From contig JAKQEA010000201.1 in NCBI GenBank assembly GCA_029558715.1, positions 1 to 56,894 on the forward strand: 56,894 bases of DNA, read 5' to 3'. The notes under the pieces were generated by a model, which saw only the letters and a list, made by a program, of their open reading frames with translations, did no database searches and was not told the DNA's origin. A program made the position numbers and the translations under genes. The stretch comes from Bacteroidota bacterium. GTDB taxonomy: Bacteria > Bacteroidota > Bacteroidia > Chitinophagales > Chitinophagaceae. Positions 1 through 56,894 of this stretch are shown here, one piece after another. Within the stretch, counting starts at the first letter, position 1. The number at the start of each line of letters is the position of its first letter.

Positions 1-525
1 ATCCGAAATCTCCAGTACAATAGTGGAAATGAATTTGTAAAATTTTACTCAGGCTGGGATGCCCGCAGTCAAAACGTCCGGGTGGATAAAGAAGTGGAAA
101 TGAGATTGGCTACCGTTGATATTGGCAGATACCGTGACGACAGAAGCATCAGAAAAGTATCAAAAGAAATTGTGGTAAAGGAAACCGTTTACAAACCAGA
201 TTCAGTAGTAAAAGAATATGCAAAAGTTTTTGCCACTATTACTACTACCAGGAGAACCATGCAGTCTGATGCGGTGCTGCAGGTAAACGTAAGAGACGAA
301 AATGGCCGTTGGTTATGGGGTGACAATTTTGCTGCCAATCATAACTGGAGCACTGAGTTCGCAACTTATACCGGCGATGAAAGAGCCTTAAGCGAAAGTG
401 ATAAGCAATTGGTTAACCGCAGGAGGGAATTTGCGCCTGCTGAACCGGAGATTATGAGATGCCTGATGGAAGAAATAAGTAACAATGCGCTTTACAGGAT
501 AAGAAATCACTTTAACCAGTATTAA
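1..525 (+). CDS. Hypothetical protein, N-terminus cut by window edge
   Basis: The reading frame is open from base 1 to the TAA ending at 525, so the gene starts upstream of the window and 174 C-terminal residues are visible. The GTG at 82 is only an internal codon. I do not recognise the family. The visible part is mixed hydrophilic, with a Lys/Val-rich stretch, a run 'TITTTRRT', a Trp-rich 'GRWLWGDNF' segment and an Arg/Asn-rich end ('NALYRIRNHFNQY'). No membrane segment or catalytic motif is seen in this portion. It is followed by a strong hairpin terminator, so it is the last gene of its transcript. It could be a secreted or lipoprotein-type unknown, but the N-terminus that would show this is missing. 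Confidence 0.75.
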   Translation: MRNLQYNSGNEFVKFYSGWDARSQNVRVDKEVEMRLATVDIGRYRDDRSIRKVSKEIVVKETVYKPDSVVKEYAKVFATITTTRRTMQSDAVLQVNVRDENGRWLWGDNFAANHNWSTEFATYTGDERALSESDKQLVNRRREFAPAEPEIMRCLMEEISNNALYRIRNHFNQY

Positions 526-533
526 ATAAAGTT

Positions 534-562
534 AAAAAGGACATGAAATTCATGTCCTTTTT
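534..562 (+). terminator. Rho-independent terminator (bidirectional shape)
   Basis: A near-perfect inverted repeat: 14-nt arms (AAAAAGGACATGAA / TTCATGTCCTTTTT) around a single central base, so the real loop is 3-5 nt. It has an A tract before and a T tract after. It sits 9 nt behind the stop of the partial gene and just ahead of the hydrolase start at 581. Confidence 0.85.
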
Positions 563-580
563 CTTTTCATCTTTGCCCCG

Positions 581-1390
581 ATGAATAAGAAAAGAATAAT
601 CAAATGGGTAAAGATTGTCGCCATCATTTATATATCCGGAGGGATTGCATTATATTTTCTGCAGGATGCCGTGCTTTTCCATCCTGTTACACTGAACAGA
701 ACCTATAGCTATAATTTTCCTGAACCACATAAGGATATCAGCATACCCATAAATTCGGAAGACACCCTTAATCTTGTTGATTTTGAAAGCACTGGACCCG
801 TATCAAAAGGAATTGTACTCTACTTTCATGGTAACAAAAGAAATATTTCCTGGTATGCCAAATACATTCCTTATTTCACCCGGCATGGATACCAGGTGCT
901 GATGATAGATTATCCTGGTTTTGGCAAAAGTACTGGTAAGTTGACTGAACAAAAACTGTATGAGTGGGCGATGCAGGTGTATAAAATTGCCCGTAAACGT
1001 TTTTCAGCTGATAGTATAATCATCTATGGTAAAAGTATGGGGACCGGTATTGCGGCACAACTTGCTTCTGTCCGTGACTGCCGGAGATTAATTCTTGAAA
1101 CTCCTTATTATGATTTTCCCGCTGTAGTGAAACACTATCTGCCCATTTATCCTGTAAGGTGGATGCTGCATTATGAAATACCGACCTGGCAATACCTGCA
1201 AAAAGTTACTGCCCCGGTTTCTATTTTTCATGGCACCAGGGACAGGATCGTACCATACAAGAATTCAAAGAAATTACTGCCTTACCTTAAACAAACAGAT
1301 GAAATCATAACTATTAAAGGAGGAAGTCATAACGACCTGTATCAATACAAAGAGACGCTACATAAAATTGATTCCGTGCTGAGCTTATAA
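581..1390 (+). CDS. Membrane-anchored alpha/beta hydrolase (S33/Bem46-like)
   Basis: 269 aa. A hydrophobic segment at residues 10-28 should anchor the protein in the inner membrane, leaving the hydrolase fold outside or as a signal anchor. Hydrolase landmarks are the oxyanion 'HGN' at 83-85, the nucleophile elbow 'YGKSMGTG' with Ser152, Asp221 in 'HGTRDRIVPY', and His250 in 'GGSHNDL': a complete Ser-Asp-His triad. The pattern matches the serine aminopeptidase-like/ABHD13-17-like group, usually annotated as alpha/beta hydrolase; the substrate (ester, thioester or peptide) cannot be told from sequence. The gene ends exactly one base before the convergent oxyR stop, so the two 3' ends abut with no spacer. 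It appears to be monocistronic. Confidence 0.9.
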   Translation: MNKKRIIKWVKIVAIIYISGGIALYFLQDAVLFHPVTLNRTYSYNFPEPHKDISIPINSEDTLNLVDFESTGPVSKGIVLYFHGNKRNISWYAKYIPYFTRHGYQVLMIDYPGFGKSTGKLTEQKLYEWAMQVYKIARKRFSADSIIIYGKSMGTGIAAQLASVRDCRRLILETPYYDFPAVVKHYLPIYPVRWMLHYEIPTWQYLQKVTAPVSIFHGTRDRIVPYKNSKKLLPYLKQTDEIITIKGGSHNDLYQYKETLHKIDSVLSL

Positions 1391-2326
1391 TTAAACGGGC
1401 ACAACATTCGGTGTTTTATTCTTTCTTATTTTTTCAGGAACAGTATGTAATATTTCCTGCCGCAATACATCAATCAGTTTCTTCTTCACAAAATTCCGGT
1501 GCACCACCAGACTTACTTCCCGCATGGGAGGCGGTTTTTTAAAATGACGTATCAGCTGTGTTTGCTTCAGTGGCATATCAAGTGTTGCCAGTTCAGGAAT
1601 GATCGTTATACCATCATTCATCTCCACCATACGCCGGAGTGTTTCAATACTGCCTGCTTCATAATCAAAATGGCTGCTTTCACGGCTCATCTTTCTAAGC
1701 TCGCATAAATTGACTATCTGCGAACGAAAACAATGTCCTTCTTCCAGCAACCATAATTTATTCGGATCAATATCCTGTGGCAATACATATGTTTTCTCAT
1801 ACACTTCATTCTTCCGGGATACATAAGCCATCAGTTCTTCATAAAAGAGCACATACTCTTTTATTCCTGCTTCCTGCAAAGGGGTGACCAATATCCCTGC
1901 ATCAATCTTACCCTCCCGTAATCTTGAAATAATCAGTTCTGTCATCATTTCATGCACCACCAGCCGGACTTCAGGATATTTTTTAGTAAAAGGCTGGATG
2001 AACAATGGCAGCAGATAAGGAGCCAGAGTAGGTATGATCCCAATTCTTAGTTCACCGGTAAGAATCCCTTTTTTATCCTGGATGGTTTCAAGCAGGTTGT
2101 TTCTTCCAGCCAGTATAACCCTTGCCAGTTCAATGATCTCGGCCCCCGTCTCAGTAGGAACCACTGGTTGCTTACTGCGGTCAAATATCTTAACGTCCAG
2201 TTCTTCCTCCAGTTTCTGGATCTGCATGCTTAAAGTTGGCTGTGTAATAAAACACTGTTCAGCTGCTTTTGCAAAATGACGCCAGGTATCCACCGCAATA
2301 ATATATTCAAGTTGGACAAAAGTCAT
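1391..2326 (-). CDS. oxyR: Hydrogen peroxide sensor regulator OxyR (LysR family)
   Basis: 311 aa, normal LysR length. An N-terminal winged helix-turn-helix (residues 3-60, 'FAKAAEQCFITQPTLSMQIQKLE') is followed by a substrate-binding-like domain (about 90-300). The key evidence is 'EGHCFRSQIVNLCEL': Cys199 and Cys208 match the two redox cysteines of E. coli OxyR in sequence context and even in numbering. Peroxide oxidation forms the disulfide that turns the factor into an activator. It is divergent from katG, its classical target, across 105 bp that hold an OxyR-type operator. The operator lies only 5 nt from the oxyR start, so autorepression is likely (inference). Confidence 0.96.
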   Translation of the reverse strand: MTFVQLEYIIAVDTWRHFAKAAEQCFITQPTLSMQIQKLEEELDVKIFDRSKQPVVPTETGAEIIELARVILAGRNNLLETIQDKKGILTGELRIGIIPTLAPYLLPLFIQPFTKKYPEVRLVVHEMMTELIISRLREGKIDAGILVTPLQEAGIKEYVLFYEELMAYVSRKNEVYEKTYVLPQDIDPNKLWLLEEGHCFRSQIVNLCELRKMSRESSHFDYEAGSIETLRRMVEMNDGITIIPELATLDMPLKQTQLIRHFKKPPPMREVSLVVHRNFVKKKLIDVLRQEILHTVPEKIRKNKTPNVVPV

Positions 2327-2330
2327 ACAT

Positions 2331-2366
2331 ATAGTTTTTAACTATGAGAATATAAATTTAATCAAT
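2331..2366. promoter_or_regulatory. OxyR operator between oxyR and katG
   Basis: ATAG-TTTTTAA-CTAT at 2331-2345 matches the OxyR half-operator ATAGntnnnanCTAT at every specified position. After 6 nt a weaker copy, ATAA-ATTTAAT-CAAT (2352-2366), keeps 6 of 8 core bases plus the inner T and A. Two such elements one helical turn apart are the known tetramer site; the usual gap is 7 rather than 6. Placement in the oxyR/katG divergent region fits activation of katG and repression of oxyR. Confidence 0.75.
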
Positions 2367-2419
2367 TTGCTTTATAATTGTATTTGACACAGTTTTGTAA
2401 TATTGTCTTATTCAGGTAA

Positions 2420-4648
<2,229 letters not shown>

Positions 4649-4704
4649 GAAACAAAAAAGGCAACGAAAAACCCCTAAATAATCATGGTTTAAGGTTAAT
4701 GGTT

Positions 4705-4732
4705 AACGTCCCGCCCCTGGTGGGACGTTTTT
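4705..4732 (+). terminator. Terminator behind katG
   Basis: 8-bp stem AACGTCCC (4705-4712) / GGGACGTT (4722-4729) with a 9-nt loop, followed by T's. It is 56 nt behind the katG stop and runs into the end of the convergent ldcA gene. Confidence 0.85.
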
Positions 4733-5639
4733 ATTCTTCCAGTGTAATCCTTGATTTTCCAACTTTCAATTTATATCCCACACCAATTTTCAAAGCATAA
4801 TTTCTATCGGTATGACTGACGGGAAAATCAAAACATACGGGATAATCATATTCCTTTACAATATCCCTGAGTATTTCATGAACTGTCTGACCGAAGGGTC
4901 TTTCTGTATCCTTCGTTTCTGTAAATCCACCCAGGATCAACCCGGCTAACCGTGCAATCTTACCACTTCGCTTCAACTGGTACATCATCCTGTCAATATT
5001 GTACAATTGTTCGCCAACATCTTCAAGAAACAATATTTTACCACGGGTTTTTATATCTGAATCAGAGCCTACCAAATGAGCCAATAAAGCAAGATTACCT
5101 CCCACTAACTCTCCTATCGCCTCTCCTCTTCTGTTATACTCATGCACATCACACTGGTACCTGATCTTTTTTCCTTCCAGTGCATTTCGCAAAGAAAGAA
5201 CAAACTCGTTTGTACTGCCACTATCATTAAATGCCCCTGCCATCGGCGAATGCAGGGATGATATATAATAATTAGTATAAAGATGGCTGTGTAATACAGT
5301 GATATCGCTGTAACCTATTATCCATTTAGGTTGTTTCTTGAACTTTTTAAAATCAATCCTGTCTATGATACGGCCCATACCATAACCGCCCCTTGCACAT
5401 AACACCGCTTTTACTTCATCGTCATCAAGCATTTGCTGGAAATCATTCAGCCTTTCTTCATCTGTTCCTGAAAAATATGTTTGAGAATCACCTCCAACTG
5501 TTTTTCCGATTTTAACAGCATAGCCCCATTGCTGTAATGCAGTAATGCAAGCCTGTACTTTTTCCATCATCATAAAACCGGCAGGGCAAACCAATCCGAT
5601 TACATCACCCTTCTGTAAATAAGCAGGTATTTTAATCAT
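4731..5639 (-). CDS. ldcA: LD-carboxypeptidase (peptidase S66)
   Basis: 302 aa, typical of the family. It removes the terminal D-Ala from muropeptide tetrapeptides (L,D-bond) during peptidoglycan recycling. The N-terminal nucleophile domain contains 'CARGGYGMGR' (81-90) and the elbow 'IIGYSDIT' with Ser111. The C-terminal domain carries Glu206 ('LFLEDVGE') and His276 ('FPVSHTDRN'), completing the unusual Ser-Glu-His triad. No signal peptide is present, consistent with the cytoplasmic location of LdcA enzymes. It is transcribed away from the Crp/Fnr gene at 5677, with 37 bp between their starts. Self-resistance proteins such as MccF share the fold, but the motifs here fit LdcA better. Confidence 0.92.
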   Translation of the reverse strand: MIKIPAYLQKGDVIGLVCPAGFMMMEKVQACITALQQWGYAVKIGKTVGGDSQTYFSGTDEERLNDFQQMLDDDEVKAVLCARGGYGMGRIIDRIDFKKFKKQPKWIIGYSDITVLHSHLYTNYYISSLHSPMAGAFNDSGSTNEFVLSLRNALEGKKIRYQCDVHEYNRRGEAIGELVGGNLALLAHLVGSDSDIKTRGKILFLEDVGEQLYNIDRMMYQLKRSGKIARLAGLILGGFTETKDTERPFGQTVHEILRDIVKEYDYPVCFDFPVSHTDRNYALKIGVGYKLKVGKSRITLEE

Positions 5640-5676
5640 AAATTAAAAATATCATTTCTTTCAGTAATTTTCTAAA

Positions 5677-6240
5677 ATGGAAATGTTACAAAAAGCCATT
5701 CTCAAGATATCTTCTCTGTCACCCCAAAACATGACCAGCTTTTTGGCAGCCTGGAAATACTGGTCAGTTCCCAAAGATCATCTGCTGGTAAGGGAGCAGA
5801 CTGTTTCAGACTACCTTTACTTTATCCAAAAGGGAGCAGCCCGCATTTACTATTATAAGAATGAAAAGGAAATTACCGAATGGATAGCCCTGGATGAGCA
5901 ATTCTTTCTATCTATTACCAGCTATTTTCAACGAACACCCAGCCACCTTATAATCCAAACTCTGGAGCCCTCCGAAGTCTACGGCATCTCTTATAACGAC
6001 TTTATGGCACTGGCCGATCAGCATCATGATATAGAAAAACTACTCCGCAAAATGATAACGGCCTCACTTATCCTTTCACAGGAAAGGATGGATTCCATCC
6101 AGTTTGAAACTGCACATCAACGGTATGACCGCTTGTTAAAAAAATCTCCGAATATCATTCAACGGGTGCCACTTTCTTATATTGCTTCATTTCTGGGCAT
6201 AACACTTGAAACATTGAGCCGTATCAGGTCTTCCAGATAG
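5677..6240 (+). CDS. Crp/Fnr-family transcriptional regulator
   Basis: 187 aa. An N-terminal cyclic-nucleotide-binding-like beta-roll spans residues 20-115 ('DYLYFIQKGAARIYYYKNEKE' region), then a dimerisation helix (about 115-140) and a short C-terminal HTH with 'VPLSYIASFLGITLETLSRIRS' (164-185). No FNR-type cysteine cluster is present, so it is not an oxygen-sensing Fe-S version. The typical cAMP-contacting phosphate cassette is not obvious, which is common for Bacteroidota members of unknown ligand. The gene ends 70 bp before the start of the GH3 gene in the same direction, so it could regulate it (inference only). Confidence 0.88.
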   Translation: MEMLQKAILKISSLSPQNMTSFLAAWKYWSVPKDHLLVREQTVSDYLYFIQKGAARIYYYKNEKEITEWIALDEQFFLSITSYFQRTPSHLIIQTLEPSEVYGISYNDFMALADQHHDIEKLLRKMITASLILSQERMDSIQFETAHQRYDRLLKKSPNIIQRVPLSYIASFLGITLETLSRIRSSR

Positions 6241-6310
6241 ATATTATTTGACAAATATCAAATCACCCGGTTACTATCGTACGGAACTTCACATTCTAAA
6301 ACGATTGTAT

Positions 6311-8638
6311 ATGAAATGCTTTGTTTCCTTCTCACTATCATTCTTTTTCATCTCCACACTGTATGCGCAAACTAATAAAGCCAAAGAACTGGTGTCAAAA
6401 ATGACACTTGAAGAAAAAATAAATCTTGTTGTAGGCATGGGAATGGACATTCCCGGAATGAGCCAGGGAAACGGAACGGGCATTGGTCAAATAAAAGACA
6501 AAGTACCAGGTGCAGCCGGAACTACTTACGCCATTCCCCGTTTTAATTTACCAAATACTGTGGTGGCAGACGGGCCAGCAGGCTTACGTATCAGCCCAAC
6601 CCGTGATAATGATACGAAAACCTATTTTGCCACCGCCTGGCCGGTAGCTACTTTGCTGGCATCAACCTGGGATACCAGGCTGGTAGAACAAGTTGGCAAT
6701 GCAATGGGTAATGAAGTAAAAGAATACGGGGTGGATGTTATACTTGCCCCCGGTTTAAATATTCAACGTAATCCATTAGGCGGAAGAAATTTTGAATATT
6801 ACTCTGAAGACCCGTTGATTTCAGGTAAGATGACGGCTGCTATGGTGAATGGAATACAAAGCAATGGCGTGGGAACGTCAATCAAACACTTTGCAGCTAA
6901 TAACCAGGAAAAAAACCGGAATACGGTGAATGTAATTATGAGTGAAAGAGCTATGAGAGAAATTTATTTAAAAGGATTTGAGATAGCAGTAAAAGAGTCG
7001 AACCCGTGGACCGTGATGAGTTCTTATAACAAACTAAACGGCACCTATACTTCAGAAGAATATCATTTACTTACAACAATTTTAAGAAAAGAATGGGGCT
7101 TTAAAGGTTTGGTAATGACAGACTGGTTTGGAGGCAATAATGCCGTGGCCCAAATGAAAGCTGGCAATGACCTGCTGATGCCTGGCACATCTGACCAGAA
7201 GAAAGCAATTACGGATGCCGTGAACAATGGTACATTGAATATTAAAATAGTTGATGCCAATGCTGAACGTATTGTAAACTATATTCTGGGTTCACCAGCT
7301 TATAAAAAATATGCCTTTAGTAATAAGCCGGATTTAAAAGCACATGCGACCATTGCCCGTAATGCGGCAGCTGACGGAATGGTTTTACTTCAGAATAACA
7401 GCAGCACATTACCTATTGCTGCATCCATCAAAAAAATTGCCGCATTTGGAGTTACCTCTTATGATTTTATTTCCGGCGGTACAGGCAGCGGTGATGTAAA
7501 TGAAGAATATACGGTTTCATTAGCACAAGGATTGTCTAATGCCGGCTATCAATTAGATGAAAGCCTCAGCAGTTCTTATCAAAACTATGTTACAGCCGAA
7601 AAAGCAAAGCAACCCAAGAAAACCTTTTTTGAAGAATTTTTTAACCCTACTCAAAGGATTACAGAAATGCCTGTTGATGCTGATATTTTTACAGTAAAAG
7701 CCAATAGCTCAGATATTGCCTTAATAACCATTGGCCGGAATGCAGGTGAGGGCAGCGACCGTAAAGTGGAGAATGACTTTAATTTAAAACAATCAGAAAT
7801 TGATTTGATAAACAAGGTAAGCGCCGCCTTTCATTCGCAGCATAAAAAAGTAGTGGTGATAATAAATGCAGGTGGTGTAATAGAAACTGCAAGCTGGAGA
7901 GATAAAGTTGATGCAATATTATTAGCCTGGCAGCCGGGGCTGGAGGCTGGTAATGCAGTGGCTGATATCTTAAGCGGTAAAGTAAATCCCAGCGGCAGGC
8001 TTGCAACAACTTTTCCTGTGAAATATGATGATGATGTGACTGCGAAAAATTTTCCTGGTAAAGAATTTCCTGAGCAGGCAACAAAAGGAATGATGGGTAT
8101 GCCACAAATTCCGGCAGAAGTAACTTATGAGGAAGGAATCTATGTTGGCTACCGGTACTATAACACTTTTAATGTGAAACCAGCTTATGCATTTGGATAT
8201 GGATTAACCTATACCAATTTTGAATACAGTAATCTTAACATAAATTCCGCTACATTTAATGGCAAACTCGTTGTAACTGTTGACATAAAGAATACAGGAA
8301 AAAGGGCGGGCAAAGAAGTGATACAATTGTATATCACCGCCCCATCACAACGGATTGAAAAACCCGTTATTGAGTTAAAAGCTTTCGGCAAAACAGGCTT
8401 ACTGCAACCCGGTCAGCAAGAAACGCTTCGCTTTGAACTTACAGCAAAAGATATTGCTTCTTTTGATACAGGATCAACATCATGGGTAGCTGAGGCAGGC
8501 ACCTATATTATCAAAATAGGTTCCTCTTCCGACAATATTTTACATACCCTGGCTTTCAATATTCCAAAAGATATTGTAGCAGAGAAATGCAATAAAGTAC
8601 CAGCTCCACAAGTCTCAATAAATGAATTGAAAAAATAA
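6311..8638 (+). CDS. Glycoside hydrolase family 3 (beta-glucosidase-like), secreted
   Basis: 775 aa from the ATG at 6311. This start is preferred over the upstream TTG at 6248 because it opens directly onto a signal peptide ('KCFVSFSLSFFFISTLYAQT'). Domain order is GH3 N-terminal barrel (about 30-330), GH3 C-terminal alpha/beta sandwich (about 360-600) and a fibronectin-III-like C-terminal domain (about 665-740). The nucleophile is Asp271 in 'GLVMTDWFGG'; the substrate loop 'VADGPAGLR' and 'SIKHFAANNQE' are canonical. It should hydrolyse beta-linked glucosides or related oligosaccharides in the periplasm. It is not within a visible polysaccharide-utilisation locus (no SusC/SusD). Its end lies 11 bp from the convergent YARHG gene. 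Confidence 0.93.
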   Translation: MKCFVSFSLSFFFISTLYAQTNKAKELVSKMTLEEKINLVVGMGMDIPGMSQGNGTGIGQIKDKVPGAAGTTYAIPRFNLPNTVVADGPAGLRISPTRDNDTKTYFATAWPVATLLASTWDTRLVEQVGNAMGNEVKEYGVDVILAPGLNIQRNPLGGRNFEYYSEDPLISGKMTAAMVNGIQSNGVGTSIKHFAANNQEKNRNTVNVIMSERAMREIYLKGFEIAVKESNPWTVMSSYNKLNGTYTSEEYHLLTTILRKEWGFKGLVMTDWFGGNNAVAQMKAGNDLLMPGTSDQKKAITDAVNNGTLNIKIVDANAERIVNYILGSPAYKKYAFSNKPDLKAHATIARNAAADGMVLLQNNSSTLPIAASIKKIAAFGVTSYDFISGGTGSGDVNEEYTVSLAQGLSNAGYQLDESLSSSYQNYVTAEKAKQPKKTFFEEFFNPTQRITEMPVDADIFTVKANSSDIALITIGRNAGEGSDRKVENDFNLKQSEIDLINKVSAAFHSQHKKVVVIINAGGVIETASWRDKVDAILLAWQPGLEAGNAVADILSGKVNPSGRLATTFPVKYDDDVTAKNFPGKEFPEQATKGMMGMPQIPAEVTYEEGIYVGYRYYNTFNVKPAYAFGYGLTYTNFEYSNLNINSATFNGKLVVTVDIKNTGKRAGKEVIQLYITAPSQRIEKPVIELKAFGKTGLLQPGQQETLRFELTAKDIASFDTGSTSWVAEAGTYIIKIGSSSDNILHTLAFNIPKDIVAEKCNKVPAPQVSINELKK

Positions 8639-8649
8639 AATAATACGGG

Positions 8650-9762
8650 CTATGGGGTATCGGTCTTAATTTTTCTCCGCTTTTCTTCAGCTGAGATCAA
8701 TTGTTGTAACTCTTTTGAGACGTAATACTCAGGCACATTTTCTGGTTTCAATCCCGGATCAGGAATATACCAGTTATATTTCGAGAAAGTTTTTTTTAAT
8801 GTCTCATCATTAAAATCATACCCCATCCGGGCATAGTTCAGGTTGCGGTATAATCTTAGTTCATTATCAGTTAATTTACTCACTGCAACTTGTATTGAAT
8901 CACCCCATACCAGTTCCATAACATTTGCAAAATCATTTTTTATACTTTTTTCGCACCACAAATTAACTTCATTGTGTAGTTGAAAAATAATGAGTGAAAG
9001 ATCTCTTTGTGGTTTAAAATTAGCAATTCGCAATTGCAATTTTCCTTTTCTCAGACAGGCCATTTTCAGGCTGCTTCCCCCATTTTCCTCTCCATAAGGG
9101 TTGTATTGCATAGCCTTGCTTAATCTGCCAATACCAGCTACAATCCAGTTTACGTCAGCTCCTCCAAAACCAGCCGGCACAGCAAAATAACTATCGTCTC
9201 CCATATTTATGTTCAGCTCAAAATCTTCTATCGCACTATTGGCCCAGGTGGTGCCGGTGGTGAGCCGGTAATCAAAATCCTGTTTAGCCTCTACTGATCC
9301 GCCTCCTTTATATAAATAGCTATGGCGGATTATTGTTACTCCTTTTCCAAAACGAACAGTGAAATGATATACAAAGTCATAACCCTCTGCAATTTTTGAA
9401 TTCACTTTGAACCCTGTCTCTTCCATTTTGGCTATTTTATATGGCAAGAGTTTGTCCCCAACCATTACCATAAAATCCTTAATGAAGGGATGCTTTGCTT
9501 CCTCATCCGGCACATCTCCCACTGCAGGTGGGGTCACAAAACCAACGGTAAGTTCTCTTTCAACCCCCGGATTAAAGAATTCGAAATAAATATCTACCTG
9601 CATCCAGTCTCCTTTCCGCTCCAGGTTGAGTATCTCTTTCTTCAGGCGGATGGTAGTTTCTTTCAGGGGAACTAATGTATTTCCGGTAGAATAAAAAACA
9701 CCATCATTTGCCCTGGCCTGCTGCAGGAATGTAATAGCAAAAAATAGCATGAATTTTCGCAT
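8650..9762 (-). CDS. Secreted protein with DUF4424-like body and C-terminal YARHG domain
   Basis: 370 aa. A signal peptide (residues 1-18, ending 'QQARA') puts it in the periplasm or outside. Residues 19-270 are a beta-rich body starting 'NDGVFYSTGNTLVPLKE', with the pattern 'VDIYFEFFNPG..RELTVGF' reminiscent of DUF4424-type proteins. Residues 297-338 ('ELRLYRNLNYARMGYDF', then 'KTFSKYNWYIP') match the YARHG domain, with the name-giving ARHG changed to ARMG. YARHG is a small extracellular domain thought to bind cell-wall material. No catalytic residues are evident. The neighbouring metG is divergent, with 105 bp between starts. Confidence 0.8.
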   Translation of the reverse strand: MRKFMLFFAITFLQQARANDGVFYSTGNTLVPLKETTIRLKKEILNLERKGDWMQVDIYFEFFNPGVERELTVGFVTPPAVGDVPDEEAKHPFIKDFMVMVGDKLLPYKIAKMEETGFKVNSKIAEGYDFVYHFTVRFGKGVTIIRHSYLYKGGGSVEAKQDFDYRLTTGTTWANSAIEDFELNINMGDDSYFAVPAGFGGADVNWIVAGIGRLSKAMQYNPYGEENGGSSLKMACLRKGKLQLRIANFKPQRDLSLIIFQLHNEVNLWCEKSIKNDFANVMELVWGDSIQVAVSKLTDNELRLYRNLNYARMGYDFNDETLKKTFSKYNWYIPDPGLKPENVPEYYVSKELQQLISAEEKRRKIKTDTP

Positions 9763-9809
9763 ACAGTATGGTTAAAGGTTCAGGTTCTAAAGGTATCTGA
9801 AATCGTCCT

Positions 9810-9841
9810 TTTGGGCAATGATTGCTATTCCGGTATTTTTG
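9810..9841 (+). promoter_or_regulatory. Bacteroidota-type promoter of metG
   Basis: TTTG at 9810-9813, a 20-nt spacer, then TATTTTTG at 9834-9841. This fits the Bacteroidota primary sigma consensus (TTTG / 19-21 nt / TAnnTTTG) perfectly. It predicts a transcript start near 9848, about 20 nt before the metG ATG. Confidence 0.6.
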
Positions 9842-9867
9842 CAGGCTAATAAAGACAGGATCTATAC

Positions 9868-11976
9868 ATGACCAATCCGAAAAGATACTTGATTACGTCA
9901 GCCCTCCCTTATGCCAATGGACTGAAACATGTGGGCCACCTGGCAGGTGCCTATATACCAGCCGACATATATGTCCGCTACCTGCGGGCACAAAAAAGAG
10001 ACGTGGTCTTTGTATGCGGCAGCGATGAACATGGTACAGCGATTCCTATCCAGGCAACAAAGGAAGGAACAACACCAAGGGCCATTATTGATAAATACCA
10101 CGAAGCGATGAAGCAGGACTTTGAAGACCTTAGTATGAGCTTTGATATTTATCACCGCACCAGTGAGCCTATTCATCATGAAACAGCACAGGAATTCTTT
10201 ACCCGGTTGAACAATGCCGGCGAATTGGAAACTAAAGAAACAGAGCAATACTTTGATGAAGAAGCCAAAACATTTTTGGCAGACCGTTATATCAAAGGGA
10301 CCTGTCCAAATTGTGGAAGCGACCGGGCTTTTGGTGATCAATGCGAAACATGCGGCAGAACATTGAGCCCTGATGAACTGATCAACCCGGTGAGCACTTT
10401 GAGCGGAAAAACACCAATCAAGAAAAAAACAACTCACTGGTATCTGCCTTTAGGAAAACATGAACAGTTTTTAAGAGAATGGATCCTGGAACAACATAAA
10501 GATGACTGGAGGTCAACAGTGGTTGGTCAATGTAAAAGCTGGATCGAAGGTGGTCTGCAATCAAGAGCAGTAACAAGAGACCTTGACTGGGGAGTTAAGG
10601 TTCCATTGAAAGAGGCCGAAGGTAAAGTATTATATGTGTGGTTTGATGCGCCAATAGGATATATCAGTGCCACAAAACAGTGGGCCATTGACAATAAAAA
10701 AGACTGGAAACCTTACTGGCAGGATAAAGACACCAAACTTGTCCATTTTGTTGGCAAAGACAATATTGTTTTCCACTGTATCATTTTCCCTGTTATGCTG
10801 AAACTGCATGGCGACATTTTACCCGAAAATGTTCCGGCCAATGAATTTTTGAACCTGGAAGGCGACAAGATGAGTACCAGCCGAAACTGGAAGCTGGATA
10901 TGCGGGACTATATCATTGATTTTGTAAAAAAAGAAAATGGCGGTGGTCAGTGTGTGGATATGCTGAGGTATTACCTGACACAAATCGCACCTGAAACAAA
11001 AGACAGCGAGTTTATGTGGAAGGGATTCCAGGATGCGGTGAACAGCGAACTGGTAAGCATATTTGGCAATTTCGTGAACAGAACATGGGTTTTGATGCAT
11101 AAACTGTGTGGAGGTAAAGTACCTCAATTGCATACAGGTATTTTAGATGATAATGATAAGATACTGATCGGTGAAATTGAAAATGCAAAAACAAGAATTG
11201 AATCCCTGTTAGAGCAGTATAAATTCAGGGAAGCATTATACGAAGTGATCGATCTTTCGAGGAAAGGCAACCAGTACATGCAGAAAAAAGAACCCTGGAT
11301 CGTTGCCAAAAAATTGGCCGAAAACCCTGAAGCCCAGAAGAGTATTGATAACACCATGTATTTGTGTTTACAGCTGACAGCCAATCTCGCCATTTTTATC
11401 AACCCTTTCCTGCCTAACACTGCCAAAAGCATGTTATATATGATGAAAGTGGTTGACAAATTGCTTGATTGGGAAAATGCAGGTAAATTAAAGCTACTCA
11501 GTACAGGATATAGTTTAAGAGAACCACAACTATTATTCAGGAAAATTGAAGACACTGAAATAACAGAACAAATTGAAAAACTTAAAAGCGGGTTGAAACA
11601 AATGGAAGAACCGAAAAAGGAAGAAACAAAAACTGAATCAGTAGTAAAAAGTGAAATACAATTTGATGACTTTGCCAGGATAGACCTGAAAGTTGGGACA
11701 ATCGTCTCTGCAGAAAAAGTAGAAAAAGCAGACAAGCTTCTTAAGCTGTCTGTTGACCTTGGTTTTGAAACAAGAACTATTGTAAGCGGGATTGCTTTAC
11801 ATTTCAAACCAGAAGAAATTGTAGGCAAACAGGTAACGGTAGTAACAAACCTTGCCCCGAGGAAAATGCGTGGCATTGAGAGCAACGGTATGATACTGAT
11901 GGCAGAAGATAAAAACGGAAAACTGCAATTCCTGAAGCCGGAAAATCCTGTTTCACCGGGTTCAAACGTTAGTTAA
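9868..11976 (+). CDS. metG: Methionyl-tRNA synthetase
   Basis: 702 aa. It charges tRNA-Met in the cytoplasm. The class I signatures are 'HVGH' (21-24, the HIGH motif) and 'KMSTS' (334-338, the KMSKS motif). A zinc knuckle is formed by Cys146, Cys149, Cys159 and Cys162 ('CPNCG...CETCG'). The anticodon-binding helical domain follows, then a Lys/Glu-rich linker (about 570-595) and a C-terminal OB-fold tRNA-binding domain (about 597-702, 'DDFARIDLKVGTIVSAEKV'), which promotes dimerisation and tRNA affinity in this form of MetRS. The start is fixed by the conserved N-terminus 'KRYLITSALPYANG'. It has its own promoter. Confidence 0.98.
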   Translation: MTNPKRYLITSALPYANGLKHVGHLAGAYIPADIYVRYLRAQKRDVVFVCGSDEHGTAIPIQATKEGTTPRAIIDKYHEAMKQDFEDLSMSFDIYHRTSEPIHHETAQEFFTRLNNAGELETKETEQYFDEEAKTFLADRYIKGTCPNCGSDRAFGDQCETCGRTLSPDELINPVSTLSGKTPIKKKTTHWYLPLGKHEQFLREWILEQHKDDWRSTVVGQCKSWIEGGLQSRAVTRDLDWGVKVPLKEAEGKVLYVWFDAPIGYISATKQWAIDNKKDWKPYWQDKDTKLVHFVGKDNIVFHCIIFPVMLKLHGDILPENVPANEFLNLEGDKMSTSRNWKLDMRDYIIDFVKKENGGGQCVDMLRYYLTQIAPETKDSEFMWKGFQDAVNSELVSIFGNFVNRTWVLMHKLCGGKVPQLHTGILDDNDKILIGEIENAKTRIESLLEQYKFREALYEVIDLSRKGNQYMQKKEPWIVAKKLAENPEAQKSIDNTMYLCLQLTANLAIFINPFLPNTAKSMLYMMKVVDKLLDWENAGKLKLLSTGYSLREPQLLFRKIEDTEITEQIEKLKSGLKQMEEPKKEETKTESVVKSEIQFDDFARIDLKVGTIVSAEKVEKADKLLKLSVDLGFETRTIVSGIALHFKPEEIVGKQVTVVTNLAPRKMRGIESNGMILMAEDKNGKLQFLKPENPVSPGSNVS

Positions 11977-11991
11977 ATCGTAAAAATCACT

Positions 11992-12028
11992 AAAGCCCCT
12001 CCTCGTTCATCACAAAGCGTGGCTTTTT
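11992..12028 (+). terminator. Possible weak terminator behind metG
   Basis: AAAGCC (11992-11997) can pair with GGCTTT (12021-12026), followed by further T's. The 23-nt loop makes this a weak call. Confidence 0.35.
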
Positions 12029-12030
12029 CA

Positions 12031-12060
12031 TTTGCTGCACATTTTTATTCGGTAAATTTA
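12031..12060 (+). promoter_or_regulatory. Possible promoter of the AsmA-like gene
   Basis: TTTG at 12031-12034 and TAAATTTA at 12053-12060, spaced by 18 nt. The -7 element has 5 of 6 specified bases of TAnnTTTG and the spacing is 1 nt short. Confidence 0.3.
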
Positions 12061-12077
12061 CTGTTAAATCTTATCGG

Positions 12078-15000
12078 TTGGCCGTACGTTACATCAGGAG
12101 AACATTAAAGATAACAGGATTCATTATCGGTATCCTTGTCGCCTTACTTTTTGGATTCCATCTTTGGTTCACGGCTCACGCCAAAGGAATAATTGAAGAC
12201 CTTGTTGAATCCCGGTCAAAAGGTAAAATAAACCTGAAAATAGAAAAGCTTCGTTTCGGTTACTTTAGCAACAAAATTGAAATAGAGAAAGCTGTATTCG
12301 TTAATACTGACACCAGCGTTTCTTCCAGATCTTACCGCTTTAGCATTGATAAATTAAAAATGAAAGGTAAAGGGCTTATTCCCCTTCTGTTCAGCAAAGA
12401 GTTGCTGATTGATACCTTGTCATTATCAAACCCGGTAATTGAAGTAAACAGAATTAAGGAAACTGATATTACCGGTAAAAGAAAAGATATATCCATTCCC
12501 GAAGAAATGGGAAAGATTTACTCATCCATCCAGGATGCGATTGAAGTTCTCCAGGTAAAAAAATTTAAGCTTGAGAATGCCACATTCATTCTATCCAATA
12601 AAACAGAACCCGGACAAAAGCCTGTTTATATCAGCAACCTGCAACTTGATATTGATAATCTGAAAGTAGACAGTAGCAGGGCACAAGTAAATGAGAAAGT
12701 TTTCTTCAGTGACAATATTGTATTAAAAACAAACAACCAGGATATCACTTTCCCCAACGGAAGGCATAAGCTTAGCTTTCGGAGCTTCCGGATAAATCTT
12801 AAAAAAAAATTGGTAGAATTTGACAGCTGTACTATCGCTGCTACCCGAACAGACAGTACTTCTTCATCTTTTAACATATTCTTTGATGCTTTGATAATGA
12901 CCAGTATTGACTTTGATACTTTGTACAGGCATGAAGTGATTAAAGCCGATTCTGTTTACTGTGTTAACCCAAAGTTTAATCTTGAAGCTGTCACCTATAC
13001 AAAAAATGGTCTAAAAAAGAAACCGCCAAAACTAGAAAAAATCATACAGCAACTAACAGGCGATCTTGATCTGAACCATGTTGTAGTGGCCAATGCAGAT
13101 TTCAACATTCTGACCGTAAAAGATGGAGTACCCAATTCATTTGCATTTAGTAAGAATAATTTTGAGATGAATGGCCTGAGCATTAACAAGAATGCCGAAA
13201 AACCGTTTAGGGTCAAAAGTTTCTCAATGGCCATCCGCAATTATGAGAACTTTATTAAAGACAGCACATACAGTATACAATTTGACAGCATTCTTTTCCG
13301 GAATGATAACTTGATACTCAGCAGGTTTGTATTTAACAAATTGAACAAAGGAAAAATTGCAAATACATTCAGCATTCCCCGGTTTAATCTGTCCGGTCTT
13401 TCCTGGGATGACCTTGTATTTGAGAGAATATTCAAAGCTGACGCAGCTACCATGTATAATCCTTATATACAATATACAATAACCCCGGGATTCAAAAAAA
13501 GAAGAACCTTGTTTCAGTCTCTTGCGGCTGTAAATGAGTACATGGACTTAAAGAAACTGGATGTAGTAGACGGAAAAATAGATTTGACTTTGAAAGATGA
13601 TTTAAAAATACTATTACATAACGCCACATTCTCTGTCAGCAGCCAGTCGTTACTTTCTTCCACAAGATTTACAGGTATTAGAAATTCTCTGGGAGGGCTG
13701 TTCTTTAAATACGGAAGTATCCAATCAGGAAAGATGAAGATAAACCTGAAAGGCATCAGATATAATGGATCTGATGGAAGTTTCGGGGCAGGGAATATTA
13801 ATGTAATGTCAACAGACGAAGATATCAACATTTCACTTTCAGATGTGCGGGTTAAGGAATTACAGGTCGCTGAATTCACCGGCAATATTTATGCAAACGA
13901 TGTTAGCTGGGAAAATGGCCTGGTGAATCTACGACTTGATTCTATTAAACAAGATCAAAAAAAATTTGGTTCATTAATTGATATCATTAATGTTAATGGC
14001 AAAAGCACAGCCATTAAACTGCTGACTGGTAAAAAAAGCATACAGGGAAAATTAAACAAGTTATTCCTAAATGAAATGATCAGCGCCCCTGGAAATAAGC
14101 TTGTTTTGGAAGGTCTCGCTTTTGCCGGCAATGAGCTTCAAATCAGCGGGAACTCAACAGATATAACAGTTCATGAGTATGATTTTATCGACGAAAAAAC
14201 GTCTTCTGCCTCCCATGTGAAGGTTAAGCATGAATCAGGCAAGCTGGTAACTGACATTACTATGCCAGAAGTAAAATTCCTAACCCGCCTAAAATCCTTA
14301 TTGAATAATGAGCTGAAGATTGATGAGCTTCACTCAACCAGGCCTGTAATAATAATGCAGGTTCTTGACAAAGAAATTAATACAAGTAACAGAAATAAGA
14401 CGCCCAACCCAGTTTTTATTAATGAGCTGAAGATAAAGCAACCGGAAATATTTATTTTTAAATCATCCGTAAAAGAAATTCCTTTATTTGAATGGAAGGG
14501 CAAGCAAAATGAGGAAAATGATATTCAGTTAAAAAATGTAAAAATTTATGACAGCAATGCTACCATTGAAAATTTATCTTTAGCTGCTTCCGGCATCAAA
14601 TTCATGAAAGCCGGCAACAAGTTGTTTAGTACGGGAGATGCCTTCATTTCAGGCAATACCGGTAATACACTTATAAACTATGGCAAAGGCAAAGCTTTTG
14701 AATGGTCAACTGTATTGAATAATTTTTACTGCAACAATCTCCTGCTTGATAGCCTTGGTAAAAACAACAGCAAACTTTTTGTTAGTTCAATTTCGCTAAA
14801 TAATCTGCACATAAGCTCAGGTTATTTAAAAAAGTTGGGAGATTTAACAGCCGCAAATTTAAATTTTGGCATATCACAATTTACCGGCAGCTATTCATCA
14901 ACAAATCACGAAGTAAGATGGCATAACGCAGGTTATGACAGAAATACAAAAGCAATAACCCTTGACTCTGTTTCGTACAAACCTGCAATGGATAGAGATT

Positions 15001-15920
15001 CATTTATTGCCGGTCAAACACACCAGGTAGATTATATGACAGCCGGAGCAGGTGCTATCAGCATAGGTCCCGTAGACATCAACAGGTTTATCAATAAAAA
15101 CGAACTGGTAACAGGTAAAGCGATTATTAAGGATTTAAATTTCACAGATTATAAAGACAAGAGATTACCGTTTAATGCCGGGGTGATAAAACCGCTTCCT
15201 GTACGGTTACTAAAAACTATAGGTACCCTGATTATTATTGATACTACTATTTTGGAAAATGCAGCTGTTGAGTATACCGAAATAATGGATACCACTAAAA
15301 AAATCCTGATTGTGCCTTTAACCCGAATGGATGCAAGAATATTGAACCTTAAAAATTTTGATATAAAACAAAGTGATAGCCTGAATATAAGAGCTACCGG
15401 GTATTTACTGGACACAATGTGGGTAAAGTTGAATGTAAAGCAATCTTATATTGATCCTTTGGAGGGTTTCCTTATGACTTTGAAGGCAAAACCTGCTGAC
15501 TTAAGATTATTGAATTCCATTTTTATTCCTGCCGCCTCGTTGAAACTTGAGACTGGTCATCTTGACACAATGCTGCTCCGGATTACCGGCCGTGAATACA
15601 TTGCCCTTGGAGAAATACAATTGCTTTATCATGATCTGAAAATTAATCTGCTTAAAAACGGGCAAACAAACAAAAAAACATTAGGCAGCAGAATAAAACA
15701 TTTTATTGCCAACAACTTTGTGATCAGAAAAAACAATAGGTCTCGCACAAGCCCTGTGATTTATATAAGAAACCGTGACAAATCTGCTATTAACTACCTG
15801 GTAAGAATTGTGATGACCGGATTTCAATCCAGCATCGGGGCTAAAAATTTCAAAAAACAGATGAAGAAACACAGGCATGAACTGCTGAAACGTCAATTGC
15901 CTCCTTTAGAAATGGATTAA
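12078..15920 (+). CDS. Very large AsmA/TamB-like membrane-anchored protein
   Basis: 1280 aa. A single N-terminal transmembrane helix (residues 13-32, 'TGFIIGILVALLFGFHLWF') is followed by more than 1200 residues of beta-rich sequence with recurring short blocks such as 'IEKLRFGYFSNKIEIEKAVF' and 'DKLKMKGKGLIPLLFSKELL'. This pattern is that of the AsmA/DUF748/TamB type of repeating beta-groove proteins, which bridge inner and outer membranes and are implicated in phospholipid transport. The tail is basic ('KQMKKHRHELLKRQLPP'). The start is a TTG: no ATG lies between the upstream stop and the membrane helix. It appears monocistronic, 69 bp ahead of the CHAT gene. Family placement is by architecture; no single diagnostic motif exists. 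Confidence 0.7.
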   Translation: MAVRYIRRTLKITGFIIGILVALLFGFHLWFTAHAKGIIEDLVESRSKGKINLKIEKLRFGYFSNKIEIEKAVFVNTDTSVSSRSYRFSIDKLKMKGKGLIPLLFSKELLIDTLSLSNPVIEVNRIKETDITGKRKDISIPEEMGKIYSSIQDAIEVLQVKKFKLENATFILSNKTEPGQKPVYISNLQLDIDNLKVDSSRAQVNEKVFFSDNIVLKTNNQDITFPNGRHKLSFRSFRINLKKKLVEFDSCTIAATRTDSTSSSFNIFFDALIMTSIDFDTLYRHEVIKADSVYCVNPKFNLEAVTYTKNGLKKKPPKLEKIIQQLTGDLDLNHVVVANADFNILTVKDGVPNSFAFSKNNFEMNGLSINKNAEKPFRVKSFSMAIRNYENFIKDSTYSIQFDSILFRNDNLILSRFVFNKLNKGKIANTFSIPRFNLSGLSWDDLVFERIFKADAATMYNPYIQYTITPGFKKRRTLFQSLAAVNEYMDLKKLDVVDGKIDLTLKDDLKILLHNATFSVSSQSLLSSTRFTGIRNSLGGLFFKYGSIQSGKMKINLKGIRYNGSDGSFGAGNINVMSTDEDINISLSDVRVKELQVAEFTGNIYANDVSWENGLVNLRLDSIKQDQKKFGSLIDIINVNGKSTAIKLLTGKKSIQGKLNKLFLNEMISAPGNKLVLEGLAFAGNELQISGNSTDITVHEYDFIDEKTSSASHVKVKHESGKLVTDITMPEVKFLTRLKSLLNNELKIDELHSTRPVIIMQVLDKEINTSNRNKTPNPVFINELKIKQPEIFIFKSSVKEIPLFEWKGKQNEENDIQLKNVKIYDSNATIENLSLAASGIKFMKAGNKLFSTGDAFISGNTGNTLINYGKGKAFEWSTVLNNFYCNNLLLDSLGKNNSKLFVSSISLNNLHISSGYLKKLGDLTAANLNFGISQFTGSYSSTNHEVRWHNAGYDRNTKAITLDSVSYKPAMDRDSFIAGQTHQVDYMTAGAGAISIGPVDINRFINKNELVTGKAIIKDLNFTDYKDKRLPFNAGVIKPLPVRLLKTIGTLIIIDTTILENAAVEYTEIMDTTKKILIVPLTRMDARILNLKNFDIKQSDSLNIRATGYLLDTMWVKLNVKQSYIDPLEGFLMTLKAKPADLRLLNSIFIPAASLKLETGHLDTMLLRITGREYIALGEIQLLYHDLKINLLKNGQTNKKTLGSRIKHFIANNFVIRKNNRSRTSPVIYIRNRDKSAINYLVRIVMTGFQSSIGAKNFKKQMKKHRHELLKRQLPPLEMD

Positions 15921-15989
15921 TTTGAAAGAAATCAGTATAAAAAGTCAGGTTTCTGTATATTAAAGTAAAATTATTCCTTATCTGTAACC

Positions 15990-18914
15990 ATGCGCTTCAA
16001 ATCACTTCTTATTACAGGCCTTATATGTGTTGTTGAATTATCATCTTTTGCACAAACACAAGATGATTTCAATAACAAACTATCGGACATTTACACAAAT
16101 GCAGCGGACAAAAAAAAGGCATTGGCTATTGCCAAAGAACTGTTCACAATAGTGGAAAAGAAAAAAGAGCTCCAGACCTATGCTAACTATTACTTACTGA
16201 AATCTGTTTTTGAGAACCAGGCTCCTGATGCTACACTGGCAAAGACCTGTGAAGAGAAAGCTGACAAAATAATGAATGCCCAGGTAGGCTTAGCTACTGC
16301 TCCTACGGTAGATACTACGAATCCGGTCATGGCATGGGCCACCTATTATTTCCCTGCTTTGTTTACCAATACTGACCCTGATAATGCCGCAAAAGCGTTG
16401 CAGTATATTAACAGGAATCCGTCATTGAAAAATTTTACGAATTATACTTATATCGCTTATTCATTTGAACGCAATAATGATTTTCGAAAGGCCAAAGAAA
16501 ACTATGAATTAGCCATACGCCTGGCAGGTAATGAAAAAGAAGAATACCATTCGTATCTTTTTTATACTAATTTTTTAACCCGCAGCGGTGATTACCTGAA
16601 AGCGGAAGAGTATATCCGGAAAATGGAGTCATTATCAGAGGCAGCATCTGACTACTTTAAAACCGGGTACAGGGCAGAAGCCATGTCGGCAAAGATTGTC
16701 TACTATCTTACTATCGGGGATTACCAGTCATATGTGCAGGCTTCTGAAAAAAGTTATGATTACTTTTCCGCTAACTGGCAACAAAATAATAAAACAGCAT
16801 GTGACCCGTATCCTGGTATTCGCTTTACAAATGCGGCCTTTGGTAAAGAAATGCTGAGAGATTATGCTGCAGCTGAAAAACTCTGGAAAAGCCGTGACTC
16901 GGTAAATTATATATGGGTGGACTGCTATAACAAAACCTATCCAAATAGTCGCTACTACCCTATTTCCATGTACCCTGTTTTCCTCGCCAAAACAGGAAAA
17001 ATTTCAAAGTTGTCAAAACCTGCTTCCTTTTATATTAAAGAAATTGAAGATCATTACAACAGCTATAGTCAGTATGCGGATATCAGTGCCTCATTTATGA
17101 AAGCTACGCAACTTGGTTTCCTGGGCAGTCCGAAATATCCTGCTTTATTTAAACCGGTCATGCAGGAAGTAAGAACGACGCAAAACTTCCGGGAATCAAC
17201 AGAACCATTTTCCAATTATGCATATTTCAGTATGCGGGATACGAAGTATGAAGAAGCTGCAGAGACCTATAGTGAATTATTTAAGATAAACGCTGGCTGG
17301 ATCAATGATATTATTTTTTCGTTTGGAGAAAAAGCTTTTGCTACCTATTACAATTCCAAATTAAAAGAAGGATACCAGAACTACCACAGTTTTGTGAAGA
17401 TCGCCAAAGAAAGAAAATTATCATTATTCCCGCAATTATCCCGGCAGGCTTACAATAATCTGCTTTTTATTAAATCCATCTCATTAAAAGGCACACAAAA
17501 AAGAAAAGAAGCATTTTTGAATGCCAACGATCCTGCTATTACAAAGCTGTATGATCAATGGATAGATAAAAAACAACTGCTGATCAGGCAATACCTGAAG
17601 ACGGCTGACCCGGCCGGGGTGGATACAGTCAACAAAATAAATACGGCCCAACTTAATAAATTACAGGAAGAAGTAAACCAACTGGAGAATGAACTGACCA
17701 TTAAGTCAAGAGATTTTAAAAAATACCTGACCCTGACTCCAATCGACTGGAAAGTGGTAAGAGATCAGCTTAAAGAAGGAGAAGCAGCTATCGAAATGAT
17801 CCGTTTTCAATGGAGAGATAAAGTTTATTACTCAGATACTGTTTATTATGCTGCCTATATCATCAGGAAAAACAGCCTTTACCCGGAGGTGGTGTACCTG
17901 GCAGATGCAGCTGCAAACCTGGAAAACAAATTCTACACGACTTATAAAAATAATATCAAATTCAAACTGGAGGATAAAGAATCATATGATCATTACTGGA
18001 AACTCATCGGGGAACAATTAAAGGGAATCAGGAAAGTTTATTTTTCACCCGATGGTATCTATCACCTGGTCAACATATCGACACTGAAGAACCCGGAGAA
18101 CCAGAAATTCCTGCTGGATGAAATTGAGATTCAATACACCAGTTCCGGTACTGATATTAATAATAATGCAGTAAAAGATATCAGCACAGCCATACTCATA
18201 GGCAGACCTTCCTATAAAATGAATACTACACCCACAGCCAGCACCGGAAAAGACGAGACAAGGTCATATATAAGGAGTTTCAGGGATGAGAATATACCCG
18301 ACCTGCCAGGAACCGAAGAAGAGATACTGAGTATTAAAAACGAAATGTCCGGACAGAAGATTACTGTGCAACATTACCTGAAAGAAGAGGCGACAGAAGA
18401 CAAACTATACAAACTGCATAGTCCCGGTATCCTGCATATTGCCACACATGGCTATTGGTCTTCTGCCGGGGAAAATGCAACAGAAGGATACCGGGTGTTC
18501 AATGCAATGGCTAATTCGGGGCTACTGCTTTCCGGGGTAATTAATTATTACAGCGCTGCCAGTTACCCGGATACTTATGACGGGATACTCACGGCATATG
18601 AAGCACAAAATCTTGACCTTGAAAATACATCGCTGGTAATTTTATCAGCCTGCGAAACAAGTTTAGGTCACCTGGATGCAGGAGAAGGCGTATATGGTTT
18701 ACAGCGGGCATTCCGGGCCGCCGGAGCTGGTAGTGTTATGACAAGCCTTTGGAAAGTAGATGACAAAGCTACAAGGGATTTTATGATCTTGTTCTACCAG
18801 CAATACCTGAAGACGAAAGATAAATCTGCCGCTTTTATCGCAGCACAAAAGGCCATTAAAGAAAAATATATACATCCATATTTCTGGGGCGCCTTTGTGA
18901 TGATGGGGGAATAA
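15990..18914 (+). CDS. Secreted TPR-CHAT caspase-like protease
   Basis: 974 aa. A signal peptide (1-21, '[17 protein letters not shown]') implies export. Residues 30-500 are helical repeats of TPR character (Tyr/Ala/Leu patterned, e.g. '[16 protein letters not shown]'), followed by a coiled-coil-like stretch (about 545-575, '[18 protein letters not shown]'). The C-terminal third is a CHAT domain with both catalytic residues of the caspase clan: His820 in 'LHIATHGYW' and Cys888 in '[11 protein letters not shown]'. The end '[13 protein letters not shown]' is typical of complete CHAT domains. CHAT proteases cleave specific partner proteins; TPRs usually recruit or sense the partner. The acyl-carrier-like gene follows after 19 bp, so the two are probably co-transcribed. 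The target is unknown. Confidence 0.9.
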
Positions 18915-18933
18915 ATTATTTAAATTAGCAAAC

Positions 18934-19635
18934 ATGGGATTAGATAGTGTAGAATTAGTAATGGAGTTTGAAAAAAAATTTGGCATTGAAATCCCGGATG
19001 CCGATGCTGAGAAATTAACAACCGTTGGCCTTGTACATGAATACATCTATAATAGAATTTTATCTACAAAATCAAACCATTGCTTATCCCAATATTTATT
19101 TTACAAAATAAGACGATACTGTTCCGACAATTTTGGAGTTTCAAAATCGACAATAAATGTAAAATCGAATATCAACGAAAAATTTCAAAAACAGAACAGG
19201 AAAGTAGAGTACAAAAAATTTTCTGAAGCGATGGCAATAACAGTTCCTGAATTAACACTTAGCAACAAAACAAAAAAGTTGTTAAAAATAATCGGAAGTT
19301 CATTAATATTAGGCAGTTTAATAGTTGCATTTCTTTTAACCTCTTTTTTTTCTTATTCGAAATGGTTCTATATGTTGCCTGTTGCAGGCATTATTCTCAC
19401 AATACTTATATCACAACTTCTAAATCCGTATAGAACGACAATAAACCCAATGCTTGTAAAAGATTATATATACAAATTAATATCTCTTAACTACGCACAG
19501 CTAACGGAGAACAACCATCTTTCTAAGCAAGAAATAATTTCAGTTATTAATCAGGTTATAGTTGATAAAATCGGGGTAGAAATGGAAGAATTAACCCCAG
19601 AAAAAAGCTTTACGGATGACCTCGGAGTTGACTAA
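18934..19635 (+). CDS. Membrane protein with permuted acyl carrier protein halves
   Basis: 233 aa. The protein begins at the phosphopantetheine site of an acyl carrier protein: '[18 protein letters not shown]' then '[13 protein letters not shown]' (residues 1-32) are ACP helices II-III, with Ser5 as attachment residue. A linker with '[13 protein letters not shown]' (50-62) follows, then two transmembrane helices (about 117-139 and 144-163). The C-terminus (198-233, '[15 protein letters not shown]', '[14 protein letters not shown]') is ACP helix I and loop, stopping exactly where the Ser would follow. Helix I is thus at the wrong end, as in a circular permutation. No frameshift explains this: upstream the frame meets a stop inside the CHAT gene, and downstream sequence is not ACP-like. 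The gene looks more AT-rich than its neighbours. I know of similarly laid-out unnamed proteins but no described function. Confidence 0.75.
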
Positions 19636-19733
19636 TCACAATGCTGCATAAAAGAGTGGTTTCTTCATCTAACTTTCCCAAAAACTCTTACCTTCGATTA
19701 CGAAATAGTTGCATAACTAACTAATTTTGCTTT

Positions 19734-22121
19734 ATGTCAAAACGTATCATAAAAAAAGTAGCCGTTTTAGGAAGCGGTGTAATGGGCTCAAGAATAGCTT
19801 GTTATTTTGCCGGCATTGGAGTACAGGTATTATTGTTAGATATTGTTCCAAAGGATTTACCGGCTGATGCAAAACCAGCAGAAAGGAATAAGATAGTGAA
19901 TGATGCTTTGACTGCAGCTGTCAAAAGCAACCCCTCTCCTGTTTATCATAAAGACGTTATCAAGAAAATAACAACCGGCAATTTTGAAGATAATATGAAA
20001 GACATCGCCGGTTGCGACTGGATCATTGAAGTAGTGGTGGAAAGATTAGACATTAAGCAAAAAGTATTTGAGCAGGTAGAAAAATACCGCAAGCCCGGAA
20101 CGCTGATCACTTCCAACACTTCCGGCATTCCCATCCATATGATGGCTGAAGGCAGAAGTGATGACTTTAAAAAGCATTTTTGCGGTTCTCACTTTTTTAA
20201 TCCCCCGAGGTACCTGCGATTATTAGAAGTAATCCCTACACCTTATACTGACCCGGAGATAGTTGACTTTCTTATGAACTATGGTGATTTGTACCTGGGC
20301 AAAACAACTGTACTGTGTAAAGACACCCCGGCTTTTATCGCTAACCGCATCGGGGTATTTGGTATGATGGCTATAATGAATGTGAAAGAGAAACTGAAAT
20401 TGAGTATTGATGAAATTGATGCTCTCACCGGCCCCATCATCGGCCGCCCCAAATCTGCAACTTTCCGTACTGGTGATGTGGTAGGTTTGGATACACTGGT
20501 AAAGGTAGCAAAGGGAGTGGCTGATAATTGTCCGAATGATGAAGCAAAGGATCAGTTCAATATTCCTGTATGGCTTGAAAAAATGATTGCGAATAACTGG
20601 CTGGGAGATAAAACCGGGCAGGGGTTTTTCAAAAAAACTAAAGGAGCCGGCGGTGAAAAAGAAATTTTGACACTGAACCTTGACACCATGGAATATGGGC
20701 CAAGAGTAAAACCAAAATTTGCTACCCTTGAAGCGGCCAAACCTGTTGATGATTTAAATACCCGGTTAAAAATGCTGGTAGCCGGGCAGGATAAAGCCGG
20801 CGAATTTTATCGCCTTTTTCATTATGGCCTTTTTTCTTATATCTCGCACCGTATTCCGGAGATAAGTGATGAGCTATATCGTGTAGATGATGCAATGATG
20901 GCCGGATTCGGTTGGGAGATCGGTGCATTCGAAAGCTGGGATGTGCTCGGTGTAGAGGATACTGTTAAGGCAATGAAAGAATCCGGTTATACTGTTGCAC
21001 CGTGGGTAGACGAAATGCTGGCAAAGGGAATTAAATCTTTTTATAAAGTAGAGTCTGGCAACCGATTGTTCTATTCACAACAATCGGGAACCTATATCCC
21101 CCCTGCGGGGGGCGGGGGGGCTGCATTCATTGTAATGAGCAATTACACTGATAAACAGATCTGGAAAAATGGAAGTTGCCGGTTGTACGATTTAGGTGAT
21201 GATGTACTCGGTCTGCAATGGTTTACCAAAATGGGAAGTATTGGTGGTGATGTGCTGGCCGGAATCCAAACAGCGATAGATAAAGCAGAAAAAAGTTATA
21301 AAGGATTGGTAATTGCGAATGAGGGAGCCAATTTCTCAGCCGGCGCCAATGTAGGGATGATCTTTATGCTGGCGATAGACCAGGAATATGATGAATTGGA
21401 TATGGCTATCCGTATGTTCCAGAATACTATGATGCGGGCAAGATATTCTTCTGTTCCGGTTGTTACAGCCCCGCATGGTTTGGCATTGGGCGGAGCCTGC
21501 GAGCTGAGCTTGCATTCAGACAAATGTTGCCCTGCTGCTGAAACATACACCGGCCTGGTAGAATTAGGCGTAGGATTAATTCCCGGAGGTGGCGGTACCA
21601 AAGAATTTGTACTGAGAGCTTCTGATGAAATGCATGAAGATGAGCCCGAGACAATTACATTAAAAAATCGATTCCTTTCTATAGCTACGGCTAAAGTGGC
21701 CACTTCTGCACAGGAAGGTTTTGGCCTGGGTGTATACAGGAAAGGACTAGATGAAGTAGTAATGAACCAGGGCCGCCGGATTGCTGAAGCAAAAAAATCA
21801 GTGATTGAAATTTTCGACAGCGGGTACACTGCTCCCGTTCAACGAAACGATATAAAAGTATTGGGACAAACTGCTCTCGGAGCTTTATACTCCGGTATTC
21901 ATGCAATGCGTACCGCTAACTATGCTACCGAACATGATTCTGTTGTAGCTAAGAAACTGGCTTACATAATGTGTGGTGGTGATTTAAGCGAGCCCACTTT
22001 AGTTTCTGAACAATACTTATTGGATTTGGAAAGAGAAGCCTTCCTGTCTCTTTGCGGTGAAAAGAAAACACTGGAAAGGATACAAAGTGTATTGAAAAGT
22101 GGCAGGCCAATCAGGAACTGA
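19734..22121 (+). CDS. 3-hydroxyacyl-CoA dehydrogenase / enoyl-CoA hydratase fusion (FadN-like)
   Basis: 795 aa. It carries out two beta-oxidation steps, hydration of enoyl-CoA and NAD-dependent oxidation of 3-hydroxyacyl-CoA. Domain order is dehydrogenase first, as in B. subtilis FadN and opposite to E. coli FadB. The Rossmann motif is 'VAVLGSGVMGSRIACYFAG' (9-27), the conserved 'SNTSGIPI' is at 125-132, and C-terminal dehydrogenase domains run to about 430. The hydratase/crotonase fold is at about 510-700 with 'FSAGANVGM' and 'LALGGACELSLHSD' forming the oxyanion loops. No thiolase or acyl-CoA dehydrogenase is adjacent. A TAnnTTTG element (19722-19729) lies just 4 nt before the ATG. A GC-only hairpin sits within the gene at 21098-21120. 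Confidence 0.93.
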   Translation: MSKRIIKKVAVLGSGVMGSRIACYFAGIGVQVLLLDIVPKDLPADAKPAERNKIVNDALTAAVKSNPSPVYHKDVIKKITTGNFEDNMKDIAGCDWIIEVVVERLDIKQKVFEQVEKYRKPGTLITSNTSGIPIHMMAEGRSDDFKKHFCGSHFFNPPRYLRLLEVIPTPYTDPEIVDFLMNYGDLYLGKTTVLCKDTPAFIANRIGVFGMMAIMNVKEKLKLSIDEIDALTGPIIGRPKSATFRTGDVVGLDTLVKVAKGVADNCPNDEAKDQFNIPVWLEKMIANNWLGDKTGQGFFKKTKGAGGEKEILTLNLDTMEYGPRVKPKFATLEAAKPVDDLNTRLKMLVAGQDKAGEFYRLFHYGLFSYISHRIPEISDELYRVDDAMMAGFGWEIGAFESWDVLGVEDTVKAMKESGYTVAPWVDEMLAKGIKSFYKVESGNRLFYSQQSGTYIPPAGGGGAAFIVMSNYTDKQIWKNGSCRLYDLGDDVLGLQWFTKMGSIGGDVLAGIQTAIDKAEKSYKGLVIANEGANFSAGANVGMIFMLAIDQEYDELDMAIRMFQNTMMRARYSSVPVVTAPHGLALGGACELSLHSDKCCPAAETYTGLVELGVGLIPGGGGTKEFVLRASDEMHEDEPETITLKNRFLSIATAKVATSAQEGFGLGVYRKGLDEVVMNQGRRIAEAKKSVIEIFDSGYTAPVQRNDIKVLGQTALGALYSGIHAMRTANYATEHDSVVAKKLAYIMCGGDLSEPTLVSEQYLLDLEREAFLSLCGEKKTLERIQSVLKSGRPIRN
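21098..21120 (+). repeat. Homopolymeric C6/G6/G7 tract inside the FadN-like gene
   Basis: Six C's (21098-21103), TGC, six G's (21107-21112), C, seven G's (21114-21120). The C run can pair with either G run. It encodes the linker 'PPAGGGG' between the dehydrogenase and hydratase halves. The coding frame is intact through it. Confidence 0.9.
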
Positions 22122-22183
22122 TAAGTCAGGTAAAGAATTAAATTACATAGTAACACTATTACTCATCATCTAAAAAAGAGAGG

Positions 22184-22858
22184 ATGAAAAAAATATTCTG
22201 CGTTACACTATGCTTACTTATCATATTATCCATTGCCGGCCAGGCAAACTATTCCGGTGCTTATGGTTATTCTTTCCCTCCTGTTGGCGATGCCCCTGCA
22301 AATGAAAAAGGCGCCTCCGGCATGCTTGTTTTGCTGAAAATGGATGGAAACAAGTATCGTTTCTGGCTGGATATAACAATCGGATGGCCTTCTTATAATA
22401 TTGGCGAAACGGACGGCACGGTGACTTTCATAAATGATACAGCCTCTTTTGATAATAGCTTTGAAGATGCCACTGCACCCTGCATTTTAAAATTTAAGAT
22501 CAAAGAAGATATTATATCTATCAATAGCCAGTCAACTTCATTCAACTGTGGGTTTGGCAATTCGGTAAATGCGGACGGTGAGTATACAAAACTGAAGACC
22601 CAGCCATTGTTAGATAATAACTGGCTGAAAAAAGAATATAATCAATCGCCAACTATCACTATTGCCGCTGACAAGGCTACGGTGTATGAAGACGAGAACT
22701 GCATCCATGCCAAAAAACAATATTTTGTAAAAGGCGATAAACTGCTCTCTATAGCAGAGACTGAAAAAACAGTATATGTTGAATACATCCCTTCTCCCGG
22801 CAAGTTCGTCTATGGCTGGATTAAGAAAACAATGGTAAAAGAAACCAGCACCGAATAA
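22184..22858 (+). CDS. Secreted protein with C-terminal SH3-like domain
   Basis: 224 aa with a signal peptide (1-19, 'FCVTLCLLIILSIAGQA'). The first domain (20-140) is beta-rich and carries two cysteines in 'APCILKF' and 'FNCGFGNSVNADGEY', a pattern I have seen in unnamed periplasmic proteins and which probably forms a disulfide. The C-terminal part (about 163-218, 'ATVYEDENC', 'YFVKGDKLLSI', 'YGWIKKTMV') looks like a bacterial SH3 domain, which often binds peptidoglycan or peptides. No catalytic residues are seen. The metzincin gene starts 5 bp after the stop, so the two form an operon. Confidence 0.75.
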   Translation: MKKIFCVTLCLLIILSIAGQANYSGAYGYSFPPVGDAPANEKGASGMLVLLKMDGNKYRFWLDITIGWPSYNIGETDGTVTFINDTASFDNSFEDATAPCILKFKIKEDIISINSQSTSFNCGFGNSVNADGEYTKLKTQPLLDNNWLKKEYNQSPTITIAADKATVYEDENCIHAKKQYFVKGDKLLSIAETEKTVYVEYIPSPGKFVYGWIKKTMVKETSTE

Positions 22859-22863
22859 ATAAG

Positions 22864-23532
22864 ATGGGCACTGCAGAGATCAATAATCAGCAACTTATCA
22901 TTCATTCCCATATCATTACTTACGGTAATGCGGCCAACGAAGAATTGTCCGAAATGATCCGTGAAGAAATAGAAACCATGTGGAATGAACCGAAAGGAAG
23001 TGTTGAATTAGACGGGTCAGTGTTCAGCGTTTTTTTCAGGATTACCTCTTCCTTCCAACCCACTATAACTGATATTGACATTTACCAGAATCTTGATCCC
23101 CGCAATAATTATTTTCGCATCGAAGAATTTGCCCATGGCAATATTTCTTTTGTAGATGGGCTCGGTTGTAATAGTGGTTACCTCAAACTGGAAAATTTAT
23201 ATAAGGGGTCGACAACTGCAGCACATGAATATGGACATACATTAGGGCTGGACCATCCCGATAATCTTGATATCAGGGGTAAGGGTGTACCCGGCATCAT
23301 GTATCCAAGAGGAACACTGGTCGATCCGCAATACCAGTACGACCCGGATAAACCGGCTGGTACAAAAGGAGGCACCATGCACCCGATGTACAGGAAAGTT
23401 TTACAGAAAGATATCAGCATGCTAAAATTGCAGCAACTGAATTTTGAGAACGGCAAAGCCATAATGGGAGAGTTTACCAATGTCTGGCATCCCAATCATT
23501 CAGATATAGATTTAAATAGTTTCCTGGCCTGA
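22864..23532 (+). CDS. Small metzincin-type zinc metalloprotease
   Basis: 222 aa. The motif 'AAHEYGHTLGLDH' gives the metzincin zinc site HExxHxxGxxH with His121, Glu122, His125 and His131. Met146 in 'GIMYPRG' is the expected Met-turn. The family is M10-like or a close relative. No signal peptide, transmembrane segment or propeptide cysteine switch is visible: the protein begins 'MGTAEINNQQLIIHSHI'. That is unusual for metzincins, which normally act outside the cell. The ATG at 22864 is 5 bp behind the stop of the secreted SH3-like protein, so the two are translated from one message. It could be a cytoplasmic toxin-like or self-exported protease; the substrate is unknown. Confidence 0.82.
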   Translation: MGTAEINNQQLIIHSHIITYGNAANEELSEMIREEIETMWNEPKGSVELDGSVFSVFFRITSSFQPTITDIDIYQNLDPRNNYFRIEEFAHGNISFVDGLGCNSGYLKLENLYKGSTTAAHEYGHTLGLDHPDNLDIRGKGVPGIMYPRGTLVDPQYQYDPDKPAGTKGGTMHPMYRKVLQKDISMLKLQQLNFENGKAIMGEFTNVWHPNHSDIDLNSFLA

Positions 23533-23536
23533 ATGA

Positions 23537-24490
23537 TCAGCTATGCTGTATTGCTGTCTTAATATCAGGAAATCTGAAGCTGAAACCTGCCTGCTGTATC
23601 TTAGCGCTGCTTACTGTTGCACTTTTTAAAATTTCAACACTCATTTCTCCCAGTATTAATTTCAGGATAAACGAAGGAACATAGAATGGCAGGTAGAATT
23701 TCTTTCTTGATTTTGCCAGTTGCAATGTCAGTTCCTTATTCGAAACCGGGGCAGGCGCCACGGCATTATAAACCCCGCTGATATGTTCATTCTCAACAGA
23801 TGTAATAAACATACTGACGAGATCATCGATATGGATCCAGCTTACCATTTGTTTACCATTGCCTAAGATAGCTGCTACTCCGAATTTCAACGGCTTAATG
23901 AATTCTCTCAATGCCCCGCCTTCTTTACTGAGTACAATACCAATTCTCAGTTTAACTAACCTCTTCCCCATTTGATTGACCGGTTCTGTATTTTCCTCCC
24001 ATTTTTTACAAGTTTGTCCAAGGAAATCATCTGAAGAAAAATCAGATTCAATAAATTTCCGGATGCCGCTGCCCATTCCTTCAGCAGAGTGGTTGAGTGA
24101 AAGATCAGCTCCATACCAGCCGATAGCTGATGCAGCGATTACAGCTTTTACTTTATTGGGAATACTCCGGAGGCTTTCAACTATTAATTGACCACTCTTT
24201 ACCCTGCTGTCAATTATCTCCTTTTTTCTTTTTTTGGTCCATCTTTTTTCTGCTACCCCTGCCCCGGCCAGGTGAACGATATAATCTGCTTTGGCTATAG
24301 CATCCTTATCGATTGTTTGCGCATCAACATTCCATTCAGCATACCGTATTCTATCTGCAAGCTGCGGGTTTTGAGCAATTGGCTTAATCTTTCTTGTTAG
24401 TATAATAATATCGTATCCTCTTTCCTGTAAAGCCTTGCACAATGCCTTGCCTACAAGGCCTGTACCCCCGGTTACCAGAATTGTTGCCAT
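23537..24490 (-). CDS. TIGR01777 family SDR protein (YfcH/SDR39U1-like)
   Basis: 317 aa. An NAD(P)-binding Rossmann fold begins 'ILVTGGTGLVGKALCKAL' (4-21). The family marker 'AASAIGWYG' (118-126) holds the region corresponding to the SDR active site, and 'VHLAGAGVAEKRW' is also typical. The C-terminal DUF1731 segment ('LILGEMSVEILKSATVSSAK', about 275-294) completes the architecture. Members are called epimerases by homology, but the substrate is not established. It is convergent with the metzincin gene (4 bp apart) and divergent from the ABC transporter. Confidence 0.92.
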   Translation of the reverse strand: MATILVTGGTGLVGKALCKALQERGYDIIILTRKIKPIAQNPQLADRIRYAEWNVDAQTIDKDAIAKADYIVHLAGAGVAEKRWTKKRKKEIIDSRVKSGQLIVESLRSIPNKVKAVIAASAIGWYGADLSLNHSAEGMGSGIRKFIESDFSSDDFLGQTCKKWEENTEPVNQMGKRLVKLRIGIVLSKEGGALREFIKPLKFGVAAILGNGKQMVSWIHIDDLVSMFITSVENEHISGVYNAVAPAPVSNKELTLQLAKSRKKFYLPFYVPSFILKLILGEMSVEILKSATVSSAKIQQAGFSFRFPDIKTAIQHS

Positions 24491-24541
24491 AAATTAATAC
24501 AAGATAATTTTAATTATAACATACCGGCTAACATATTGTTG

Positions 24542-24570
24542 TTGTTAGTACTTAAGAATCTTTTATCTTG
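24542..24570 (+). promoter_or_regulatory. Possible promoter of the ABC transporter genes
   Basis: TTG (24542-24544), a 19-nt spacer, then TATCTTG (24564-24570), a one-base-short version of TAnnTTTG. It lies 20 bp before the ATG at 24590. Confidence 0.35.
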
Positions 24571-24589
24571 AGGCCTGAAAAACATAAAT

Positions 24590-25504
24590 ATGAGTACTGT
24601 TCTCTCTGTTAACAACCTGGCAAAATCATATGGACTTGTCCGTGCACTCGATGGTGTATCGTTCGATGTTCCGCAAGGCAGTGTGTTTGGGATATTAGGC
24701 CCGAATGGAAGTGGAAAGACCACTTTGCTGGGTATCATTATGGAAATCCTGAAAGCTTCAGGTGGCAGTTACAGCTGGCAGGGGCAGCCAGCTACCAATG
24801 AACACAGAAGACAGATCGGTACATTACTGGAAACGCCTAACTTTTATCATTACTTAAGTGGCGAAAAAAACCTGGCTATTGCGGCTGCGATTAAACAAAA
24901 AGGAACAGATGATATTCCCGAAGTATTGAAAACAGTGAATCTTTATCAGCGCAAAGATTCAAAATTCAGTACCTATTCCCTCGGTATGAAACAACGGCTG
25001 GCTATTGCGTCAACGCTTATCGGCAACCCGGACATCCTGGTATTTGATGAACCAACCAACGGTCTTGACCCGGCAGGTATTGCCGAAATACGGGAACTGA
25101 TAAAAGAATTGAACCGTAAAGGCAAGACCATAATTATGGCCAGCCATATACTTGACGAAGTAGAAAAAGTTTGTACCCATGTAGCTATTATCCAAAAAGG
25201 AGTACTTAAAACATCAGGGCCGGTTTCAGACGTACTGAACACTTCTGCTGACAACAGTACCACTATATTGATCTCGGCAGACGATAATGAAGCATTGAGG
25301 TCAGTGATCAGCAATATGCCCGGGATCAATTCGGTGACCGTACAGGATAATTTGCTTATGCTCAGCTGCAACGAATCAGTAACCTCTTCTGCCATTAACA
25401 GGTATTGCTTTGAAAAAGGTATTACGCTCAACCAGCTGCTGGTGAAGAGAAAGACACTGGAAACAAGGTTCCTTGAAATAACCGGTGGCCAAAGCGACAG
25501 ATAA
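24590..25504 (+). CDS. ABC transporter ATP-binding protein (ABC-2 type)
   Basis: 304 aa. All nucleotide-binding motifs are present: Walker A 'GPNGSGKTT' (about 38-46), the signature 'YSLGMKQRL', Walker B 'ILVFDEPTNGLDP', and the switch His in 'IMASHILDEVE'. A C-terminal extension of about 85 residues follows the ATPase core, as in drug and antibiotic-export DrrA/CcmA-like ABC-2 ATPases. It pairs with the permease starting 30 bp downstream. The two together should form a homodimeric ATPase with a permease dimer. The substrate cannot be inferred; no resistance or biosynthesis genes are adjacent. Confidence 0.94.
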   Translation: MSTVLSVNNLAKSYGLVRALDGVSFDVPQGSVFGILGPNGSGKTTLLGIIMEILKASGGSYSWQGQPATNEHRRQIGTLLETPNFYHYLSGEKNLAIAAAIKQKGTDDIPEVLKTVNLYQRKDSKFSTYSLGMKQRLAIASTLIGNPDILVFDEPTNGLDPAGIAEIRELIKELNRKGKTIIMASHILDEVEKVCTHVAIIQKGVLKTSGPVSDVLNTSADNSTTILISADDNEALRSVISNMPGINSVTVQDNLLMLSCNESVTSSAINRYCFEKGITLNQLLVKRKTLETRFLEITGGQSDR

Positions 25505-25533
25505 ACACAATTTGTAAAAGTATAACTAATTAT

Positions 25534-26331
25534 ATGCTGCAATTATTAAAAATAGAATGGCTGAAAGTAAAGAATTACCGGGCCTTTTGGATACTATTGA
25601 TATTGTATATCATCGCTATTATTGGGGCCAATGTTATCGCATATACTATTAATAATCGTGTACGGGAATCCGGTGCAGGCACTATCGTACCTTCCTTATA
25701 CAGTTTTCCAACAACCTGGAACATGGTAACCTATGTTTCCACCTTCCTTTTCCTGTTCCCGGGTTTACTGATGATCAATCATGCAGGTAATGAATTCAGC
25801 TTTAAAACCAGCCGCCAGAATATCATTGATGGCTGGAGTCGCAAGGATTTTATTTCAGTTAAATTAATGTTTGCTGTTATTGTCAGTGCTATAGCCACTA
25901 TTGCTGTTTTCCTTACGGGTCTTGTTTTAGGTAAGATAGCATCAGAAGGAAGTACAGAACCAATTACTACCGATCTGCATTTTATTTTATATTTCTTCCT
26001 GCAAACCTTATTGTATTGTATCGTGGCGATCTTTATTGTGGTATGGATCAGGAGGTCCGGGCTGGCTATCGGTATCTATTTTGCGTACAGCCTGATCATT
26101 GAAAATATAATAGCCGGGGCCGTTTTTTATTCGCTAAAAGATACCGGCAATACAAAATTCAGCCAGGCACTGCCATTACAATCTTCTGATTCATTGATAC
26201 GAACGCCAAAACTGGAAGAGATATTACCGGGGCAGAATTTTTCAGATACTACCCTGCTGGTAATTGTATGCTTTTATATCCTGTTCTTCTCCTGGCTCAG
26301 TTTCCGGAATTTCACCCGGAGAGATCTGTAA
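25534..26331 (+). CDS. ABC-2 type transporter permease
   Basis: 265 aa with about six hydrophobic segments (roughly 17-38, 66-86, 107-131, 147-168, 174-195 and 235-255). The start 'MLQLLKIEWLKVKNYRAFWIL' is characteristic of ABC-2 permeases, with an amphipathic N-terminal helix before TM1. It follows its ATPase gene after 30 bp and is certainly its partner. The gene ends 7 bp from the convergent DEAD-box helicase gene. Confidence 0.9.
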   Translation: MLQLLKIEWLKVKNYRAFWILLILYIIAIIGANVIAYTINNRVRESGAGTIVPSLYSFPTTWNMVTYVSTFLFLFPGLLMINHAGNEFSFKTSRQNIIDGWSRKDFISVKLMFAVIVSAIATIAVFLTGLVLGKIASEGSTEPITTDLHFILYFFLQTLLYCIVAIFIVVWIRRSGLAIGIYFAYSLIIENIIAGAVFYSLKDTGNTKFSQALPLQSSDSLIRTPKLEEILPGQNFSDTTLLVIVCFYILFFSWLSFRNFTRRDL

Positions 26332-26338
26332 CAGCTGT

Positions 26339-27589
26339 TTACCGGGATCGTTGTCCACCATAATTTCTTCGTTGACCATTGCCAGCCTGCGAATTAAAAT
26401 TGCGTCGTGGTTTAAACGATTGTTGCTGCCTGGCAACCGGTGCTGGTGCTGCAACATGTGCATTAGCAGCAAAAGGATGCTCATGTATCACCGGGATAGT
26501 TTTGTCGATCAGCTTCTGTATATCTTTTAATTCTGTTCTTTCTTCTGCACTGCAGAAAGAAATAGCTGTACCAATATTTCCCGCCCTGCCGGTTCGGCCA
26601 ATACGGTGAACATATGTTTCAGGAACATTTGGCAAATCATAATTTATCACATGGGCCAGTTCATCAATATCAATTCCCCGGGCAGCAATATCTGTGGCAA
26701 CCAACACACGGAGTGTACCATTCTTAAAGTCAGTAAGTGCTCCCTGCCGGGCATTCTGTGATTTGTTACCATGAATAGCAGCAGCTCTTATATTATGCCG
26801 CTGCAGGATCTTCACGACTTTATCGGCGCCATGCTTGGTACGGGTAAACACCAGTGCTGTTTTAATTTCTTTATTCTCTAACAGGTGAAGCAGCAATTCC
26901 GGTTTTTCCATTTTACCAACATGATAAAGGCTTTGCCCGATCTTATCAACAGTTGAAGATGGCGGCGTTACTTCCACTTTTGCAGGATGTGTTAACAATA
27001 CATTCGCCAGTTTTTGAATCTCCGGCGGCATAGTGGCCGAAAAGAAAAGTGTTTGTCTTTTTGCCGGCAGCTTTGCAATTATTTTTTTTACATCGTGAAT
27101 AAAGCCCATGTCGAGCATACGGTCCGCTTCATCCAGTACAAATATTTGCAGTTTATCTAAATGAACAAACCCTTGCGACATCAGATCAAGCAGGCGACCC
27201 GGTGTGGCTACCAATACATCCACTCCTCTGCGAAGGGCATTGGTTTGATTTTGCTGTGATACACCTCCAAAAATAACTGTATGGCGTATACCGGTATATC
27301 TTCCGTAAGCGGCAAAACTTTCATCAATTTGTATCGCCAGTTCCCTGGTTGGAGTCAATATCAATACTTTGATGCCAGCTGCCAAAGGTTTTTGTTCATG
27401 CAGAATCTGCAGGATAGGTATGGCAAAAGCGGCTGTCTTCCCGGTACCTGTCTGGGCACAACCCAGCAGGTCTTTTCGTTGCAGCACCAGCGGAATTGCC
27501 TGTTGCTGAATGGGTGTGGGAATAGTGTATCCTTCTGCGGCTACGGCCCTAAGGATAGGTTCAATAATTTCTAATTTTTTAAAAGCCAT
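26339..27589 (-). CDS. DEAD-box RNA helicase (RhlE-like)
   Basis: 416 aa. An ATP-dependent RNA-unwinding enzyme used in ribosome assembly, mRNA decay or cold adaptation. Visible motifs are the Q motif ('[14 protein letters not shown]'), I ('[11 protein letters not shown]'), Ia ('PTRELAIQ'), II ('DEAD'), III ('SAT'), and VI ('[10 protein letters not shown]'). A short basic C-terminal tail (about 385-416, '[10 protein letters not shown]', '[10 protein letters not shown]') is an RGG-like RNA-binding end typical of RhlE. The leader before the start is long (over 150 nt before any other gene) and has dyad elements, which fits post-transcriptional control (inference). Confidence 0.94.
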
Positions 27590-27614
27590 GATAGGTTTTA
27601 TATTTAAATCGCTC

Positions 27615-27628
27615 CCGATAGCTATCGG
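27615..27628. repeat. 14-bp perfect palindrome in the helicase leader
   Basis: CCGATAGCTATCGG is fully self-complementary. It lies 25 bp upstream of the helicase start. It could be a protein-binding site or an RNA stem. Confidence 0.7.
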
Positions 27629-27960
27629 ATTATTGCGGATGGAGCTGGCTAAGATGTTGTAGGTTCTGAATCAGCGAAAGTTTGTTCTAAATACCACCGG
27701 CTTACAACCTGCCGTGTCAGTTACGTGGAGTAGGATGCGAAGATAGGGTTTTATTATTTAATGAAGGATATTGCAATATCAAAGTATTGTCCGCCTCGGA
27801 AACTGCGCATAATTTATAAGTTGAGTAAACAATGTCTTACTTAATTTCTTTGCTTACATCTCCGGAGTTTCTGACTCAATGATATATTGGCTAGACACTA
27901 ATTACACAGGAAAAAAGAAAACAGATTTCCTATAATAATTAAGTTAGGAATTATATATAT

Positions 27961-27988
27961 AAAAAACCCTCCGGTGGAAACCGGAGGG
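27961..27988 (-). terminator. Terminator of the dcw operon, behind ftsZ
   Basis: A perfect 9-bp stem CCCTCCGGT (27967-27975) / ACCGGAGGG (27980-27988) with a GGAA loop. Read on the minus strand it is followed by six T's. It is 77 nt behind the ftsZ stop. Confidence 0.9.
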
Positions 27989-28065
27989 AACAACTAAAAA
28001 ACACTAGCTAAATGCTCAGTGGCTTCATTGGAACGAACGAGGGTGGCGGATTGTCTCTTTTATGA

Positions 28066-30030
28066 TCAATCAGGTTTTTTGCCGTCTAAGAATGTATTGA
28101 TGGTGCTGATATGCCCCTGGTTTTTGTCGTCAGATTTGACTTCGTAGCTGCTGTAGAAATTTTCGACCTGGGTATTGCTGTTATACAATTCCATATTGCG
28201 GCGGATATAAGCCGGCACAGTCTCAAACTCATTATTGGGGTCAGCAGCGTTAACATTGAAAGACAAGTTTCTCAACTTGTGCAATCGTTCCGCCGCCCTA
28301 CGTTTTTGCTCTTCAGTTTCGTTCGCCATCGGCGAATCCTCAACTTCGGTGGACAAAGGTGACTGAGCCTGATGGGCCATCGGCATATCCGCCGCTGGAA
28401 TGTCATCCCTTTCTATTATTTGCATTTGCAATTCAAGGAGTTCTTCCTCTTCATTGCTGGCAAGGTTAGAAGGGATCGGTTCTTCGGCAGAAGTCTTTGA
28501 GGTAACGACCTCTGGTTTAGATTCTGCGTAGATATTGGATGGTCTGGCCAGATAACCTCCCGATGCTGCAGACACCGGTGTTGTACTACTAGTACTATCT
28601 TTCATACTGAGGATTAACTCAGCATCTGTTTCTTTAATTGTCGGGGGAACGGATTGCGATTGCAGTGCCGAATGTATTCTATCAGCATCTTCCGCAGTTG
28701 ACATTTTGCTCACAGTAGATGTACTAACAGATTTGTCCGTAATCTTACTAAGTATTTTTTCCTCTGGTTGCAACTCCCAATGAATGATCACCGGCACTTC
28801 ATCTTCCTTAATATCGCTCAGGTCAACAACAGGTGCGGCCACGGGAAATTCTTCCACCAGCCGGGGCATTAAATAATCATCTTCCTTTGCTACCTGCAAC
28901 GGGTTATTCATTGCAGCCTTTTCTTTTTCCAGCAATGCCTGTTGTATTTCCACTTTTTGATTGATAGGAATCACCGGAGCTTCTTCTGTTTGACCCAATA
29001 TCATTACAATCTTCTCTTCCGGTTTTGGCTCTTCCTTCCTCGGTATTGGTTTGGCAAACGGATCCTTATGTTCAAACCCAGTAGCTATTAATGTAATCCC
29101 TATCCGGTCTCCCAATGTACTGTCATAACCCATACCCAATATCACATCCGTGTTCTCACCAGCCTGGGTCAACAGGTAATTCTGTATGATCTCCACTTCA
29201 TCCATAGTAAACTCATGCTCACCCTGGGCTGAGTTTATATTTATTAATATCCATTTAGCCCCGCGGATATCATTATCATTCAATAACGGAGAATTCAATG
29301 CTTCTTCGATTGCTTTCTGCGCTCTGTTCTCTCCTGATGCTTCTGCATTACCAAGGATTGCCACTCCACCGTTTCTCATTACGGTACACACATCTGCAAA
29401 GTCTACATTGATTTGCCCCGTGCTGTTGATCACATCAGTTATGCATTTTGCCGCAGTAGCCAGTACATTGTCTGCCTTTTCAAATGCTTCCCGCATTTTC
29501 AGGTTACCAAACTGGTGACGCAGTTTGTCATTACTGATAACAAGTAATGTATCTACATACTGCTTCAATGTTTTTATTCCTTCTTCTGCCTGTTGCTGCC
29601 GTTTTTTTCCTTCGTAAGCAAACGGAGTGGTAACTATACCCACTGTCAGCACACCAAGATCTTTACAGATCTTGGCGATAATAGGTGCACCTCCTGTACC
29701 GGTACCGCCACCCATTCCGGCGGTAATGAAAGCCATCTTGGTATTAACTTCCAGTATTCTTTTTATTTCTTCAAGAGATTCTTCTGTTGCCTGGCGTCCG
29801 ATATCCGGATTAGCACCAGCTCCTAACCCCTGTGTAAGGTGTGGTCCCAGTTGAATACGATTAGGTATGCCACTATTGGCTAATGCCTGCGCATCGGTAT
29901 TGCATATAATAAAGTTTACACCGTCAATCTGCTGGTTGAACATAAAGTTCACCGCATTGCCACCTCCGCCTCCCACACCTATCACTTTCAGGATGGATGA
30001 TTTCTCTTTAGGCAGATCAAAATGTATCAT
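28066..30030 (-). CDS. ftsZ: Cell division GTPase FtsZ with long C-terminal linker
   Basis: 654 aa. Tubulin-like GTPase that polymerises into the division ring. The GTP-binding signature 'GGGTGTG' is at 107-113 and the T7 synergy loop 'NVDFADV' at 208-214. The GTPase core ends near residue 325. The rest is a very long, acidic, low-complexity linker (about 330-610), followed by the conserved C-terminal peptide region ('ISTINTFLDG', 641-650) that should bind FtsA and other partners. The linker is much longer than the roughly 50 residues of E. coli, a trait seen in several Bacteroidota. It is the last gene of the dcw operon, 63 bp behind ftsA. Confidence 0.98.
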   Translation of the reverse strand: MIHFDLPKEKSSILKVIGVGGGGGNAVNFMFNQQIDGVNFIICNTDAQALANSGIPNRIQLGPHLTQGLGAGANPDIGRQATEESLEEIKRILEVNTKMAFITAGMGGGTGTGGAPIIAKICKDLGVLTVGIVTTPFAYEGKKRQQQAEEGIKTLKQYVDTLLVISNDKLRHQFGNLKMREAFEKADNVLATAAKCITDVINSTGQINVDFADVCTVMRNGGVAILGNAEASGENRAQKAIEEALNSPLLNDNDIRGAKWILININSAQGEHEFTMDEVEIIQNYLLTQAGENTDVILGMGYDSTLGDRIGITLIATGFEHKDPFAKPIPRKEEPKPEEKIVMILGQTEEAPVIPINQKVEIQQALLEKEKAAMNNPLQVAKEDDYLMPRLVEEFPVAAPVVDLSDIKEDEVPVIIHWELQPEEKILSKITDKSVSTSTVSKMSTAEDADRIHSALQSQSVPPTIKETDAELILSMKDSTSSTTPVSAASGGYLARPSNIYAESKPEVVTSKTSAEEPIPSNLASNEEEELLELQMQIIERDDIPAADMPMAHQAQSPLSTEVEDSPMANETEEQKRRAAERLHKLRNLSFNVNAADPNNEFETVPAYIRRNMELYNSNTQVENFYSSYEVKSDDKNQGHISTINTFLDGKKPD

Positions 30031-30093
30031 ACGTTTTGGATTTAGTTGGCTTTCCGCAAGCCGTTGGAAATTGGGTTTAAAATTCTTTAGTGT

Positions 30094-31467
30094 TTATAAG
30101 TGTTTATCTTCCTCTTCTTTGAACAGATCAATAATACCATCTTTAAACTTGCCCCAGAAGTTGTTGAGCCCTTTTCTGTTTTTTACTTTCTCCTGGCTCA
30201 CTACTTCTTCTACTACCGGTTCTGCTTCCTCTTCGGCTGTTTTTCTTAATCCATCAGGTACTTCCACTTTTTTGTACTCTTTCTCAAACTGTTTACGGTT
30301 ATGTTCATAATCATCATATCCTTTCAGGATAAGACCGATACAGGTTGAATAAGTAGGTTTTGACAATTCTTCAATATGTCCGGCTGCCAAATGCTCATTA
30401 GGGAAACCAATTCTTGCATTCAGTCCTGTTACATATTCCGTAAGTTGAATAAGATGTTTCAATTGTGAACCACCTCCTGTAAGAATGATACCACCATTCA
30501 ATGCTTTGTTATCCAGGCCAACCTGCTTCAAATGATAAGTAACAAAATCCATAATCTCACTCATACGGGCCTGTATGATATTGGCCAGGTTCTTTACACT
30601 GATCTCTTTAGCCGGCATTCCTCGCAAACCAGGAATAGTGATATAGGCATTTGCTTTTGCTTCGTTGGCCAATGCGCTGCCAAACTGCACTTTCATTTGC
30701 TCCGCCTGGGTTTTCAATACACCCAACCCGGTTTTGATATCATTAGTAATATTTTCACCTGCAAATGGAATAACCGCTGTATGCTTTAAAATACCTTCAT
30801 AGAAAACGGCAAGATCGGTAGTACCACCGCCTATATCCACGATAGCCACACCGGCTTCGAGGTCTTCCTGTCCCATTACGGCAGAAGATGATGCCAACGG
30901 CTGTAATACAAGATCCTTTGTGTGCAAACCAGATTTCTCTACACTACGGTTGATATTCCGGATCGCATTTTTATCCCCGGTGATGATGTGAAAATTAGCT
31001 CCAATCTTAACACCACCATACCCTATAGGGTTAGGTATGTTCTGGAAATTATCTACGGTAAACTCTTGTGGAATCACATCGATGATCTGGTCGCCGGCAG
31101 GGATATAAGTTTTGTACTGATCATCGATCAACTGATCAATTTCCCGTTGTGTAATCTCTTCTTCAGTCTTTTGACGTACGATATCACCACGGGTTTGCAA
31201 ACTTTTGATGTGATGACCAGCAATACCGACATATACTTCATTGATATCCAGGTTAGGATTTGAAGCAAAACAGTTTTCCAGTGCTGTTTTGATTGCTTTG
31301 ATCGTTTCATCGATGTTAAGCACCTGGCCATGCTTGACACCATTAGAATTGGACTTTCCAAATCCGAGGATCTCCAGTTTGCCAAACTCATTTTTACGTC
31401 CGGCTATTACTGCAATCTTGGTTGTTCCAATGTCAAGACCGACAATAATGGGTTGTTCGTTGTTCAT
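30094..31467 (-). CDS. ftsA: Cell division protein FtsA
   Basis: 457 aa. Actin-like ATPase that tethers FtsZ to the membrane. The phosphate loops 'VGLDIGTTKIAVIAG' (9-23) and 'VDIGGGTTDLAVF' are clear; the SHS2/1C domain lies between them. A C-terminal extension (about 400-457) ends with a predicted amphipathic helix ('NNFWGKFKDGIIDLFKEEE') that should bind the membrane. It is 10 bp downstream of ftsQ and 63 bp upstream of ftsZ on the same strand. Confidence 0.97.
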   Translation of the reverse strand: MNNEQPIIVGLDIGTTKIAVIAGRKNEFGKLEILGFGKSNSNGVKHGQVLNIDETIKAIKTALENCFASNPNLDINEVYVGIAGHHIKSLQTRGDIVRQKTEEEITQREIDQLIDDQYKTYIPAGDQIIDVIPQEFTVDNFQNIPNPIGYGGVKIGANFHIITGDKNAIRNINRSVEKSGLHTKDLVLQPLASSSAVMGQEDLEAGVAIVDIGGGTTDLAVFYEGILKHTAVIPFAGENITNDIKTGLGVLKTQAEQMKVQFGSALANEAKANAYITIPGLRGMPAKEISVKNLANIIQARMSEIMDFVTYHLKQVGLDNKALNGGIILTGGGSQLKHLIQLTEYVTGLNARIGFPNEHLAAGHIEELSKPTYSTCIGLILKGYDDYEHNRKQFEKEYKKVEVPDGLRKTAEEEAEPVVEEVVSQEKVKNRKGLNNFWGKFKDGIIDLFKEEEDKHL

Positions 31468-31477
31468 AGATGTTGTT

Positions 31478-32626
31478 TTAGTTGTTGTTTTTATCGAAAT
31501 CGTTTTGTTTTTTAGTTATACCTCCGTTAGTATCCTCTGTTATTTTAGGAGGCATCACGGCTTTTGGCTTTTTCTTTTCTTCTTTTTTCTCAACAGGTTT
31601 GGTATCTTTCTTTTCAACGGGTTTGGATACAGAAGAAGACTTCGAAGGGTTGGGATCGGCAGGTTTGTTTTCTGGTTTCACGGAAATTGTTTTCGCTTCT
31701 TCTATAAATGCGTTTGACATATCGTCATCAGTCAATATTGGTTGTATTACCGGCAGCACCTTTATCACAGTATCACTTTCTGCTTCTCTTGATTGCTGTA
31801 ACAGCCTGTCCACATTTCTTCTCAATTGCACCGAATCAATTTTTGCATTGCCTGCATATCTTGATGCTACCACCTGACCTGTATACTGCACATCGATGAT
31901 CTTGTACTTATCAAATCCCGTCTTACTAAGTACCTGTTTATAAAAGATCATCAACCGGTTAAATTGCTTCTCTATATTCTCCCCTTCACCCATCTTTACA
32001 ATATGATTGCCAACCACCGGAATCATTTCAAAACTCTTTTCCGGTGTTATATCAATCTGTGCTACCTGTGCCAGCCAGAACGAATCAGTAATGATGTAAT
32101 TGGCAATAGCTGTTACTCTTCTCAATAATAAACTATCGTTAGCCGAGAGTTTTTTCTTCTCCGGAAACCCGGTGAAAACAGGCACTCTTGCACTCAGCTT
32201 TTCTGACAAGGGCATTCTTTTACCTCCTTTATCGATATAAAAAGATTTTCCCTCTGTGCTGAATATTCTTGCTATTGGTTCTTTTTCTGTTATAGCAACA
32301 TGCAACACATCTTTGTTATCAAAATACAACTCTGCGTCACTGATCCAGGTGTTACTTTCCAGCATCCTCTCCAGTTCATGTAAATTAATGTCTGAAACAA
32401 GCTGGCCTTTTATATCCCCTTTCGCAGTCTTCTCCAATAACTGCTCCACGTCTTTTTTGTCGATAAAATAGTTACTCCGTACTCCTTTTATCTTAATACT
32501 ATAGTCATTGCAAAGACCTTTATTCCTTTTACTGATAGCAGCCATCAGCAGGGTGAACATAGCTCCGCCAATACACAGCCACAAGGCTACAAACAATACT
32601 TTTCTTATGGTCGATTTTGCGTTCAC
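31478..32626 (-). CDS. ftsQ: Cell division protein FtsQ
   Basis: 382 aa. Bitopic divisome protein linking cytoplasmic and periplasmic parts. There is a membrane helix at 9-30, then the POTRA-like domain starting 'YSIKIKGVRSNYFIDKKDVE' and the beta domain. The tail (about 315-382) is a Lys/Pro/Glu-rich disordered stretch with repeated 'KPVEKK', absent in E. coli FtsQ. The start is GTG, 3 bp behind murC. It precedes ftsA by 10 bp, so translation is probably coupled. Confidence 0.92.
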   Translation of the reverse strand: MNAKSTIRKVLFVALWLCIGGAMFTLLMAAISKRNKGLCNDYSIKIKGVRSNYFIDKKDVEQLLEKTAKGDIKGQLVSDINLHELERMLESNTWISDAELYFDNKDVLHVAITEKEPIARIFSTEGKSFYIDKGGKRMPLSEKLSARVPVFTGFPEKKKLSANDSLLLRRVTAIANYIITDSFWLAQVAQIDITPEKSFEMIPVVGNHIVKMGEGENIEKQFNRLMIFYKQVLSKTGFDKYKIIDVQYTGQVVASRYAGNAKIDSVQLRRNVDRLLQQSREAESDTVIKVLPVIQPILTDDDMSNAFIEEAKTISVKPENKPADPNPSKSSSVSKPVEKKDTKPVEKKEEKKKPKAVMPPKITEDTNGGITKKQNDFDKNNN

Positions 32627-32629
32627 AGT

Positions 32630-33997
32630 TTATATATCTTTTAATTCATTCTTTATCGGCTCTACCAGCATATCTATATCTCCTGCACCTGCCACAATCA
32701 AGACTTCTCCAAATTCTTTATTTAATGTCATGGCAAAATCCTGCCTGATCCAATTCATCAATTCCTCTTTTCTCATCACTCTTTTATGCTCATTATTCAT
32801 TTTATCCAGAATCATTTCACTGCTCACTCCTTCAACCGGTAATTCCCTTGCGGGGTAAACAGGAAGCAGGATCACCTCATCTGCCATGTCGAGTACTTCT
32901 GCAAATCCTTCAGCCAGGTCTCTTGTTCTGGTGTACAAGTGTGGTTGAAAAATCACAGTACACTTTTTTTGTTTGAACAAGGTCTTGGCCCCATTTATCA
33001 ATGCCCTCAGTTCTTCCGGGTGATGAGCATAATCATCAACAAATACTAATCGTTCATTCCTGATGATATACTCAAATCTTCTCTTTACCCCTCTGAAACT
33101 TTCCACGGCCGCCTTGATCTTATCATTCTCAATTCCCAAAGAACTGGCTACTGCAATGGCGGCAATAGCATTTTCCACATTATGCATACCCCCCATATTC
33201 AGCTTCACATTCTCCAGTATGTTATCTTTTATCAGCACATCAAACTCATAGCTTCCGTTTATCATCCTTACGTTGGCCCCATACACATCGGCACTTTCAT
33301 TTTGCAAACTGTACCTGATATGCTGATCAGCTTTCAATTCTTTTCCTCTTTTCAGTCCAAACTGTCTGACCAGCAAACCACCCGGCTTTATTCTCTTACT
33401 GAAATCAATGAAGGCCTGTTCCATTGCATCTGCTGTTCCATATATGTCCAGGTGGTCAGCATCCATCGCTGTGATGATGGCCACATCAGGACTTAATTTC
33501 AAAAAACTTCTGTCATATTCATCTGCTTCAATTACACATACATTTTTCTTACTGCTCCAGAAATTCGTTCCATAATTCACAGCGATGCCTCCCAAAAAAG
33601 CATTACAACCAAAGCCACTGTCACGGAGCAAATGAGCCACCATCGTTGTAATGGTTGTTTTGCCATGTGTTCCTGCTATACATATATTAAAAGAACTTTC
33701 ACTTATTATCTGCAATACATCACTTCTCTTCACCACTTTATACCCGTTGGCCTGGTAAAAGACCAGCTCTTTGTGTTCTGCCGGTATCGCCGGTGTGTAA
33801 ATCACCAGGTCAACCTCTTTCGGTACCGAATCTACCTTCTCTTCGTAATGAACAGCAATGCCGCTGGCTTCCAGTTCCCTTGTCAGTACCGTTGGTGTTT
33901 TATCGTATCCGCTTACTTTCACGCCACCCGCATGAAAAAACCTGGCAATGGCACTCATCCCGATCCCTCCGATGCCGATAAAATACACTTCATTCAT
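32630..33997 (-). CDS. murC: UDP-N-acetylmuramate--L-alanine ligase MurC
   Basis: 455 aa from the ATG at 33997. It adds L-Ala to UDP-MurNAc in the cytoplasm. The start is chosen because family members begin almost immediately with the Rossmann segment 'VYFIGIGGIGMSAIARF'. The longer frame (TTG at 34114, or ATGs at 34054 and 34027) would add residues encoded by GC-rich palindromes and is not family-like. The ATP site is 'AGTHGKTTITTMVAHLL'; the central motif 'VIEADEYDRSFL' and C-terminal 'VFVDDYAHHPEE' are diagnostic of MurC. It is followed by ftsQ after 3 bp. Confidence 0.96.
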   Translation of the reverse strand: MNEVYFIGIGGIGMSAIARFFHAGGVKVSGYDKTPTVLTRELEASGIAVHYEEKVDSVPKEVDLVIYTPAIPAEHKELVFYQANGYKVVKRSDVLQIISESSFNICIAGTHGKTTITTMVAHLLRDSGFGCNAFLGGIAVNYGTNFWSSKKNVCVIEADEYDRSFLKLSPDVAIITAMDADHLDIYGTADAMEQAFIDFSKRIKPGGLLVRQFGLKRGKELKADQHIRYSLQNESADVYGANVRMINGSYEFDVLIKDNILENVKLNMGGMHNVENAIAAIAVASSLGIENDKIKAAVESFRGVKRRFEYIIRNERLVFVDDYAHHPEELRALINGAKTLFKQKKCTVIFQPHLYTRTRDLAEGFAEVLDMADEVILLPVYPARELPVEGVSSEMILDKMNNEHKRVMRKEELMNWIRQDFAMTLNKEFGEVLIVAGAGDIDMLVEPIKNELKDI

Positions 33998-34006
33998 CTT
34001 GTCAAT

Positions 34007-34074
34007 CCCCCGGAAGGGGGCATTCATAAGGACAGTATTGGTTTGTACGTTCATGGCCCCGGCCCCTGAAGGGG
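34007..34074. repeat. Two GC-rich hairpin elements between murG and murC
   Basis: CCCCC-GGAA-GGGGG (34007-34020) and CCCC-TGAA-GGGG (34063-34074). Short hairpins of this kind recur in Bacteroidota intergenic DNA. They fall in the roughly 125-bp gap that appears once murC is started at 33997. Confidence 0.7.
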
Positions 34075-34122
34075 TATGAGGCGATAGCTTTCTTATGGGG
34101 TAATGACTATTCAATCTTTAAT

Positions 34123-35214
34123 TCATTTTAGACTGGCCAATATTTCGTTGGCAATCTTATTGTCAGCATCGGTTACAGCTAATGCCGCAATATTTTTTTT
34201 CAGCTCCTCCTGTTTGCTTTCATCTGATGACAATTGAATTGTCATCATTACCAGCTTCTGCATCACTTCACTGTCTTTTACCATCAGCGCCGCCTGCTTA
34301 TTCACCAGTTGCATGGCATTTACTGTTTGATGGTCTTCAGCAGCAAAAGGATAGGGTACGAACAAAACGGGCTTTTTAGCAACACATAATTCAGCAACGG
34401 TCATGGCTCCTGCACGGGCCACTACTATATCAGCAGCAGCATACGCATATTCCATTTGTGTTATGAAGTCATTGACCCATACTGATTTTTTTCCAGTTGC
34501 TCTCGCTTTTGCTTTTTCCGAATAAGGTTTACCGGTTTGCCAGATAAGCTGCAACCCTGCATTTAACAAATCATCCAACCCTTTATCAATCGCTTCATTA
34601 ATGGACCTGGCACCAAGGCTTCCTCCCACTATAAATACCGTTTTCTTTTTCTCCTCCAGTGAAAAAAATCTCAATCCTTCCTCTCTTGTTACTGACGCAT
34701 TCGTAATGCTAACTCTTACCGGGTTACCTGTTACTTTGATCTTATCCGCGGGAAAGAATTTCTCCATACCATCTGTTCCGGTAAATATGGTAACCGCCTT
34801 TTTCCCCAGCATCATATTCGACTTGCCGGCAAATGAATTAGACTCATGAATGAATGTCTTCACTCCTTTTGCCTGTGCAAACCGCAATACCGGGAAGCTG
34901 GAATAACCACCCACTCCAATCGCTGCATCCGGTTTAAATTTTTTGAAAATTGCCCGGACCTGGAAAAAGCTTTTTAACAGCTTATATGGTAATCCTATAT
35001 TTTTTATCAAAGAACTTCTGTTAAAACCTGCTATATCTAATCCTTCGATCTTGTAGCCTGCCAGTGGTACTTTTTCCATTTCCATTTTTCCCTTTGCTCC
35101 TACAAACAGTATCTCAATGCTTCCATCAATTTTTTTCAGCGCATTGGCTATTGCTATTGCCGGAAAAATATGCCCTCCTGTTCCACCACCTGCTATGATA
35201 ACTCTGTTGCTCAT
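34123..35214 (-). CDS. murG: UDP-GlcNAc:lipid I N-acetylglucosaminyltransferase MurG
   Basis: 363 aa. It makes lipid II at the inner face of the membrane. Family signatures are the glycine-rich 'AGGGTGGHIFPAIAIANAL' (8-26), 'IHESNSFAGKSN', and the UDP-GlcNAc site region 'VARAGAMTVAELCVAKKPV'. Two Rossmann-like GT-B domains are implied by length. The gene starts 7 bp behind ftsW. Confidence 0.97.
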   Translation of the reverse strand: MSNRVIIAGGGTGGHIFPAIAIANALKKIDGSIEILFVGAKGKMEMEKVPLAGYKIEGLDIAGFNRSSLIKNIGLPYKLLKSFFQVRAIFKKFKPDAAIGVGGYSSFPVLRFAQAKGVKTFIHESNSFAGKSNMMLGKKAVTIFTGTDGMEKFFPADKIKVTGNPVRVSITNASVTREEGLRFFSLEEKKKTVFIVGGSLGARSINEAIDKGLDDLLNAGLQLIWQTGKPYSEKAKARATGKKSVWVNDFITQMEYAYAAADIVVARAGAMTVAELCVAKKPVLFVPYPFAAEDHQTVNAMQLVNKQAALMVKDSEVMQKLVMMTIQLSSDESKQEELKKNIAALAVTDADNKIANEILASLK

Positions 35215-35221
35215 CCATCAC

Positions 35222-36487
35222 TTATTTTGCAAAATCTCCGGTTGTTTTTCCTTCCAGTTGTTCAACGTTCCTGGCAACACTTAGTATAATACCAATAGCC
35301 AGGCAAGTGAATATGAAACTTGTTCCTCCCATGCTTACCAATGGCAGTGTTACTCCGGTAACCGGGAATAAATTCACTGTCACTGCCATATTTGCCACTG
35401 CCTGTATTGCCAGGGTAAAGCTTAAACCTAATGCAAGGAATGCACCAAATGCAAAAGGGCATCTCTTAAATATCCTGATACAGCGGTATAAAAAAACCAG
35501 GTATATAAACATGATAAATGCGCCACCCATCATACCATACTCTTCAATAATAATGGCATAAATAAAGTCATTGTAAGCCTGTGGCAGGAAATCACGGGTC
35601 GTACTGTTCCCGGGGCCAACTCCAAAAACTCCGCCTTTTGAGATAGCGATCTTTGCCTGGTTTACCTGGTAGGCGCTATTATCCACATCATCTTTACTTC
35701 CATATATAAAACTCTCTACCCGCCCTATCCAGGTATCTACTCTTGCTGTAAGAGTGGAAGACGATTTTTTTATTACAGCTGCTTCTCCATCATCAGATTG
35801 ATGACGGACAACAGCTGCTGCAATCAAAAATGCCAATGGTATCAATGCAATACCGATTGTCATCATAATGTGCTTTGTGCTTACTCTTCCTATAAATAAT
35901 AACAACAGGCAGCTTGCTCCCAACAATAGCGCCGTTGAAAGATTAGCAGGAGCAATCAATGCACAGGTTAGCGCTACAGGCCAGATAACGGGAAGGAATC
36001 CTTTTTTAAAATCTTTTATCACATCCTGTTTCTTACTAAGCAAACGGGCCAGGTACATAAATAGGGCCAGCTTGGCCAAGTCTGACGTCTGCATTGTCAT
36101 ATTGATTATTGGAAGCCTTATCCAACGGCTGCCTTCATTCATCTTTACACCAAAAAACAATGTATAAAACAATAAGGGTAGAGAAAGCAGGAAAATAATC
36201 CTGGCAGCTCTTGAATAAAAAGTATAATTAACCAGGTGAGCAAAATAGATTACCATGATACCTGCCAGGATAAATGCCACTTGTTTAAACAGGTATATTT
36301 CTGTGTTTCCCTTATAATTTTTATAAGCCAGTGACCCAGTGGCGCTGTATACTGCGAGCAATGACACCAATGTCAGCAATATTACCAATGCCCATATCAC
36401 CTTATCGCCCTTTGTTTTACTGAGAAGATTGCTGGTGTTAAAAGTATTCTTCAGCTCATTAAACCGTATGTCTCTTGTTGCCTCCAT
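35222..36487 (-). CDS. ftsW: SEDS glycosyltransferase FtsW
   Basis: 421 aa with about ten hydrophobic segments. It polymerises septal glycan strands together with FtsI. The SEDS marker region 'GVGPGNSTTRDFLPQAYNDF' then 'IYAIIIEEYG' is present, and the final 'VTLPLVSMGGTSF' is the conserved last loop. Its position in the division cluster argues for FtsW rather than RodA. An extended loop (about 205-240) lies before the marker region. It is 7 bp from both murD and murG. Confidence 0.96.
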   Translation of the reverse strand: MEATRDIRFNELKNTFNTSNLLSKTKGDKVIWALVILLTLVSLLAVYSATGSLAYKNYKGNTEIYLFKQVAFILAGIMVIYFAHLVNYTFYSRAARIIFLLSLPLLFYTLFFGVKMNEGSRWIRLPIINMTMQTSDLAKLALFMYLARLLSKKQDVIKDFKKGFLPVIWPVALTCALIAPANLSTALLLGASCLLLLFIGRVSTKHIMMTIGIALIPLAFLIAAAVVRHQSDDGEAAVIKKSSSTLTARVDTWIGRVESFIYGSKDDVDNSAYQVNQAKIAISKGGVFGVGPGNSTTRDFLPQAYNDFIYAIIIEEYGMMGGAFIMFIYLVFLYRCIRIFKRCPFAFGAFLALGLSFTLAIQAVANMAVTVNLFPVTGVTLPLVSMGGTSFIFTCLAIGIILSVARNVEQLEGKTTGDFAK

Positions 36488-36494
36488 TAATATC

Positions 36495-37835
36495 TTATAG
36501 TTCTTTTACTGCTTGTTTAAATTGCGCTCCCCTGTCTTCGTAATTTTTGAACAGATCGAAACTGGCACAAGCGGGGCTTAATAACACCACATCACCCTTT
36601 GTTGCAAAATGAAAGGCTGCATGTACAGCTTCCAAAGCACTGCTGGTATTTACAATAGGGTTTACCATACTGCCAAATGCCTCGTGAATCTTTCTGTTAT
36701 CGGTACCAAGACAAATAATTGCTTTTACTTTTTCTTTTACTAAATCAGCGATCAGGGAATAATCATTTCCCTTATCCACCCCTCCGAGTATCAATACTGT
36801 TGGCTTTGTCATACTTTCCAATGCATACCAGGCAGAATTAACATTGGTAGCTTTGCTGTCATTAATAAACTCCACTCCTCTTACAGTAGCCACATGTTCC
36901 ATCCGGTGTTCCAGGCTTTGAAAATTCTGCACCGCATCCCGGATCTTATCTTTGCGGATATCCATTGTTGCCGCTGCCACACATGCTGCCATCGTATTAT
37001 ACTGGTTGTGTTTTCCTTTCAATGCAAAATCATATACACTCATATTAGTAAAATCCTGTCCTGTTCTTACATACATATCCCCGTCTTTAATAAAAGCTCC
37101 GTTTGGTAATTCTCTTTTCATACTTATTGGCAGTTGGTTTGATTGAATATTGAACTGGTTTAGATATTTCATAGTTACTTCATCATCGGCGCAGTAAATG
37201 AAATAGTCATTTGCCTGCTGGTTCATAGCGATACGGAATTTGCTACGGATATAATTCTCGAAGTTGTAATCGTAACGGTCCAGGTGATCCTCTGTGATAT
37301 TTGTCAGTATAGCCACATCCGGTCTGAACGTTTTAATATCATCCAACTGAAAGCTGCTGACCTCCACTACATATAATGGTCTCGGATCTTCGGCTACCTG
37401 CTTGGCAAATGAATCACCAATATTGCCTACCAATGCGCAATCCAACCCGGCTTCTTTACAGATATGGTACGTCAGCGCTGTAGTAGTTGTCTTGCCATTA
37501 CTTCCGGTTATAGCAATGATCTTACTGTCTCCTTTAAACCGGTAAGCCAGTTCCACCTCACTGATGATATCAATTCCTTTTGCCCTTATCTTCTTAACGA
37601 TTTCCGCTTTTTCCGGGATACCCGGGCTTTTCATCACTTCCACAGCATTCAGGATCTTTTCATCAGTATGAATGCCTTCTTCAAATTCAATTCCGGCATT
37701 CACTAATCCGTTACGATATTCATCCTTCAAAGAACTTCCATCTGAAAGGAATACATCATATCCTTTTTGCTTCGCCAGCAGTGCGGCTCCCACACCACTT
37801 TCGCCACCTCCCAATATGACAAACCTTTTACTCAT
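36495..37835 (-). CDS. murD: UDP-N-acetylmuramoylalanine--D-glutamate ligase MurD
   Basis: 446 aa from the ATG at 37835; the TTG two codons upstream is less likely. It adds D-Glu to UDP-MurNAc-L-Ala. Signatures are N-terminal 'VILGGGESGVGAALLA', the ATP loop 'ITGSNGKTTTTALTYHI', 'LTNITEDHLDRY' and 'FINDSKATNVNSAWYAL'. It starts 165 bp behind mraY, the widest gap within the cluster apart from the revised murC leader, where an internal promoter could sit, though I see no convincing one. Confidence 0.97.
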   Translation of the reverse strand: MSKRFVILGGGESGVGAALLAKQKGYDVFLSDGSSLKDEYRNGLVNAGIEFEEGIHTDEKILNAVEVMKSPGIPEKAEIVKKIRAKGIDIISEVELAYRFKGDSKIIAITGSNGKTTTTALTYHICKEAGLDCALVGNIGDSFAKQVAEDPRPLYVVEVSSFQLDDIKTFRPDVAILTNITEDHLDRYDYNFENYIRSKFRIAMNQQANDYFIYCADDEVTMKYLNQFNIQSNQLPISMKRELPNGAFIKDGDMYVRTGQDFTNMSVYDFALKGKHNQYNTMAACVAAATMDIRKDKIRDAVQNFQSLEHRMEHVATVRGVEFINDSKATNVNSAWYALESMTKPTVLILGGVDKGNDYSLIADLVKEKVKAIICLGTDNRKIHEAFGSMVNPIVNTSSALEAVHAAFHFATKGDVVLLSPACASFDLFKNYEDRGAQFKQAVKEL

Positions 37836-38006
37836 GTTCAAAAAACAGTGTACGGAATTCGGTTCTTCATAAGCATTGGTTTTCTAATACAACTGCACCA
37901 CAATTCGATTGGATCAGAACGTTAGTCTTCGTAAGGGTTGGATTCGGGGGTTTTTCGTAATATCCTTTCTAAATAAGTTATCCACTCAGTGAACCCGGTA
38001 TATCTC

Positions 38007-39284
38007 CTATCTAAGTTTCAGCGTTACAATACTCAACACTACCAGCAACACGGTTACAATCCAAAATCTTGTTACAATCTTCACTTCATGATATTTTTTA
38101 ACCTGGTAGTGATGATGCAGTGGTGCTTTTAAAAAAACTCTTCTCCCCTCTCCAAATTTTCTTTTAGTATACTTGAAATACCCTACCTGCAGCATTACAC
38201 TCAGCGCTTCCACTAAAAACACCCCGCAGAAGATTGGTATCAATAATTCTTTATGAACAATGATTGCCAACGAAGCAATGATCCCTCCTAATGTCAAACT
38301 ACCTGTATCCCCCATGAACATTTGCGCCGGGTAAGAGTTGTACCACAAAAACCCTACACAACCTCCTATCATTGCCGCAATAAAAATGGCCAACTCTCCT
38401 AAATTCGGTATATACATTATGTTCAGGTAATCTGCGAACACCAGGTTACCGCTTGCATAGGCAAAAATTCCCAGTAGTGTTCCGATCAATGCAGAAGTTC
38501 CTGTTGCCAACCCGTCCAAACCATCAGTGAGGTTAGCACCGTTTGAAACTGCTGTAATAATGAATATCACAATCAATATGTAAAGAACCCATGTATAATC
38601 TCTCCAGGAAGCAGGCAATAATTTTGAATAATTGAACTCATGGTTTTTTACAAACGGAATGGTTGTTACCGGTGCTTTTGTTACAACAAAGTATTTTACC
38701 TTCCCATTTACATTTTTTGCAATTACGGTTGAGTCTGTTGGAGGGACCTTTCCTACATATTCTCTCCATATTTTCACATCACTGTTAAAGTATAATGTAG
38801 CTCCAACGAGTACGCCTAATCCCACTTGTCCCAATATTTTGAACCATCCTGCCAACCCATCCTTCCCTGATTTTTTATAGACCTCGCCTTTTTGCTGTGC
38901 CAACCGCTTACCTCTCAACTTTAAGTAATCATCAATAAAACCAATGATACCCAGCCAAACTGTACTGATAAGTAAAACTTGTACATATACATTAGTCAGA
39001 TTGGCCAACAGCAGGGTCGGGATGATGATCGCCATGATAATAATGATCCCACCCATTGTTGGTGTACCTCTTTTGCTCTCTTCACCAGCCAATCCTTCTT
39101 CCCGGATACTCTCACTGATCTGTTTCTTCTGTAAAAACCGTATCAGTTTTTTTCCGTATACTAATGTTATAAAGAGCGATAACAACACAGCGGCAAGCAC
39201 CCTGAATGTGATGAACCTGAAAAGTTCATTACCCGGAAAGTTTATTCCTTCTTCTTTCAGCCATTCAAATAAATGATACAGCAT
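38007..39284 (-). CDS. mraY: Phospho-MurNAc-pentapeptide transferase MraY
   Basis: 425 aa, about 65 longer than E. coli MraY. It makes lipid I from UDP-MurNAc-pentapeptide and undecaprenyl phosphate. Catalytic aspartates are Asp118-Asp119 in 'GFIDDYLK' and Asp254 in '[10 protein letters not shown]'; the substrate-binding 'PLHHHYQ' lies near the C-terminus. About ten membrane segments. The extra length is a loop at about 165-232 between two membrane helices, as in other Bacteroidota. Confidence 0.97.
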
Positions 39285-39302
39285 GCCGGTTGTGATCTTG
39301 GT

Positions 39303-40766
39303 TTACTTATCTAATAATTCGAAAAACTCTTTAACTTCTTCTTTATCATCAAAGTGATTTCTTACTCCTTTTATTTCCTGGTATTTCTCATGTCCCTTTC
39401 CCGCAATTAATATGATATCCTCTTGCTTTGCCAAACTGATCGCAGTTTTTATCGCCTCTTTCCTGTCAACAATTGAGATATACTTTCTTTTATAGGCCGG
39501 AGCTATTCCCTCTTCCATATCTTTTATAATCTGCGCCGGGTTCTCACTCCTTGGATTGTCACTGGTAAAAATCACCTTATCACTATGCTCACAAGCTACT
39601 GTTGCCATTACTGGTCTTTTTGTTCTGTCCCTGTCACCTCCGCAACCCACCACTGTTATCACCTGCTCAAATCCTTTCTTCAATTTCTTTATTGTTGCCA
39701 GTACATTTAATAAAGCATCCGGGGTGTGAGCATAATCAACAATTGCAATCACCCTCTCCTTTGCTGAAACCTGGTAATCAAATCTCCCTTCTGCACCGGT
39801 TAGTTCGCTTAACGCTGTCAATACTTCCTGTTTGTCTTCTCCAAGACAAATAGCCGCTCCGTATACTGCCAGCAGGTTGTATGCGTTGAATTCACCAATC
39901 AATCTGAAGTTTACTTCCACCTCATTTACTGTCATCAGTAACCCATTCAGGCTGTTATCCAGGATCTTTCCTTTAAAATCCGCTACTGTTTTCAGACTGT
40001 AGAAATACTTTTTCGCATTAGTATTCTGCAACATCACTGTTCCTCTTTTGTCATCCGCATTGCTGATTGCAAATGCTGATGAGGGCAATGAATCAAAAAA
40101 GGATTTTTTCACCCGGATGTACTCATCAAATGTTTTATGATAATCAAGGTGATCATGTGTGATATTGCTGAAAATACCGCCGGCATACTGCAATCCTGTT
40201 ACCCTATGTTGGCGTACCGCATGTGAACTCGTTTCCATAAACACATAAGTGCAACCTTCATCAACCATCTGCCGTAATAAAGTATTCAGACTTACCGCAT
40301 CTGGCGTTGTATGTGTTGCAGGCACTACCCGCTGGCCAATCATATTCTCTACTGTACTCAGCAATCCGCATTTATATCCCAATCTTGTAAAGAGCTTGTA
40401 TAATAATGTCGCTATCGTTGTTTTCCCATTCGTTCCTGTCACTCCCACCAGTTTCAGCTGCTCCGAAGGTTTTCTAAAAAAATTACTGGCCATGTACCCG
40501 GCAGCTGCGGCACTGTTCTCGGCCTGCACATACACCACATTTTCATTTATTGCTTCAGGCATTTCCTCACACACAACCGCCACTGCTCCATTCTCAATTG
40601 CTTTCTCAATGAACTGATGACCATCCGTTGCTGCTCCTTTCACCGCTATAAAGGCCGCTCCTTTCTTCACTTTTCTTGAATCAATGTGTACATCCTTCAC
40701 TTCCACTGATGTACTTCCCGCTACAGACCTGATTGCCACTTTATATAATACATCCTGTAATAACAC
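39303..40766 (-). CDS. murE: UDP-MurNAc-tripeptide synthetase MurE (meso-DAP adding)
   Basis: 487 aa, GTG start. It adds the third residue to the stem peptide. The ATP loop is 'GTNGKTT' (111-117). The selectivity motif 'DNPR' at 403-406 indicates meso-diaminopimelate rather than lysine, so the organism should have DAP-type peptidoglycan. It lies 23 bp behind ftsI and 18 bp before mraY. MurF, usually next, is not in this cluster. Confidence 0.97.
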   Translation of the reverse strand: MLLQDVLYKVAIRSVAGSTSVEVKDVHIDSRKVKKGAAFIAVKGAATDGHQFIEKAIENGAVAVVCEEMPEAINENVVYVQAENSAAAAGYMASNFFRKPSEQLKLVGVTGTNGKTTIATLLYKLFTRLGYKCGLLSTVENMIGQRVVPATHTTPDAVSLNTLLRQMVDEGCTYVFMETSSHAVRQHRVTGLQYAGGIFSNITHDHLDYHKTFDEYIRVKKSFFDSLPSSAFAISNADDKRGTVMLQNTNAKKYFYSLKTVADFKGKILDNSLNGLLMTVNEVEVNFRLIGEFNAYNLLAVYGAAICLGEDKQEVLTALSELTGAEGRFDYQVSAKERVIAIVDYAHTPDALLNVLATIKKLKKGFEQVITVVGCGGDRDRTKRPVMATVACEHSDKVIFTSDNPRSENPAQIIKDMEEGIAPAYKRKYISIVDRKEAIKTAISLAKQEDIILIAGKGHEKYQEIKGVRNHFDDKEEVKEFFELLDK

Positions 40767-40789
40767 AAATAAGCTTTATTCATTTAATC

Positions 40790-42922
40790 CTAAATCAGCT
40801 CAAGCAGCACCGTTACTCCTTTTGCTAAAGCTGTTCCCGGTGCTATCGACTGTGTCGCAATTTTTCCTTTTCCTTTCACTGTTACTTTTAATCCCATATT
40901 CTCCAGCAGGTATAAGGCATCCTTCAATCCCATTCCTCGTACATTTGGCATTACCTGCTTGCGAACAGCATTTGCTTTCAGTACAGGCTGATAGTTGCCT
41001 GCATATACGCTACTCCATTCGTTCTTCATCACAGAATCTGTATACCCGACATTCAATGTGCTGTATATATTTCTGATATCATTTGTATACCCGGCATAGA
41101 AGTATGCAGCGCTATCTTTTACAGTAGTAAATAAGGAAGGACTTTTCCTGTCAACATACATTGCATACAACTTGGTAGCAATCTCCCGGAAAACCGGCGC
41201 CGCTACTGTTCCTCCATAATGCGAAGCAGCATGTGGCTTGGTACGAATTACCACTATACAGGTGTACTGTGGTTTATCGGCCGGGAAGTATCCAACAAAT
41301 GATGCCTGGTAAACTCCATGCCCATACTTGATAGCCCCATCTGACACCTGTGCAGTACCTGTTTTACCTGCGATTGAAAATGGAACTCCGGCAAAAACTC
41401 TTCTGGCTGTTCCTTCTGTCACTACCGCTTCCATTGAAGATCTTGCTGCCTGTATAACAGACGGCTTACAGAAGTTTTCTTCTATTACTGTTGGCTCAAA
41501 TTGCCGATGAATCACACCCCCGCTCTGGATACTGTTGACCAAATAGGGTTTCATCATCCTGCCATTATTAGCCACTCCATTATAAAGCGTCAACGTATGA
41601 AGCGGACTAACCTGGAGTGCATATCCAAAACTCATCCAGAGCATATTGCCTAATGAACTACCTTTCTCATTTAAAGGTGCCATGGTTGGCTTAGGCACAT
41701 TGGCAAGATCAATTGGCGAACGAACATCAAGATGAAACTTATGCAGGTAGTCCTTAAATTCCTGTGGCTTAGAGCCAAAAGCTTTCAGCGCCAGTTTACT
41801 CATACCTACATTTGAACTGTGAGCAAAACATTCTTTCACACTTAATAGCGGCTTGGGTGAACGTTCCGCATCCGTGACCACTTTAGGACCTACTTGTAAT
41901 CTTCCTGCACTTCCCACTTCAATCATATCATCTATTGAACTGGTCCCCTTTTCCAATACTGATAATAGTGTAACTAATTTGATGGTGGAACCCGGTTCTG
42001 TTGCTCTTAAGGCATAATTATCATCTTCCCAATAACTGCCATCCGGCCTGCGTCCCAGGTTAGCAATTGATTTTATTTTACCGGTACTGGTTTCCATCAC
42101 GATAGCAGTACCATACATCGCCTCGCTTTGAAGCAACATTCTCATCAACGCTGTTTCTGTAATATCCTGGATCTTTACATCAATGGTGGTATAAATATCT
42201 TTACCATTTACGGGATCGGTTTCTGATCCTTCAATGGGAATGGCTGTACCGCCAACGATATATCTTACTAATCGCTGTCCCGTTTTACCGCTCAGCACAG
42301 TATCATAACTTTTCTCCAGCCCTACATTTTGTTTTTTGATCTTTCCGTCAGTGGCCATATGTTCACGGGACAAACCAATAGTTCTGCTGGCCAGTAACCC
42401 AAAAGGTGGTAATCTTTTACTGTTGGTCTCGACGATGATACCACTCTTATTACGTCCCAGCCTGGCCAAAGGAAATTCACGGAAAGCTTTGTACTGTTCG
42501 AAACTTAGCTTTTTCTTTAGGGAGTAATACCTCGCATTCTTTTTAAATGCCTGCCTTAATTCATTTTTATATTGTGAAGCTGTTTTATCTCCGAAATAAG
42601 TAGCCAATGCAATAGAGAAGGAATCAACGTTTTCAGTAAATCGCTTTCCTTTCTTTTCTCTGAGTCCTTCCGCATTGAAATCAATATAGATATCAAAAGT
42701 GGGGATGGAAGTACTGAGCATCTGGCCATCTTCGCTGTAGATAGTACCTCTTTGTGCATCCAGTTCAATAAAACGCTGATGCAAACTGTCGCTCATACTG
42801 CGCCAGTGGCTTCCTTCTACCCGTTGAATATAGAAGGCCCGACCGAGTACCAGTAAACTTAGCACCACGATGCCAAGGAAACTGAGATATACCCTCCAAA
42901 GTATGTCACGTTTTACTTCCAA
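40790..42922 (-). CDS. ftsI: Septal peptidoglycan transpeptidase FtsI (PBP) with PASTA domain
   Basis: 710 aa if started at the TTG at 42922, which gives 'MEVKRDILWRVYLSFLG', the family-typical beginning. The longer frame (TTG at 43045) would overlap ftsL by 47 bp and encode an atypical Cys/Lys-rich lead. There is a membrane helix at 11-29, a dimerisation domain, then the transpeptidase domain with Ser312 in 'STIK', 'SSN' (369-371) and 'KTG' (520-522), the three penicillin-binding motifs. A single C-terminal PASTA domain (658-710, 'MPNVRGMGLKDALYLLENMG') follows. It crosslinks septal peptidoglycan with FtsW. Confidence 0.95.
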   Translation of the reverse strand: MEVKRDILWRVYLSFLGIVVLSLLVLGRAFYIQRVEGSHWRSMSDSLHQRFIELDAQRGTIYSEDGQMLSTSIPTFDIYIDFNAEGLREKKGKRFTENVDSFSIALATYFGDKTASQYKNELRQAFKKNARYYSLKKKLSFEQYKAFREFPLARLGRNKSGIIVETNSKRLPPFGLLASRTIGLSREHMATDGKIKKQNVGLEKSYDTVLSGKTGQRLVRYIVGGTAIPIEGSETDPVNGKDIYTTIDVKIQDITETALMRMLLQSEAMYGTAIVMETSTGKIKSIANLGRRPDGSYWEDDNYALRATEPGSTIKLVTLLSVLEKGTSSIDDMIEVGSAGRLQVGPKVVTDAERSPKPLLSVKECFAHSSNVGMSKLALKAFGSKPQEFKDYLHKFHLDVRSPIDLANVPKPTMAPLNEKGSSLGNMLWMSFGYALQVSPLHTLTLYNGVANNGRMMKPYLVNSIQSGGVIHRQFEPTVIEENFCKPSVIQAARSSMEAVVTEGTARRVFAGVPFSIAGKTGTAQVSDGAIKYGHGVYQASFVGYFPADKPQYTCIVVIRTKPHAASHYGGTVAAPVFREIATKLYAMYVDRKSPSLFTTVKDSAAYFYAGYTNDIRNIYSTLNVGYTDSVMKNEWSSVYAGNYQPVLKANAVRKQVMPNVRGMGLKDALYLLENMGLKVTVKGKGKIATQSIAPGTALAKGVTVLLELI

Positions 42923-42998
42923 TGCCGCTTTGCTTGTGTCCGTTATTAGTTGTTCTGTTCTATATATAACTGCATTACTGCAGTCCGTCCGTTGTTTC

Positions 42999-43397
42999 TT
43001 ACTTTTTAGCGATATTACTATCCAGCAACACCACAGGTGATACAACCAGCTCTTTCAATCCCAGCGGTTCCACTGCTTTTATCAACTCACTTTGCTTGCT
43101 ACGGGAAATCAGTTCTCCTTTTATAGCTGTGTATTCGTATTGTAATTCTTTCACTTCCTTCTCTGTCCGGTTTATATTTCTGATGGTCTTGTTCGCATAA
43201 TGACCATTATAGATATACAAAACCGCCAGTCCTGCCAGGAACAAAAAGAACGGCACCTGCTTCACGATAGACTGATAATTCAACCATCGTTTCCAGCTTG
43301 CCTGCCCTGAAGACAGTTCGCCTTTCAGATCCCGTTCTTTTGGATTTTCCTGTTCCTGCATAAATGAGTTTTTAAACCCGTTAGTTTGGTTTTTCAT
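42999..43397 (-). CDS. ftsL: FtsL-like division protein
   Basis: 132 aa from the ATG at 43397 (a GTG sits one codon upstream). The cytoplasmic N-terminus is about 45 residues, with one membrane helix ('VPFFLFLAGLAVLYIYNG', about 48-65) and a coiled-coil periplasmic part ('NRTEKEVKELQYEYTAIKGE', 77-96) ending 'EPLGLKELVVSPVVL'. Short bitopic coiled-coil proteins between rsmH and ftsI are FtsL by position and shape; sequence identity in this family is always low. It recruits FtsI/FtsW through FtsB-type pairing. Confidence 0.88.
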   Translation of the reverse strand: MKNQTNGFKNSFMQEQENPKERDLKGELSSGQASWKRWLNYQSIVKQVPFFLFLAGLAVLYIYNGHYANKTIRNINRTEKEVKELQYEYTAIKGELISRSKQSELIKAVEPLGLKELVVSPVVLLDSNIAKK

Positions 43398-43496
43398 CAC
43401 CCTGCTTGTTCCGAAAGAAGGGTTGATTTCAAAGGATATAGACTTTCCAGATTTTTATACCCTATATAGCGTACGTACTAAACTCTTTTTAGCCGA

Positions 43497-44480
43497 TCAA
43501 ACCATCATTATCTTTTCTGCAATTCTGAGCTTTGCGCTTCTTGATCTTGGGTTTCTTTTCATTTCTCCTTCAGATGGTACAATTGGTTTTTTTGTTATCA
43601 CTTTTAACTCATTGACCGATTCCGCATTGATAAAGGGATTCTCCTCCGGTTCATCAAATGAACCGCGGCGGAAAAAATTCTTTACCAGTCTATCCTCAAG
43701 GGAATGAAAAGTGATGATAGCTACCCGGCCTCCGGGCTTTAACAGGGTGGGGACTTGTTGAAGCATTTCTTTTAACGCACCTAATTCATCATTGACCTCA
43801 ATCCTTAATGCCTGAAAAACCTGGGCGAAGTACTTATTGGGATTTCCTTTTACTATTTCCCGGACTGCATTCTTAAATCCATCGATCGTCTTAAGCGAGG
43901 CTGTGTTCCGAACCTGAACAATTGTTCTGGCTAAGGTTTTGGCATTGGTTACTTCACCATACTGTTCAAATAATTTGTGCAATCGTTGTTCAGTGTAGCT
44001 GTTTAACACATCGAAGGCTGTAACTGCTTGCCGCTTATCCATCCGCATGTCCAGCTCCGCATTGAAGCGGGTAGAGAACCCTCTTTCCGCCTCATCAAAC
44101 TGGTGACTGCTTACTCCAAGATCGGCCATGATGCCATCAACTGCCGTAATCCGTTCTAAACGGAGAAAACGTTGCAGATGACGAAAATTGTGTGAAACAA
44201 AAACTAATCTTTCGTCATCCGGCAGGTTTTTCTTTGCATCATCATCCTGGTCAAAGGCCACCAATTTGCCAGTTGCTCCCAATTTGGAAAGAATGGCCTT
44301 TGAATGACCACCACCCCCAAAAGTGCAATCGACATAAGTGCCATCGGGCCGGATATTTAACCCTTCAATCACCTCATTGAGCAGAACTGGTATGTGGTAA
44401 TCAGGTTGGCTGGTCAACTGGCTAATTGGTTTATCAGGCTTTTCAGTATCAGATTTTCCTTTGTTCTTTTGGCTTCTCAT
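43497..44480 (-). CDS. rsmH: 16S rRNA (cytosine-N4) methyltransferase RsmH
   Basis: 327 aa. It methylates N4 of C1402 in 16S rRNA. The SAM-binding motif 'YVDCTFGGGGHSKAIL' and the family signatures 'GIMADLGVSSHQFD', 'LRIEVNDEL' and 'ITFHSLEDRLVK' are all present. An N-terminal basic tail of about 25 residues ('RSQKNKGKSDTEKPDK') precedes the usual start region 'HIPVLLNEV'. It is the second gene of the dcw operon, 28 bp behind mraZ. Confidence 0.97.
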   Translation of the reverse strand: MRSQKNKGKSDTEKPDKPISQLTSQPDYHIPVLLNEVIEGLNIRPDGTYVDCTFGGGGHSKAILSKLGATGKLVAFDQDDDAKKNLPDDERLVFVSHNFRHLQRFLRLERITAVDGIMADLGVSSHQFDEAERGFSTRFNAELDMRMDKRQAVTAFDVLNSYTEQRLHKLFEQYGEVTNAKTLARTIVQVRNTASLKTIDGFKNAVREIVKGNPNKYFAQVFQALRIEVNDELGALKEMLQQVPTLLKPGGRVAIITFHSLEDRLVKNFFRRGSFDEPEENPFINAESVNELKVITKKPIVPSEGEMKRNPRSRSAKLRIAEKIMMV

Positions 44481-44508
44481 CCTAATACCCGATTAACTAT
44501 TTAACTAA

Positions 44509-44970
44509 TTAACTTTCCTGTTTACCTCCACCCAATACGTCTCTTCCCAAATCGCTGAATGTGTCCGAAGAAAGTGAATCAAAGATCTTTTTGTACTTAT
44601 TACTATCCCAGATTTCTATTTTATCTCCTGTCGCCATCAGCACTATATCCTTTTGCAACTCGGCATACACCTTCAGGTTTGGCGGCAACAGTATCCGGCC
44701 GGCACTGTCCGGCTCCACATAAGTGGCACCATTCAGGAATGCCCGTCTGAACTCCCTTTGCTTGGGATCAAACTCGTTCAGGCCGGTAATCTTTTCAAAG
44801 AGTGGCTCCCATGTCCTCATCGGGTAAAGAGCCAGGCATTTTTCAAAACCCCTGTTGATAACGAACTTTGTAGTTTCCTCTTCCGGCAATTGCTTTTTGA
44901 ACCCCGCCGGGAGGAGGAACCGCCCCTTGGCGTCCAAAGTAGCCTCGAATTCTCCGAGAAAGCCTGTCAT
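44509..44970 (-). CDS. mraZ: Transcriptional regulator MraZ
   Basis: 153 aa, the expected length. Two AbrB/SpoVT-like halves each carry the DxxxR signature ('DAKGRFLLP' and 'DSAGRILLP'). MraZ forms rings and represses its own dcw operon in several bacteria by binding direct repeats upstream. It is the first gene of the operon, and repeats of the expected type lie just upstream at 45003-45030. Confidence 0.96.
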   Translation of the reverse strand: MTGFLGEFEATLDAKGRFLLPAGFKKQLPEEETTKFVINRGFEKCLALYPMRTWEPLFEKITGLNEFDPKQREFRRAFLNGATYVEPDSAGRILLPPNLKVYAELQKDIVLMATGDKIEIWDSNKYKKIFDSLSSDTFSDLGRDVLGGGKQES

Positions 44971-45242
44971 TATCAGTGAATTGGATCAATTTTGAATTAA
45001 TTGACACAAAATAACACTTTTTCCCACTTAACAACCAAATTTTTCTGTTTTTCTTTTTTCCACAATAGTTTTTCCCCTGAAACTCCTTACAGATAAGGAT
45101 TTCAAGAGATGTCATACTGTTTTAGTCATAAAAGCCGTGAACATGATGTGAATAGCGGTGGATAAGCTGTGAATTGAGGACATTGACGCCTTGAATGCTG
45201 ATGTCGAAAAAGAGAGTTTACTTCGCTGCAAAGCATTACCAG
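44971..45242. other. dcw promoter region and DUF3052 leader
   Basis: This 272-bp divergent region contains the MraZ-box-like repeats (45003-45030). Further left is an AT-rich stretch with poly-pyrimidine runs. No gene is supported here; the in-frame extension of the DUF3052 frame back to 45195 is not family-like. Confidence 0.6.
45003..45030 (-). promoter_or_regulatory. MraZ-box-like triple repeat upstream of mraZ
   Basis: Read on the minus strand: AAGTGGG, AAGTGTT, TTGTGTC, with the GTG cores exactly 10 nt apart (plus-strand CAC at 45025-45027, 45015-45017, 45005-45007). Known MraZ operators are three or more GTG(G/T)-type repeats with 10-nt period. They end 33 nt before the mraZ start. A TATTTTG sequence overlaps the third repeat, so binding would block a -7 element. 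Confidence 0.6.
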
Positions 45243-45653
45243 ATGGCCATTACAGGATATTCAGGCACTCCTCTATTAAAGAAACTGGGAATAACTGCGG
45301 CAATGAAATTGTTGTTGATAAATCCGCCTGCTGATTATTATCATTTGCTTGAAACAGACCTAAGCGAACAACTATGTAAGAAGAATGATGTTCCTGATTT
45401 TATTCATTTGTTTATAAAAACAGTGAAGGAGTTTGAAACTGAAATGAAAAAACAAAAAGCTGTGATCAGGAAAAATACAGCTATTATCATTTGGATATCC
45501 TGGTACAAAAAAGCATCTAAGATAGAAACAGATGTTACTGAAGATGTAATAAGGAGCTACGCATTGAAAAATGATTTGGTTGATGTAAAAGTTTGTGCTG
45601 TAAGTGATGTATGGAGCGGATTGAAATTAGTTGTACCGCTGAATAAACGATAG
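45243..45653 (+). CDS. DUF3052 family protein
   Basis: 136 aa from the ATG at 45243, which gives 'MAITGYSGTPLLKKLGI', the usual family start; the frame extends to 45195 but with non-conserved residues. Conserved blocks are 'GYSGTPLLKKLGI', 'DFIHLFIKTVKE', 'WISWYKKASKIETDVTED' and 'VDVKVCAVSDVWSGLKLV'. Small cytoplasmic protein of unknown function, found in many phyla. The queA promoter overlaps its stop codon. Confidence 0.9.
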   Translation: MAITGYSGTPLLKKLGITAAMKLLLINPPADYYHLLETDLSEQLCKKNDVPDFIHLFIKTVKEFETEMKKQKAVIRKNTAIIIWISWYKKASKIETDVTEDVIRSYALKNDLVDVKVCAVSDVWSGLKLVVPLNKR

Positions 45654-45661
45654 TACTTTTG
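45631..45661 (+). promoter_or_regulatory. Bacteroidota-type promoter of queA
   Basis: TTG (45631-45633), a 20-nt spacer, and TACTTTTG (45654-45661), a perfect TAnnTTTG. It overlaps the end of the DUF3052 gene. The predicted transcript start is near 45668, 25 nt before the ATG. Confidence 0.5.
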
Positions 45662-45692
45662 TGCTTCATCAAATACAACAGTTAGTTGTGTT

Positions 45693-46946
45693 ATGGCAGA
45701 CCCGGGAAATATATCTATACAGGACTATACCTATTCTCTCCCCGAGGATAGAATTGCCAAATATCCATTAGCTGAAAGAGATGCTTCCAAATTGCTTGTC
45801 TATAAAGAAGGTAAAATAAAAACAGATATTTACCGGAATATTTCAAAATACCTCCCAGAAGATACGGTACTGGTATTCAATAATACTAAAGTCATTGAAG
45901 CAAGGTTGCTCTTTCAAAAAGAAACAGGTGGCATCATCGAGATATTTTGCCTGGAGCCGCATGAACAATACCCTGATATCACCACAGCGATGCTGCAAAA
46001 AGAAAAAGTCTTGTGGCATTGCCTTGTGGGTGGCGCTTCCAAATGGAAAACAGGGCAAGTACTGGAAAAGAAGATACGATCGGGGAAAAACGAAATCTCG
46101 CTTCAAGCCCGGTATATTGAAAAAAGAGCTGATAGTTTCATCATTGAACTATCGTGGATGCCGGATCATCTTAGTTTTGCCGAAGTATTGCATTATGCCG
46201 GGGCTATTCCACTTCCTCCCTATATCAAAAGAAACGCTGAAGAGTCCGATACAGAAAGATACCAGACTTTTTATGCAAAACATGATGGCTCAGTAGCAGC
46301 ACCTACAGCAGGACTTCATTTTACCAATTTTATTTTTGAAACACTGCATAAAAAGAATATACATACAGATTTTGTAACACTGCATGTTGGCGCAGGTACA
46401 TTTAAACCCGTGAAAAGCGAGACCATGCGGGAACATACCATGCATGCCGAATGGATTGATGTATCAAAAACGACTATTGAGAATATATTAAACAATCTGG
46501 AAGAGGCAATTGTAGCCGTTGGTACAACTTCACTAAGGACAATTGAAAGCTTATATTGGCTGGGAGTGAAGCAGTCGGGGTTCAGGGATCTGGAGACGGC
46601 AGAATACACTAATAAATTGTTGGAGCTTTCCCAATGGGAAGTATATGCGCCTCTCAAAGAAAATATTTCTGCCAGGGATGCCCTGCAATCATTATTAAAA
46701 TGGATGGATGAAAATAAACTGGAAAGACTAATTGCTAAAACCCAGATACTGATAGCACCGGGTTACGAATTTAAAATTATAAAGGGGCTCGTCACTAATT
46801 TTCATCAACCACAATCAACATTATTATTATTAGTCGCTGCCCTGATTGGCGATGAATGGAAAAAAGTATATGATTATGCCCTGCAAAACAATTTCCGGTT
46901 TCTCAGCTATGGAGACGGTTGTTTGCTATGGTCGAAGAACTCCTAA
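45693..46946 (+). CDS. queA: tRNA ribosyltransferase-isomerase QueA
   Basis: 417 aa. It transfers and isomerises the ribose of SAM to make epoxyqueuosine in tRNA. Family signatures are 'DYTYSLPEDRIAKYPL' near the N-terminus, 'VFNNTKVIEARL', 'VAAPTAGLHFT', 'LHVGAGTFKPV' and 'LVTNFHQPQSTLLLLVAAL'. It is about 60-70 residues longer than E. coli QueA (around 350); the extra length is spread over internal insertions (e.g. about 85-115), a form common in Bacteroidota. Its last 4 bp overlap the end of the convergent histidine kinase gene. Confidence 0.93.
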   Translation: MADPGNISIQDYTYSLPEDRIAKYPLAERDASKLLVYKEGKIKTDIYRNISKYLPEDTVLVFNNTKVIEARLLFQKETGGIIEIFCLEPHEQYPDITTAMLQKEKVLWHCLVGGASKWKTGQVLEKKIRSGKNEISLQARYIEKRADSFIIELSWMPDHLSFAEVLHYAGAIPLPPYIKRNAEESDTERYQTFYAKHDGSVAAPTAGLHFTNFIFETLHKKNIHTDFVTLHVGAGTFKPVKSETMREHTMHAEWIDVSKTTIENILNNLEEAIVAVGTTSLRTIESLYWLGVKQSGFRDLETAEYTNKLLELSQWEVYAPLKENISARDALQSLLKWMDENKLERLIAKTQILIAPGYEFKIIKGLVTNFHQPQSTLLLLVAALIGDEWKKVYDYALQNNFRFLSYGDGCLLWSKNS

Positions 46947-48280
46947 TTTTTTTTCAGCGGTAACTCAATAGTAAAAGTGCTGCCCTTTCCCAGTGTGCTT
47001 TCTGCTTTTATATCGCCATTATGAGCTTCCACCACTGTTTTAACATAACTCAGCCCCAGGCCAAAACCTTTTACATTATGCACATTACCGGTATGTGCCC
47101 TGTAGAAGCGTTCAAATATCCGCTTTACTGTATCCCTATTCATCCCGATTCCATTGTCTTCGATCTTTATAAGAAAGTTTTTCCCGTTGGAATTAGTGGC
47201 AAGCTTTATAAGAGGAGGTGTATTTTCTTTTGAATATTTGACAGCATTATCTACCAGGTTATTTACCAGGTTGGAAAAATGTACATCATCAGCTTCGATC
47301 AGGTCATTCTGTGCATTGAGAGATAATTCAACTTTTCCATTTTTATTCTCCAGTTGCAAAGCGAAATTGTCCACTACATCCTTTATCACCTCATGCACAT
47401 GAACCGGCTTCAAATTCAGATCCACTTCCTGTTTTTCCAGTTGTGAAGCTTTTAAAATAGTCTCTACCTGCCGGTTCATCCGTTGATTTTCCTCTTTAAT
47501 GATACCACTGAAATAGCTGAGTTTCTCTTTATCGTTAATCACTTTTTCATTTCGCATGGCATCTACTGCCAATGAAATGGTGGCAATCGGTGTTTTGAAC
47601 TCATGCGTCATATTATTTATAAAATCATTCTTTATCTCCCCCAGTTTCTTTTGGCGCAACATAGTACGGACAGTGAGGTAAAATGCTGCAATAATGATAA
47701 TGGTGAAAAGTATTGAAGTAGCTATTCTCCAGCGTAGCGATTTTATTACCAGGCTCTTGATGTTGGGAATAATCACAAATAAAACTTCATTTACACCAAG
47801 GTTCTCACCAGCAGTTCCACTCAGTGCTTCCAATCCCCAATTGAATGAGAAATTATTTAGTGTATCCTCATAAGCTACTGCAAAATTGGGCGAGACAATC
47901 TCAAATACATTATTATCGAACCTGTCAAAAGTAGCTATACCAAACTCAAATTTGATATTCTTCAGGTTGTTTTGTAAAAAGGCTTTATTGATCTTCCTGT
48001 TGATCTCCTCTGCATCAAACCGCTTGCCGATAGTAACTGGCTTAAATATATCAATGATATAGTCATCCTTAAGGAACCCCTTTTTATTGGTGCCGGCTGC
48101 GTAACTCCCTTTATGCTGTGATAGCTCATTTCCTACCATCTTGGTACTCTCCTCTACACTATGTTTTATTTGTTCCTCCCGCAACAGTACCATATTCTTG
48201 ATCCAGGATACCTGTATGACTATAAGACCAATCAGCGACAGGCTTATTAAAATAGTGATAATTGTAAATATGCGTTTCAC
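46943..48280 (-). CDS. Sensor histidine kinase (orphan in this window)
   Basis: 445 aa, GTG start. Two membrane helices (about 6-27 and 186-204) flank a periplasmic sensor domain of about 155 residues. The kinase core has the H-box 'NNMTHEFKTPIATISL' with His226, the N-box 'LVNNLVDNAVKYS', G1 'IEDNGIGM' and G2 'GFGLGLSYVK'. No HAMP domain is obvious. It resembles the RprX-type kinases of Bacteroidota. No response regulator is adjacent: the next gene upstream is yqgE on the other strand. Confidence 0.93.
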   Translation of the reverse strand: MKRIFTIITILISLSLIGLIVIQVSWIKNMVLLREEQIKHSVEESTKMVGNELSQHKGSYAAGTNKKGFLKDDYIIDIFKPVTIGKRFDAEEINRKINKAFLQNNLKNIKFEFGIATFDRFDNNVFEIVSPNFAVAYEDTLNNFSFNWGLEALSGTAGENLGVNEVLFVIIPNIKSLVIKSLRWRIATSILFTIIIIAAFYLTVRTMLRQKKLGEIKNDFINNMTHEFKTPIATISLAVDAMRNEKVINDKEKLSYFSGIIKEENQRMNRQVETILKASQLEKQEVDLNLKPVHVHEVIKDVVDNFALQLENKNGKVELSLNAQNDLIEADDVHFSNLVNNLVDNAVKYSKENTPPLIKLATNSNGKNFLIKIEDNGIGMNRDTVKRIFERFYRAHTGNVHNVKGFGLGLSYVKTVVEAHNGDIKAESTLGKGSTFTIELPLKKN

Positions 48281-48400
48281 TTATGCTAAAAAATTGTGCC
48301 GTAATATACTACATCAGTATGTAATCGTTGTTTCGATCAGCCTGCTGGCAGAACAAATCTCAAAACGGATGGTTCTGCAAAAATACATTCCCGGAGTTGT

Positions 48401-48428
48401 CCGCTATCCCCTGGACAGGGTATAGCGG
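48401..48428 (+). repeat. Hairpin upstream of yqgE
   Basis: CCGCTAT-CCC (48401-48410) pairs with GGG-T-ATAGCGG (48418-48428) with one bulged base and a 7-nt loop; 'CATTTTT' follows. It looks like a terminator on the plus strand, but no gene on that strand ends just before it. It may end a short RNA or act in the yqgE leader. Confidence 0.6.
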
Positions 48429-48515
48429 CATTTTTAACGGGTTTTTACAAAAAAGCAGGCCTTATTTTTTTTGAACAGAAATTCCGAAAAAAGATTTTTC
48501 ATCTTAAATTGAAGA

Positions 48516-49067
48516 ATGATTGAACCTGCACCGGGCATATTGCTGATTGCGGATCCGTTCCTGAAGGACCCCAATTTTCTAAGAACGGTTGTATTCTTAT
48601 GCGAGCATAAGGATGAAGGCAGTTTTGGCTTTGTACTGAACCGGCAATATGAGAATACCCTTGACGAATTGATACCTGAACTGGAAGGTCATAAACTGCC
48701 TGTTTTTTATGGAGGGCCTGTTCAACTGGATTCATTACATTTTTTGCATCAATACCCCGACCTGATACCCGGCGGACAGGAGGTCATTAAAGGAGTATAC
48801 TGGGGTGGTGACTTTGATACAGTGATCAACCTGGTAAAAAATGAAGAGATCGATAGCAATAAGATCCGTTTTTATATTGGTTATTCTGGCTGGAGTGAGG
48901 GGCAGCTGAGTAATGAAATGACAGAAAAAACATGGTTAACAGTAAAAGCCAGTCGCAAGCTTATCTTTCATCATAAGTATGAAGAAATATGGAAAGACTC
49001 TCTCAGGCACCTCGGCGGTGATTATGAAATGATGGTCAATTTTCCCATCGATCCTCAGTTAAACTAA
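48516..49067 (+). CDS. yqgE: YqgE/AlgH family protein
   Basis: 183 aa, normal length. Conserved blocks are 'GILLIADPFLKDPNFLRTVV', 'GSFGFVLNRQ', 'VFYGGPVQLDSLHFLH' and 'YIGYSGWSEGQLSNEM'. Cytoplasmic protein with a conserved fold but no established biochemical role. The DUF4197 lipoprotein gene begins 4 bp behind it, so the pair is an operon. Confidence 0.95.
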   Translation: MIEPAPGILLIADPFLKDPNFLRTVVFLCEHKDEGSFGFVLNRQYENTLDELIPELEGHKLPVFYGGPVQLDSLHFLHQYPDLIPGGQEVIKGVYWGGDFDTVINLVKNEEIDSNKIRFYIGYSGWSEGQLSNEMTEKTWLTVKASRKLIFHHKYEEIWKDSLRHLGGDYEMMVNFPIDPQLN

Positions 49068-49071
49068 CTAA

Positions 49072-49791
49072 ATGAAAAAACTGTTTTTCATCCCTGTTTC
49101 ATTACTGCTGTTTTTTAATATAGGATGCAACACACTTAAAAATATTGGACTTGTTCCTTCTGAACTGGAAATGGCAATGGGTTTAAAAGATGCTTTATCA
49201 CAAGGCTTGTTTAAGGGTTTTGATGCCTTTGCCAATCCTGACGGCAATCCACTGGTCCGGTTTATATTTCCTGGTGAAGCAGCAAAAATTGAAAAGACCC
49301 TCCGTGATCTTGGTTTCGACAAAACCATCAACCAGGTAACCGGCAAATTTACCAGTGCCATGTCCTCGGCTGTAGCTGTTTCCAAACCTGTTTTTTTAGA
49401 AGCAGTGAAAAGCATGACAATAAAAGATGCTGCAAAAATCCTGGTGACAGATAATACACATGCTGCTACTGACTATTTTAAGCAGGAAATGAAACCCGGG
49501 TTGATGGCCGGTTTTCGTCCAATAATAGACAGCACCATTAAAACAGAAGGCGCTGATAAAGAATGGAGCGGCATCACTAACATTTACAACAGCATTCCAT
49601 TCATTAATAAACCACTGGAAAATAGTCTTACAGATTTTATTTCTGCACGGGTAATAGACCTGATGTTTGTAATGGTAGCAAATGAAGAAGAACAAATAAG
49701 GAGTAAATATGAATTGAGGAAAACAGATATGATGAAAAAAGTGTTTACCTGGGCAGAGGGAGAATTGAAAAAGAGGATACAAAAGAACTAA
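49072..49791 (+). CDS. DUF4197 lipoprotein
   Basis: 239 aa. An N-terminal signal with a lipobox-like 'FFNIGCN' (Cys19) suggests a lipid-anchored periplasmic protein. The body is mainly helical and matches DUF4197 in 'ALSQGLFKGFDAF', 'GFDKTINQVTGKFTSAMSSA', 'AVKSMTIKDAAKIL' and the late 'LMFVMVANEEEQIR'. Function unknown. It is preceded by yqgE (4 bp) and followed by a terminator shared with atpC. Confidence 0.88.
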   Translation: MKKLFFIPVSLLLFFNIGCNTLKNIGLVPSELEMAMGLKDALSQGLFKGFDAFANPDGNPLVRFIFPGEAAKIEKTLRDLGFDKTINQVTGKFTSAMSSAVAVSKPVFLEAVKSMTIKDAAKILVTDNTHAATDYFKQEMKPGLMAGFRPIIDSTIKTEGADKEWSGITNIYNSIPFINKPLENSLTDFISARVIDLMFVMVANEEEQIRSKYELRKTDMMKKVFTWAEGELKKRIQKN

Positions 49792-49792
49792 A

Positions 49793-49818
49793 AAACCCTC
49801 CCGGTAGCAGGAGGGTTT
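49793..49818 (-). terminator. Terminator between the DUF4197 gene and atpC
   Basis: 9-bp stem AAACCCTCC (49793-49801) / GGAGGGTTT (49810-49818) with an 8-nt loop. On the minus strand it runs into six T's, 20 nt behind the atpC stop. On the plus strand it has three T's, so it may also end the yqgE transcript. Confidence 0.85.
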
Positions 49819-49838
49819 CAAAAATTATAATCAATACA

Positions 49839-50096
49839 CTATTCTACTTCTTTTGCTCCTTCCACCAGTACAGTTACTTTGTTATTTAATACTTCCACAA
49901 AGCCACCCTGTATCTCATAACTGGCTGTATGATTTTGTTTATCCTTCAACACTTTTACCCGTCCTGGTTTTAATGCGCTTACAAGCGGGGCATGTTTCTC
50001 CAGTACTTCAAAACTTCCGGTAATACCCGGCATTTGAACACCGTACACTTCACCACTGAACAGTTTTTTTTCTGGAGTTAATATTTCTAAATTCAT
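49839..50096 (-). CDS. atpC: ATP synthase F1 subunit epsilon, short form
   Basis: 85 aa. Only the N-terminal beta-sandwich domain is present ('MNLEILTPEKKLFSGEVYGV', 'GSFEVLEKHAPLVSALKPG'). The C-terminal helical hairpin that inhibits ATP hydrolysis in E. coli (about 50 residues) is absent, as commonly in Bacteroidota. It follows atpD after 61 bp. Confidence 0.93.
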   Translation of the reverse strand: MNLEILTPEKKLFSGEVYGVQMPGITGSFEVLEKHAPLVSALKPGRVKVLKDKQNHTASYEIQGGFVEVLNNKVTVLVEGAKEVE

Positions 50097-50157
50097 AATT
50101 AGTCAATTTGATAACCCGGCAATCATAGGCACATTAGCCATTTGACAAATAGCCTGA

Positions 50158-51666
<1,509 letters not shown>

Positions 51667-51806
51667 TTATTAGGAGGGTTATTTTCAGGCCGCAAAGGTA
51701 AGGGGGCGGGGTTAATCCGCCAATTTGAAAATCAAAGATTTTTAGGGTGGGGAAAAGGAGTGAACTTCCCCTTTTGCAACATGGTAATCAGCTTGCTTTA
51801 ATTCTC

Positions 51807-51835
51807 CTTCTTTTGGATTATCAATCCAAAAGAAG
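51807..51835. terminator. Perfect 13-bp inverted repeat, probable terminator
   Basis: CTTCTTTTGGATT (51807-51819) / AATCCAAAAGAAG (51823-51835) around a 3-nt loop. It lies 27 bp behind the stop of the methyltransferase fragment on the minus strand. No T tract follows outside the stem. Confidence 0.6.
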
Positions 51836-51861
51836 TCACTACAAACCGGTCATTTGCAGCT

Positions 51862-52188
51862 TCAGGTGTATTTCCTGCTTATGAGGAAGATAGCTACATT
51901 AAAATCCTGGGAAAGTCCCCCGAGAGAATAATCTAACTCTTCTACAAAATGACCCTGACGCCTTAATCCTGCGACCACTGTTTCAATATCCCGCTGCCTG
52001 AATATAACAGTGGGGTCATTATCCTGTGTTTCATCATTGGATGAGATATTGTATTCCGTAGTATGTACTGCCCAGCCACCTGGTTTTAAGGTTTTTAGCT
52101 GGTTGAAATAGAAGAAATTGACCCGCATACAGCAGCTAGCCTGAACGCAGATCAGATATTTTCTCTTTCCTACATTTGTATTATGCAA
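51862..52188 (-). pseudogene. Remnant of a SAM-dependent methyltransferase gene
   Basis: The 108-codon frame contains a recognisable middle piece of a class I methyltransferase: 'FNQLKTLKPGGWAVHTTEYN' (about 28-47) and 'PTVIFRQRDIETVVAGLRRQ' (about 59-78), then 'ELDYSLGG'. In intact relatives this follows a SAM-binding N-terminal half and continues about 60 residues more to a Pro-Tyr-rich end. Here the SAM-binding Gly motif is missing, and the end ('AIFLISRKYT') is unlike the family. The first codons overlap the divergent GNAT gene start, so no proper promoter or start remains. I read it as a decayed fragment. Confidence 0.6.
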
Positions 52189-53349
52189 TTGACAGAAGTC
52201 ACCACTACACGACTTGCCAAAGACTTTATCCGGGTAAATGCTGAGATCAATAAAAACGACCCCAATTATATAAGGCCATTGGACAAAGACATCAATGATG
52301 TGTTTGATCCAAAAAAAAACAAGACATTTCGTTTTGGAGAAGCGGTGAGATGGATATTAAAAGACAATGACGGAAAGCTTATCGGGAGAATTGCTGCTTT
52401 TACCAATAAAAAATATAAAAATAAAGGGGATGATGTACCTGTTGGTGGTATTGGCTTTTTTGACTGCATCAACAACCAGGCGGCCGCCGATATGCTATTT
52501 GATGTAGCCAAACACTGGCTGATACAAAAAGGAATGCAGGCAATGGATGGGCCCATTAATTTTGGAGAAAGAGACCGCTGGTGGGGACTGTTAGTGGAGG
52601 GTTTTCAACCTCCCCCCTATTGTCTTAATTATAATAAGCCTTATTACAAAGAGTTGTTTGAAATTTATGGTTTTAAATGCTTTTTCAACCAGATTTGTTT
52701 TGGCCTGGATCCACGAAAAGAAGTAAGTAAAAAAATACTGGACAGGCATGCCCAGATAGCCAAAGATCCTGCTTTTTCATCCAGCTATATTAAAAAGAAC
52801 CAACTGGAAAAATTTGCTGCTGACTTTACAATCGTTTACAATAAGGCATGGGCAGGGCATGGCGGATTGAAAGAATTAAAGAAAGAACAGGTGCTGTCGA
52901 TGTTCAAAAAAATGAAACCTGTAATGGATGAAAAAATTGTCTGGTTCATATACCACCACAATGACCCGATCGCCATTTTCATCAACCTGCCCGATCTGAA
53001 CCAGTGGTTCAAATACCTGAATGGTAAATTTGACCTTTGGCATAAATTAAAATTCCTCTGGATAAAAAAAACAAAGAAAAACAACCGGTTTACCGGACTT
53101 GTCTTTGGGGTTGTACCTGAGTTCCAGGGTACTGGTGTTGACGCCTATATGATCAACGAAGCAAAACTGGTTGTTCAGCCTATGAAGAAATATGAAGAAT
53201 ACGAAATGCAGTGGATCGGCGAGTTCAATCCTAAAATGATAAATGTGGCAGAAAATTTTGGCGATACCTTTCGTACCCGCAAACTGACCACTTACCGCTA
53301 TTTGTTTGACAGGACAAAAGAATTCAAGCCGCACCCTGTTCTTTCATAA
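52183..53349 (+). CDS. GNAT-like acyltransferase family protein
   Basis: 388 aa. A common Bacteroidota family usually annotated as GNAT N-acetyltransferase or hypothetical. Conserved pieces are 'DPNYIRPLDKDINDVFDP', 'GRIAAFTNKKY', 'GGIGFFDCINNQAAADMLFD' (a GNAT beta4-alpha3-like region), 'MDGPINFGERDRWWGLLVEG' and 'VFGVVPEFQGTGVDAYMI', where the last resembles an acetyl-CoA pyrophosphate loop. Two GNAT-type halves are likely. Substrate unknown. TACATTTG (52171-52178) ends 4 nt before the ATG. An A9 run (52311-52319) is in frame. Confidence 0.82.
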   Translation: MQLTEVTTTRLAKDFIRVNAEINKNDPNYIRPLDKDINDVFDPKKNKTFRFGEAVRWILKDNDGKLIGRIAAFTNKKYKNKGDDVPVGGIGFFDCINNQAAADMLFDVAKHWLIQKGMQAMDGPINFGERDRWWGLLVEGFQPPPYCLNYNKPYYKELFEIYGFKCFFNQICFGLDPRKEVSKKILDRHAQIAKDPAFSSSYIKKNQLEKFAADFTIVYNKAWAGHGGLKELKKEQVLSMFKKMKPVMDEKIVWFIYHHNDPIAIFINLPDLNQWFKYLNGKFDLWHKLKFLWIKKTKKNNRFTGLVFGVVPEFQGTGVDAYMINEAKLVVQPMKKYEEYEMQWIGEFNPKMINVAENFGDTFRTRKLTTYRYLFDRTKEFKPHPVLS

Positions 53350-53413
53350 AACTTATACACAACAATTATCCTTTTTCGGGCAGCTAAGCCGGGTTTCTTA
53401 AATTGCAGGCGGT

Positions 53414-55213
53414 ATGGATAAATTCATCGTTTCGGCCAGAAAATACAGACCGCAGACTTTTGATACAGTGGTGGGTCAGTCGCATATAACCACCACATTA
53501 AAAAATGCAATAAAGCACCAGCAACTGGCCCATGCATTTCTTTTTTGCGGACCAAGAGGAGTGGGTAAAACCACCTGTGCTAGGATATTAGCCAAGACCA
53601 TTAACTGTGAGAAACCTACCAAAGACGGTGAAGCCTGTGACAAATGCCAAAGCTGCATTTCTTTTAATGATGGCGCTTCGATGAATTATTTTGAACTGGA
53701 TGCGGCTTCTAATAATTCAGTGGATAATATCCGTGACCTGGTTGACCAGGTTCGTTTTGTTCCTCAAACAGGCAAATACAAAGTGTATGTGATAGACGAG
53801 GTTCATATGCTGAGTTCTTCTGCCTTCAATGCTTTTTTAAAGACACTGGAAGAACCTCCGCCTTATGCAATCTTTATTCTGGCAACCACGGAGAAACACA
53901 AGATACTGCCCACCATTCTCAGCCGTTGCCAGATCTTTGATTTCAAACGCATCACCACTAACGATACGGTCCAGCACCTGGAAGAAATATGTGAAAAAGA
54001 AGAAATAAAAGCAGAAAAAGCGGCACTGCAAATCATTGCGCAGAAAAGTGAGGGTTGTATGCGGGATGCATTGAGTATACTTGACAAAATAGTAAGTTTT
54101 ACCAATGGCAAGCTGAATTATACCAATACACTGGAACACCTGAACATACTGGATGCAGAGTATTATTTTAAGTTGTTAGACTGCATGGAGAAACAGGATC
54201 TTTCCGGCGCTATGCTGCTTTATGATGATGTTAACCGGAAAGGATTTGAAGGTGACCTCGTATTAAATGGTTTTGCAGAATTTATCCGCAACCTGCTGGT
54301 ATGCAAAGATGAAAAAGCAGCAGTTCTGCTGGAAGTAGTCGAAAGCTTTAAGGACAAATACATAGAAACAGCCAAATCTGCATCACCGGCTCTTCTTGTA
54401 AGCGCTTTGAACATTTTGAATGAAGCAGAGATAAATTATAAAGCAGCAAGAAACAAAAGATTGCATGTTGAATTAACACTGATCAAGCTCTGTTACCTGC
54501 AGCAGGCTATTGAATTGACAACGGATGCGTCCGGTATAAGTAAAAAAAAACTAGTTGAATCACCGCTTGCCTTTCGCACAGCAGGAATTAAATCTTTCAC
54601 CAATCAACAGGCGATTGCAGGAAAATCTATTGCCGGAAAGAAAGATACTGGTGCAAAGCTGATCGTTGAAACGGCAGCTTCCTCCATTACCACTATAGCA
54701 AAAGAAGAAAAGCCGGTTTATGAACAAGGGGCTCAGCCAGCTGATCCCAAACCAACTGCAACCAGGATTTCAGCCCTTGATAAAATAAGAAAGCAGTACC
54801 AGGGAAATACGAACAGTGGAAATGGCAATACCAATCATCCCCTTCAACAGGAAACACTGCAAAAAGCATGGGCAGAATATATATCAAAACTTAAAGCAAA
54901 TAAGAACCCGGCCGCCCAACCTTTTGAACTGGCTTTGCTAAGAGTAAAGGATGAAAACTCTTTCGAAGCTGTTACAGCTAACAATATTGAAAAACAGTTT
55001 ATCGAGCAGGAAAGAAATGCATTGTTTCATTTTTTGCAATTACAACTGCAAAACAGGTTGCTGCAGTTTAATGTAGTGGTAGAAGAGAAAACAGAAGATC
55101 GTCCTGCTATGGAAATAACGCTGACATCCAAAGAGCAATTTCAGAAGATGACGGAACAATATCCTCTTATAAAAGAGCTGAAAGACCGTCTGCGGCTGGA
55201 GCTGGATTACTGA
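53414..55213 (+). CDS. dnaX: DNA polymerase III subunit tau (and possibly gamma)
   Basis: 599 aa. Clamp-loader ATPase that opens the sliding clamp and links polymerases at the fork. Walker A is 'GPRGVGKTTCARIL' (about 45-58); a zinc site is formed by four cysteines ('NCEKPTKDGEACDKCQSC'); Walker B is 'VYVIDEVHMLS' and the arginine-finger box 'ILSRCQIFDFKRI'. Domains I-III end near residue 370. The rest is the tau-specific part, which begins with a low-complexity linker. An A9 run encodes Lys377-379 exactly at that border, and both other frames stop directly after it, so slippage would yield a gamma-like short form of about 380 residues (inference). Confidence 0.95.
   Translation: MDKFIVSARKYRPQTFDTVVGQSHITTTLKNAIKHQQLAHAFLFCGPRGVGKTTCARILAKTINCEKPTKDGEACDKCQSCISFNDGASMNYFELDAASNNSVDNIRDLVDQVRFVPQTGKYKVYVIDEVHMLSSSAFNAFLKTLEEPPPYAIFILATTEKHKILPTILSRCQIFDFKRITTNDTVQHLEEICEKEEIKAEKAALQIIAQKSEGCMRDALSILDKIVSFTNGKLNYTNTLEHLNILDAEYYFKLLDCMEKQDLSGAMLLYDDVNRKGFEGDLVLNGFAEFIRNLLVCKDEKAAVLLEVVESFKDKYIETAKSASPALLVSALNILNEAEINYKAARNKRLHVELTLIKLCYLQQAIELTTDASGISKKKLVESPLAFRTAGIKSFTNQQAIAGKSIAGKKDTGAKLIVETAASSITTIAKEEKPVYEQGAQPADPKPTATRISALDKIRKQYQGNTNSGNGNTNHPLQQETLQKAWAEYISKLKANKNPAAQPFELALLRVKDENSFEAVTANNIEKQFIEQERNALFHFLQLQLQNRLLQFNVVVEEKTEDRPAMEITLTSKEQFQKMTEQYPLIKELKDRLRLELDY
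54542..54558 (+). promoter_or_regulatory. Candidate slippage site in dnaX
   Basis: Nine A's (54542-54550) read as three Lys codons. With one extra A the next codons are ACT AGT TGA (stop at 54556-54558); with one A less the run is followed directly by TAG. Such A9 slippage makes the gamma subunit in Thermus dnaX. Confidence 0.45.
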
Positions 55214-55218
55214 TTCCC

Positions 55219-55246
55219 ATTCGCTATCCGCTATTCACCATTCATC
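55219..55246 (+). repeat. Degenerate 7-nt tandem repeat, four copies
   Basis: ATTCGCT, ATCCGCT, ATTCACC, ATTCATC in direct succession, in the gap between dnaX and the E2 gene. Confidence 0.6.
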
Positions 55247-55281
55247 TTTTTATCTTAATTTCGGCCAAAATTCAAAGGCAA

Positions 55282-56894
55282 ATGGCTGAAGTGATATTAA
55301 TGCCCCGCCTTAGCGATACAATGACGGAAGGTGTGATCGCTGCCTGGCATAAAAAAGTGGGTGATACGGTAAAAAAAGGTGATTTACTGGCAGAAGTGGA
55401 AACCGATAAGGCAACCATGGAACTGGAAAGCTATAAAGATGGCGTTCTGTTGCATGTAGGGAGTGATAAAGGAGGAAAGCTGCAGGTGAATGATCTGCTG
55501 GCCATCATTGGTACTGCAGGCGAAGATATTTCTTCATTGATAAAGCAAAATTCGGGTGCCACAACTACTGCTGCACCGGCTAAAAAAGAAAGTCCTGTTG
55601 CGGCTCCGGCAACTCAGCCATCTACTTCCCTTGATATTTCTAAAATGGAAGAAGTGGTATTAATGCCAAGATTAAGTGATACCATGGAAGAAGGAGTAAT
55701 AGCATCCTGGCATAAAAATGTAGGTGATACAGTGAAGAAAGGTGAAGTACTTGCTGAAATCGAAACCGATAAGGCTACCATGGAGCTGGAGAGCTACAAG
55801 AATGGGACATTATTACATATTGGAGCACAGAAGGGTGAAAATATCCCGGTTAATGGTTTGCTCTGCATCATTGGTGAAAAAGGAAAAGTAGATGTTGATG
55901 CCATAGTTGCGGCAACAAAAGGAGGAGTTAGTCAGAAGCCTGCTGCTGAAACTGCAAAAACCATTGCCGAACAACCAGCTACAGTGACAACCATTGCTGC
56001 TGCTGCGGAAAATGGAAGAGTGAAAGCTTCTCCATTAGCTAAGAAAGTAGCGAAAGAAAAAGGAATTGACCTTCATTCACTTCAGGGAAGCGGGGATGGT
56101 GGGAGAATAATAAAAGCTGATATTGATAACTATCAGCCTGCCACCGCCACAAGCATACAACCTGCAGCTAAAACTGCATCAATAGCTGCACCTGTTCCTG
56201 CCTTTACCGGAAGCAAAGAAGAGGGCTATACTGATATTCCTAATTCGCAGATGCGCAATGTAATTGCCAAGCGCCTGGGAGAAAGTAAATTCAGTGCCCC
56301 GCATTTCTATCTTACGATGGAGATCAATATGGATAATGCCATGACGGCAAGAGCGCAGCTGAATGAAATAAGTCCCGCCAAGATCAGCTTCAATGATATG
56401 GTGGTAAAAGCAGTTGCACTGGCCCTTCGCCAGCACCCGGCCATCAATGCTTCATGGATGGGAGATAAGATCCGGCGTTACAGTCATATTCATATTGGTA
56501 TTGCCGTAGCCATTGAAGATGGACTGATCGTTCCGGTCGTTCGCTTTGCCGATCAGAAAACTTTACCACAAATAGCGGCTGAAAGTAAAGAACTTGCCGG
56601 AAAAGCCAAGAACAAAAAATTACAGCCCAACGAATTCACCGGTAATACATTCACCATATCTAACCTGGGAATGATGGATATTGATGAATTCACTGCGATA
56701 ATAAATCCGCCTGACAGTTGCATCATGGCGGTAGGCCGGATCAAAGAGGTAGTAGTAAGAAAAGGAGAAGGTTTTGGAGTTAGTAATGTGATGAAAATTA
56801 CTCTCAGTTGCGATCACCGCAGCGTGGATGGCGCCAGCGGAGCTGCATTCCTTCAAACATTCAAAAAATACCTGGAGAATCCTATCACCATGCT
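55282..56894 (+). CDS. pdhC: Pyruvate dehydrogenase E2 (dihydrolipoamide acetyltransferase), 3' end cut
   Basis: 537 residues are visible and the frame is open at the window end; the sequence reaches 'YLENPITML', so only a residue or two plus the stop should be missing. E2 core of the pyruvate dehydrogenase complex, which transfers acetyl groups to CoA. Two lipoyl domains lie in tandem, with lipoyl lysines Lys43 and Lys164, both in 'ETDKATMELES'. Ala/Pro-rich linkers follow, then the peripheral-subunit-binding domain ('KASPLAKKVAKEKGID', about 250-285). The catalytic acyltransferase domain ends with the active site 'DHRSVDGA', His512. The two lipoyl domains are near copies, showing an internal duplication. 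It is not part of a visible pdhA/pdhB operon here. Confidence 0.95.
   Translation, partial: MAEVILMPRLSDTMTEGVIAAWHKKVGDTVKKGDLLAEVETDKATMELESYKDGVLLHVGSDKGGKLQVNDLLAIIGTAGEDISSLIKQNSGATTTAAPAKKESPVAAPATQPSTSLDISKMEEVVLMPRLSDTMEEGVIASWHKNVGDTVKKGEVLAEIETDKATMELESYKNGTLLHIGAQKGENIPVNGLLCIIGEKGKVDVDAIVAATKGGVSQKPAAETAKTIAEQPATVTTIAAAAENGRVKASPLAKKVAKEKGIDLHSLQGSGDGGRIIKADIDNYQPATATSIQPAAKTASIAAPVPAFTGSKEEGYTDIPNSQMRNVIAKRLGESKFSAPHFYLTMEINMDNAMTARAQLNEISPAKISFNDMVVKAVALALRQHPAINASWMGDKIRRYSHIHIGIAVAIEDGLIVPVVRFADQKTLPQIAAESKELAGKAKNKKLQPNEFTGNTFTISNLGMMDIDEFTAIINPPDSCIMAVGRIKEVVVRKGEGFGVSNVMKITLSCDHRSVDGASGAAFLQTFKKYLENPITM

Follow-up and report, generated by a model that had tools for sequence, protein, structure and literature searches.

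A circularly permuted, serine-less double acyl carrier protein and its homologues in bacteria

The defining residue of the acyl carrier protein (ACP) fold is the phosphopantetheine serine. In the product of the gene described here, the halves of an ACP stand in swapped order, which raises the question of what such a protein is and whether it could still act as a carrier. The analysis covers the window, by which we mean the whole stretch of 56,894 nucleotides, and homologues from other genomes. The protein is a circularly permuted, serine-less double ACP, with two ACP units recognized by sequence, profile and predicted structure. That this permuted double ACP acts as an ACP mimic is our best explanation as a whole, and we put its chance slightly short of even. 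The ORF (18934-19635, + strand, 233 aa) is intact and starts with ATG; there is no ATG, GTG or TTG between this start and the preceding in-frame stop, and at the other end DDLGVD is followed immediately by the stop codon. The features are as follows.

18934..19635, + strand: whole gene, circularly permuted, serine-less double ACP protein of 233 aa (ORF, profile matches, homologues)
18934..19062, + strand: N-terminal half, ACP helices II-IV, residues 1-43, with L3 at ACP L37 (NCBIfam; hhalign; 1acp_A)
18937..18939, + strand: Gly2 codon, aligned with ACP Ser36 (all 32 members counted have Gly)
18946..18948, + strand: Ser5 codon, at ACP position 39 (Ser in 27/32), the phosphopantetheine site proposed earlier
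19075..19263, + strand: predicted first part of the middle ACP-fold domain, residues 48-110, comprising helices I and II of that fold (VIA; hhalign)
19264..19419, + strand: predicted hairpin of hydrophobic helices, residues 111-162, set into the middle ACP fold between its helices (AF2; hydropathy)
19420..19509, + strand: predicted middle ACP-fold domain, last part, residues 163-192 (AF2 helix 175-185; VIA ACP rows reach 183-196)
19519..19632, + strand: C-terminal half, ACP helix I and DLGVD, residues 196-233, with D233 at ACP D35 (NCBIfam; hhalign; the stop adjoins)

An ordinary AcpP is also present in the genome (G000:C6:50350-50577). Its C-terminal half recurs at the start of contig C179, ahead of a gene that by eye resembles FabF; because the encoded end is identical, a contig break within one and the same gene is the probable cause.

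Order of the ACP halves and the middle unit

The earlier note, made from the sequence alone, had described ACP halves in swapped order around a membrane hairpin. The swapped order is borne out by NCBIfam models NF002148, which aligns residues 3-41 to model positions 39-77 (whole-protein E 7.5e-23), and NF002147, which aligns residues 196-233 to model positions 3-40 (E 1.4e-15), and by PF00550, which likewise matches the protein. These matches in swapped order are far beyond chance, and hhalign related the N-terminal half to an ordinary ACP with an E-value of 9.9e-19. By the alignments, the chain is opened between ACP positions 35 and 36, with helices II-IV at the N-terminus and helix I plus DLGxD at the C-terminus. 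In this way the terminal unit has the chain order II-III-IV ... I, and the middle unit has the normal order.

A protein search covering 294 genomes of this family, the window's own among them, returned 14 further full-length homologues with 28-44% identity (alignment A1), all of which start with M-G-[LM]-D-[ST] and end with DLG[IVLM][DN]-stop. Both boundaries are therefore conserved in 14/14, and a complete ACP at either end was seen in none of the family sequences examined. A frameshift or truncation, which the note had found unsupported, is ruled out by the recurrence of the boundaries and by low dN/dS (0.04-0.21 in 8/9 close pairs, the ninth being undefined and dS being near saturation in several). 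The same search returned two broken copies (L019 and L022), and in most of the other genomes its matches were ordinary ACPs or members of a divergent group.

What had been regarded as a linker between the halves contains two long hydrophobic helices in the AF2 model (111-138 and 143-162), in agreement with the proposed hairpin, and in addition a second ACP fold that had gone unnoticed. VIA superposed the middle region on ACPs with model ranges within 45-196, and hhalign gave it a score of 23.4, where the maximum of 200 shuffles was 14.6. On prediction and profile, the middle is thus taken as a second ACP fold lacking a conserved serine, into which the hairpin is inserted. The proposed circular permutation is supported. 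Its proposed origin, duplication of an ACP followed by loss of the outer halves, has to be revised: with a whole ACP fold in the middle as well, it would take a permuted tandem pair or no fewer than three ACP units. A Foldseek search of the whole window model against PDB gave no match at E <= 0.001; the evidence for the fold comes from VIA as a second look. There was no solved full-length structure of the family among the best 60 of 102 PDB sequences from a profile search, whose best stretches lay within positions 3-47.

The hairpin is optional in the family, because none of the 46 members of at most 200 aa (of 81 aligned) has a 19-residue stretch of mean hydropathy >1.6, whereas 35/35 longer members have one. 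Counts of K and R beside the hairpin gave no indication of which membrane side the ends face. The 81-row alignment (A3) still contains a few genes twice and leaves out L107, L094, L110 and L113, the last being an ordinary-order ACP protein from viral_contigs and no family member, together with seven further loci, of which six duplicate a gene that was kept and one (L044) is close to L072. Beyond the fold itself, the family has conserved the DLG loop, the glycine and the acidic face of helix II.

Distribution and genomic surroundings

In species genomes, a scan yielded 116 stretches encoding a relative, of which 80 were kept, including 79 genome loci; it was anchored on MG[LM]DS[VI]E, so the start was selected and the end was not, and it is uninformative on Gly2 or Ser5. 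According to the record titles, many of which belong to MAGs and whose taxonomic placing is our own, the 79 loci come from about eight phyla (Bacteroidota, Acidobacteriota, Cyanobacteria/Melainabacteria/Obscuribacter, Planctomycetota, Alpha-, Beta- and Gammaproteobacteria, Verrucomicrobiota, Gemmatimonadota and Riflebacteria). The chain ends at the DLGxD point, within one residue, in 76/79 loci, the others being L094, L107 and L110. The frame of L107 is broken after 56 aa. In the Planctomycetota copy (L094:3893-4577), the N-terminal half (42 aa) is cut off from the rest by an in-frame stop, which may be a natural split or decay, and in L110:10001-10522 (173 aa) the C-terminal half is replaced by other sequence, which looks like truncation by rearrangement.

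The distribution is patchy. A full-length copy exists in 15/294 genomes of the same family, and 3/395 genomes of a Bacteroidota sample have a match of the group treated here (L001, L144 and L145). Any match at E <= 1e-15 was found in 19/53 genomes in the order of L078, and in a phylum sample around L056 the only match in 99 genomes was in L056's own genome.

The surroundings are variable as well. Pfam families each turn up at most twice among the 91 nearest neighbours on the same strand, and when 1248 neighbour ORFs (loci L034-L112) were clustered, no common partner emerged, the largest cluster comprising 7 loci at varied distances. A conserved operon partner was not found outside Obscuribacterales. 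In the window, a CHAT-domain (caspase-like) protein of 974 aa (15990-18914) ends 19 bp upstream of the permuted ACP gene and a FadJ-like enzyme lies downstream; the CHAT gene and its two large neighbours (AsmA-like, FadJ-like) had no match at E 1e-4 among the 1248 ORFs.

Repeats were looked for in four Flavobacterial loci. Two of these (L070:1-20591 and L074:1-20591) have small same-strand genes separated by imperfect repeats (~35-160 nt) in a cassette-like manner; L079 has fewer repeats and L061 has repeats of another kind. By eye, the repeat ends in L070 and L074 look inverted. As to a canonical integron, an integrase scored over the TIGR02249 cut-off in 0/4 genomes; weaker recombinase matches occurred in 4/4 of these genomes and in 14/14 control genomes.

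An orphan gene with a patchy distribution and changing neighbours, found in some Flavobacterial copies within arrays with repeats between genes, is what would be expected of a mobile single-gene accessory in defence, immunity or stress, with the ACP fold serving only as a stable scaffold. We regard this as unlikely, although it survives best among the alternatives. Against it, PADLOC gave no match for three of four proteins and one weak match for the other (L070, E 0.012), no family member was found in viral_contigs, the plasmids gave one partial match, and residues specific to the ACP surface are retained. The ACP mimic, which we prefer, is treated below.

Pairing of the ends, register and the missing serine

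The N- and C-terminal ends likely pack into one ACP fold. If they do, the chain without Met1 equals an ACP in its number of residues and is nicked at the active site. The AF2 monomers have high local confidence at both ends, which is compatible, indirectly, with packing in cis. Mutual information, which is underpowered and not specific here, did not single out the two ends (among the top 60 pairs, 1.09x expectation for end-end pairs and 1.37x for the C-terminal end with the last part of the middle). As a whole domain separates the halves and cis pairing is not fixed by these data, the C-terminal half of one chain might complete the N-terminal half of another in a domain-swapped oligomer; we consider this rather improbable.

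By hhalign, the N-terminal half begins at L3, on the residue following the ACP serine, and 11 of its residues align without gaps to LDTVELIMEFE of the ordinary ACP. Similarly, 44 residues of the protein align without gaps to LDTVELIMEFEKEFNISIPD of the ordinary ACP. In the PDB profile search, position 3 aligns with residue 37 of 1acp_A. By this register Ser5 corresponds to position 39 and Gly2 to position 36, which in 1acp is the phosphopantetheine attachment serine. At the other end D233 aligns with ACP D35, which leaves one extra residue in the chain, taken as Met1.

The residues at these positions were counted in 32 members, namely 15 homologues from the family genomes, 16 from Obscuribacterales and L144. 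The table leaves out L145, L198 and L201 (group B-like), L199 (start cut off), L200/L202 (broken frame) and all of group B. Six loci of the anchored scan (L055, L059, L078, L082, L083 and L086) are included, as the same genes were found motif-free. Functional carriers have an invariant Ser36 after D35, whereas Gly occupies this position in 32/32, counted in homologues found without a start-motif filter, although the 16 Obscuribacterales rows come from an HMM search whose model was partly built on motif-selected sequences. The D35 position is Asp in 25/32 (otherwise 3 Cys, 2 Asn, 1 Gly and 1 Val), and position 5 is Ser in 27/32 (otherwise 2 Thr, 1 Tyr, 1 Leu and 1 Gly). D38, E41 and E47 are each present in 31/32 and I54 in 32/32. 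We take these four residues to be partner contacts of AcpP, the acidic face of helix II presumably serving in recognition, and this face is thus present in the family. The phosphopantetheine signature is thus eroded, while D38, E41, E47 and I54 were kept. In the middle unit, the family sequences showed by eye no conserved Ser at the equivalent position. Because the canonical attachment serine is absent from both units, a normal carrier role is unlikely.

Loss of the serine extends beyond these members. A divergent group B (L020, L021, L023-L032 and L146-L152) shares the middle and the hairpin, with the ACP opened elsewhere (start at about ACP 23, end at about ACP 29-31). Its matches to ACP are weak (E 2.8e-5 for the N-terminal half, 1.3e-3 for the middle and 2.4e-4 for the C-terminal half). 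Position 36, readable in 12/18, is Pro in 5, Asp in 3, and Gly, Ser, Arg and Glu in one each. Because this position varies, serine loss is a general trait, and the invariant glycine marks the first group.

The earlier note had placed the start of the protein at the phosphopantetheine motif MGLDS with Ser5 as the attachment site, a register that is off by three residues. A membrane-bound permuted carrier of acyl groups, loaded on Ser5 by a phosphopantetheinyl transferase, would profit from the resemblance of GLDS to GxDS, from Ser being the commonest residue at position 5, and from the single NCBIfam model over its cut-off among 17 matching ones (NF002148), which names the protein an acyl carrier protein. 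It requires, however, a deletion of three residues in helix II, where the alignment is gap-free from L3 and both AF2 models predict a helix at 3-16, and neither Ser5 (Thr, Tyr, Leu or Gly in 5/32) nor the D35 position (Cys, Asn, Gly or Val in 7/32) is constant. Ser5 was rejected as the phosphopantetheine site on register and on conservation, and a carrier linked through it appears, from the alignments, decidedly unlikely.

Met-Gly starts are normally processed by methionine aminopeptidase. The alpha-amine of Gly2 would then sit at the position of Ser36, and the protein might be an N-terminal carrier or sensor that is acylated or otherwise modified there. The constancy of Gly2 in place of Ser would fit, as would this general processing and the start codon directly before Gly in 29/32 (28 ATG-type Met; GTG in L192), but three fusions to PhyH hold the glycine inside the chain with no free amine, no acyltransferase recurs as a neighbour, and L145, which starts MEAEDLIHRVEETFG, has neither Gly2 nor Ser5, so that we consider this reading very improbable. 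The fuller version, a carrier without prosthetic group whose Gly alpha-amine bears the cargo, guided by the ACP docking face and anchored by the membrane hairpin within a second pseudo-ACP, has a slighter chance still.

Docking as a proposed role and relation to known ACPs

Returning to the ACP mimic, we propose, tentatively and as a possibility clearly below even, that the protein is an ACP mimic or docking module, whose inferred role is docking, recruitment or regulation. Its acidic face on helix II (D38, E41, E47) would dock on ACP-binding enzymes, and loading with phosphopantetheine would be impossible at the canonical site, where Gly2 stands for Ser36. The mimic may thereby recruit or restrain an ACP-binding enzyme, which in hairpin-bearing members would take place at the membrane.

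Of the 16 intact copies in Obscuribacterales, 10 are linked to a PhyH (PF05721) dioxygenase, either by fusion or as a nearby gene: three are fused to the PhyH C-terminus with the glycine kept internally, and for seven a same-strand PhyH gene lies inside the fetched flank. The other six have no PhyH in flanks that are mostly only 1.5 kb. The client in this order would probably involve the linked PhyH-type dioxygenase, and the fusion offers a testable functional handle. In the three fusions (L188, L189 and L195), PhyH is in frame with the pseudo-ACP, and a C-terminal Cys replaces the usual Asp.

With AcpP (type II ACP, PF00550 / TIGR00517) the family shares helices II-IV, helix I with the DLGxD sequence, the acidic residues at 38, 41 and 47 and, by prediction, the ACP fold of the middle domain. 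It differs in the swapped halves, the Gly at 36, the second ACP fold inside and the optional membrane hairpin. Tandem ACPs, such as the prodigiosin doublet ACP (5y08, a VIA match), likewise have two ACP units per chain, whereas in the window protein one unit interrupts the other, the tandem is permuted and neither unit has a conserved serine. Mitochondrial ribosomal protein L50 (PF10501; weak matches below the cut-off) also uses an ACP-like sequence structurally. We take L50 to be serine-less and no carrier, and to differ in being a single, unpermuted, ribosomal unit. The ACPs of complex I and of Fe-S-cluster assemblies, which were also among the VIA matches, have the ACP fold as a docking subunit and, unlike the window protein, keep the Ser with its acyl-phosphopantetheine.

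If our reading is true, the family would be a case of an essential hub protein circularly permuted in nature, with the chain opened exactly at the serine, and would provide a ready-made serine-less probe of ACP recognition. No relevant description of permuted or split ACPs, or of serine-less ACP-like proteins, was found in search listings of the open-licence papers of PubMed Central, a part of the literature. There is also a hazard for annotation: because NF002148 exceeds its cut-off (80.2 bits against 71) though the carrier serine is missing, automatic annotation could name the window protein an acyl carrier protein.

Elsewhere in the window, a gene at 22864-23532, with no Pfam match at E 0.001, encodes a 222-aa protein with the motif HEYGHTLGLDH, which we take to be like that of metzincin metalloproteases.
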